NCBI GenBank assembly: GCA_018667915.1
Contig: JABIRI010000102.1
Coordinates: forward strand, 1 to 40,828
From: Opitutaceae bacterium
Lineage (GTDB): Bacteria; Verrucomicrobiota; Verrucomicrobiia; Opitutales; Opitutaceae
Direction: 5' to 3'
DNA: 40,828 nt
Of this stretch, positions 1 through 40,828 are shown piece by piece. Position 1 is the stretch's first letter. The number at the start of each line of letters is the position of its first letter. A program made the position numbers and the translations under genes. The notes beneath the pieces are model-generated. The model had not been told where the DNA came from. It was given only the letters and a program-made list of their open reading frames with translations, and did not search any database.

Positions 1-2589
1 CCCGCCAAGTGGAACTACAGCTACTTCACTACCGAACCCACGCTCAACATCGTGCACCACCAGTTCGTGAAGCCCAACGGCGTCACCTACCAGGTCGCGA
101 AAGAAAAGGGCCGCGAAGAAACTGAGTTCATTCGCAGCACCGATCTTTGGTTCCGCCCCATCGAAAACCGTGTCGGCCCTGACGGAGCCCTCTACCTCGT
201 CGATTTCTACAATCAAGCGGTCATGCACAACGACACGCGTGGACCCATCCACGGCCCCGCCAATGCCGCGCTCCGCCCCGACCGCGATCACTACCACTCC
301 CGCATCTGGCAGGTGCAGCATAAGCAAGCCAAGACCCTGCCCGCGATCAACCTCGACCGCAACGACCTCGCCGGCCTGATCACCGCGATCAAAACGAGCC
401 CCAACGCGCACGTGAAGAAGACCGCCCTGCGTCTCGCCCGAGAAAACCACGCCGGCGATTCTCGCGTCGCTGCGGTCACGCCAGCCATGGGAAGTCTCGC
501 TCTCGAGGCATACCATTCGGCGCTCGAAGCCAAGACACTTGCCGCGAAGGCGGACGCATTGGCCGACTATACAAAAGCCGATGACGACTGGACGCGTTCC
601 GCCATCATCGCGGCCGCCAGCTCGGCTCACGCCGACTGGATCGAAGCTGCCCTCCGCAGCACTCATGGCAGCACGCTTAATAGCTTTGTCACCGCACTCG
701 CCCAAACCGCCTCGCCAGCCGACGCACCTCGCCTCACCGCCGCCGCTGCCAAATCCACCAGTCCCCTCACGGTCGAACTCCTGAGCGGCCTCGCCACGCT
801 CGGCGCAGAATTGCCCATGCTGGATAAGAAGACCGCGAACACGTTGCGCGATCTCCTCGGCAAATCCCAGACTCGCACCGCTGCGCTTTCGCTCGCCGCA
901 GTTTGGGACAAGCAAGGAATCCTTAAAGCCACCACCACTCCGGTGGCCAATAGCCTGCTCGACGATCTCGGTTCCGCATCGTGGTCGGACAGCCAACGCG
1001 CCGCTGCCGTCGCCGCCCTGCTGGCCCTCCCAGATACCCGGGAAGAAGCCCTCGCAAAAATCGGAGGGTTACTCACCGACGGTCAGATTTCCGGTGCGAA
1101 TCAAAAGGCCCTACTGACCGCCGTCGGTCGCCTCACCGATCCCGCCGCCAGCAAACTCCTCGTGGATACGTTCGTGACCACCAAAGCTCCGGCCGTTTTT
1201 GAGGAGATCATCCGGCGCGAAGAGTTTTCGGTGGCTCTACTGGAGGCGCTGCAAGACAGCCGCCTCACCCCACTCGCACTCGGCCCCGCCAACATCGATC
1301 GTCTCCGACGCCACCCCCTCCGTAAGGTCAATCGCCTGGCTGCCAAAGTGGTCGCGCCTTCCATCCAAACCAGTGCCGAAAAGGATGCACTTATCGCGAA
1401 ACTGCTACCCGCCGTGCAAAAGCCGGGCGACATCACCAACGGCCGCAACCTCTTCGTCGCGGCCTGCGCGATCTGTCACAAGTTTGGCGACGTCGGCACC
1501 ATCGACGTCGGTCCACCACTCGCCGGCATCGGTTCGCACGGAGCCGCCGAATTACTGCAGGCCATCGTCGACCCCAACCGCTCCATCGAGCCCAACTATT
1601 GGCAGTGGAACATCACCACCAAACAAAACCAAACCTTCAGCGGCATCATCATCCGCGAGACCAGTGCCAGCCTCACCATCCGCAATCAAGGCGGCGATAC
1701 CGAGATCAAGACCACTGACATTGCGAAACGCGAAAACACTCGCCGCTCCCTCATGCCCGAAGGCTTCGCTGCGCTCGGCGAAACCGGCCTACGCGACCTG
1801 ATCAGCTACATCACTGATCAGGCCAAAGCACCTGCCGCCCCGGTCATTGATGAGACGCCGAAGTCCGGCGGTCCTCGTGACGCCCCCCTCCCCGCAGTCG
1901 AGCCCATCGTTTGGGAACCCGGCAAAACCCGTGTGCTCATGATCAGCGGAGGCAGCTCCCATAAGTTCAGCCAGTTCTACGGCGGCACCGACCGCGCCTT
2001 CCTCAAAGCCGCAGGCTATAGCGTGAACTACACCGAAGATCGTGATCAAGCCGCTGAAGCCCTTGCCTCCGGTGAGGCGGACGTCGCACTCATCAGTGTG
2101 AATCGAAAATTCTTCAACACCCCCGCTTACCGCGAAGCCCTGAAGGCTTTTGCCGCCTCCGGCAAAGGTATCATCATGCACCACCCCGGCACTTGGTATG
2201 GCTACAAAGACTGGCCCGAACTCAACGCGCAGATCGTCGGAGGAGGCTCCCGTGGCCATGACAAGATCGCGGCCTATGCGGTGAATGCTGTGCGGCCTCA
2301 ACATCCTATCATGAAGGGCGTGCCCGCGAGCTTCACCGTCGAAGATGAGCTCTACTACATGAACTCCGGGCCCCAAGAAATCCCGGAAGGCACCTCGCCC
2401 ATCACTGTGCTGGCTGAGACCTCACCATCGAAGAAATTCAGTAAATCACATCCTGCCGTCTGGATCACACAACACCCCAAGTCTCGCGTCGTCGGCATCA
2501 CCATCGGCCACGACGAACGCACCCACGATCACCCCGCTTTCCAAACCCTTCTCACCAACGCCGTAAAATGGGCAAGTGAGGAGAAGTAG
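1..2589 (+). CDS. PVC-type membrane-bound dehydrogenase / cytochrome c / ThuA fusion, 5'-truncated
   Basis: The reading frame is open from the first base, so the gene begins upstream of the window; 862 residues are visible. Residues 1 to about 115 look like the end of the beta-propeller of the PVC 'membrane-bound dehydrogenase' family (VGPDGALYLVDFYNQ). A long alpha-helical, HEAT-like, Ala/Leu-rich stretch follows to about residue 470. Next comes a single c-type heme site CAICH (bases 1465-1479, residues 489-493) followed by the PVC heme-binding domain (VGPPLAGIG). From about residue 638 the C-terminus is a ThuA-like glutamine-amidotransferase-fold domain (RVLMISGGSSHKF, IIMHHPGTWYG, GHDERTHDHPAF). 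This architecture suggests a periplasmic sugar or polyol dehydrogenase that passes electrons through its own heme; the substrate is unknown. The downstream gene is 224 bp away, so operon membership is unlikely. Confidence 0.85.
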   Translation, partial: PAKWNYSYFTTEPTLNIVHHQFVKPNGVTYQVAKEKGREETEFIRSTDLWFRPIENRVGPDGALYLVDFYNQAVMHNDTRGPIHGPANAALRPDRDHYHSRIWQVQHKQAKTLPAINLDRNDLAGLITAIKTSPNAHVKKTALRLARENHAGDSRVAAVTPAMGSLALEAYHSALEAKTLAAKADALADYTKADDDWTRSAIIAAASSAHADWIEAALRSTHGSTLNSFVTALAQTASPADAPRLTAAAAKSTSPLTVELLSGLATLGAELPMLDKKTANTLRDLLGKSQTRTAALSLAAVWDKQGILKATTTPVANSLLDDLGSASWSDSQRAAAVAALLALPDTREEALAKIGGLLTDGQISGANQKALLTAVGRLTDPAASKLLVDTFVTTKAPAVFEEIIRREEFSVALLEALQDSRLTPLALGPANIDRLRRHPLRKVNRLAAKVVAPSIQTSAEKDALIAKLLPAVQKPGDITNGRNLFVAACAICHKFGDVGTIDVGPPLAGIGSHGAAELLQAIVDPNRSIEPNYWQWNITTKQNQTFSGIIIRETSASLTIRNQGGDTEIKTTDIAKRENTRRSLMPEGFAALGETGLRDLISYITDQAKAPAAPVIDETPKSGGPRDAPLPAVEPIVWEPGKTRVLMISGGSSHKFSQFYGGTDRAFLKAAGYSVNYTEDRDQAAEALASGEADVALISVNRKFFNTPAYREALKAFAASGKGIIMHHPGTWYGYKDWPELNAQIVGGGSRGHDKIAAYAVNAVRPQHPIMKGVPASFTVEDELYYMNSGPQEIPEGTSPITVLAETSPSKKFSKSHPAVWITQHPKSRVVGITIGHDERTHDHPAFQTLLTNAVKWASEEK

Positions 2590-2628
2590 GGAAAGTAGCG
2601 AGTAGCGGGCATCCCTCCCCACCGCCCA

Positions 2629-2707
2629 TTCTTTCTCTTTCTCTTTATCCCGATCCTGACCGAGCGCAAATCCGATCATCCCCCACCCTCTCTTACTCGT
2701 TCTCGTT
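2629..2707. repeat. Pyrimidine-rich dispersed repeat, degenerate copy
   Basis: Two C/T-only runs (2629-2650, ending CTCTTTATCC, and 2688-2707, CTCTTACTCGTTCTCGTTC) lie between the dehydrogenase and the UPF0261 gene. The first matches the arm sequence of the hairpin elements at 18.7, 19.5, 22.6 and 26.5 kb. No well-paired purine arm is present here, so this is a half or decayed copy. Confidence 0.5.
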
Positions 2708-2720
2708 CATCCTCCCTCAC

Positions 2721-2813
2721 CGTTTGTGTTTTTTGTGTTTCGTGGGCCACCACTATGCTGCCTCCAAGTCGGGACCAATCCGAAATCGTAATTCGTAAAT
2801 CCGAAATCCAAAA
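2721..2813. repeat. TTTCGTG-like low-complexity repeat and A/T-rich leader
   Basis: Bases 2722-2746 carry overlapping TTTGTG/TTTCGTGGG units resembling those at 35812-35840 and, more weakly, 11121-11150. Bases 2780-2812 then hold near-repeats of AATCCGAAATC and AATTCGTAAATC up to the start codon of the UPF0261 gene. No clear Shine-Dalgarno sequence or promoter stands out. Confidence 0.4.
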
Positions 2814-4049
2814 ATGAATTCAACCATCGCGATTCTAGGAACCTTCGACACCAAAGGCGCCGAGCATACCTTCGTCGCTGAGCAACTACAACGGGACGGG
2901 TTCAAAACCTTGCTCATCGATGTGGGCAGCAAGACCGACCCCGCGATAACCCCCGATATCACTCGGGACGACGTGCTCGCAGCCCTCAACGATCCCGAGG
3001 CCGCCATCATCCTCGCCCGCCAAGACCGCGGGGAATGTGTCACCCTCATGGGGCGAGCCGCCGCGGCGCTCACAACCTCCCTAGTATCCGACGACAAAAT
3101 ACACGGCATCATTTCCCTCGGCGGCGGCGGCGGCACCGCCATTGCCACGGCCGCGATGCGGGCGCTACCATTGGGCTTTCCCAAGCTCATGGTCTCCACC
3201 CTCGCCAGTGGTCAGACCGCGCACTACGTGGGCACCTCGGACATTACGATGATGCCAGCGGTCGTCGACGTCTCCGGGATAAACCGCCTTTCCCGCACCA
3301 TATTTTCCAACGCCGCCGGTGCTATCGCGGGCATGGTTCACGCAGCCGCAACCCGTTCATCCGCCCCAGCCGGTTCCACCGAAAAACCGTTAGTCGTGGC
3401 CAGCATGTTCGGCAATACAACCGCCTGTGTGACCGAATCCAAACGCCTCACGGAAGAAGCAGGCTACGAAGTTTTAGTATTTGCGGCCACCGGCAGCGGC
3501 GGTCGCACCATGGAATCACTCATCGCCAGCGGCATGGTCTCCGGTGCGCTCGACATCACGACAACCGAATGGGCCGACGAGCTGGTCGGCGGAGTCCTGA
3601 CCGCCGGCCCAACCCGACTGGACGCGACCGCCCATGCGGGCATTCCCGCCATTGTCGTCCCCGGCTGCTTAGACATGGTCAATTTCGGCGAGCGTGACCG
3701 CGTGCCCGCCCAATTCTCCGACCGTAATTTCTACGTGCACAACGAACAGGTCACCCTCATGCGCACTACACCTGAGGAGTGCACCGAACTCGGTCGAATT
3801 CTCGCAGAGAAAATCAACCGCTACACCGCCCCCGTTTCGGTGCTTCTGCCGATGGGTGGCATCAGCGTGATCAGTGCCCCCGGTCAGCCCTTCCACGACC
3901 CCGTCGCTGACACCGCGTTGTTCGATTCCTTAAAATCGAACCTACGCGACAACATTCCCGTGATCGAATCCCCGGCCAACATCAACGACCCCACTTTCGC
4001 CCAACTCTGCGCCAAAACGTTGATCGCGAAATTATCAGCCCGAACTTAA
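2814..4049 (+). CDS. UPF0261 / Tm-1-like ATP-binding domain protein
   Basis: The 411-residue length and sequence match the UPF0261 family throughout. The N-terminal domain starts with the family hallmark ILGTFDTKGAEHTFV (residues 7-21) and includes a glycine-rich segment SLGGGGGTAIAT near residues 102-113, followed by the conserved LASGQTAHYVGTSDITMMPAVVD block. The C-terminal domain (about 195-405) includes VVPGCLDMVNFG and the LLPMGGISVI segment. The family contains plant Tm-1, which binds ATP and inhibits viral replication. Bacterial members have no settled function, so the substrate is not claimed here. The ATG at 2814 lies just after the A/T-rich leader and gives a full-length family match. 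No signal peptide, so cytoplasmic. It stands alone between repeat-bearing spacers. Confidence 0.9.
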   Translation: MNSTIAILGTFDTKGAEHTFVAEQLQRDGFKTLLIDVGSKTDPAITPDITRDDVLAALNDPEAAIILARQDRGECVTLMGRAAAALTTSLVSDDKIHGIISLGGGGGTAIATAAMRALPLGFPKLMVSTLASGQTAHYVGTSDITMMPAVVDVSGINRLSRTIFSNAAGAIAGMVHAAATRSSAPAGSTEKPLVVASMFGNTTACVTESKRLTEEAGYEVLVFAATGSGGRTMESLIASGMVSGALDITTTEWADELVGGVLTAGPTRLDATAHAGIPAIVVPGCLDMVNFGERDRVPAQFSDRNFYVHNEQVTLMRTTPEECTELGRILAEKINRYTAPVSVLLPMGGISVISAPGQPFHDPVADTALFDSLKSNLRDNIPVIESPANINDPTFAQLCAKTLIAKLSART

Positions 4050-4059
4050 CCGCTAAAAA

Positions 4060-4105
4060 GGTAGGGACGGACCGGCATGTCCGCCGTAGCTTCAGCGAAG
4101 GAGGA
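4060..4105. repeat. Two adjoining dispersed repeats (GGTAGGG family and 27-bp family)
   Basis: Bases 4060-4085 begin GGTAGGGACGGACC and belong to the palindromic family also present at 4203, 33763, 35671 and 35772. Bases 4079-4105 form a second unit whose reverse complement matches 33457-33483 at 25 of 27 positions (TCCTCCTTCGCT then GGCGGAC). The two units overlap by a few bases. Confidence 0.6.
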
Positions 4106-4202
4106 TGGGCCTTCCGCCCGTGTATCCAAGTTCGAAAACAATGCTTAGGTTTCCTTGGCCTCGTAACCTATCGGAAGACAAAGCAGTTTCCCCTTCCACC
4201 AC

Positions 4203-4228
4203 GGACGGACCAGCGGTCCGGCCCTACC
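4203..4228. repeat. Palindromic GGTAGGG-family repeat, inverted copy
   Basis: This 26-bp unit ends GGCCCTACC and contains the palindrome GGACC-AGC-GGTCC (4207-4219). It lies about 120 bp from the 4060 copy in opposite orientation. The 4050-4330 spacer otherwise shows only a 65-codon open frame (4105-4302) that runs through the repeats and is not considered a gene. Confidence 0.6.
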
Positions 4229-4330
4229 TCTACAGATACGGGGCGATTTTTCATCTCGCCTGCACGATTTACGATTTCAGAGAGTGTAAATTGCGCTGGT
4301 GATTCCTCTGCTGGCGGTTGGCTCGATCGT

Positions 4331-5716
4331 ATGACTTACCCCACTTCTCTTCGTCGTTTTGTAACGCTACTCGCCGGTTTCAGCGCGAGCATTTCTAGCC
4401 ACGCTCAGGAAACCCATGAATTTATGGGTGACGACGCGCTCATGATGGATGCGTTCAACGTATCAGTTTACGGAGGCGAGATTCCCATCATCGATGGTAT
4501 CAGTGGGAAAAAGTATAAGGGCGACCATCCGGTCGTGATCGATTTCGCCCTATCCTTCAACAAGCTGCTTCTCGCCTACCACAAGAAGCTCGTGGTCGAT
4601 GAATACAAACACATGGAGTTTCGGATTAAGTTGGGCGAACGATTTGAGCAGGAGATGAACGTAATTTCCACCGCGTTTGATTTCGGAGAGTTTGAGCTCG
4701 ATCGATCACAATGGCTAAAACGAGAGCGCGCGATCGTCTCCCGGCTTATCCACAAACCGTTTTTCAAAATCAGCTCATTGATCGCGTGGGACATCGACAA
4801 TCTCAACGAAATAGCCCCCGCCCAACCGAAGTCCAAGTTCGCCGCCGACATTCGCTTCAATCCGGAGACCCAACAATGGGAGCGACGTGTAACCGCGAAG
4901 TGGCCTGTTTTCTTCCGACCCAATCCGAACAACGCAAACAACACCTTCTATACCGATAAGGAACAGGGGCTCAATTTGGACACCCTGCACGGCTTTCACT
5001 ACATCGAGCGCGGATTACCCACCAGTATAATCCCCAGCGCGTTCAAAGACGTGAAGCTGACCTACCCCATTTTTTACTCAGATGAAAATATGGACGAAGA
5101 AGAGCTCCGGCGTCTCCAAGAGACCTTCATCGCCAATCTCTACTACATCTACGATCCCTTCAGTTGGGTCGCACGACGCGAGACCCGATTCCGAGGCGGC
5201 TACCGCCAAGACTGCCAGAAACACATCGAAGGCGAACGGATTTACGTAAGCGATCGCAAGTGGTTTAACTCCAATTTTTCCCGATTTTTGTCCGACGTGG
5301 TGACGATCAAACTGCAGGGGGCCGAAGAGATCTACGATCATCACATGGTCGGAAAACGCTTCGGCGAATCACCTCAAATTCTCGGTGCCGGCTATGATCC
5401 CCTCAACTGGAACAAGAAGGAAAAACGCAAGGCCCCCGACAAGCCCGAGGCCATCGTGAAATTGAATCACAAAAGTTCGTGGGGACTTCGCTACGTCCTA
5501 ATCGACGCCTACCAACGTTTCGGCGATGAGTTGTTGGATCGGATTCGGGTCCAACTCACCGCCGCCAATACATCGCGCAAAAAGATCAATGGCGAAAGTA
5601 TGATCAAAGCCGTCGTCTCCGATCTAGCGGGCATGCCTTTCGACGATTTCGGCAAACGTGCCGCCCGGGCCCAAGAAGCCAAACTCGCCGAATTCCGGAT
5701 CAACAAGGAGGGTTAA
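4331..5716 (+). CDS. Exported protein of unknown function
   Basis: The 461-residue product is not recognised. It begins with a clear Sec signal peptide (about residues 1-25: basic RR, then a hydrophobic stretch, ending SHA before QETHEF), so it is periplasmic or secreted. The mature part is rich in charged and aromatic residues with no cysteine-based metal or heme site. Visible blocks include GISGKKYKGDHPVVIDFALSFN near residue 60, an RFRGGYRQDC segment near residue 290 and a basic, lysine-rich C-terminus. There are no obvious transmembrane helices beyond the signal. The next gene is convergent, so it is probably transcribed alone. Codon use resembles its neighbours; the length and uninterrupted frame support a real gene. 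Confidence 0.75.
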   Translation: MTYPTSLRRFVTLLAGFSASISSHAQETHEFMGDDALMMDAFNVSVYGGEIPIIDGISGKKYKGDHPVVIDFALSFNKLLLAYHKKLVVDEYKHMEFRIKLGERFEQEMNVISTAFDFGEFELDRSQWLKRERAIVSRLIHKPFFKISSLIAWDIDNLNEIAPAQPKSKFAADIRFNPETQQWERRVTAKWPVFFRPNPNNANNTFYTDKEQGLNLDTLHGFHYIERGLPTSIIPSAFKDVKLTYPIFYSDENMDEEELRRLQETFIANLYYIYDPFSWVARRETRFRGGYRQDCQKHIEGERIYVSDRKWFNSNFSRFLSDVVTIKLQGAEEIYDHHMVGKRFGESPQILGAGYDPLNWNKKEKRKAPDKPEAIVKLNHKSSWGLRYVLIDAYQRFGDELLDRIRVQLTAANTSRKKINGESMIKAVVSDLAGMPFDDFGKRAARAQEAKLAEFRINKEG

Positions 5717-5723
5717 GCAGAGT

Positions 5724-5785
5724 TGTCGGACATAAGCACCCGGAACTGCGCCCCCTACCGGGTGGGTCGGGTTTTACGTCCGACA
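5724..5785. repeat. Inverted repeat plus 33-bp dispersed repeat at a convergent junction
   Basis: TGTCGGAC (5724-5731) and its exact complement GTCCGACA (5778-5785) flank a GC-rich segment between two converging genes, so it could end transcription from both sides; there is no U-tract. Bases 5753-5785 (beginning CCCTACCGGGTGGGTCGGG) match 33530-33562 at 29 of 33 positions. Confidence 0.55.
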
Positions 5786-5811
5786 GCTTCAGATGGCCCC
5801 GATAATCCCTT

Positions 5812-7062
5812 TTAGATCCGCACAAACAACTGCTGGCGGAACATCCACCAGCAGATCAGCCAGAAACACAGGCCGGTCAGCGTCGCCTGCACCATCGGGA
5901 CATACATGGAACCCGCCGCCTGAAACACCTGATCGCCCAGATGCGTTTCCAGCGATCCTGCAACCCACGATTTCAGCAGCATATCCATGCAATAAATCGC
6001 GATGGAGTTCATGCCCACGACGACGAAAGGAAACGTCCACCGTCGGTATCCCCTGATATCGATGACCCAGTAGAGGGGACCGAGAATTAGGCAGCACCAT
6101 CCGGTTGAAAAAATCGTCCACGACGGCGTCCAGATCCGTTTCACAATAGGACTCACTCCAACGACCTGAAGTAACCACCCGAGCACCAGCCCAACCACCC
6201 CGGCGGCGAGAATAAGTTTCAATTTCTCAGGCGCTTCCCGTTTGGATCGCAGCAATTCTCCAATCATCAGACCGAAGAGCATCGTCACCAATGATGGCAG
6301 AAAATTAAGCGTCTGATACCCTCCCGGATTTGCTTTAAACTCAGCGCGCGTGGGCGAATTTTCGCCCGAAAAAATCCCGCCCTCAGGCATGAGATTAAGC
6401 AACCATCCATCAAAGGCGTGCGCCACGTTGGCATTCTTGTGCCACGCGGGATCGACATCTTCCAAATGTCCCTGCGCCCACTGAGGCGATACGCCCACCT
6501 CGGGTGCACCCGTTACCAGGTCCAATCCCTTCCCCGGATAAAGAACGAAGAGGAGCCACGTGCCTACCAAAACTCCCGCCGCCACTATCGACTGGGTTTT
6601 TACACCCCTGCCCCATAGCAAGAACAGGAACGTGTAACCGAGCCCAATCTGGGTGAGCACGTTGGTAAACCACCAGCGGGTCAGAGGCCCGGGCGACGTG
6701 AGAAAAATCCCCAACGCGATAAGTATCAGCGATCGCGCAAACGCATGCCCCAACATGCGCCGATAAGAATGTCCCTCGCGTTGCCGCTTCACATAAGAAT
6801 ACGCCATCGACAACCCAACCATGAACATAAAAGCGGGCTGGATCAGGTCCCAATAACTGCAGCCCAGCCACTGCACGTGCGTTGTTTGATATTGCAGGAA
6901 CGACCAGAACCCCGATTCCGGATTTTCGGCCAATTGCAAACTCGCGGTTCGCGCAATGCCAAATCCGCTGAACGCCAGCGACGCCATGATCAAACCACGA
7001 TAAACATCGAGCGAGAGTAGCCGTGAATTTGAGGGGGAGGTGTTCACGATTTCTGCACTCAT
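5812..7062 (-). CDS. DUF5009 / HGSNAT-like membrane acyltransferase
   Basis: The 416-residue product is a multi-pass membrane protein of the heparan-alpha-glucosaminide N-acetyltransferase-like (DUF5009/NagX) group. The N-terminus carries the family hallmark LSLDVYRGLIMASL (residues 17-30), followed by the QPAFMFMVGLSMAYSY helix and about eight to ten further hydrophobic helices (for example SLILIALGIFL and LNFLPSLVTMLFGLMIG). The family is thought to move acyl groups across the inner membrane onto sugars. The acceptor here is unknown. It starts 5 bp downstream of the DUF1592 stop codon, so it is almost certainly the last gene of a three-gene operon with DUF1552 and DUF1592. That pairing is worth noting because the acyltransferase is not part of the usual two-gene set. 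Confidence 0.85.
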   Translation of the reverse strand: MSAEIVNTSPSNSRLLSLDVYRGLIMASLAFSGFGIARTASLQLAENPESGFWSFLQYQTTHVQWLGCSYWDLIQPAFMFMVGLSMAYSYVKRQREGHSYRRMLGHAFARSLILIALGIFLTSPGPLTRWWFTNVLTQIGLGYTFLFLLWGRGVKTQSIVAAGVLVGTWLLFVLYPGKGLDLVTGAPEVGVSPQWAQGHLEDVDPAWHKNANVAHAFDGWLLNLMPEGGIFSGENSPTRAEFKANPGGYQTLNFLPSLVTMLFGLMIGELLRSKREAPEKLKLILAAGVVGLVLGWLLQVVGVSPIVKRIWTPSWTIFSTGWCCLILGPLYWVIDIRGYRRWTFPFVVVGMNSIAIYCMDMLLKSWVAGSLETHLGDQVFQAAGSMYVPMVQATLTGLCFWLICWWMFRQQLFVRI

Positions 7063-7067
7063 AGTGT

Positions 7068-9623
7068 TTAGCGGTTCTGAAAAATCTCACTACTCACGAC
7101 CGAGGTCACGAGATCCCGTAAACCGAGGGGAACATCCGAGTCCGCAGCAGCGAGCGTGGAGATTTCGCGGCGGTCCCGGAAGGTCATTTCTCGGCCCGTC
7201 GCATAGACCAACAATTTCTCGGTCAGGGTGTGAGCAAAGCGATCCTTCCGCGCGAGTAACACCTGTTTGAGCCCGTGCGCCGTGTCGAAGGCTTCGCCAC
7301 TGGGCAGTTCACCCGCCCCGTCAATCGGTTGGCCGACGGTTCGCTTACTCCCTGTCCTTGGACCCGGATAATTTTCCCGGTATCCCCCAATCGGGTCGAA
7401 AAATTCCAGTGCGAACCCAATCGGATCAATTTTCGCATGACAGTCCGCACACGCCTGCACTTCGCGATGTTTTACCAATTGCTCCCGCACGGTAATCGCG
7501 CCGCGCGTGTCTGGCTCAAGTGGTTCGACATCGGGTGGCGGCGGCGATGGTGGCGTGCCCAAAATATTCTCCAACACCCATACTCCACGAACCACCGGCG
7601 ACGTCTCCACGCCGTTCGCCGTTACAGTCAAAACACTGGCGTGCCCCAGCAGCCCGCCTCGATTCGAATCCGCCGGCAGCTCCACCCGGCGAAACGTTTC
7701 TCCGTGCACGTCGCCCAAGCCGTAGTGTTTGGCCAACGGACCATTCACAAACGTATAGTCGCTATCAAGAAAGTCTTCGATCCTGCCATTGGTCGCCAAT
7801 AGGTTCGCAAAATACTCCCGAGTCTCGACCCGCATCGCCCGCTCGAGTCGTTGCGTGTAGTAGGCTTCAAATTCCTTCTCATCGGGAAGCATGCTGCCGA
7901 GGGTGTTCAGCCTTAACCACGCGTCGGTGAATCGCGTGACGAACGCATCCGCCTTGTCATGCTTCAACATGCGATCGACTTCCGATTCCAACACGCCGGG
8001 TTGCTTCAACTCCCCTGCTGCCGCCAACGCAAACAATGACTCGTCGGGCATGGAGCTCCAAAGAAAATAGGATAATCGCGATGCGAGTTGATATTGATCC
8101 AACTCTCGCTCCATCGCCTCATCCCCTTCGTCGAGATACAAAAACTTCGGCGAACTCAGCATTGCCGCTAACCCCAGCTTCAGCGCGGCCTCCGGTGTTT
8201 TGCCCGTCGCCTGCTGCTGCCGCACGAAGTCCGCGTAGTGCTGGATACCTTCCGTAGTCTGCGGTCGCCGAAAGGCCCGGCTGCCGAACTCCACCAGCGT
8301 CCGTTCGATATCGACACGCGCCACATCGGTCTCTTTCCCGAAGATCGTTTGGTGGCTACGTTGCGGCCAGGTATCAAAGGTCGGGCCTTCGATCTCCATC
8401 GCATGCACCCGCAGGCGTGGTCCTTCGTAAACTTCGCCGATCGTCGGGTTATCCAGATTCTTCGCTTCCTCCAGCCCTTCCTGCAATAGGTAGTCCTGCG
8501 TCCGCACGACTTCGGGATGATACTTCGCCGCCACGCGAGTAATTGTCGGCTTGCTGGCGACCCCATTGATCCAGTGGAAAAACGGTGTGCTGCCCTTCTC
8601 TAGCCAAACCGTCGCGCTGTAATCCGTCGGCACTTCATCCACCAACTCAAATACCGCTACTTCACGCCGTCCCTTGTAGGCGGACTTCGAGAGCAGTCGT
8701 GGCTCCGGTGCAATGACGAGTCCCATTTTCATCGGCTCCGAAAAATCGATTTTGAAATCCCGTGCCGTGTAAGGATGATCCAGTCGGTTAATCGCTTCGG
8801 CCCGCACGGTAATCCGGTAGTAGCCATCGGACGGCACTCCGCTCTTCGAAAATTTCTGCGGATAATTAGGGTGACGCTCAACCGACTCACCGTGACCGAT
8901 ATCCATGAACTTATCGTGGAAGTTGATCCGCCACGTCACCGGTGCGCGCGTCCGATCTTCCGGTAATACTCCGCCAAAATCGTTCGCCGTAAATCGATAG
9001 AGTTGCGAGGCCGGTTGCTCAGATTCGAAACGGATCGCCTTGTCCAAATAGTCCTCGGCGACCTCCAGATAGCGACGCAACTGAAAATCGGAAAGCACGA
9101 GTGCCTCACCCACATTATCAAATCCATCTACGACCACATCTTCGGGGAAGTCGGCCGTCACCTCAAACGCCTCGGAGTGCACACCCAATAAATCACGAAG
9201 CGTATTCTCATACTCAGCCAGATTGAGTCGACGCATCACAGTCGAATCAGGCACCTGGGTTTCGGCCGCAACCGTGAGGGTTTCGGTCAGCCAATCGATC
9301 ATCTTCCGGGTCTCTCCGATGCCCGGTTGTTTCACGTCATCCTCTAGCGGGGGCATGTCCCCGAGGTTGAGCATATCGAGCACTTCTTCGACGAGCGTCA
9401 GATTGCCCGAATCGGAAAAATCGAGCGATAGACCGTCCAAGCGCCGATCTCCCTTCTGCTTTTCCTCCCCATGACATCCCACACAGTATTCCGCCACGAA
9501 TGCATCCGCCATCGGTGGCAACGCAGTGGAATGGCTGATCGTTGCTGCCATGGCACCGGAGGAAAATAGACCGGCCGCGAACAGACCGAAGTTCACCTGA
9601 ATCGTTTGGGCCGTGGCAAACAT
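7068..9623 (-). CDS. DUF1592-family multidomain c-type cytochrome
   Basis: About 851 residues with a signal-like N-terminus (LFAAGLFSSGAMA). A c-type heme site CVGCH lies at residues 47-51, followed by the DUF1587 region (MRRLNLAEYENTLRDLLG), a carbohydrate-binding-like middle part, the DUF1592 region (LASRLSYFLWSSMPDESL), the DUF1588 region (NRGGLLGHASVLTVTANG, then a second CADCH site at 725-729) and a DUF1585-type C-terminus (EKLLVYATGREM). This order is typical of PVC and myxobacterial proteins predicted to work in periplasmic redox chemistry; the substrate is unknown. A GTG codon at 9626 directly precedes the ATG at 9623; either gives a one- or four-base overlap with the DUF1552 stop, indicating translational coupling. 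Confidence 0.9.
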   Translation of the reverse strand: MFATAQTIQVNFGLFAAGLFSSGAMAATISHSTALPPMADAFVAEYCVGCHGEEKQKGDRRLDGLSLDFSDSGNLTLVEEVLDMLNLGDMPPLEDDVKQPGIGETRKMIDWLTETLTVAAETQVPDSTVMRRLNLAEYENTLRDLLGVHSEAFEVTADFPEDVVVDGFDNVGEALVLSDFQLRRYLEVAEDYLDKAIRFESEQPASQLYRFTANDFGGVLPEDRTRAPVTWRINFHDKFMDIGHGESVERHPNYPQKFSKSGVPSDGYYRITVRAEAINRLDHPYTARDFKIDFSEPMKMGLVIAPEPRLLSKSAYKGRREVAVFELVDEVPTDYSATVWLEKGSTPFFHWINGVASKPTITRVAAKYHPEVVRTQDYLLQEGLEEAKNLDNPTIGEVYEGPRLRVHAMEIEGPTFDTWPQRSHQTIFGKETDVARVDIERTLVEFGSRAFRRPQTTEGIQHYADFVRQQQATGKTPEAALKLGLAAMLSSPKFLYLDEGDEAMERELDQYQLASRLSYFLWSSMPDESLFALAAAGELKQPGVLESEVDRMLKHDKADAFVTRFTDAWLRLNTLGSMLPDEKEFEAYYTQRLERAMRVETREYFANLLATNGRIEDFLDSDYTFVNGPLAKHYGLGDVHGETFRRVELPADSNRGGLLGHASVLTVTANGVETSPVVRGVWVLENILGTPPSPPPPDVEPLEPDTRGAITVREQLVKHREVQACADCHAKIDPIGFALEFFDPIGGYRENYPGPRTGSKRTVGQPIDGAGELPSGEAFDTAHGLKQVLLARKDRFAHTLTEKLLVYATGREMTFRDRREISTLAAADSDVPLGLRDLVTSVVSSEIFQNR

Positions 9624-10918
9624 CACGCGACTTCCAGACCTGTGAGCGTTCCGCTTGAACTGGAGAACTGATCCAGTTCTAGGCCGAACTGCTGCAACAT
9701 CGACACGAATAAATTGGCCGCGCGTGTTTCCGTGCCGCGTCCTTTGTCTTTCTCAAATTGAAGATGATTTCCGTGCCGGAAACCACCACCCGCAAGGAGC
9801 AGCGGCAGGTCCTTGTTGCTATGAGAACTCGCGTTGCCCATTCCGCTGCCGATCAGCGACATGGTATTATCAAAAAGTGTCTTACCGTTCGGCTCGTCGA
9901 TTGCCTTCAATTGGTCGAGAAACCGCGCAAACTGGGTTGTGTGGAAAATTTCTATCTTGGCCAACTCCTGCAGGTAACTCTCCACGCGGCCGTGGTGAGT
10001 GAGCTGGTGATAACCGCGCGACACGCCTAGGCCGCCGTTGCTGTGCCCGATGTCATTCGAACTGAACGTAATCACCCGCGTCGAATCCGTCTGCAGCGCG
10101 AGCGCCATCAGATCGTAATAGAGCGGAACCCGCTCCGCAAAAGTCAGCCCATCCGCATCCTTGGGCAATTCGTAGTCCACCACGGGCTTGGGTTTGTGCA
10201 ACCAGGCGCGGGATTGGGTGAGACGATTTTCCACCTCACGGATTGTGGTAAAATAACGATCCAGTTTTTCCTTATCGCGATGCCCGACCCGATTCATCAA
10301 TCGATCAGCGTCCGTTTTCACCAGATCCAAAATACTGAGCCGGTCCTGATACGTCACTTGCAACTGCTCTACTTGGGAGGCGTCCGTGCGTTGAAAGAGC
10401 AGCGCGAAGAGCACGTTCAAGTTCGCGACCTGCGGCAATGCCACCCCCGAGCTCGACCACGACAACATGTTGTGTGTATCCACTGCTCCGGAGGCCAACT
10501 GCAGCGACTGAAACCGTGTTTGCGCTCCCACCATTTGCGCTGCCTTTTGGTCGACTGAAATATTCGCCTCCGGCCTGCCCTTGGAGTTTTTCGATAGGAT
10601 TCCGGTAAGAAATGCATGCACGCCACGATGGCCCTCGATCCCTTCCGAACCGTGATCCAGCTGCGAGAACACCGTGAAATCATCGCGATGCCGGGCCAGT
10701 GGTTTCAGCAATTCAGGCATGTCGTATCCGCGGCCGGTCTGAGTTGGGAAAAACAACTTGGGCACGAACCCCAATCCCACGCCTACACACACCATCCGCG
10801 TTGGGACCGACTGCGCTTTGCTGGTGGCCATGGCTTCAAGAAACGGGAGTGACAACGTCGCACCAGCTATACCTTTCAAAAACGTCCGCCGTTCCAGCGG
10901 TTGAGGTCTAACATGCAT
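9623..10918 (-). CDS. DUF1552-family Tat-exported protein
   Basis: 431 residues with a twin-arginine-like signal (ERRTFLKGIAGATLSLPFLEA, residues 9-29), so the protein is probably folded, with any cofactor, before export. The body matches DUF1552, distantly related to the alkaline-phosphatase-like DUF1501 proteins: GVGLGFVPKLFFPT, FSQLDHGSEGIEGHRGVHAFLTG, HNMLSWSSSGVALP, DLMALALQTDSTRVITF, and the C-terminal SLIGSGMGNASSHSNKDLP and LLLAGGGFRHG blocks. DUF1552 genes are regularly found directly before DUF1592 genes, as here, which suggests the two products act together in the periplasm. Their reaction is not established. This is the first gene of the operon; the spacer to 11240 carries the divergent promoters. 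Confidence 0.9.
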   Translation of the reverse strand: MHVRPQPLERRTFLKGIAGATLSLPFLEAMATSKAQSVPTRMVCVGVGLGFVPKLFFPTQTGRGYDMPELLKPLARHRDDFTVFSQLDHGSEGIEGHRGVHAFLTGILSKNSKGRPEANISVDQKAAQMVGAQTRFQSLQLASGAVDTHNMLSWSSSGVALPQVANLNVLFALLFQRTDASQVEQLQVTYQDRLSILDLVKTDADRLMNRVGHRDKEKLDRYFTTIREVENRLTQSRAWLHKPKPVVDYELPKDADGLTFAERVPLYYDLMALALQTDSTRVITFSSNDIGHSNGGLGVSRGYHQLTHHGRVESYLQELAKIEIFHTTQFARFLDQLKAIDEPNGKTLFDNTMSLIGSGMGNASSHSNKDLPLLLAGGGFRHGNHLQFEKDKGRGTETRAANLFVSMLQQFGLELDQFSSSSGTLTGLEVA

Positions 10919-11239
10919 GGGATAAAATCGATGGGGTTAACCGGCCAACAATCGCAAACCAGCGGGGTAAGATCTACGATAGTTAAAAGGAAAGGTCGCT
11001 CCGAAAAAATCACACCTCGCCCCCTCCTCCAACCAGAAAATACCGAACTCGCATCGCCCCGCTCAAACTAATCTACTCAACTTATACGCTTCTCATCCGG
11101 AACTCAGGAATTGCCCCTCCATTTTTGTGCCCCTTTATGCCATTTTGTGGCAATTGTTTCGGACTACCTCCCCATTTCGATTTCTTTGTCTCCTACACAT
11201 TTTACGCCCTTGATGCGCTCTATCACCTCCCTCTGCCCC
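10919..11239. other. Divergent intergenic region with TTTTGTG-like repeat
   Basis: This 321-bp spacer separates the divergent DUF1552 operon and DUF2911 gene, so both promoters should lie here. Bases 11121-11150 contain TTTTTGTGC and CCATTTTGTGG units similar to those at 2722 and 35812, with a small hairpin TGCCA-TTTTG-TGGCA at 11138-11152. No convincing -35/-10 pair was identified. Confidence 0.35.
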
Positions 11240-12094
11240 ATGAAAAACCTCATCCTTATCGCCGCCGTGGTTCTCACCACGTGCTTCTCCTCAGCTCAGC
11301 GACTGAACACCCCCACGCTCAGCCCGATCACAAAGATCACCCAACAAATCGGCCTCACCGAGATCGCCCTCGAATACTCACGGCCCTCCGCTAAGGACCG
11401 CCGAGTGATGGGCGGGTTAGTCCCTTACGGCGAAGTCTGGCGCACCGGCGCCAACGCCTCGACCAAGATTACTCTCACCGAATCCGCCACCATCGGCGGC
11501 CATTCCATCGAGGCCGGCACTTACGCCCTCTACACCATCCCGCGTAAGCAAACCTGGACGATCATCATCCACGGTAATACCAAGATGCGCAGCCTCGCCG
11601 GCGATGTTTATAAACAGGCCAACGACATCTTCCGCTTCGAAGCTTCGGCCAAAAACTCCTCTGATTACGTCGAGACGTTCACCCTGCAATTTGCCAACCT
11701 CAAAACCGATTCCGTGGACCTCGAACTGCGCTGGGCCAACACGGTGGTAGCGATTCCCTTCGGCGTCGAAGTGAATGAAAAAATCGCCGCGCAGATGACC
11801 GAGCTGCTCAAGAATCCGGCCAAGGTTCCCCACCGCACCTACTTCCAAGCCGCCGAATACAACCTGCACAACGACGGCGATCTTGATACTGCCCTTGCAT
11901 GGATCAACACCGCCTTGGACATGAAGGCCAAAGATCCACGCTACGGCCTGCTCAAAGCGAAGATTCAGGCAAAACAAGGTAACCGAATGGAAGCGATGGT
12001 CACAATCAATCAGGCTCACGATTGGGCGGTGAAATCCAACAACGCCAACTACACCGGCCAAACCGATCTCTTCCGCGCCTCCCTCCAGGAATAG
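11240..12094 (+). CDS. DUF2911 domain protein, exported
   Basis: The 284-residue product starts at an ATG giving a clean signal peptide (MKNLILIAAVVLTTCFSSA). An upstream in-frame ATG at 11213 would put extra residues before the signal and is less likely. The DUF2911 domain fills roughly residues 25-170: EIALEYSRPSAKDRRVMG, VPYGEVWRTGANASTKITL, GTYALYTIPRKQTWTIIIHG and VDLELRWANTVVAIPF. The C-terminal 100 residues are helical and TPR-like (AEYNLHNDGDLDTALAWINTAL, KAKIQAKQGNRMEAMVTINQA). The family is common in Bacteroidota and Verrucomicrobiota and has no assigned reaction. It is probably monocistronic: upstream is divergent and downstream is convergent. Confidence 0.88.
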   Translation: MKNLILIAAVVLTTCFSSAQRLNTPTLSPITKITQQIGLTEIALEYSRPSAKDRRVMGGLVPYGEVWRTGANASTKITLTESATIGGHSIEAGTYALYTIPRKQTWTIIIHGNTKMRSLAGDVYKQANDIFRFEASAKNSSDYVETFTLQFANLKTDSVDLELRWANTVVAIPFGVEVNEKIAAQMTELLKNPAKVPHRTYFQAAEYNLHNDGDLDTALAWINTALDMKAKDPRYGLLKAKIQAKQGNRMEAMVTINQAHDWAVKSNNANYTGQTDLFRASLQE

Positions 12095-12201
12095 ACTTCG
12101 TCCCGGTCACTCCACCGTTTTTTCACAGGAATCAGCAGGAAGGGTCTAGCTCCGTCCGGACCGTGGTTCACTCATCCAGCGCTGCCGCATCCCGTGAGGA
12201 C

Positions 12202-14196
12202 TTAAGCTTCATAAGCCCGGACTTCGTATATCCCGACCTCAGGACCCGTTCCTCGCTCCACCGTTATCCGGATCGAGCGAAGTTTAAGCGGATCAAAATG
12301 ATGACGCCGCAACCGCTGGTAATTGTTTTCCACTTTCGCCAGTTGGCGTTCCGACCCGTTCGGCAAAACCCCGACAACCTCGTAATTCCGTGACGTCTCC
12401 GGCTGAGGCCCGGAAAGCATTTCGCCCTGTAGCCAATACAGGGAGGTCATGGTGAGATCGCGGTGCAGACCGGTATCGTGGGTAATCTGAATTTGACCGA
12501 CCTGAACCGGCTTATCCCACGTCAACTCGATCCAGGCTCCGTCACGGTCCAGCTTGGTCATCCACCGATGAGCCGACTCATTGGGCTTATCGTAACTCCG
12601 ACCCGAGAGGATATTTTGGGGCGACGTGCCGCCGGTCGATCCGGACGCGGTCACCGTCGCACTTCGCGCCAGGTCTCGGGGATCCCGGTTTTCCTGTCCG
12701 AGAATATGCGCGCCGTCCCGCAGGAGTTGCTGCTGCAGGTCCTGAAGATGAGCCGAGTCATTCCGAAGTCCCCGAGGGGTAATTTTCTTGGACTGACATT
12801 GGTGCGCGGCCGTGCCCGCCGCCTGACCGATGACCGCACAGGTCAACATGACGCGCAGCGAAGAAAACGCGACGTGACTCGCGCTCACATTGCGGCCCGC
12901 CATCAGGAGGTTGGTTATGTTTTTAGAATACAGGCTGCCAAAAGGAATATTGTAGGGTTCGTCATAATTTATCTGTTGCGCCGGGCGACGGTCTTTCGCG
13001 TCAAACCCACCCGCCGGGTGATCATCCAATGACCATCCCCCGAAGGCTACGCCATCGGTAAACTGTTTCCAGTCACCCTGGACATGCTGCTGGGTGAGCG
13101 TCGTGTCCCCGATCAACCGCCGGGAGTCTCGTTTCCCCGGAATCATACCCACGGTTTCCAGCGCCCAGTTTTTCGACTTGGGATACAGCCCACTGTTTTT
13201 GATGTGGTCCCACACCCCCAGAACCACCGCGAGGAGTTCAAATCTCAGGAGCTCATTGTCGCGAATCGTATCGTAGATTCCGCCTAATTCGATCCACCAA
13301 TACCCGTATTCCCATGATTCGGTTCCCACGCTGCGATGTTTTAAATCCTCCGCGCCGATTGAACGTGCCCATGACGGCGCCTCGAAATACATTTCCTGAT
13401 CGTGTTCGCGAGCCGTGAAGAGAATCGATGAACCCTGGGTCGTGCCCGGCGCATCATAATCGGCCAAGGATTCACCAAACATAGAGGAGGGCTCCCGCCC
13501 TACCCGCATCTCGGCACCCGCCTCGAACCCGAGACGACTATCCCCCGTGCAATCGATGAACATTGTAGCTTGGACATGATACAAATGCTCCGTCTTGTCA
13601 CACCGCGCCCAAACCGAATCGATCCGGTATTTCATTTTTTCCACCCGGTAAACGGCGGTATCGAGGAGCAATCTGATGTTCGGCTCTCGGATAACTTTGT
13701 CGTAAAGAATCAGGTCCCATACCTCCCAGGAATATTGTCCGTTCTGATACCCATGGTCCAAACAGATCTCCTCCACAATTCCCCCTTCCCGAAATCCAAA
13801 ACGCGATCCACGAGGATGCATTTTTACTTCACTGCTGGCATTGCCACCCAGCCTGCTTCGATCCTGCACCAAAACGACCTTGGACCCGAGTCGAGCCGCG
13901 CTGATCGCAGCGCAAATGCCCGCCAGACCACCGCCTGCCACCAGCACGTCAGCCTGCAACTCGACTACCCGCATGTTCGGATCCGCCGACGCCGCCCCGG
14001 GCTTGATACCCTCCGGAGCCAACTCGTCGATGCGCTGACCGACTTCTGTTCGACGAACAAATCCGTCTTGTTCTGAGGCCAGACTCTGCGGCGCTTTTAC
14101 CAAAAGACCATAACCGGTCAGAGCGGAAGCACTGGCGATAAACTTACGGCGGCCCAACCGGGGGGCGTTCGATTTCGGGGCTGAATCATCATCCAT
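12202..14196 (-). CDS. FAD-dependent oxidoreductase with C-terminal F5/8-type (discoidin-like) domain
   Basis: 664 residues. A twin-arginine signal (GRRKFIASASALTGYGLL, residues 15-32) indicates Tat export. A Rossmann FAD-binding motif DVLVAGGGLAGICAAISA lies at residues 83-100, followed by the FAD_oxidored family blocks LGGNASSEVKMHPRG, ATMFIDCTGDSRLGFEAGAE and, near the end of the core, LLMAGRNVSASHVAFSSLRVM. The last 150 residues (from about ARSATVTASGSTGG) look like a discoidin/F5-8 type C carbohydrate-binding fold (WIELTWDKPVQVGQIQITHDTG). The enzyme may oxidise a sugar or glycan-linked substrate in the periplasm; this is inferred from the binding-type domain. It is followed by a convergent gene and lies 209 bp downstream of the lactonase gene on the same strand. 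Confidence 0.87.
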   Translation of the reverse strand: MDDDSAPKSNAPRLGRRKFIASASALTGYGLLVKAPQSLASEQDGFVRRTEVGQRIDELAPEGIKPGAASADPNMRVVELQADVLVAGGGLAGICAAISAARLGSKVVLVQDRSRLGGNASSEVKMHPRGSRFGFREGGIVEEICLDHGYQNGQYSWEVWDLILYDKVIREPNIRLLLDTAVYRVEKMKYRIDSVWARCDKTEHLYHVQATMFIDCTGDSRLGFEAGAEMRVGREPSSMFGESLADYDAPGTTQGSSILFTAREHDQEMYFEAPSWARSIGAEDLKHRSVGTESWEYGYWWIELGGIYDTIRDNELLRFELLAVVLGVWDHIKNSGLYPKSKNWALETVGMIPGKRDSRRLIGDTTLTQQHVQGDWKQFTDGVAFGGWSLDDHPAGGFDAKDRRPAQQINYDEPYNIPFGSLYSKNITNLLMAGRNVSASHVAFSSLRVMLTCAVIGQAAGTAAHQCQSKKITPRGLRNDSAHLQDLQQQLLRDGAHILGQENRDPRDLARSATVTASGSTGGTSPQNILSGRSYDKPNESAHRWMTKLDRDGAWIELTWDKPVQVGQIQITHDTGLHRDLTMTSLYWLQGEMLSGPQPETSRNYEVVGVLPNGSERQLAKVENNYQRLRRHHFDPLKLRSIRITVERGTGPEVGIYEVRAYEA

Positions 14197-14405
14197 GGCA
14201 ATGTCCTAGGGTAAGGGGTAACTCGTCGCAGGAGATCAAAATCTCCTTTCCCCCAGCCTCAACGAACACGCTACATTTACGAGCCAATTAACTGAGCCGA
14301 CCGTCTCACCGCCACCCGACTTCCGGGTGTTCCGAGTATTCCGTGGGCCAAATCAATCCCCCGTCTCGCCATCGTGACGTTTCACGGAACGACGGCGGAT
14401 GCCGC

Positions 14406-15515
14406 CTAATCAGCCACCAAGACCATGTCCCGAGAACCACCCGGCAGGTTGATACTCGCAGACCGCGAAAGCGTTCCATCATCTTCCACCGCATAAGCCG
14501 ACAAACGACTCTCACCCGTTTCACTTATCAAGAGATGCGAACCCGACGGCGACATCAACAATCGCACCGGAACGTCACCCACCATTGTCCGACTGAGCAG
14601 GGTCAATCTGCCATCCGCTTCGACCCGAAACGTGAACACGCTATCGTCATCACCTGTGAAATCGCGCATCGCTACAAACAACCGGGACGCATTGGGCGAA
14701 AGAACTATACTCGATGCGCTCAAGGCGCGTTTTTCTCTATCGAAGGGTGCCCGCCGCGGGAAGGTCGTCGCGTGCTGTATCGCCGAGAGCTGACCATTTT
14801 CCGCGATCTGATAAACGCTCACTCCGAGTTGCTGTTCGTTGCTAAAATACGCCAACGGCATGGACGGATGATAAACGACATGGCGCGGTCCAAACATCGC
14901 CGGAGGCTTGGCATCAAAGGGCTCCAACGCACTCAGCTCTCCGGTCTTTTCGTCAAAAGCATACTGAAAAATCGCGTTGTTGGTTTTAACGCAAGGCACG
15001 TAAACAAACCGATTGTCCGGCGTCGTCACGATGCAGTGGGCTTCCAGGTTCGGGGTCCGCGTTGAGGTGATGGCGGCACCGACCACCGCATTTTCATCGA
15101 GAGCGTGCGTCGCCACCAAGGCACTGCGGTAGTGCGTCGAAAGAAAATAGCGGCCCGTGCGATCCACGCTCAGGTATCCGCCCGCCTCGCCGACTGGTGA
15201 TGCGGAGGTTTGGCGCAAGGAACCATTGGCCGAAAGTTCAACCGTCGCCGCCACGGCTCCCGTTTGGGTCGATCCGCCTACAATGAGATGTTTTCCATCC
15301 GGATGGGCCGCCACCTCGTTCGCCCCAAAATCCAACGCCAACGCCGGACCCAATTCGAGCGCGATGCCAGCACTCGAAACCGTCGCGTTCACGGTGGTGA
15401 GTTGCTTGTTCTTCGTGTCGGGCAGGAACACGCGGAACGACGACTCCCCTGCCCCAGAGGATTGCGCCCACATCCCCGCCATCACGAATAAAACAAAAAC
15501 ACGTTTCAACATCAT
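14406..15515 (-). CDS. Lactonase-family seven-bladed beta-propeller protein
   Basis: The 370-residue product from the ATG at 15515 begins with a signal peptide (LKRVFVLFVMAGMWAQSSGAG). The open frame extends upstream to 15668, but that extension has no signal character and overlaps the 5' end of the divergent GDPD gene, so it was rejected. The body is a run of about 45-residue beta-propeller repeats characteristic of the 6-phosphogluconolactonase/lactonase (YbhE-like) family: NEVAAHPDGKHLIVGG, YLSVDRTGRYFLSTHY, AHCIVTTPDNRFVYVP, GPRHVVYHPSMPLAYFSNE, SSIVLSPNASRLFVAMR and VRLLMSPSGSHLLISE. Because it is exported, it is unlikely to serve the cytoplasmic pentose-phosphate pathway; a periplasmic sugar lactone is a guess. 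Confidence 0.85.
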   Translation of the reverse strand: MMLKRVFVLFVMAGMWAQSSGAGESSFRVFLPDTKNKQLTTVNATVSSAGIALELGPALALDFGANEVAAHPDGKHLIVGGSTQTGAVAATVELSANGSLRQTSASPVGEAGGYLSVDRTGRYFLSTHYRSALVATHALDENAVVGAAITSTRTPNLEAHCIVTTPDNRFVYVPCVKTNNAIFQYAFDEKTGELSALEPFDAKPPAMFGPRHVVYHPSMPLAYFSNEQQLGVSVYQIAENGQLSAIQHATTFPRRAPFDREKRALSASSIVLSPNASRLFVAMRDFTGDDDSVFTFRVEADGRLTLLSRTMVGDVPVRLLMSPSGSHLLISETGESRLSAYAVEDDGTLSRSASINLPGGSRDMVLVAD

Positions 15516-15667
15516 CGCGACAGCCTGACCACCCACTCCTGATGAACAAGCCAAACAGGTCCACGCCATGGCCGCATCACAAAATGGCCATTTGCCATAG
15601 GCAGACCTTATCGCTTGGGTAACCCTTCTTTCCTTTGGTTGGCAGGCCCGCCTTCTCTCTTTTTTCA

Positions 15668-16534
15668 ATGAACCACTCCCAAGCCATCACCCACATCGCG
15701 TCTTTGTTGGTATTGGTGTGCATTCCCGGGGCGAAAGGGTCTGACCATGTTTCCGAAAGCGAGGCCCGCAATCACCCTGACGTTCTGATCGCGGCGCATC
15801 GCGGGGGTTATGAATCAGATAAAGCAGACCGCGCACCTGAGAACTCGGTCGCCAATATTAGCGTAAGCCACCGTAAGGGTTTCGCGATCTACGAGACCGA
15901 CATTCAACGCACCGCCGACGGTCATTTTGTGATCATGCACGACGCCACCCTCGATCGCGAAACCACCGGAACAGGTCACGCCCAAGACTACACTTTGGCG
16001 AAACTCAAGCAGTTGCACAAACGGTATCGCGATGGCTCCGTTTCTACCCACCACATCGCAACGCTGAAGGAGTTTTTGCGGGAAGGTAAAAATCGCACGA
16101 TCTTTAAAGCCGATTTAAAGCCCGGCGTGAGTGCACACTTCCCCGCGATGATGCAATTGGTCAACAAACTCGACGCGCATGATGGCATCATCTTCCGCGT
16201 GCCCTATCAAGAGGCCGATCTATTCGATCAATATAAGCATGGCGGCATATTCACTTCTCCGGCTCAGATAATGTTCAAGGTTTCCAGTCGCGTGCAAATC
16301 GACGACATCAAATCCCGATTTGATCCGCAATGGATTCAGATCGATCTCGCCAAGACCGAGCCGACCACTCCCACGGCATTGGATCTGATCCGTTACGCGA
16401 CCAGCCAGGGTCTGATGGTTGAAACCCACGCAGAGGGAAACGCCGAAGACTGGACTAAACTCATTCGTGCCGGAGTGCGGATGTTTCACACTAATCGTCC
16501 CACCGAATTGAAAATGTTTCTAAGCCCACTATGA
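15668..16534 (+). CDS. Glycerophosphodiester phosphodiesterase family protein, exported
   Basis: 288 residues from the ATG at 15668. The signal peptide covers about residues 1-25 (ITHIASLLVLVCIPGAKG). The GDPD catalytic set is complete: HR at 44-45 (IAAHRGG), EN at 58-59 (APENSV), E-x-D at 76-78 (YETDIQ) and HD at 91-92 (MHDATLDRETTGTG). The family hydrolyses glycerophosphodiesters to glycerol-3-phosphate and an alcohol, and its metal ligands are the Glu and Asp residues listed. Export points to scavenging of lipid headgroups or teichoic-like polymers. The stop codon overlaps the start of the next SGNH hydrolase gene by four bases (ATGA), so the two are co-translated. Confidence 0.92.
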   Translation: MNHSQAITHIASLLVLVCIPGAKGSDHVSESEARNHPDVLIAAHRGGYESDKADRAPENSVANISVSHRKGFAIYETDIQRTADGHFVIMHDATLDRETTGTGHAQDYTLAKLKQLHKRYRDGSVSTHHIATLKEFLREGKNRTIFKADLKPGVSAHFPAMMQLVNKLDAHDGIIFRVPYQEADLFDQYKHGGIFTSPAQIMFKVSSRVQIDDIKSRFDPQWIQIDLAKTEPTTPTALDLIRYATSQGLMVETHAEGNAEDWTKLIRAGVRMFHTNRPTELKMFLSPL

Positions 16535-17298
16535 TTCGACGACCTACAATCCTGCTCATCCTGATTAGTCTGGTTGGGCAACTTGGGGCTGCCATCCCCC
16601 AACGCGTGCTATTCGTAGGCAACAGCTACACCCACTACGAAAACATGACGCAGGTCGTCGCTGCGTTCGCCGCCAGCCGAGACTTCTCGATGGAAACCCG
16701 AAAGTCTACCCCGGGTGGTGCCACCCTTGAGCAGCACTGGAAAGGCCAGAAAGGAAAGCAGTCCATCGATAGTCTAGCTCGAATCCGATCCGGTGATTTC
16801 GATGCTGTCGTGCTTCAGGAACAGAGTCTGCGTCCCATTCAAGATCCGGGCGAAATGATGACCTTCGCGGGCAAACTCACCGCCGCGATAAAACACGCTG
16901 AAGCTCATCCGATTCTCTATCTGACTTGGGCCCGTGAGAAGACTCCGGAGACTCAAAGTAAATTGACCCAAAGTTACGAAACCGTGGCTCGTAAAACGGG
17001 AGCAACTGTCGCTCCAGTTGGAATTGCTTGGGCGGTGGTGCGTAGCCGTCGGCCAGAACTCTCTCTCTTCAGCCCGGATGGCAGCCACCCTTCGACTCTC
17101 GGTAGTTATCTCGCCGCGTGCGTTTTGTTTTCCACCCTCACCAACGAATCATGCCTCGGTTTGCCTAATCAGCTCTCCGCCAAGGATGAAAACGGTGAGT
17201 CCATCCACCTCATGCGGGTGACGAGAGAGGAAGCGACGTTCCTACAAACGATTGCTGATGAGGTCGTAGAAAATTACCAACAACCGGCCCTGGAATGA
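16531..17298 (+). CDS. SGNH/GDSL-type hydrolase (DUF4886-like), exported
   Basis: 255 residues with a signal peptide (TILLILISLVGQLGAA) followed at once by the nucleophile block VLFVGNSYTHYENM, with Ser32 as predicted nucleophile in a GNSYT rather than GDS setting. Further family blocks are DAVVLQEQSLRPI near residue 95 and the catalytic Asp-His block SPDGSHPSTLGSYLAA near residue 183. Such proteins are usually esterases acting on acylated sugars or lipids. Overlap with the upstream GDPD gene indicates a two-gene unit, which could remove acyl and phosphodiester groups from one exported substrate. Confidence 0.87.
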   Translation: MIRRPTILLILISLVGQLGAAIPQRVLFVGNSYTHYENMTQVVAAFAASRDFSMETRKSTPGGATLEQHWKGQKGKQSIDSLARIRSGDFDAVVLQEQSLRPIQDPGEMMTFAGKLTAAIKHAEAHPILYLTWAREKTPETQSKLTQSYETVARKTGATVAPVGIAWAVVRSRRPELSLFSPDGSHPSTLGSYLAACVLFSTLTNESCLGLPNQLSAKDENGESIHLMRVTREEATFLQTIADEVVENYQQPALE

Positions 17299-17324
17299 GT
17301 AACCACACCGAAAGAAAGGGCTAG

Positions 17325-17647
17325 AGGGCATCCCTCGACCAATCCAAACTGCCGCTATCGGGACTCCTGCGACCCAACACTGCCCTAATGACGGATAAGA
17401 GCTACGACAGCGATGCCATCCAGGAGTATGTGAGTCAACTGAGCGACACCGCCATCATAGCCTTGAGCCAGATTCGATCGCGGAACCCACCTTGACGAGC
17501 ATTTCTTTCACGAACGGCGCGCGACTGAAAATCCCCTTTGAACAATTTAAGCAAATCCTCCGCATGACCAAACGCTTCGAAATATATCCCCACTCTTTTG
17601 CTGCCACGCTGTCTCTGGCATGTATCTTGATTTGGCTACGAGTATAA
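17325..17647 (+). mobile_element. Decayed C-terminal remnant of an IS5-type DDE transposase
   Basis: No intact gene lies between 17299 and 17715, but transposase-like peptides can be read in two segments. Bases 17361-17495 give LLRPNTALMTDKSYDSDAI, matching the conserved 'ADKGYDADAI' block around the second catalytic Asp of IS5-family transposases, and end in a TGA at 17493. Bases 17528-17647 give FEQFKQILRMTKRFEI and SFAATLSLACILIWLR, matching the family's C-terminal 'FNKLKQFRRIATRYDK...FLAxxxLAAxxIWLR' helix block, ending in TAA at 17645. The catalytic Glu region between them has been lost or scrambled. No inverted repeats or target duplication were found, so this is an old fragment lying 68 bp upstream of the TIM-barrel gene. 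Confidence 0.7.
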
Positions 17648-17715
17648 CCCTTTATTCCCCGACACCCCCTAGGCCTGCCCCAACACGGTAACCTTTTTAC
17701 CCCATCAATCATTCC

Positions 17716-18633
17716 ATGCAAAATCGCCGTAACTTCCTCAAAACAGCTGGTCTCGCCGCCGCCGCTGGTCTCACTGCTTCGAAACCACTGATGGCCGCCA
17801 CTCCTACCCCTTCGGGCAAACCCGGCCCGCGCTTCAAGACCAGCCTCGCCGCGTATTCTTTTCGCAAGCACCTGCCCAGTTATCGCAACGGCGCGACCCC
17901 GGGAAAGACCGATCTGGATATGGCCAGGTTTATCGACCACGCCGCTACCCTCGATATCGACGCGGTGGAGATCACTTCCTACTTCCTTCCCGATCCGTTA
18001 CGACGCCGCAAGGCCATGGAGCTTCACCGGCAGGCCCATCTACTCGGGCTCGATATTTCCGGTGGCGCAATTGGTAACAACTTCTCCTTCCCCGAGGGCC
18101 CTGAACTCGAAAAACAAATGGCCTACACAGAGCGTTGGATCAAATCCTACGCCGCTATGGGCGCACCCGTCATTCGTGTTTTCGCCGGCTTCCCCACCAC
18201 GAAAGAACTCTCTGATGCCGACGCAGAAAAGAACATCATCCGCAACCTCAAACATGCGTGCACCTTGGCCGCCAAACATGGAGTTATTCTCGGGGTCGAA
18301 AATCACGACTTCACCACCAATATCGATCGCATGGAACGCATCCTCGCGGCCGTCGACTCGCCGTGGTTTGGACTCAATTTCGATTCCGGCAACCTCGCCA
18401 AAACCGCTGATCCCTACGGTGACCTCAAACGTATTGCCCCGCACACCGTTAATGCCCAGCTCAAGATCGATATCCCACGCAACGGGACCAAAGAGCCGGC
18501 TGACTTCAAACGCATCGTCGATATCCTTGGCGAGGCCAACTACCGCGGCTATCTGGTGCTCGAATACGAGGCCGAAGATCCCTTCAACGAAGTGCCGCAC
18601 TACCTCGACAAACTCCGCACCGCCATCGGTTAA
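17716..18633 (+). CDS. Sugar phosphate isomerase/epimerase-like TIM-barrel protein, Tat-exported
   Basis: 305 residues. The N-terminus has a twin-arginine signal (NRRNFLKTAGLAAAAGL). The body is an AP-endonuclease-2/xylose-isomerase-like TIM barrel: KTSLAAYSFRK, IDAVEITSYFLPDP, GLDISGGAIGNNF, MGAPVIRVFAGFP, HGVILGVENHDF (a metal-ligand Glu), FGLNFDSGNLA (a metal-ligand Asp), VNAQLKIDI and YLVLEYEAEDP (a further ligand Glu). These acidic positions fit a divalent-metal site. Exported members are common in Verrucomicrobiota and Planctomycetes and their substrates are mostly unknown. The gene follows the transposase remnant and a spacer of unclear origin; the next gene is 129 bp on, across a hairpin repeat. 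Confidence 0.88.
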   Translation: MQNRRNFLKTAGLAAAAGLTASKPLMAATPTPSGKPGPRFKTSLAAYSFRKHLPSYRNGATPGKTDLDMARFIDHAATLDIDAVEITSYFLPDPLRRRKAMELHRQAHLLGLDISGGAIGNNFSFPEGPELEKQMAYTERWIKSYAAMGAPVIRVFAGFPTTKELSDADAEKNIIRNLKHACTLAAKHGVILGVENHDFTTNIDRMERILAAVDSPWFGLNFDSGNLAKTADPYGDLKRIAPHTVNAQLKIDIPRNGTKEPADFKRIVDILGEANYRGYLVLEYEAEDPFNEVPHYLDKLRTAIG

Positions 18634-18639
18634 CCCCCT

Positions 18640-18739
18640 CTCTCTCTTCTTTATCGATCCCCTCACTCCGACCGGAAACGCGGCTCCGCTGTCAGGGAAG
18701 GATAAAGATAAAGACTAAAGAGAAAGAGCGGCTTCGCCG
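18640..18739. repeat. Hairpin-type pyrimidine/purine repeat element
   Basis: A pyrimidine-rich left arm (18640-18668) and a purine-rich right arm (18700-18728, GGATAAAGATAAAGACTAAAG onward) flank a GC-rich centre with GCGGCTCCGC. The right arm, reversed and complemented, matches 22617-22645 at 27 of 29 positions. A CGGC-TTC-GCCG mini-hairpin (18729-18739) follows. It lies between the TIM-barrel and SGNH genes. Confidence 0.65.
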
Positions 18740-18762
18740 GATTGTCCGCAACGTCCCCCCTC

Positions 18763-19515
18763 ATGAACAAATCCCAGGCTCCCTCTTTCGTCTTCCTTTT
18801 CCTGATGTTCGCCATTTTCACCCACGCCGAAACGGGAGTCGACCTCCCCGGCGAAGCAACCTCCGCAACCCAGGAAGTCCATCCGGCCTATGCTGTCGTC
18901 GTGGACGATCCGGCCCTGCCGCGGGTGTTACTCATCGGAGATTCTATATCCATCGGCTATACCGCGCCGGCCCGCGAAGCGCTGCAGGGAAAAGTGAATC
19001 TACACCGTATTTCCGGAAACGGTGGCGACACCCAACGTGGACTGGCCAACCTCTCCAAATGGCTCGCCGTCGAAAACGGTTCATGGGCTCTGATTCACTT
19101 CAACTGGGGCTTGTGGGACCTCTGCTACCGCAATCCCGAAGCCCAAACTCAAGGCAATCGCGACAAAGTGCACGGAACCCTGACATCCACTCCTGCGGTG
19201 TATGCCGCCAACTTGGAGACCCTGGTGCGACAGCTGCAAGAAACGGGGGCAAAACTTCTCTTCGCCACCACCACCCCTGTTCCCGAAGGCGAAATCGGCC
19301 GCATCATCGGCGATGACATCATCTATAATCGGACCGCCCGCGAGGTAATGCAGCGCCATAACATTCCGGTAAATGACCTTCACGCCATCATGGCCGGAAG
19401 AATGGCCGAATTCGCCCGCGCCCCCGGTGACGTTCACTTCACTTCTGAAGGTTCGGAACTCCTCGGTAAGGTCGTCGCCGAAGCCATCGAGGACGCATTG
19501 GCTAGTTCACCCTAA
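18763..19515 (+). CDS. SGNH/GDSL hydrolase, exported
   Basis: 250 residues from the ATG at 18763; an upstream in-frame TTG at 18742 would add seven residues and is less likely. The signal peptide is SFVFLFLMFAIFTHA. The nucleophile block RVLLIGDSISIGYTAPAREAL places Ser61 in a canonical GDS motif. Block II is RISGNGGDTQRGLANL (Gly/Asn oxyanion region), block III-like text is IHFNWGLWDLCYRN, and the C-terminal catalytic pair lies in PGDVHFTSEGSELLGK. The overall pattern resembles carbohydrate esterases and acetylxylan-type SGNH proteins in PVC genomes. The substrate is not known. It converges on the sulfatase gene across the strongest hairpin element in the window. Confidence 0.88.
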   Translation: MNKSQAPSFVFLFLMFAIFTHAETGVDLPGEATSATQEVHPAYAVVVDDPALPRVLLIGDSISIGYTAPAREALQGKVNLHRISGNGGDTQRGLANLSKWLAVENGSWALIHFNWGLWDLCYRNPEAQTQGNRDKVHGTLTSTPAVYAANLETLVRQLQETGAKLLFATTTPVPEGEIGRIIGDDIIYNRTAREVMQRHNIPVNDLHAIMAGRMAEFARAPGDVHFTSEGSELLGKVVAEAIEDALASSP

Positions 19516-19536
19516 ACGGCACCGTCTTCCTCTTCC

Positions 19537-19630
19537 TCTTTCTCATTATTCTTTATCTTTATCCCGAACTCCACCCGGCAGGGCGGCTTCGCCGTCAGAG
19601 AAAGATAACGATAAAGAATAATGAGAAAGA
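19537..19630. repeat. Near-perfect 27-bp inverted repeat hairpin element
   Basis: The left arm 19537-19563 (TCTTTCTCATTATTC then TTTATC repeats) pairs with the right arm 19604-19630 at 26 of 27 positions. The 40-base loop contains a second hairpin CGGC-TTC-GCCG (19584-19594). It sits between the converging SGNH and sulfatase genes and could act as a two-way terminator, although it lacks a terminal U-tract. It is the best-preserved member of a dispersed family. Confidence 0.8.
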
Positions 19631-19662
19631 ACGACTACGCCGCGGGCCAGTTGTGCGCAGAT

Positions 19663-21078
19663 TCAATTCTCTGCCAAATATCGCTGCAGGAGATGCCAGC
19701 CGGCAGTGTCAGCGTGAAGATGGGCACGCATTTCCGCTACTACGGATTCGTAGGCCGAATCATTGGCCCAATTGTGTTTCCCTTCGGGCTCGCGTTCGAA
19801 ATCGAAGAGGTCCTGTCCTACCAGCTTGGCGGTCTTAAGATCGATCCATTCGATGTAGCGGTAACGTTCCGTGCGCACGGAATAACCTGCCGCTCCTTTG
19901 CTTTTTCGATAGGCAATACTCGCGCCTCGGGGACGGGCTTCCACCGACGATAGCGCGGGCACCAAACTCACTCCTTGCAGCTGGTCGGGTCGGGGCAATC
20001 CCGCGAGTTCACACAGGGTCGGAAAGATGTCGGTGAATTCCGCCGGTGCCGGAGTGGGGCCAGCCGACTTCAGCCGAGGATCCATCACGATCAACGGTGC
20101 CCTTATCGCGGACTCAAACACGGTGTGTTTACCCCACAAACCATGATCGCCCAAATGCCACCCGTGATCCCCCCAGAGCACAATGATTGTAGTGTCGGCC
20201 AGACCTTGCTCGTCCAACTCCCGAGTGAGTCGACCCACCAATTCGTCGACCCAGCTCGTGCAGGCAAAATACCCGTGAATCAGATGCCGTTGAAACTCCG
20301 GATCGAACGGGCCCTCTTTCGGCACGCCTTCATATGAGCGGATTTCGTTGCTGTTCCAATACCCGTAACCCGAATTCCCCGCCGTCTCAGTCTGAAACGG
20401 CTCCAGTGAGATCTCCGCCGGATCATACTTATCCCAAAAACGCTTTGGAGCAACGAAGGGCAGATGTGGTTTCTTAAAACCCACCGCCAAAAAGAACGGC
20501 TCATCTTTCGCCGCCAACTCACCCAACAGTTCCACTCCCCGTCGACCGATTCGCCCATCCACAAACGCCTCATCAGGCGCGTCGATGGATTGCGTCACCC
20601 GCTTACCTTCCGAGATCGCCGTCACCCCAATCGGCTTCGGGTTTTCGTTATACGGGAACGTCCATGAGATCCTGTCGCCAAACTCCCGGCCATCCACACA
20701 GCGCGGATCGAAGATCTTGCCCACCGCGGCGGTCGTGTAGCCCTGCTGTTTAAAATACTGCGGTAGGGTCAGGATGTCGGGATGCACATCGCGCATCCTC
20801 GTTTTCAGATCAAGCACACCCGTCGCTTCGGGGCGCAGACCCGTAAGCAAACTCGCCCGCGAAGGACCACACACCGGGAACTGACAAGCCGCGTTCAAAA
20901 ACGTCGTGCCCCGCTCTCCGAGTCGATCCATGTGCGGCGTCGCGACCTCCGTTTCACCATAAACCCCGAGGGTGGGTTTCAGGTCATCGATCGCAATAAA
21001 CAGCACATTCGGACGTTCCGCGCCCCAGCCCGTCAGAACCAGGCAGCTCATCCATAAAACAAAAATTTGAGTCCTCAT
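19663..21078 (-). CDS. Iduronate-2-sulfatase-like S1 sulfatase, exported
   Basis: 471 residues from the ATG at 21078, preceded by GGAA at a suitable distance; a TTG four codons upstream is less likely. A signal peptide (TQIFVLWMSCLVLTGWGA) leads to the sulfatase core: metal ligands in NVLFIAIDDLKP (Asp31, Asp32), the formylglycine site CGPSR with Cys70, and GKIFDPRC in place of the usual GKWH, which is typical of iduronate-2-sulfatase-like members. Further blocks are FLAVGFKKPHLPFVAPKRFW and TIIVLWGDHGWHLGDHGLWGKHT, giving the second metal-binding Asp-His pair. Activity needs oxidation of Cys70 to formylglycine. The substrate is probably a sulfated uronic-acid polysaccharide. It is the second gene after the sulfatase at 22527. 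Confidence 0.93.
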   Translation of the reverse strand: MRTQIFVLWMSCLVLTGWGAERPNVLFIAIDDLKPTLGVYGETEVATPHMDRLGERGTTFLNAACQFPVCGPSRASLLTGLRPEATGVLDLKTRMRDVHPDILTLPQYFKQQGYTTAAVGKIFDPRCVDGREFGDRISWTFPYNENPKPIGVTAISEGKRVTQSIDAPDEAFVDGRIGRRGVELLGELAAKDEPFFLAVGFKKPHLPFVAPKRFWDKYDPAEISLEPFQTETAGNSGYGYWNSNEIRSYEGVPKEGPFDPEFQRHLIHGYFACTSWVDELVGRLTRELDEQGLADTTIIVLWGDHGWHLGDHGLWGKHTVFESAIRAPLIVMDPRLKSAGPTPAPAEFTDIFPTLCELAGLPRPDQLQGVSLVPALSSVEARPRGASIAYRKSKGAAGYSVRTERYRYIEWIDLKTAKLVGQDLFDFEREPEGKHNWANDSAYESVVAEMRAHLHADTAGWHLLQRYLAEN

Positions 21079-21105
21079 ATGACGTTCCAATTGGGTTCTT
21101 AAAAA

Positions 21106-22527
21106 TTATCCCGCGCGATCGGGCGTCTGGCTTCGGTCCTTAACCTTCATTTCCTTTTTCCACGCCGAAAGTTTGGCCCTCAACCGATCCCGCACCTTTG
21201 GTCTTTCATCAACCAGGTTAGTCGTCTCTCGAGGGTCCTTCACCAAGTCGTAGAGTTCAAATCGCTCTTCGTTAAAAAACTCGATCAATTTGAAATCACC
21301 CTGCCGCACCACCGCCGCATTTAAATCACCCGTGCTGCCACGCCGACCGCGATCCGAATACCAAAACAACGCCCGATCTCGCGGTCCTTCCGCCCCACCC
21401 GCCAAGGTCGCCGCGAAGCTCACCCCGTCCAACGTTCCAGCCGGGAGTTTCGGCAAATCGAGCGCATCCAAGATTGTCGGATACAGATCCAGTCCTGAGA
21501 CGAGTAGATCAGACGCTCCGCCCGCCGCCGACACGCCCGGCCAACGCACAATCAACGGCACGCGAATCCCGCCTTCATACATGTGCCCTTTGCCCGCGCG
21601 CAGCGGCGCATTGGACGTGGCGAGCTCACGTTTGTTGGCCGGACCGGTGTTCGATAATCCCCCATGGTCCGACGTGAACAAAATCAGTGTTTCTTCAAAG
21701 ATGCCCAACCCTTTCAACGTCGCAATTATCTGTCCCAAACTTTCATCGACGCTCTCTACCATACTCGCGTATTCTGCATTGGTTTGGTGCCGCAACTCTC
21801 GTCCATCCGGCCCCACCTTGAACTCCGATCCGGCAAACTTCTGCTGATCAATCTTGGCCTGATAGCGCGCCGTCTTCTCCGGCTTACCCTGAATCGGCGT
21901 GTGCACCGCATAGTGGCACAAGGTGACAAAAAATGGCCGATCTTCCTGACCCACCGTTCGCATAAAATCCACCGTTTCGGAGGTCAGGCGGTCGGTGAGA
22001 TATTCGCCTGCAGGCGCAGTGAGCGTTTCCGGACCAATTAGTTTCTTGTTGGGCAAATAGGGCGTGAAATATGAACCCGGCGCACCGGCACTACCGCCCG
22101 CCACATTGATGTCATACCCCTGTCCCTCCGGCCAGTTTTCGGGACCTTTGCCCAGGTGCCACTTACCGGCAAAAAATGTGGCATATCCCTGGGCCTGCAA
22201 CGCCTCCGCGAGCGTCACGCGTTCCGGGTTCATGTTACCCAGTTGTTCGCCCTCGCTCTCCGCCCGACTCGGATGCACGCCCGTCATCAAACCATAACGC
22301 GAAGGCACACAACGTGGGTAAGCCGAATAAGCCTGTGAAAACCACACTCCCTCGGAAACGAAGGCATCGATGTGGGGCGTCTCAAACACCGACGATCCGG
22401 TGAACCCCAAATCGTGCACCCCTAAATCGTCCACCACGAACAAGACCACATTGAGCGGCTTAGCCGAAGCCGTCACCAACACCCCCAAACCAAGAAGACA
22501 GACAGACAAAAACGATTTCAAAATCAT
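21106..22527 (-). CDS. S1-family sulfatase, exported
   Basis: 473 residues from the ATG at 22527, where a signal peptide starts (LKSFLSVCLLGLGVLVTASA); the open frame reaches 22575 but the extra residues precede the signal. Core motifs: VVLFVVDDLGVHDLG with metal ligands Asp33 and Asp34, formylglycine site CVPSR with Cys73, and the second signature FFAGKWHLGKGPENWPEGQGYD. LILFTSDHGGL carries the late Asp-His metal ligands. The C-terminal part (LYDLVKDPRETTNL) is the DUF4976-like end of arylsulfatase A-type enzymes. The downstream sulfatase starts only 27 bp after its stop, so the two form an operon. Different signature residues suggest different sulfate positions on the same polymer. Confidence 0.93.
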   Translation of the reverse strand: MILKSFLSVCLLGLGVLVTASAKPLNVVLFVVDDLGVHDLGFTGSSVFETPHIDAFVSEGVWFSQAYSAYPRCVPSRYGLMTGVHPSRAESEGEQLGNMNPERVTLAEALQAQGYATFFAGKWHLGKGPENWPEGQGYDINVAGGSAGAPGSYFTPYLPNKKLIGPETLTAPAGEYLTDRLTSETVDFMRTVGQEDRPFFVTLCHYAVHTPIQGKPEKTARYQAKIDQQKFAGSEFKVGPDGRELRHQTNAEYASMVESVDESLGQIIATLKGLGIFEETLILFTSDHGGLSNTGPANKRELATSNAPLRAGKGHMYEGGIRVPLIVRWPGVSAAGGASDLLVSGLDLYPTILDALDLPKLPAGTLDGVSFAATLAGGAEGPRDRALFWYSDRGRRGSTGDLNAAVVRQGDFKLIEFFNEERFELYDLVKDPRETTNLVDERPKVRDRLRAKLSAWKKEMKVKDRSQTPDRAG

Positions 22528-22616
22528 GGGGAAAATGGCGGGGGGATTAAAAGCAAATACAAGATCTACGCCCAACCCAACCCATGAGCCATCCGTAAAT
22601 CCCTCGCGCCGCTTTC

Positions 22617-22645
22617 TTCTTTCTCCTTAGTCTTTATCTTTATCC
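22617..22645. repeat. Pyrimidine-rich repeat arm (no partner)
   Basis: This 29-base C/T-rich arm matches the complement of the right arm at 18700-18728 at 27 of 29 positions. No complementary arm follows within 60 bases. It lies in the divergent spacer between the sulfatase operon and the serine hydrolase gene. Confidence 0.6.
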
Positions 22646-22707
22646 TAACCGCCCAGAGTAGCTTCCCCCTTCGGAAGTCGATTCACAGAAACTATTCCCT
22701 CCGCATA

Positions 22708-23892
22708 ATGAAACAACGCAGACGTAACGCACTCGCATTGCTGGCACTGGCAATCTCAGGCGTCACCGTTACCGCCGAATCAGCTAAATCGGAGGCATGG
22801 GTTCACGCCTTGAGTGCTACCTTTGATCAGCTCGTGGAAGATGGATTAGTAATCGGAGCGCAAGTGGTAGTCGGACAAGCGGAGCAGGTCCATCTTGAGC
22901 ATCACGTGGGTTGGCGCTCGCACCGCCAACGGGTGTTGGTAGATGCCGACACGAGATTTGGCATTGGGTCCGACTCGAAACCGATGGCGACCGCGGTGAT
23001 CATGAAGTTGGTGCAGGAAGGTCGCCTGCAATTGGATGACCCACTGTCTCGATGGCTGCCGGCCTACGGCTCGCTCCAAATACGAGACGGCGGACGCACC
23101 GCCCGTTCACCCACCGTGCGCGAAACCATGACGCATCGGGCCGGATTCTATAGTCAAAAAAAGAAACTTACCGGTCCTCAGATGCGATTGATTCGGGATT
23201 TCTCGCAAACACTGGAAGAGGCCGTTCAAGGAATTGCCCAAGAGCCCCTCTTGGCCGAGCCCGGCGAGGACTACGCCTACAGCGGCGCCGGATATTGTGT
23301 GCTGGGTCGGGTCGCGGAAATCGCCGCCAAAAGCACTTTTGAGGAGTTGCTCCAATCGCGACTCTGCGAGCCCTTGCAACTGACCCGCACCACCTATTTC
23401 CCGCAAGCAGACGACAACGTGGCCGTAGGCGCGCGACGCGTGAAAGGACATTGGGTCCCGGATCCTCAAGCCCCACATCTCACCAGGCCCCAAAACCGTT
23501 TCGCACTCATTGGCGGCAGCATTTATTCCACCGCCCGCGATCAGGCAAAATTTGCGCAGATGGTGTTGACCCAGGGCAGAATCACAAACCAAGGCGGACA
23601 ACGCTACCTCTCTTCCCAACAGTGGACGGAGTGGATAAAGCGCCAAAGCCCTCGAGCCAATTACGGACTCGGCTGGGGCCAGACATTCGGAGCGGGCAGC
23701 GGCAAGAACACGCCCACTCGACTCGCCCACAATGGTGCTCTCGGCGGCTACCGGGCGAGTATCGTCGTAAACCTGAATACCGGATTCTTCTGCACCGCGA
23801 ATTGGACGCTCAACGGTTTCGCCAACGAGAAAGCGGTCACCACCCGCATCCGCACCGCCATCAAAGCAGCCGAGCAAGCTGCGGCAAAATAA
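22708..23892 (+). CDS. Serine hydrolase of the beta-lactamase / penicillin-binding (class C) fold, exported
   Basis: 394 residues. The signal peptide is RRRNALALLALAISGVTVTA. The catalytic set of the family is visible: S-x-x-K in FGIGSDSKPMAT (Ser88, Lys91), the Tyr motif YSGAGY (Tyr191) and a late HNGALGGYRA block in the place of the KTG-like element. Other conserved parts are LDDPLSRWLPAY and TVRETMTHRAGFYS. These proteins include esterases, D-aminopeptidases and carboxypeptidases, so the exact activity cannot be told from sequence. It is not a predicted resistance beta-lactamase. It is transcribed away from the sulfatase operon and converges on the permease pseudogene with only 30 bp between them. 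Confidence 0.9.
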   Translation: MKQRRRNALALLALAISGVTVTAESAKSEAWVHALSATFDQLVEDGLVIGAQVVVGQAEQVHLEHHVGWRSHRQRVLVDADTRFGIGSDSKPMATAVIMKLVQEGRLQLDDPLSRWLPAYGSLQIRDGGRTARSPTVRETMTHRAGFYSQKKKLTGPQMRLIRDFSQTLEEAVQGIAQEPLLAEPGEDYAYSGAGYCVLGRVAEIAAKSTFEELLQSRLCEPLQLTRTTYFPQADDNVAVGARRVKGHWVPDPQAPHLTRPQNRFALIGGSIYSTARDQAKFAQMVLTQGRITNQGGQRYLSSQQWTEWIKRQSPRANYGLGWGQTFGAGSGKNTPTRLAHNGALGGYRASIVVNLNTGFFCTANWTLNGFANEKAVTTRIRTAIKAAEQAAAK

Positions 23893-23922
23893 CGGGAAAC
23901 GTTAGCCGAGCTGCACCCCGCC

Positions 23923-26415
23923 TCACTCGTCGCGCAACGCCACCAGGGGATCGATTCGAGCTGCTCGACGGGCGGGTAAATAACTCGCGAGCAGTGCCAC
24001 GACGATGAGCAGGATGGAGACGACAATATAGACGACGGGATCAGTCGGTTCGACGTCGAAGAGTAATGACGATATCGTGCGACTGAGCAGAAACGCACCT
24101 ATCAGTCCGATCACCACGCCAAGACTGGATTTCATCAAACCTTGTTTGAGCACGAGACCGAGCACCTGTTCCCGCGAAGCACCAATCGCACTGCGAATAC
24201 CTATCTCCCTCGTGCGCTGCGACACGTCGTAAGCCAGCACACCGTAGATCCCGAGCGCCGCCAGAAAAAGTGCCAGTCCGGCAAAAGATGCCAACAGCAG
24301 CATGACGGCCCGACGGTTATCGAAAGAGGAGCCCACCGCATCCGACAACGCGCCCGTATCAAACAACGGAATCGACGAATCGATCTCCCGCAGTTTCGCC
24401 CGCATCGCCGCCACGGCATCAGCGCTGGGCCGACCGGTGCGCATGAACAGAGTCATCCCGCCGGGCCTGCCGGCTTTGAAAAGTTGGTAGATGAAGGGAT
24501 TGCCGCTCTTCTCCTCCACCCCATTGTGCGGCACGTCCCGCACGACCCCAATGATGGTCGGCCAGTCCGCATCATCCTCCGGGCGAGGGCCAAACGTAAA
24601 ACGCCCCCCGATGGCCGAGCGTCCCGGGACGTATTTCTGCGCAAAACTTTGATCAACCACGAAGACGTTGGTATCCGGCATCATGTCGGCCTCCTCATAG
24701 AACCGACCTTCCAAAAGCTCGAGTCCGAGGGTTTTCAGATAGTCGGGAGTAACGACTACCCGAAACGCACCCGGCTGGGGAGCACCGGGCGGCAGCGTGT
24801 CTTCAAACAACGTGAATGCGTTGATTCCAAGTCCGCCTTGGAACGGCGTGGCAAAACCAAGCGAAACGGATTCCACTCCCGGGATTTCACGTAACGCTTG
24901 AGTCAACCGATCGCGAATTCCTGCGGCCGCTTCGTTGCTGGACCGATAGGCGGAAGGCAAGGCCACGCGCCCCATCACCACCCCGTCAACCCGCAAACCC
25001 GGATCGACTTTGAACGCCCGGGAAAAGCTGTGGATGAGCAGCCCGGCACCGGTCAACAATACGAGCGCCACCGCCACTTGTGTGACGACCAGTATACTGC
25101 TCAACATCCGCACCCCTCGGCCAGAAGACGCCCCGCGCGTCCCCCCTTGGATCGACGCGGCCAGATTGGTGCGCAGCACATGATAAACCGGGATCAGGCC
25201 GATTAACAGACCGACCAATAGCGACAAGCCGATGGCAAATCCCAGCACCCGCAAATCGAGCGTCGCGGGCAACGACTGCGGCAACATCTCAGCGACATAG
25301 TAGTTGGTCACGCGCAGCGCACTCTAGGCCAGCGCTAGGCCCAACAGGGCTCCCATCCCCGTGAGCAACATGCTCTCGACGATGAGTTGGCGAATGATCG
25401 ATCCACGGCCGGCGCCCAGCGCGGAACGGATGGCAAGCTCCGACCGACGCGCATTGGACCGCACTAGGAGAAGGTTGGCGACGTTGACGCAGCCGATGAG
25501 AAGCACGAACGCCACGCCCCCCTGCAACATCAGCAAAGTCGGCCGCACGGGGTTGACCCGTTGTTCCTGCACTCCGCCTACATTCATCGTCATCCCCGAG
25601 CGTTCCGCAAACTGCCTCAGTTGGGGTGAACTCGCGTCGACGTAGATCTTTTCCAGCGTCTTGGCCTCGGCGTCGGCTTGGCCGATACTCACCCCGGACT
25701 TCAACCGACCAAACAGGGATATTCCCACGCCATAGCGCCCCTGCGGGTTCGCCTGGTTTTCATTCCAGGAAATCGGTAAAATATATTTCACCCGCGCGTC
25801 GAACGCTTCGAACAGGTGTGGCGCCACCCCGATCACCACGAAGGTCTCGTCATCAATCCGAACCTCCCGTCCCAGCACTTCCGGATCTTCGCCAAAATCC
25901 GATTTCCAGAACGACTGCGTGAGCACGATCACCTTGTCGGCCCCCGGCACATTTTGCTCCTTGGTAAAGAAACTCCCGAGGATGGGCTGCACCCGCAGCA
26001 CGTTGAAAATTTCCGCCGTCGCCCGGGCTCCCGGCTGACGCACCACGGCTCCTTCATCCCCAAACAACGTGAAGGTAAATGACCACAGCGCCAGCGTCTC
26101 GTAGGAGGTGGCATTCGCCGGGTAGTCGAGATAGAACGGCACGTTGGCCGGCATGTGATCGAGTCCGGCCTTGACCGCCGATGTATAGAGTTCGACCACG
26201 CGCTCCGGTTCATTGAACGGCAATGGCTTCAACATCAGCGAATACACCGTCGAGAAGATGGCCGTCGTCGCGCCAATACAGAGCGCCAGAGTCAGCAGGG
26301 TGATGGCCGACATCCCCTTACTCCTGCCAATTAACCGGAAGGCATGACGAAAGTCAGTGCGCAGGCCGGAGATCACCGCCGTGATCGCAGATTCGCGAGA
26401 AGTAGGAGTAGTCAT
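23923..26415 (-). pseudogene. MacB/ADOP-type ABC permease interrupted by one in-frame amber codon
   Basis: The reading frame runs from the ATG at 26415 to the stop at 23923 (831 codons) with a single TAG at 25324-25326. The N-terminal half (363 residues) has the first transmembrane helix (ITLLTLALCIGATTAIF), a MacB periplasmic domain (VVELYTSAVKAG, QSFWKSDFGEDPEVLGREV) and the first FtsX block (GCVNVANLLLVRSNARRSELAIR). After the stop the frame continues without shift into the second half (DLRVLGFAIGLSLLVGLLIG, then a second MacB domain and TREIGIRSAIGASREQVLGL). This duplicated architecture is that of ADOP permeases of about 800 residues, which work without an adjacent dedicated ATPase gene. 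The codon likely replaced was Trp (family 'LGLALAWW'). Each half alone lacks half of the fold. Confidence 0.88.
25324..25326 (-). other. In-frame premature amber codon (TAG) in the permease
   Basis: The minus strand reads GGC CTA GCG CTG GCC TAG AGT GCG CTG. The frame on both sides is the same and encodes a continuous permease, so a single base change (TGG to TAG is the simplest) explains the interruption. TAG is used as a normal stop elsewhere in the window (for example at 2587-2589 and 33416-33418), so recoding is not suggested. Confidence 0.85.
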
Positions 26416-26541
26416 AATCGGGGCGCCGACAACTCAATCAGAACTACGCTCTCAACACAGTTAAAAACCAACCCGGAAAAACACCCAACATGGTCACCCC
26501 ATTCTTGATATCCTGAGTTCCAGATATCGCTGTTCCCACGC

Positions 26542-26576
26542 CTCTTTCTCTTTACTCATTATCTTTCTCTTTATCC
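26542..26576. repeat. Pyrimidine-rich repeat arm (no partner)
   Basis: A C/T-rich run with ACTCATTATC in its middle and ending CTCTTTATCC resembles the left arm at 19537-19563. It lies in the 281-bp divergent spacer between the permease and the ParB-like gene; no matching purine arm is present. The rest of the spacer shows no clear promoter. Confidence 0.55.
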
Positions 26577-26696
26577 CCATCCCGAGAACGGCTGCCCCTC
26601 AGTCTGTTCCCGCTTCAACCGCCCACCTTCTCCATTCCGGATTTCCCTTGCTGGCTGATTACCCAGATCCCACAAACGCCGCCCCTTTCTTCACTC

Positions 26697-27587
26697 ATGA
26701 CGCCTTCCACCCAACGCCAAACCATTTCCCTCACGCTCATCGATATTTACGGCGGCACGCAGACCCGCGTGGCCACCAATGACGACGCTATCGAGAGCTA
26801 CGCCGAAGAGATGGAGCTCGGCGCGGAGTTTCCTCCCATCACCCTTTTTTACGACGGCACCAAGTATTGGTTGGCCGATGGATTTCACCGCCTACTCGCG
26901 GTCAAGCGCAACGGTGGTGACTCCATCGAAGCCGATGTCCAACCCGGCAGCCGCAGCGATGCCCTCAAACATGCGCTCGGAGCCAACGCGACCAACGGCC
27001 TCTACCGCACCAACGCCGACAAACGGAACGTCGCCGACATCGCATTACGCGAATGGCCCGACCTCTCCAACGCCTACCTTGCCGATGTCTGCAAAGTTTC
27101 CGGCGAACTCGTGCGCAAAATCCGCACGGAACTCGTCGAGAGCGGCCAGCTCGCCAAAACCGAGCGCGTCACCGGTCGCGATGGCAAGGACTACCCCGTC
27201 GGCGTCGATCGCAAGGCGCGCGGCAAATCCGAAAACTCATCCAGCGACGATAAACCCGGCGTGCGCGACGAAGATCTCGGCGGCGGATCCGGCCAAGGCG
27301 CCGGCGGATTCTCTAAAGGCAAAGCAGATCCTGGAGCCACCGGAGGCTCGACCAACGAACTCGAAATCGAGGCCCGTTCGATGATCCGCAAAGGCGAGAT
27401 GAACCCGTTTGAATTGCCCAAACTCATGAGTGCCACCGCGCATGATTACGCCGCCACCGTCATGACCCTCCTCGACGGCATGAAGCCCGAAATCAAAGAC
27501 CGCACCGACGGCCTCATGCGTCTCCGCCGCTGGATCGACAAAGCCCTCGCCGGTGAAACCACGCCGGGCTCAACCGAAGACATTTAG
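26697..27587 (+). CDS. Orphan ParB-like (ParB/Srx N-terminal domain) protein
   Basis: 296 residues, no signal peptide, cytoplasmic. Residues 8-80 form a ParB/sulfiredoxin-type N-terminal domain, with the hallmark LADGFHRLLAVKRNG (DGFHR at 61-65) in the position of the nucleotide-binding GERR-like loop of ParB. Residues about 105-150 look like a helix-turn-helix (NVADIALREWPDLSNAYLADVCKVSGELVRKIRTEL, shown here only by its ends). Residues about 170-220 are a Gly/Ser/Asp-rich disordered linker, and the C-terminus is helical. No parA, parS cluster or plasmid gene is nearby, so a chromosome-segregation role is not supported; similar single-copy proteins occur as regulators and in mobile elements. 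A native 5' neighbour is absent: the gene diverges from the permease. Confidence 0.82.
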   Translation: MTPSTQRQTISLTLIDIYGGTQTRVATNDDAIESYAEEMELGAEFPPITLFYDGTKYWLADGFHRLLAVKRNGGDSIEADVQPGSRSDALKHALGANATNGLYRTNADKRNVADIALREWPDLSNAYLADVCKVSGELVRKIRTELVESGQLAKTERVTGRDGKDYPVGVDRKARGKSENSSSDDKPGVRDEDLGGGSGQGAGGFSKGKADPGATGGSTNELEIEARSMIRKGEMNPFELPKLMSATAHDYAATVMTLLDGMKPEIKDRTDGLMRLRRWIDKALAGETTPGSTEDI

Positions 27588-27906
27588 TCGCTCGAAGCCT
27601 CTACCGACTGCGGTCGCTCCCGGTCTCAGCCACCGCTCTTTCGTTTCGCGTGAGGAAGGAGCCCATACTTGACGTTGACCTGCAGCCTTCGTTGGTTCGT
27701 GTGATCGGAGTAACCCTCGCGGAGATGCTCCGACAAAGACTCTCCGCGGTTTCGACACTCACCCCAGGGATCCCACGGCCGCAGCCAACGTTCGTGTTAC
27801 AAACATTGGCGGCAAGTGCGACTTGCCCTTTTATTGGAGCCTTTGGAATTTCCTCGCAGGGATTCCATCACAGGACCTCGCCCCCATCCTGCACTCTACT
27901 TCGATC
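27588..27906. other. Intergenic spacer with a possible terminator
   Basis: This 319-bp stretch holds no supported gene; open frames crossing it have no family resemblance. The only notable structure is the hairpin at 27811-27827, annotated separately, about 220 bp past the ParB-like gene. Confidence 0.4.
27811..27832 (+). terminator. Possible intrinsic terminator after the ParB-like gene
   Basis: A perfect 7-bp stem GGCAAGT-GCG-ACTTGCC is followed by CTTTT and then ATT. The stem is short and the T-run is brief, and it lies well downstream of the stop codon, so the call is tentative. Confidence 0.35.
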
Positions 27907-28332
27907 ATGTCTTTCGTATCCAAATCTCTGTTACCTGCTACAATGACCACCCTTGTCGTGGTCTCGTGCCTCCTGATCACTGCTTGCTCCAAAAACAACA
28001 ATGGGGTTGTCGAAAAAAAGCCCGAAGCGATTGATTTCACCGCGATGGGGCCGGCAACGTTGTCTATTGTCGGGTTACCCGAGGGTGCCGAAGTGGTGAC
28101 ATTATCTTGGTTTCCGGGAAGGGATGACGACGATCCTCAAGGGGAAATTTACGAGTATTCGGATGGCATGACCCTGCCGGCTGGTAAACTCCTCTTCCTG
28201 ATCGAGTGCAACGGATACGAAGCTCTGCTGGCGAGTAGAATTCCCGTGATGGGGCACACGGTGCTTGAAGCCCAGATGTGCAAGTTGGATTCCGGATGCC
28301 ACGGTTCTCTGAAGGTAAAAGAACAGACCTAG
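27907..28332 (+). CDS. Small predicted lipoprotein of unknown function
   Basis: 141 residues from the ATG at 27907; the open frame extends 28 codons upstream, but only this start puts the signal at the N-terminus. The signal LVVVSCLLITAC ends in a lipobox (ITAC, Cys27), so the protein should be lipid-anchored to the inner or outer membrane. The residues after the Cys (SKNNNG) fit a flexible tether. The mature part includes ATLSIVGLPEGAEVVTLSWFP and a compact beta-rich region resembling a small Ig- or PEGA-like fold, with two later cysteines (MCKLDSGCHG). No named family was recognised. The next gene begins 110 bp on. Confidence 0.7.
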   Translation: MSFVSKSLLPATMTTLVVVSCLLITACSKNNNGVVEKKPEAIDFTAMGPATLSIVGLPEGAEVVTLSWFPGRDDDDPQGEIYEYSDGMTLPAGKLLFLIECNGYEALLASRIPVMGHTVLEAQMCKLDSGCHGSLKVKEQT

Positions 28333-28442
28333 GAATCCACCATGACCCGGCGCTTTCAAATAATTCCGGGGAATCGAGCCGCTTACACCGCTCCTCATCG
28401 AGTTTGGTGGACGCATTGCGCGGCGAGCGTCGTAATGCAGTT

Positions 28443-29264
28443 ATGGACGTGACGCAGCATAATCGAGGGGCATGGAATCGGCATGCGAAAAGTGGGAGTT
28501 GCTGGTCGATCCCGGTAGCGCCAGATGAGATCGCCCGCGCTCGTGAGGGCGACTGGAAGGTGATCCTCACCCCCAACAAAGCGGTGCCGATGGATTGGTT
28601 TGACGACATCGCGGGCAAGGAGGTTCTGGGACTGGCATCGGGCGGAGGCCAGCAGGTGCCGTTGATGGCGGCGGCGGGAGCCCAAGTCACCAGTTTTGAT
28701 AATTCCGATGAGCAACTCGCCCGCGACAAACTCGTGGCCGATCGCGAGGGATTGGACGTGCGGATCGAGCAGGGCGATATGGCAGACCTGTCGGTTTTTG
28801 CAGACGCCAGTTTCGATCTAATCTTTCATCCCGTGGCCAATGTTTTTGTGCCCAATCTCATCCCCGTGTGGCAGGAGTGTGCGCGGGTTTTGAAACCGGG
28901 CGGGCGTTTACTGGCGGGCTATATGAATCCCGCGTTTTTCTGGTTTGATCACGAGGAGTGCGAAAAGACGGGAGATTGGATTGTTAAATATCCCCTGCCC
29001 TTTTCCGAGCTGACAAGTCTGCCGCCGGAGCGCGTGGCCAAGCTCGTCGAGGCGAATGAAATTTTAGAGTTCGGCCACAGCCTAGACGATCAGATCGGAG
29101 GGCAACTGAGAGCCGGCATGGTGGTCACGGATCTTTACGAAGATAACTGGTCCGATGAAGCGACCCCGCTCAATAAATACGGACCGATGTATATCGCGAC
29201 GCTAGCCCGGAAGAAACCGTTTACCGCAGAATATACATCAGTAGGGAATCTCCCGGGGTTATAA
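28443..29264 (+). CDS. Class I SAM-dependent methyltransferase
   Basis: 273 residues from the ATG at 28443. The open frame continues upstream to 28278 into the lipoprotein gene, but that part is not conserved in type. Motif I is VLGLASGGGQQVPLMAAAG (residues 61-79), the S-adenosylmethionine loop, followed by the acidic VTSFDNSDEQL with Asp86 binding the ribose. Motif II-III text is GDMADLSVFADASFDLIFHP and RVLKPGGRLLAGYMNPAFFW. The family is of the ubiE/small-molecule type with a C-terminal YGPMYIATLARK end. The substrate is unknown. No signal peptide is present, so it is cytoplasmic. It could be co-transcribed with the lipoprotein and the sulfatase that follows 73 bp on. Confidence 0.88.
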   Translation: MDVTQHNRGAWNRHAKSGSCWSIPVAPDEIARAREGDWKVILTPNKAVPMDWFDDIAGKEVLGLASGGGQQVPLMAAAGAQVTSFDNSDEQLARDKLVADREGLDVRIEQGDMADLSVFADASFDLIFHPVANVFVPNLIPVWQECARVLKPGGRLLAGYMNPAFFWFDHEECEKTGDWIVKYPLPFSELTSLPPERVAKLVEANEILEFGHSLDDQIGGQLRAGMVVTDLYEDNWSDEATPLNKYGPMYIATLARKKPFTAEYTSVGNLPGL

Positions 29265-29337
29265 TTTAAAGAGGATTGGCGTTTAACCGGGCAGGAAAGC
29301 AGGTTTGGGTTCAGATAACTCTACTCCCTCCTCCCCT

Positions 29338-30795
29338 ATGTTTCGCTTTCTTACCTCCCTTCCCTCGCGGATGGCCCCGACGTTGCCGGCCGCCCTCGTT
29401 CTCCTCTGCTTGCCATTGGTCGCGTTCGCCAAATCCGACAATGCCGATCGCCCAAACTTTGTGGTCATTTTCTGCGACGACCTGGGCTATGGCGATCTGC
29501 GTTCGTTTGGTAATCCGACGATTAAGACGCCACATCTGGATCGCATGGCGGAAGAGGGACAAAAATGGACCCAGTTTTACTCGGCCGATCCGGTCTGCAC
29601 CCCGAGCCGGGCGGGGTTACTTACCGGCCGCTATCCTATCCGCAATGGCATGACCTCAGCCAAACGCGGCGTATTTTTTCCAGACTCGGCGCTAGGACTG
29701 CCCGGCGAAGAGATCACCATCGCAGAGGTATTGAAACAACGCGATTACGCCACCGCCGCGGTCGGTAAATGGCATCTCGGTCACCACCCCCAATTCCTCC
29801 CCACCGCCCAGGGATTTGATTCCTACTACGGCATCCCTTACTCCAACGATATGGCGCGGATTAAGGGTGCCCCCAACTACCGTCTGGGAACGGATGACCC
29901 CGACTACTATGCCGACACGAACGACTTCGATGTGCCGCTCATGGAAAACGAACGCATCATCGAGCAACCGGCCGATCAAAATACGATCACCAAACGCTAC
30001 ACCGAACGCGCGGTGGAGTTCATCGAAGCCAATCAAAATAACCCGTTCTTTCTCTACCTCGCCCACTCGATGCCGCACATTCCGTTGTTCGTCTCCACGG
30101 ACTTTCGCGGCAAAAGCCAGCGCGGGCTCTACGGTGATGTGATCGAGGAAATTGATTGGAGTGTCGGGCAGGTCCTCGACACGTTGCGCCGGCTCGATCT
30201 CACAAAAAATACCATTGTGGTCTTCAGCTCCGACAACGGTCCTTGGCTCGCCTTCAAAACCCATGGCGGCTCGTCCGGCCCTCTCCGTGCGGGTAAGGGC
30301 ACCACCTTCGAAGGTGGCCAACGCGTGCCCACCATTTTCTGGGGTCCCGGTCGTCTACCCGCCGGCGTTGTCGATGGATTGGGCTCCACGATCGACCTGT
30401 TGGAAACTTTCGCCAGCCTGTCCGGAACGTCCGCTCCCACCGACCGCAAAATGGATGGCCATGACCTCTCACCTGCCCTTCTCGGAAAAGGCACCAGCCC
30501 GCGCAACGAATTCTTCTACTGGACCAAGGGCGAACTCCACGCCGTGAGGTCAGGACCATGGAAACTCCACGTCGTGCAACGCGAACCCGTCAACTACGGA
30601 CGTGAAGCGCCCATGGATCACCCTGAACTCTATCACTTGGAGAAAGACATTTCCGAAGCCCACGAGGTCTCCGCCACCCACCCGGAAATCGTCGCCGACC
30701 TGACCCGCCGACTCGAAGCACACCGCACCGACACCGCTGACTCTCTCCCTGAACAACTCGGCGCCCGCACCCCCAATTTCAAATACCGGCGATAG
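29338..30795 (+). CDS. Arylsulfatase A-type S1 sulfatase, exported
   Basis: 485 residues from the ATG at 29338, where a signal peptide begins (TLPAALVLLCLPLVAFA). Core motifs: NFVVIFCDDLGYGDL with the first metal ligands (Asp47, Asp48), formylglycine site CTPSR with Cys87, second signature AAVGKWHLGHHPQFLPTAQGFD, and IVVFSSDNGPWL with the late Asp-Asn metal ligands. SSGPLRAGKGTTFEGGQRVP is the characteristic arylsulfatase block before the C-terminal subdomain. The Asp-Asn pair (DNG) separates it from the Asp-His type at 21106-22527. The preceding TTG at 29305 is in frame but precedes the signal and was not used. It ends 66 bp before a converging SGNH gene. Confidence 0.93.
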   Translation: MFRFLTSLPSRMAPTLPAALVLLCLPLVAFAKSDNADRPNFVVIFCDDLGYGDLRSFGNPTIKTPHLDRMAEEGQKWTQFYSADPVCTPSRAGLLTGRYPIRNGMTSAKRGVFFPDSALGLPGEEITIAEVLKQRDYATAAVGKWHLGHHPQFLPTAQGFDSYYGIPYSNDMARIKGAPNYRLGTDDPDYYADTNDFDVPLMENERIIEQPADQNTITKRYTERAVEFIEANQNNPFFLYLAHSMPHIPLFVSTDFRGKSQRGLYGDVIEEIDWSVGQVLDTLRRLDLTKNTIVVFSSDNGPWLAFKTHGGSSGPLRAGKGTTFEGGQRVPTIFWGPGRLPAGVVDGLGSTIDLLETFASLSGTSAPTDRKMDGHDLSPALLGKGTSPRNEFFYWTKGELHAVRSGPWKLHVVQREPVNYGREAPMDHPELYHLEKDISEAHEVSATHPEIVADLTRRLEAHRTDTADSLPEQLGARTPNFKYRR

Positions 30796-30804
30796 GAAAT
30801 ACGA

Positions 30805-30861
30805 GGGGCATGCAGTGCCCCGTTCCAAGGAGCCCAAGCCTTGGGGCGATTCAACGGGGCA
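30805..30861. terminator. Structured convergent junction, probable two-way terminator
   Basis: Nested inverted repeats occupy the gap between the sulfatase and SGNH genes: GGGGCA-TGCAG-TGCCCC (30805-30821), CCAAGG...CCTTGG (30825-30844) and, enclosing the latter, TGCCCCGTT with AACGGGGCA (30816-30824 and 30853-30861). The alternatives cannot all form at once. No U-tract is present. Confidence 0.45.
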
Positions 30862-31824
30862 TCAATAAATCAGCGCTCGCGCTTCGGCATCCAACTTAGC
30901 GGCCTTCGCTTCAGCCTGCGGCAGAGGGATTCCTGCGGCCACGCCCGGACGTTGGTGGCCAACTTGAGTCAACCAAGCGTCACGCAACATGCGTTGTTTT
31001 TGTTGCACAATTTCTAAGACAGCTTCTCCACGCACGTGCTCGAGCGCGTCGGTGAGTTCCCAGTTCCGCAGCACCGGCCCCGCCATCACCAAATGTCCGG
31101 CGGAATTGGGGTGCACCCCGTCTCGGGCAAAGGTGAAACCCGGATCGGTTTCGCGTTCACTGGCGAGGGCTTGGTTCATCTCGTTATGGAGATCCCATAC
31201 CGTCCAACCGTGTTGCTCGGACTGATCCACCAACCAGTCGGCATACGCGCCCAGCACATCGTTGTAACCGCCGAAGAATTTCGCCGGTTTACCGTCCCTT
31301 GAATTCACGCGGTCAGGAATAGGCAGGGGATCAAACACCGGCGACGTGAGATGAATGATGCGTGCACCGCTCGCCATTACCTTGGCCCGGAGCCGAATGA
31401 TTCCTTTGCGATAGGCCGCAATTCGATCCTCCGCCAGGGGTAGATAAATGCCATCATTCATTCCGTAACAGGCAATGACCAGATCGGGCTGGTGCTGGGT
31501 CAGGATTCGATCCAACCGCTCATTAAGATCAGGCCGTGGAAAACGACCTCCCGCATGACCTTCCTCTGAAAGTCCCGAGACGGTTTCGCTGCCCAACCCC
31601 ATATTGACGATACTGTAGTTCCTATCCGGATACTGTGTAATCAAAGCCGCTTCGACGATAGACACATAGGTTCCTTGGTAGGTGATACTGTCACCCAGAA
31701 ATAGAATTCTCTTTTCCGGTGGCGGCTTGGCCTCAGCTAATGATACCAACAATCCGAGGATACTCAGCACAGCTCCCAGTCGGCAATACCGCTGCACTGT
31801 TCGACAAAATTTCGGGACCGACAT
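30862..31824 (-). CDS. SGNH/GDSL hydrolase, exported
   Basis: 320 residues from the ATG at 31824; an ATG at 31854 would add ten residues and cannot be excluded. The signal is LGAVLSILGLLVSLAEA. The nucleophile block is RILFLGDSITYQGTYVS (Ser46 in GDSIT). Block II is YSIVNMGLGSETVSGL with the oxyanion Gly, block III is LVIACYGMNDGIYLP (Asn in the GMND motif), and block V is FARDGVHPNSAGHLVMAG, giving the catalytic Asp and His. All four SGNH blocks are therefore present. A helical C-terminus follows. The likely role is removal of ester groups from extracellular glycans, matching the sulfatase next to it. It is transcribed divergently from the GH109-like gene. Confidence 0.9.
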   Translation of the reverse strand: MSVPKFCRTVQRYCRLGAVLSILGLLVSLAEAKPPPEKRILFLGDSITYQGTYVSIVEAALITQYPDRNYSIVNMGLGSETVSGLSEEGHAGGRFPRPDLNERLDRILTQHQPDLVIACYGMNDGIYLPLAEDRIAAYRKGIIRLRAKVMASGARIIHLTSPVFDPLPIPDRVNSRDGKPAKFFGGYNDVLGAYADWLVDQSEQHGWTVWDLHNEMNQALASERETDPGFTFARDGVHPNSAGHLVMAGPVLRNWELTDALEHVRGEAVLEIVQQKQRMLRDAWLTQVGHQRPGVAAGIPLPQAEAKAAKLDAEARALIY

Positions 31825-32014
31825 CACGCCAGCATCACCCCTCTCACAACGCATCGCAATTTCCGATCTCCCTAATCGCCTAAATCCAAAATTTCATCAC
31901 AAGAATTGCCATGGAGCCACCTCGCCACCTATATTCCTCCCTTCGATTCTCTAGGCCCCATTGAGCGAGTGGCCTCTTCCCCTCCCAAATCCTGGTTTAC
32001 ACCAAGTTACCCCA

Positions 32015-33418
32015 ATGAATATCCCGACTGACGTCTCTCGTCGCAATTTCCTCAAAAACTCCACCGGACTCGCCGCAGGGTTGATGGCCGCCTCGTCCAC
32101 CATGACTTCCGCCGCGCCGGCGCGTCCGGCCAAGGCCCAATACATGGGTGACTTCGCCGCACCGAAACTCGATACGGTACGCGTCGCGATGATCGGTGTA
32201 GGTGCTCGCGGCAGCGGGCACACCAAACGACTCGCCAACATCGAAGGCACCGAAATCGTCGCCATCTGTGACCTCTACGAGGACTACGTCATGCGCGCAA
32301 AAGGCTTCTGCGACGAAGCCGGCAAAGGCGAACGCCACACCGACATCAAACTCTACCACGGCAAAGAGAACCACTGGAAGAAGATGCTCCGTGAGGTGCG
32401 GCCTGACATGGTGTTGATCGCAACCCCCTGGGAAGATCATGCTCCGATGGCCATCGAGTCGATGAAGCAAGGCGCTCATGCATTCGTCGAAGTGCCCCTC
32501 GCGCTCACCAACCAGGAGCTGTGGGACATCGTCGATACTTCGGAAAAAACCGGCAAACACTGCATGATGATGGAGAACGTGAACTACGGTCGCGTCGAAC
32601 TGCTGTATCTCAATCTCTGCCGCAAAGGTATCATCGGTGATCTGTTGCACGGTGAAGCCGCCTACATCCACGAACTACGTTTTCAAATGAACGAAGTCGA
32701 ACGCGGCACGGGATCCTGGCGCACCTATCACTACGCCAACCGCAATGGTAATCTCTACCCGACCCATGGTCTCGGTCCCGTGGCGCAATACATGAATCTG
32801 GGCCGCGGCGACGATAACTTCGGAACCTTGGTTTCCTACTCATCCCCCGCCGCCGGTCGGGCCCTCTACGGTGAGAAAAACTATTCCGCCGACCACCAGT
32901 GGAATCAGTTGGCTTATCAGGGCGGTGACATGAACACGTCGATCATCAAGACGACCATGGGCCGCACCGTCATGGTGCAATGGGACGAAACCAGTCCCCG
33001 ACCCTACACCCGGCTCAATCTCATCCAAGGCACCAAGGGTGCTCTCGCCAGTTACCCAACCCGCGTCGCGCTCGAGGGCGGCGTTCCGGGCGCCACCAAG
33101 GACCATCACAAATGGGCTGAAGGTGAAGCGTTGGAGGCGTTTATGGCTGAACACGACCACCCGCTCTACAAACGCATGGGCGAGCTTGCCACCCGCATGG
33201 GCGGCCATGGCGGCATGGATTTCCTCATGGAATATCGTATGATCGACTGTCTGCGAAAAGGTGAACCACTCGACCAAAACGTCTACGAAGGCGCGTTCTG
33301 GAGTGCCGTCAGTCAACTCAGTGAAGACTCCGTCGCCCAAGGCGGCGCTCCGCAACGCTTCCCCGACTTCACCCGTGGCAACTGGAAGTCCACGAACCCT
33401 CTCGGCATCGTAGCCTAG
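32015..33418 (+). CDS. Gfo/Idh/MocA-family protein of GH109 type (alpha-N-acetylgalactosaminidase-like), Tat-exported
   Basis: 467 residues from the ATG at 32015. A twin-arginine signal (SRRNFLKNSTGLAAGLMA) indicates folding with its nucleotide before export. The Rossmann NAD-binding motif is VRVAMIGVGARGSGHT (GVGARG at 61-66). The body matches GH109 enzymes closely: LIATPWEDHAPMAIES, HCMMMENVNYGRVELL, GEAAYIHELR, NLYPTHGLGPVAQYMN with the family's Tyr-Pro-Thr-His-Gly block, RGDDNFGTLVSYSSPAAG, DMNTSIIKTTMGRTVMVQ and SPRPYTRLNLIQGTKG. GH109 enzymes remove terminal N-acetylgalactosamine through an NAD-dependent redox-assisted elimination mechanism. Substrate is inferred from family resemblance. 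It sits between two sulfatase genes, in keeping with degradation of a sulfated amino-sugar glycan. Confidence 0.9.
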   Translation: MNIPTDVSRRNFLKNSTGLAAGLMAASSTMTSAAPARPAKAQYMGDFAAPKLDTVRVAMIGVGARGSGHTKRLANIEGTEIVAICDLYEDYVMRAKGFCDEAGKGERHTDIKLYHGKENHWKKMLREVRPDMVLIATPWEDHAPMAIESMKQGAHAFVEVPLALTNQELWDIVDTSEKTGKHCMMMENVNYGRVELLYLNLCRKGIIGDLLHGEAAYIHELRFQMNEVERGTGSWRTYHYANRNGNLYPTHGLGPVAQYMNLGRGDDNFGTLVSYSSPAAGRALYGEKNYSADHQWNQLAYQGGDMNTSIIKTTMGRTVMVQWDETSPRPYTRLNLIQGTKGALASYPTRVALEGGVPGATKDHHKWAEGEALEAFMAEHDHPLYKRMGELATRMGGHGGMDFLMEYRMIDCLRKGEPLDQNVYEGAFWSAVSQLSEDSVAQGGAPQRFPDFTRGNWKSTNPLGIVA

Positions 33419-33456
33419 GGCGTCTGTCGGTTCACGCGAAGCAATATGTCGGGCAT

Positions 33457-33483
33457 TCCTCCTTCGCTAAAGCTTCGGCGGAC
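33457..33483. repeat. 27-bp dispersed repeat
   Basis: TCCTCCTTCGCT...GGCGGAC matches the complement of 4079-4105 at 25 of 27 positions. Shorter relatives (GTCCGCCGAAGC at 33622, GTCCGCCAAAG at 35855) lie in the nearby spacers. Confidence 0.6.
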
Positions 33484-33529
33484 GTGTCGGCGGACAAATA
33501 ATTCCAATCCACATTTCTGATCCACCGCA

Positions 33530-33562
33530 CCCTACTGGGTGGGTCGGGCTTTCCGCCCGACA
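33530..33562. repeat. 33-bp dispersed repeat with internal hairpin
   Basis: This copy matches 5753-5785 at 29 of 33 positions. Its end forms a hairpin GTCGGGC-TTTCC-GCCCGAC (33543-33561), which keeps pairing where it differs from the other copy at two positions. Confidence 0.6.
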
Positions 33563-33601
33563 ACGAATCCACAGCAACGACGCGCACGGCGACTTTGCCA
33601 T

Positions 33602-33722
33602 CTTCCTCTTTATCATTATTTGTCCGCCGAAGCTCGTTCTCGTTCTCGTTCTCTGACGCCGCAGCCGCCTCACCGATTGGACCGGGGGGGGGATAGAGAT
33701 AAAAAACAAAGAGAAGGAGCAA
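33602..33722. repeat. Degenerate pyrimidine/purine hairpin element with a G9 tract
   Basis: C/T-rich runs (33602-33619 and 33634-33653, TTCTCGTTCTCGTTCTC) are followed by a purine-rich arm (33693-33719, ATAGAGATAAAAAACAAAG onward). The arms pair only loosely. Nine G residues in a row lie at 33684-33692. The element is the centre of a 483-bp gene-free stretch (33419-33901). Confidence 0.5.
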
Positions 33723-33762
33723 GCGGGTTGGCGTGGTTCAGGATATACCATGGGGCCGAATT

Positions 33763-33797
33763 CGGCGCGCCCGGCGGTCACGCCCTACCTCCCAATC
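33763..33797. repeat. GGTAGGG-family palindromic repeat (inverted copy)
   Basis: This unit (CGGCGCGCCCGGCGGTC, then ACGCCCTACC) matches 35671-35705 at 32 of 35 positions. The remaining bases up to 33901 hold short GGGCGTTGCCCGTT-like self-complementary sequence and no gene. Confidence 0.65.
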
Positions 33798-33901
33798 TCT
33801 GCAGCGCCTAAACGGGCGTTGCCCGTTACAGGACCCTTGCCCGTTCTGCCGACGTTCGCTCTTATCAAAATTCCAGCGTCCGCCCTCAACACCCCTACCC
33901 A

Positions 33902-35500
33902 ATGCTCCGCTTCATATTCGTCGTCCTTTTCTCGGTTTTCTCGATCGCAGCTTCGCTCTCCGCCAAGTCTATGCCGGCCCCACCGAACATTCTCTTCATC
34001 ATGTCGGACGATCATGCGGTCAATGCGATCAGCGCTTATGGCGGACGCCTTGCCGAAGTGGCACCTACCCCCAACATCGATCGGCTCGGACGCGAGGGCA
34101 TGCGTCTCGACAAGACATTTGTCACCAACTCGATTTGCACCCCCAGTCGCGCGGTCATTCTCTCCGGCCAGCACTCGCACCTCAATACCGTACGCACCCT
34201 CGGCGATGCCTTCCCCGGCCCCGAAGCCGGCGTCCCCAACGTCGCGGACATCCTGCGTCGCTCCGGCTACCGCACCGCGCTTTTCGGCAAATGGCATCTG
34301 CGTTCCAAACCGTGGGGATTCGACTATTGGAAGGTCGGTCCGGGGCAAGGGTTCTATCACGACCCGGTATTCGTGGATTCCGGTGATGACGTGGAATACG
34401 ATCAATCCCTCGCTCGTAAAGTCGCCCGCACCCCCGGCTACTACACCGATTTGGTCACTGATTATGCGATCGATTGGCTCGATAATCGGCCCGACTACAA
34501 ACCCTTTTTTATGATGCTGCACCACAAGGCGCCGCACGGGAAATGGGAACCCGCCGATCGTCACCAAGACTACTTGGCTGACGTCGAAATTCCCGAACCA
34601 GCCAGCTTGTGGGAGGATTTTTCTCATCGCTCCGAAGCCACTCGCCGCATGGGCACATCGATCACGGATCGACTGGCCGGACGCCGCACCATGGTCGACG
34701 ATGTGCAGAAACCGGACTGGCCCGCCGGATCCGTGGATATGACCCACATGTCGGAAAAAGAAAAGGGGCAGGCCGCTTATCAAAAATACCTACATGACTA
34801 CCTCGCCTGCGTGAAAGCAGTGGATGAAAACGTGGGCCGCGTCCTCGACTATCTCGACGAATCCGGATTGGCAGAAAACACGCTCGTCATCTACACATCC
34901 GACCAGGGCATGTTCCTCGGCGAACACGATTACTTCGACAAACGTTGGATCTACGAAGAGTGCCTGCAGATGCCCTTCTTCGCTCGCTTCCCCGGCCATA
35001 TCAAGGCGGGTTCGGTCAACAACACCCATCTGACGTCCAATCTCGATTTCGCCCAGACCCTGCTCGATTTCGCCGATGTAAACGACGCGCCTGAAATCGC
35101 GGAAATGCAGGGTCATAGTCTACGTGGATTGCTCACCGGTAAGACGCCCAGCGAGTGGCGCGATGCGGTTTACTACCGCTACTGGATGCACCTCTCGCAT
35201 CACCACATTCCCGGCCACTACGGCGTGCGGACGGATCGCTATAAATTGTTCTTTGTCCACGGGCTCGGATTGGACGCGTCACTCGGCGCCGGCGACTACC
35301 CACCGACCACCCCGGGCTGGGAACTCTACGATCTAAAAAACGACCCGTTTGAGCTGAACAACGTCTATAACGATCCGACCTACGCCGCGGTTATACCGCT
35401 GCTCAAGCAGCGGATCTTGGACCTAAAACAGGAGTACGGTGACCACGACGACAAATACCCCGATCTCATGGCCGTCCGCGCCGCCCACTGGGACGAGTAA
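33902..35500 (+). CDS. S1-family sulfatase, exported
   Basis: 532 residues. The signal peptide is LRFIFVVLFSVFSIAASLSA. Core motifs: NILFIMSDDHAVNAI with metal ligands Asp36 and Asp37, formylglycine site CTPSR with Cys79, second signature ALFGKWHLRSKPWGFDYW, and LVIYTSDQGMFLGEHDYFDKRW carrying the late metal ligand Asp. That Asp-Gln pair (SDQG) and the following GEHDYFDKRW are typical of the mucin- and N-acetylglucosamine-6-sulfate-type branch of S1 sulfatases. The C-terminal GVRTDRYKLFFVHG and WELYDLKNDPFELNNVY are the usual DUF4976-like ending. The GH109-like gene lies upstream beyond a repeat-rich spacer, so co-transcription is uncertain. Confidence 0.93.
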   Translation: MLRFIFVVLFSVFSIAASLSAKSMPAPPNILFIMSDDHAVNAISAYGGRLAEVAPTPNIDRLGREGMRLDKTFVTNSICTPSRAVILSGQHSHLNTVRTLGDAFPGPEAGVPNVADILRRSGYRTALFGKWHLRSKPWGFDYWKVGPGQGFYHDPVFVDSGDDVEYDQSLARKVARTPGYYTDLVTDYAIDWLDNRPDYKPFFMMLHHKAPHGKWEPADRHQDYLADVEIPEPASLWEDFSHRSEATRRMGTSITDRLAGRRTMVDDVQKPDWPAGSVDMTHMSEKEKGQAAYQKYLHDYLACVKAVDENVGRVLDYLDESGLAENTLVIYTSDQGMFLGEHDYFDKRWIYEECLQMPFFARFPGHIKAGSVNNTHLTSNLDFAQTLLDFADVNDAPEIAEMQGHSLRGLLTGKTPSEWRDAVYYRYWMHLSHHHIPGHYGVRTDRYKLFFVHGLGLDASLGAGDYPPTTPGWELYDLKNDPFELNNVYNDPTYAAVIPLLKQRILDLKQEYGDHDDKYPDLMAVRAAHWDE

Positions 35501-35598
35501 CAGGTATCAAGTAACAAGAGATGCCCCAAGGGGTCGGGTCGTAGACGTATTGCGACAGCAATTTAGTCACGACCTGATCTCCTTCCCCCAGATGCTGA

Positions 35599-35620
35599 CT
35601 CTTCCTCGTTCTCTTTCTCG
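35599..35620. repeat. Pyrimidine-rich repeat arm
   Basis: CTCTTCCTCGTTCTCTTTCT resembles the second C/T run at 33634-33653 and that at 2688-2707. No paired arm was found. It begins a repeat-rich gene-free stretch reaching to 35971. Confidence 0.4.
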
Positions 35621-35670
35621 AGCCCCGAAATCAAATCGACTCGCTCCGTCGTTCCAAAACCACTCCGCCA

Positions 35671-35705
35671 CGGCGCGCCCAGCGGTCACGCCCTACCCTC
35701 CAATC
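35671..35705. repeat. GGTAGGG-family palindromic repeat (inverted copy)
   Basis: Second copy of the 35-bp unit at 33763-33797, differing at three positions. Together the two copies flank the sulfatase gene 33902-35500 in direct orientation. Confidence 0.65.
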
Positions 35706-35771
35706 CAACCCAACTACACGGAGGTCGAACTCGCGTGATGCACTCGAAGTAACAAGAAGTAGAGCTAGAAA

Positions 35772-35797
35772 GGTAGGGACAGGCCGCTGGGCTGTCC
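35772..35797. repeat. GGTAGGG-family palindromic repeat (direct copy)
   Basis: GGTAGGGACAGGCCGCTGGG and the next six bases align with 4060-4085 and with the complements of 4203-4228 and 33763-33789. Confidence 0.6.
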
Positions 35798-35811
35798 GCC
35801 CATGCCTCACC

Positions 35812-35840
35812 GTTTCGTGCCATTTCGTGTCTTTAGTGGG
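35812..35840. repeat. TTTCGTG-type element with 11-nt period
   Basis: GTTTCGTGCCATTTCGTGTC and the following TTTAGTGGG show a repeat step of about 11 bases. The closest relative in the window is 2722-2746. Confidence 0.45.
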
Positions 35841-35913
35841 AAATGAAAGCACCACCTGTCCGCCAAAGTTCCGTAACACAGAACGTCGGAGGATGCCCCC
35901 CCGCTCCGTGAGC

Positions 35914-35945
35914 AAAAAAAAGCCCCGCTGGCGGACCAGCGGGGC
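35914..35945 (-). terminator. Intrinsic terminator of the MFS transporter gene
   Basis: On the minus strand a perfect 10-bp stem (GCCCCGCTGG with CCAGCGGGGC, loop of four, 35922-35945) is followed by eight T residues (35914-35921). It begins 27 bp after the MFS stop codon. This is the clearest rho-independent terminator in the window. Confidence 0.92.
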
Positions 35946-35971
35946 GAGAATTTTCGGGAGCTAGGGGTTTC

Positions 35972-37537
35972 CTAAGCTTCCTGCTCTTCAATCTTCACGA
36001 CTTTATAGCCGCCCTTCGATTTGAAGTAGAGGATGATGCCAATGTAGATAATCGCCATCGCCAGCGGGATATAAGAGTCGGCCTTGAGCGTGGCGCGGTC
36101 ACCTTGTTGATCAGCCGCGACGATATCCTTCTGACCCTGCGTAGGATTCTCTGCGCTCTTGGCTTCAGCCAGCTTCGTGCCATCGATCGCGAATACCGGA
36201 TCGAGGAATACGAAATTGGAGGGCTCGGCATTCTTCACTTCAGCGTAGATTGCCGGGTTGGATTCTTGCAGCGCTTCGGCGGCATAACGGTCCTTACTGT
36301 ATCCGAGACCGGGACCACCGAGGAGTCCGGCGGAGAGCATACCGATACCACCCATGACTGACATCGCTACCGCACCGGAGCGCGGATAACGGTCGCCCAC
36401 CACCGCCAGCATAGTGGGCCAGAAGAAGGTCTTGCCCACCGCGTAGATGCCGAGAGCAACGAACGCCATGAAGAGGGTTTCCATCGAGCTGGCCATTTGC
36501 AGTCCCACCACCGCAAGGATGGAGCAGACCAGCAACAGGCCGATTGGAGAGAGCTTGAGGGTTTTCTCGATCCAGTGAGCACAGAAGCGCAAGGCGAACA
36601 TGATCGTGGAAGTCCAGATGAACAGCCACTTGCCTTGCTCGGAAGTGAAGAGGTTACCGGTGATGTTTTGAATCCATCCATCGGTGCCGAGCTCAACCGC
36701 ACCAATCAGCGCATGAGTGATGAAGAGGATAAAGAGCAATACGGAACCAATCGAGCCCTTGGTGATCACTCCGACGCCGACGAGGAAGACACCAGCGATA
36801 AGATAACCCATGGTTTGGGAAAGTCCCAGCGAAGCGGAACAGAAGAGGGCAACGAGATAACAGACGACCAAGGAACCGAGAATACCGACGTCCTTGAACA
36901 TCTCGCTGAATTTGGCGCCTTTCTCGGAGGCTTCCGACTGCGGAAATTTTTGCCCAAGGAACATCAAACCGTAAGCGACCGTCGGAACGAGGTAGAGCGC
37001 GAGCTGGATTTTCCAGTCGAGGCCCATCTTATCGTCGAGGATCCAGCCGACGGCGGCACCGAAAACCATACCGGCAGGCCAGCTGGCGTGCAGGATATTG
37101 AGGTAGTGGGTGCGGTTCTTCGGATAGAGGGTAGCGACCAACGGATTCGCCACCGCTTCGAGCGTGCCGTTGGCATATGCGAAGATGAACATACCGATGG
37201 TCAGCATCTGATAGGCATTTTCCGGGGTAGTGGCACCGAACGAAACAAAGGCCGAAATCACGTGGCAGACGAACGCCAGCATGACCAACTTACCGTAACC
37301 AAATTTGTCGACGATCATACCGCCGCCGATAATACCGAAGCAGAAACCGGTGAAACCGGCCCCGCCGATGGCACCCAGTTGGGTAGCGGTGAAGCCGAAT
37401 TCGGCTCCCCAATTGTCAAAAATACCACCGCGGATGGCGAAGCCAACACCGGCAGCGAAGATTGCCCAGAAACCAGCCCACAGGAGGCGGCTGGCGTTGG
37501 CTGCAATCGGAGCGGATATGTCGTTAGAACTACTCAT
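35972..37537 (-). CDS. Major facilitator superfamily transporter
   Basis: 521 residues with about twelve hydrophobic helices and no cleaved signal. The first half shows [21 protein letters not shown], the MFS loop motif [16 protein letters not shown] between helices 2 and 3, and [27 protein letters not shown], a pattern seen in sugar-type MFS proteins of the fucose-permease kind. The second half contains a helix block [16 protein letters not shown] and [22 protein letters not shown]. An unusual hydrophilic insertion of about 85 residues (roughly 405-490, from [11 protein letters not shown] to [10 protein letters not shown]) precedes the last helix. It is a candidate importer for sugars released by the sulfatase and GH109 activities, but the substrate is not readable from sequence. 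A strong terminator follows, so it is monocistronic. Confidence 0.9.
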
Positions 37538-37563
37538 AATCTATGAAGGATGGACGGATGGGG

Positions 37564-37572
37564 GTTATAATA
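37564..37572 (-). promoter_or_regulatory. Possible -10 element of the MFS gene
   Basis: The minus strand reads TATTATAAC about 27 bases upstream of the MFS start codon, offering TATTAT or TATAAC as a -10 hexamer. No good -35 box is visible at the right distance. The remainder of the spacer to 37808 shows no recognised element. Confidence 0.25.
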
Positions 37573-37952
37573 CGGAACCGAGAACGAGTGGGGTAGATCG
37601 CGATTCAGTTGGGGGTAGTGGTGGGTTTATTCACTGCACGGGCAGCGGAATCAGGACTTTAAGCACTGAAACGGTGCAGCAATCAAGCCGGACTTCGGGG
37701 AGATTCCCGCCGAAAATCAACCCTCAAGCTGGTAAACGATTTGCGGAAACCCCCGCCGCTTGGCCTCGACGCGACGAGGTCGGAACCGAATAGTCGTGAG
37801 AATTCCCCATGTTATCGATCATTCGCACCGGATTATTGTTCGCAGGCCTCAGCTTATCAATCGGCGGAGCCACCGCCGAACCCAATCGCCTGATTCACGA
37901 AAAATCCCCTTACCTGCGACAGCATGCGCACAACCCGGTGGATTGGTATCCG

Positions 37953-37955
37953 TGA
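37953..37955 (+). other. Premature TGA at a conserved Trp position
   Basis: The family has NPVDWYPW here; the sequence gives NPVDWYP then TGA. TGG to TGA is a one-base change. TGA is used as a normal stop elsewhere in the window (for example at the GDPD gene end, 16532-16534). Confidence 0.85.
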
Positions 37956-37998
37956 GGAGATGAGGCGTTTGCAAAAGCTGTCGCCGAAAACAAACCCA

Positions 37999-38008
37999 TT
38001 TTCTCTCG
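37999..38008 (+). other. One-base deletion causing a frameshift
   Basis: Upstream frame reads KPIF and then leaves the family sequence; downstream frame reads LSIGYSTCHWCHVMADE. Adding one C within TTTTCTCTCG would join them. The exact missing base within the run cannot be fixed. Confidence 0.8.
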
Positions 38009-40022
38009 ATCGGCTACTCCACCTGCCACTGGTGCCACGTGATGGCCGATGAGTCCTTCGCCAACGAGGAAACCGCCGCATATCTCAACGAGCATTTCGT
38101 TTCGATCAAAGTAGACCGCGAGGAACGTCCCGATGTGGACCACATTTATATGTCTTTCGTGCAGGCCGCGACGGGCAACGGGGGTTGGCCGCTCAATGTT
38201 TGGCTGACTCCGGAACGCAAACCGTTCTTCGGCGGCGTCTATTTTGCTCCGGAAGATCGGGGGCGCCTTCCCGGGTTTCCTTCCGTGCTGAAGCACTTGG
38301 CCAACTTGTGGGCCGCAGAGAGTGACCGGGTGCGTGATCAATCGGAGCAAATGATTGCGGCCCTCGCAGACCAAATGGCTCCGGCTCCCGACGAGGGAGC
38401 ACTGTCCTGGAATGCACTCCGGGATGAAGCCCTCTCCGGGCTCACCGCGACATTTGATACTCTTCACGGAGGATTTGATGCCAGGGAGAAATTCCCCAGT
38501 GGACCCACCCTCGAACTGCTGCTCGATCTCGCTGTCACGCATCCTGATCCGGAACGCCGTAGTCATGCCCGCGAAATGATGACCATCACCCTCGAAGCAA
38601 TTGCCACCCAAGGTCTCCACGACCACGTCGGCGGAGGGTTTCACCGCTACACCGTCGATCCTGCCTGGGGGGTCCCTCATTTCGAAAAGATGCTCTATGA
38701 TCAGGCCCAAATTGCGCACGCCATGTTGTCCGCTTGGCAATTGACCAGGCGACCGGAGTTCGAGGCCGCGGCAAAATCCGCGCTCAACTACGTTACCGAG
38801 CGCCTCACTCACCCCGCGGGTGGATTCTACTCAGCCGAGGATGCCGTCAGCCTACCCACCGCCGATTCCGACCTTAAAATCGAGGGAGCTTACTACACTT
38901 GGACCATGGAACAATTCGCCGCCGTGGTGCCGGCCGACGACCAACCTTTGGTCATGGAGGCATTCGGTCTGCGCCGAAACGGCAACGTGGCAAACGACTA
39001 CGATGTGCAAGGCGAACTGGCGGGCAAAAACGTCCTGCACCGTGCCCGCACCACCGCTCAACTCGCCGATCTTTTTGAACTCGAGCCCGACGAAGTCGAT
39101 AACCGGATCAATCGCGCGCTTGCGCTGATGAAAGCAGCGCGGGAAGCGCGCCCCCGCCCTCATCTCGACGACAAAATCGTCACCGCATGGAACGGTCTGA
39201 TGATTTCGGCCTACGCCCGAGCCGGTCAAATATGGGATGATGCTCCCTACGCTGAAATCGCTCAACGCGCCGCTCATTTTTTGCGGGAAAGACTCTACGA
39301 CGAATCTACCCGAACTATCTCCCGCAGCTATCGAGACGGCCAACGCGACGCTCTTGGTTTTGCCGAAGATTATGCCTTGGTCGTTCAAGGTCTGCTCGAT
39401 CTCTACGAAACCGACTTCGACATCGCCTGGCTGCAGTGGGCGCTCGAACTGCAACACCAACAGGATGCTATATTCCGCGATCCGGAACGCGGGGGTTATT
39501 TCGCCAGCGACCCCCGCGACGACAGCATCGTGCTGCGGATGAAAGTCGAGCATGACGGGGTCGAACCCGCCGCCACCTCCACTGCGGTGCGGAACCTGGG
39601 TCGCTTGGCAGCGCTTTTTCATGACGACAAATTGCTCGATGGCGCCGTTGAAGCATCACACTCCATGAGTGGAATCCTGCAGCGCTCCCCCACTGCCCTG
39701 CCTCAACTCCTCGCCGCCACCGGCTGGTTCGCCGGCGATGCCCAACAGGCCCTCTTTCACAGCTCCCCGGACAATGAGCGGCTGCCGGAGTTGTTAACCG
39801 AGATTCGGGATCGCTTTCACCCACGACGCATGGTCGTACGGATCGATTCGGAAAGCCGCCCCTTCTTCGAAAGTCGCGTGTCCTTCATCGCGGGATTGCC
39901 CGACGACCTCCCCGACGAAGCCACCGCCTATATCTGCGAAAATTTCGTCTGCCAAATGCCCACCAGCGATCGTGCCGAACTCGCCGAAATTCTCGACCGT
40001 GCGGCGAGATAGACCCAGCGTC

Positions 40023-40679
40023 CTAAGGGGTCATTTCCGCAAATCGAACCGTGGCTTCACCCAATCCGTCGAGGCCGCCTTGCAGTCCGCTGCGGCGATG
40101 GGCGATCACCCCGTCTTGATCGAGTAAAGTGATGAGATTCGAGTGGGAATAGTCGCCACTCGGTTCCTGTCGATACTGGACGCCGACCACCATCGCGAAT
40201 GTTCGCGTATCGGCCGGTGAAGCCCGCAAGAGCACCCAACGTTCGTCCAGATCATTGGTTTCACGATATGTGCGTAGCGCGTCCACCGAATCACGACCCG
40301 TGTCAAACGTCACCATGAGCACGCGCAAGTCTTTCGCGACGTCGGCCGGCAGGCCGGCGATAACCGATTTCATGTCGCGCACCAGCAACGGGCACGCGTA
40401 ACCGCACTGGGCGAAGAACATCGCCATGAGCACGGGTTGACCGCGCAGCTCCGTGAGATGGCGCGACGCGCCCGAATCGTCGATGAAGGTGAAATCGAGT
40501 TGATAGATCGACTCGGCGGGCAGTTCCGCCGCAAGAGACGGCATCGGTTCCACACAACAGGCCGGCACTTCCGGTTCGGCTTCAACCTCGCAACAGGCCG
40601 AATCGGCCATACCGATCGAACCAGTCAACACCGCCGCGATCACTCCCTGCCAACAGGTAATTTTTGTTTTCATTTTCAT
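40023..40679 (-). CDS. SCO1/SenC-family copper protein, exported
   Basis: 218 residues. The N-terminus is signal-like (VIAAVLTGSIGMADS). The thioredoxin-fold core has the copper/redox site CGYAC at 92-96 (FFAQCGYACPLLVRDM) and the distal ligand His179 in DYSHSNLI, the complete Cys-Cys-His set of SCO proteins. The family delivers copper to, or keeps thiols reduced in, copper enzymes. Odd for the family are two cysteine pairs just after the signal (residues 29-30 and 41-42) in an acidic, proline-rich stretch, which might also bind metal. The start codon overlaps the stop of the FGE-like gene by four bases (ATGA), so the two are translated together. Its downstream neighbour, the broken thioredoxin gene, is convergent, 10 bp away. 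Confidence 0.92.
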   Translation of the reverse strand: MKMKTKITCWQGVIAAVLTGSIGMADSACCEVEAEPEVPACCVEPMPSLAAELPAESIYQLDFTFIDDSGASRHLTELRGQPVLMAMFFAQCGYACPLLVRDMKSVIAGLPADVAKDLRVLMVTFDTGRDSVDALRTYRETNDLDERWVLLRASPADTRTFAMVVGVQYRQEPSGDYSHSNLITLLDQDGVIAHRRSGLQGGLDGLGEATVRFAEMTP

Positions 40680-40828
40680 ATATCGTAGGCGCAGCGAAAA
40701 CCGAGGTTAGGCACCCCGTAAGCCGCGCGCAGGGAACTGCGATAGCCCGCACGCATAAACGCCGCGTAGTCGGTTTTGTCCCGCGCGCCGACGGATCCGG
40801 CCCCGCAAAACAGATTGCGTTCCAACCC
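40676..40828 (-). CDS. Formylglycine-generating-enzyme-like (SUMF1 family) protein, C-terminal end only
   Basis: The frame is open from the window edge and gives 50 residues before a TGA at 40676-40678: NLFCGAGSVGARDKTDYAAF, a short bridge and RSSLRAAYGVPNLGFRCAYD. This is the SUMF1/FGE C-terminus, with the closing RxS..R..P..LGFRCA signature and a Cys near the start that may match a catalytic cysteine region. The rest lies outside the window. Some SUMF1-like proteins activate sulfatases; others accompany copper nitrite reductase and SCO genes. The coupling to SCO supports the second reading, but the window does not settle it. Confidence 0.82.
   Translation of the reverse strand, partial: GLERNLFCGAGSVGARDKTDYAAFMRAGYRSSLRAAYGVPNLGFRCAYDI

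Follow-up and report, generated by a model that had tools for sequence, protein, structure and literature searches.

REPINs are REP doublets that form hairpins (PMC8049555, PMC3733652) and, in the part of the first paper drawn on here, they are reported also from genomes without a RAYT (PMC8049555). The intervening sequences (IVSs) of 23S rRNA are described, in the portion of PMC4990558 cited here, as having in Coxiella a stem of 28 bp and, 5' of the S23p ORF, heptameric repeats in variable number; the same text has the stems of rRNA IVSs cut by RNase III and states that the functionality and origin of these sequences remain unclear. The protein family concerned (PF05635, the 23S rRNA intervening-sequence protein, IVP/S23) is said in one passage of PMC10053308 to resemble Avd of diversity-generating retroelements, and relatives of IVP are pentamers of four-helix bundles according to the title of a structure paper as cited there.

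Here we analysed a stretch of 40,828 nucleotides from an Opitutaceae bacterium (contig JABIRI010000102.1; hereafter the window), in which an initial annotation had noticed a dispersed family of hairpins. Our preferred reading, to which we give a probability of about 0.5, is that these hairpins are ORF-less, REPIN-like members of an inverted-repeat system associated with IVP genes, with mobility that would be mediated by IVP. We know of no established function for IVP/S23 genes. As far as the cited descriptions of REPIN-RAYT systems extend (PMC8049555), the likeness lies in a pair of conserved units in inverted orientation around a diverse spacer, an intergenic location and tens of copies; in singlets that can be read as decayed pairs; in one vertically inherited gene, here that for IVP, flanked by element units; and in copies that persist in genomes without the gene (here G003 and G024, in which no cognate IVP was seen). 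By the same descriptions the systems differ in that the flanked gene here encodes IVP/S23 and not a Y1 tyrosine transposase, and in that the arms are degenerate tandems of 6-7 nt, about 33 nt long. GTAG/CGTC REPs are described as 20-40-bp palindromes with a GTAG or CGTC tag at one of their ends. By eye no such end tag was recognised here, and where CGTC occurred, in many copies, it lay inside the spacer modules. Compared with the IVSs of 23S rRNA (in helix 9, 25 or 45), the IVP places found here are not in rRNA (20 loci and the window scanned with Rfam), two arm types also occur ORF-less in tens of copies and, unlike an IVS with its S23 ORF, the hairpins of the window contain no ORF.

Hairpins of the window and their arm family

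Both main hairpins (18635-18728 and 19537-19631) have a pyrimidine left arm and a purine right arm, and a third, decayed two-arm element with the same arm order lies at 33594-33718 (Table 1). In the second hairpin 26 of 27 positions are paired between 19537-19563 and 19604-19630, so that the annotation was correct on this point, as it was on the nested GGCTTCGCC hairpin. The window has a single inverted repeat of at least 25/27 within 150 nt, that of this hairpin, and its 20 first-order Markov copies have none. RNA folding gave z = -7.0 for 19530-19640, which contains the second hairpin, and only -2.4 for 18636-18732, the first hairpin, in which the left arm is decayed. The agreement of 27 in 29 positions claimed between 18700-18728 (as reverse complement) and 22617-22645 was reproduced exactly. 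Of the looser copies that had been placed at 33602 and 35599, both are present as weak arms, but the former is one arm of the third two-arm element. All seven sites in the window are intergenic, in agreement with the earlier claim, when genes are predicted by codon usage; the genes around the two main elements encode a TIM-barrel protein, an SGNH hydrolase and a sulfatase, and that for a beta-lactamase-fold protein directly follows the arm at 22617. The inner GC-rich hairpin adjoining TCAGAGAA is present in many copies: by eye, the same module stands 5' of the purine arms at 18680 and in L002, L004 and L005, and in G003 a TCAGAGAA-type module also precedes purine arms, but with a different stem. 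A scan of the window with Rfam gave no match above the gathering cut-off.

Table 1. Arms and modules of the hairpin elements in the window, and copies of the MITE that carries a hairpin in JAIRTK
Feature	Position	Strand	Details
Left pyrimidine arm, second element	19537..19563	(-)	arm score 47.8; belongs to best two-arm element; string of purine units on minus strand
Right purine arm, second element	19598..19631	(+)	five units GAGAAA-GATAAC-GATAAA-GAATAAT-GAGAAA-GA; arm score 45.6; model 28.2 bits at 19602-19631
Inner GC-rich hairpin and TCAGAGAA	19584..19603	(+)	sequence, by eye
Decayed left arm, first element	18635..18661	(-)	arm score 20.5
Right purine arm, first element	18699..18728	(+)	four units and GA; 31.9 bits, E 6.8e-7
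CGGCTTCGCCGG hairpin immediately outside right arm, first element	18729..18740	(+)	sequence
Single arm, neighbouring genes divergent (22527-, 22708+)	22617..22646	(-)	27.9 bits
Single arm, neighbouring genes divergent (26313-, 26697+)	26542..26571	(-)	24.9 bits
Weak single arm	2623..2649	(-)	arm score 21.6
Decayed left arm, third element	33594..33620	(-)	arm score 22.0
GAGAAC hexad tract, then TGACGCCGCAGCCGCC module, within third element	33633..33653	(-)	exact GAGWAM match; sequence
Decayed right arm, third element	33692..33718	(+)	arm score 32.3
Weak hexad tract between convergent genes	35593..35619	(-)	arm score 19.7
MITE copies (JAIRTK)	L132 3812-4011; L201 1167-1366; L206, L147, L188, L152, L178, L185		

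Other repeats were also seen in the window. Imperfect inverted GATTTACG-type arms (74%) at 2779-2813 and 4247-4281 enclose a UPF0261 gene (2814-4049), and an arm type similar to GATTTACG flanks an IVP clade elsewhere. Further intergenic repeat families are represented by 5749-5785/33526-33562 and by 4072-4105/33457-33490.

The arm is a degenerate tandem with the consensus (GAKAAM)n-GATAAA-GANNAAA-GAGAAA-GA, in which, numbered over 27 bases, positions 3, 9, 15, 16 and 19 are variable, as they are in weaker partner arms. Allowing up to two mismatches, its 17-base core GATAAAGATAAAGANNA occurs 107 times (55 + 52) in the 4.28-Mb draft genome and the reversed control of the core eight times (5 + 3); the initial annotation had called for a frequency comparison in case the family were only low-complexity sequence. 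With at most 150 candidates scored per genome, the arm model matched seven of 38 related genomes at E<=0.01 and gave no match at this threshold in the other 31; there were 46 matches in the complete genome G003, 32 in the window's own genome, 27 in G024 (another genus) and 20 in G005. A search with the 27-base arm pattern across 84,980 species returned 96 stretches, all 96 with titles naming Opitutus, Opitutaceae, Opitutae or Verrucomicrobia. Among 145 Verrucomicrobiota genomes, hexad tracts of other spelling (GATTAC, GATTAA, GAGTAC) outnumber their reversed control in several and form the same kind of inverted pairs in G130:C127; some other matches resemble coding repeats.

Arm pairing, conservation and placement

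After removal of 34 duplicates, 295 non-redundant arms were available, and among these, pairs within 250 nt had the pyrimidine arm before the purine arm in 89 cases and the opposite order in one. The description of a miniature repeat family is thus backed by a fixed arm order as well as by spread throughout a lineage. The arm starts of two-arm copies are 46-208 nt apart. Beside strong arms the best opposing arm scored above zero in 158 of 222 cases in the right order and in 5 of 221 in the wrong-order control, which supports the suggestion that single arms are the remains of pairs. Five units were counted in 152 of 224 arms, shorter arms being disfavoured in this count because the arm search model covers four units and GA.

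Slippage of hexamers, which would make the family low-complexity sequence, fits the contig-terminal array in L009 (1-76), about 12 copies of pure GAGAAC, which suggests that arms can expand in this way, and the difference in unit number between the orthologues L143 and L208 described below. As a full explanation it is refuted, and we consider it hardly credible: the core far outnumbers its reversed control, the inverted order is fixed, five units are the mode and the pattern is confined to one lineage. Low complexity was accordingly ruled out by the reversed control and the fixed order, with slippage retained as a contributor.

The idea that the hairpins are selected for structure was not supported. 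For 59 two-arm elements (the six MITE-borne copies having been excluded from this covariation test beforehand) mean pairing between arms was 22.61 of 27 positions against 22.50 for arms shuffled within each genome, and 1333 of 5000 shuffles reached the observed value; JAITDF alone (six elements) leaned towards compensation, the observed pairing being reached by 50-75 of 2000 shuffles. RNA structure under selection was ruled out by this lack of covariation. Each arm is conserved as a sequence and not as half of a stem, and mismatches concentrate at the degenerate positions, weak arms included.

Five pairs of element-bearing loci lie in a gene neighbourhood common to two species. In the orthologues L016 and L108 the spacer has diverged past alignment except for a 35-nt arm, which differs at three positions, each of them degenerate; in L143 and L208 the arms are kept and the loop has diverged, L208 having two units fewer. 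The footprint rests mainly on these two pairs because the others are less clean: no alignment was obtained between the elements of L012 and L145, and the arms of L053 and L068 have changed at several positions. In view of the conservation in L016/L108 and L143/L208 the arm can therefore look like a sequence-specific site under selection, the pairs being few and the search itself favouring conserved positions. The element was present in both species at all the orthologous sites compared, with no empty site, because the loci had been chosen by presence of the element.

Elements were intergenic in 173 of 192 cases, and ten of the 19 exceptions came from G024, where they may be errors of the gene caller. 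They were found in excess between convergent genes (35/141 against 26/186 for other spacers) and were deficient between divergent genes (18/141 against 40/186); this pattern is largely due to G003 (15/35 against 2/21 between convergent genes). A role as transcription terminator was rejected on this mild preference for 3' ends. The wider alternative of an RNA element (a terminator, an mRNA stabiliser or an RNase III site of the kind found in rRNA IVS stems, which the cited section of PMC4990558 describes as cut by that enzyme) would draw on the same placement, largely that of G003, and on the strong folding of 19530-19640. We regard it as quite improbable, as compensatory changes are lacking, single arms are common and two arms of the window lie between divergent genes.

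The arms also show polarity with respect to strand composition. In G003, most of whose sampled loci have a very strong GC skew of about +/-0.25, 34 of 39 elements have the purine strand of their better arm on the G-rich strand, and this persists between convergent genes (15:2). For all genomes the corresponding figure is 105 of 140 (105:35, leaving out 27 elements with ties or weak skew and loci with less than 2 kb of flank), but the polarity is absent in G005 (5:5), G024 (6:5) and JAITDF (5:4); by eye, a similar polarity exists for the GGATTTT family. The coding bases of G003 element loci are mostly on the C-rich strand. The skew of G003 switches at about 0.55 and 3.8 Mb, away from dnaA, which lies at 5.61 Mb, and for this reason KOPS-like guide sites were rejected although the polarity in G003 is real. 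Since these switches gave no position of origin or terminus, the source of the polarity may be insertion bias, selection or mutation bias. Polarity along two GC-skew arcs would be expected if the arms were selected binding sites for chromosome architecture or a nucleoid protein, and the retention of the L016/L108 arm in otherwise diverged surroundings, the G003 ratios and the clustering of mismatches at degenerate positions even in weak arms would agree with this. Nevertheless we judge such a site improbable: the sites are few and unevenly spaced (50 groups in G003), 31 of the 38 related genomes have no match at E<=0.01 among the up to 150 candidates scored in each, the polarity fails in three genomes, GC skew by itself may account for it, and a site of this kind needs no inverted pairs.

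IVP genes between inverted tandem arms

Arms of the type found in the window directly flank an ORF in L011 (genome G000, arm scores 49.1 and 46.9) and in its orthologue L062 (genome G002, 45.5 and 47.6), with arm starts about 455 nt apart and the ORF between them; both ORFs belong to PF05635 (E 1.3e-19 and 3e-23). The reading frame of the G000 IVP enters the right arm (L011, 1930-1972), which would give it the tail DKDKDNE and a stop codon. The IVPs armed with GA hexads, one seen in each of seven genomes of the window's family, form one group in the tree (support 99/90) and represent one orthologous locus, with homologous flanking genes in seven of seven.

For a wider survey 70 distinct PF05635 places were chosen by protein match alone in 12 Verrucomicrobiota genomes, themselves selected for visible hairpins or hexad tracts (these 70 were counted out of 88 PF05635 matches; L011 and L062 were taken apart, L299 was missed by the profile, L394 and L395 were kept separate and 13 were left out). 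The 350-nt flanks of each place were searched for inverted repeats, L291 being counted once. Such repeats were present around 39 of the 70 places at E<=1e-4 and around 50 at 1e-3, with no arms at 1e-3 at the other 20; the corresponding figures for random places were 0/184 and 6/184, and for non-IVP genes with intergenic flanks 13/221 and 17/221 (small genes 4/71 and larger genes 9/150 at 1e-4, 6 and 11 at 1e-3). By eye, eight of the 13 control positives were GA-type arms in loci that had been chosen for holding the repeat. The arms at IVP genes are tandem, with a best period of 7 in 29 of 39 and of 6 in six of 39, and a self-match of 0.71 compared with 0.44 for shuffled and 0.40 for random sequence; their units vary from place to place, and heptad arms are about 4.5 units long. 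To the extent covered by the cited part of PMC4990558, an IVP/S23 ORF between complementary ends, as at these 39 of 70 places, is also the arrangement of the 23S rRNA IVSs of Coxiella and Leptospira, and the Coxiella IVS, because its S23 ORF stands between complementary ends with heptameric repeats upstream, resembles, by analogy, this architecture set within rRNA. An Rfam scan of 20 IVP loci gave no match, which places none of these in rRNA.

Plasmid IVP genes of Cyanobacteria, Azospirillum and Gemmatirosa, 18 of them hand-picked out of 43 records, have such arms in nine cases at 1e-4 and in 12 at 1e-3; tblastn searches with IVP (P0001 against plasmids, L282 against phages) gave no match. Cyanobacteria carry short tandemly repeated repetitive (STRR) heptanucleotides and, compared by description, the tandem tracts that border the IVP genes of L346, L356 and L363 are like these. 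Some cyanobacterial plasmid IVP genes lie between cas genes (L346, L349 and L352), the order being cas6-IVP-cas4 twice and cas10-IVP-cmr3-type once. In the open-licence PMC literature no description of IVP genes with tandem-unit hairpins was found, which is weak evidence of absence.

Arm similarity follows protein identity. Over 1214 between-genome pairs of 52 armed IVPs the correlation was r 0.46 (0/2000 permutations), an arm type was shared in ten of ten pairs with at least 70% identity and in six of 1052 pairs below 40%, and the IVPs armed with GA hexads, GATTT and GTAGCG each form one tree group. The match between clade and unit is mostly vertical descent; seven of the ten between-genome pairs at or above 70% identity share flanking genes. 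When pairs sharing any homologous flank were removed r fell to 0.26 (still 0/2000), carried by a GTAGCG trio and the pair L332/L337, and a unit was shared in four of 15 pairs with at least 60% identity, three of them being one trio. Because of this fall the independent evidence for a clade-specific unit, although real, is thin.

Copies of IVP arms also occur away from the gene. The dispersed arms at 3582162 and 4606837 of G001 are identical over 33/33 positions to the right arm of its IVP (5124011), and of five sampled places with IVP-arm hexads in this genome four are two-arm hairpins. With 0-3 mismatches the arm of the G010 IVP was found 15 times in G010 (the IVP arm included), 23 times in G110, 16 in G013, seven in G005 and six in G001, and was absent from G000, G002 and G003; the reversed pattern had no match. 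The GGATTTT arm of a G003 IVP gave 44 forward and nine reversed matches in G003 and 16 and 0 in G010, with only four in G000 and three in G005. Eleven IVP arms were compared with 18-67 loci sampled from their respective genomes, and the nine not of these two types gave 0-1 matches and no inverted pair. On these copy counts ORF-less dispersal is shown for GA hexads and likely for GGATTTT arms. No GA-clade IVP was found in G003 (complete, with about 50 element groups) or in G024 (27 matches), L394 and L395 entering this check by profile search only; the IVP of L395 has arms of another unit.

Mobility and the possible part of IVP

We hold it probable that the hairpins of the window belong to the IVP-associated repeat class; a direct role of IVP in them is tentative and somewhat doubtful. 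If IVP has such a role, each arm would be a predicted binding site for the protein and the two-arm hairpin would be the unit copied, rarely, via a single-stranded DNA or RNA form, with IVP acting in trans as, by analogy, the RAYT transposase does for REPINs; single arms would be decayed pairs. Evidence against a role of IVP in copying comes from G003 and G024, which are rich in hairpins but in which no cognate IVP was seen, although REPINs too are known from genomes that lack a RAYT (PMC8049555), as well as from the 20 IVP places with no arms at 1e-3, the restriction of ORF-less copies to two arm types and the mostly vertical match of clade and unit. As a bolder step, each IVP subunit may read one arm unit, which we propose because relatives of IVP are pentameric (five chains in the solved relative 2gsc) and five is the usual number of units in an arm; the length of heptad arms, about 4.5 units, speaks against it. 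The most far-reaching version, a trans-acting repeat system in which the effector is an IVP/S23 pentamer and not a transposase, five units (about 33 nt) being read one per subunit, each IVP clade having its own unit 'word', hairpins spreading intergenically in several phyla and the IVSs of 23S rRNA being landings in an rRNA loop, is speculative and in our opinion rather unlikely. IVP genes outside rRNA with stem-like tandem-unit flanks, the arms of one clade being dispersed, make the function of IVP testable, and if the preferred reading is true the unexplained tandem-repeat hairpins of Verrucomicrobiota, perhaps also of Cyanobacteria, would gain a partner.

The annotation had also suggested that the family might be mobile. 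This is supported for one subfamily, in JAIRTK, where the hairpin is a passenger inside a 200-bp MITE that has 31-bp ends (ATACCAATTC..GAATTGGTAT) and is bordered by TA, with 30 full or truncated matches of 93-100% identity in one genome among the matches listed; for the other members we infer mobility. Because the hairpin rides in a MITE with its own ends, the JAIRTK repeats were dropped as proof of hairpin mobility. The only recent copies are those within this MITE, and no transposition was seen. When the elements were compared with the MITE definition (TIR and target-site duplication), TA flanks were found only at the 200-bp JAIRTK element, and by eye no tag or target duplication was seen around the hairpins. 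One element (L130, 2641-2827), a hairpin of the GATAAA type, holds a further hexad hairpin (GAGAACGAGAACGATTACGAG..) within its loop.

These observations bear on the main competing account, in which a REP or MITE family is moved by a transposase (Y1/HUH or DDE) and the arms at IVP genes are ordinary insertions or old neighbourhood, IVP having no role. The REPIN-like shape with two inverted units, variable spacer and singlets would follow from it, as would the hairpin-bearing MITE, the nested hairpin of L130 and the mostly vertical match of clade and unit. It offers no account of inverted tandem-unit arms at IVP genes of distant clades and phyla, however, and the hairpins lack a visible tag or target duplication, so that we consider it a serious but unlikely alternative to the IVP-associated system.

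Hairpins with GGGGTCAGGTCG..CGACCTGACCCC-like ends lie near elements in L013, L048, L012 and L007; in the part of PMC3733652 cited here, GGGGWSAS motifs are described at the ends of TIRYT transposase elements.
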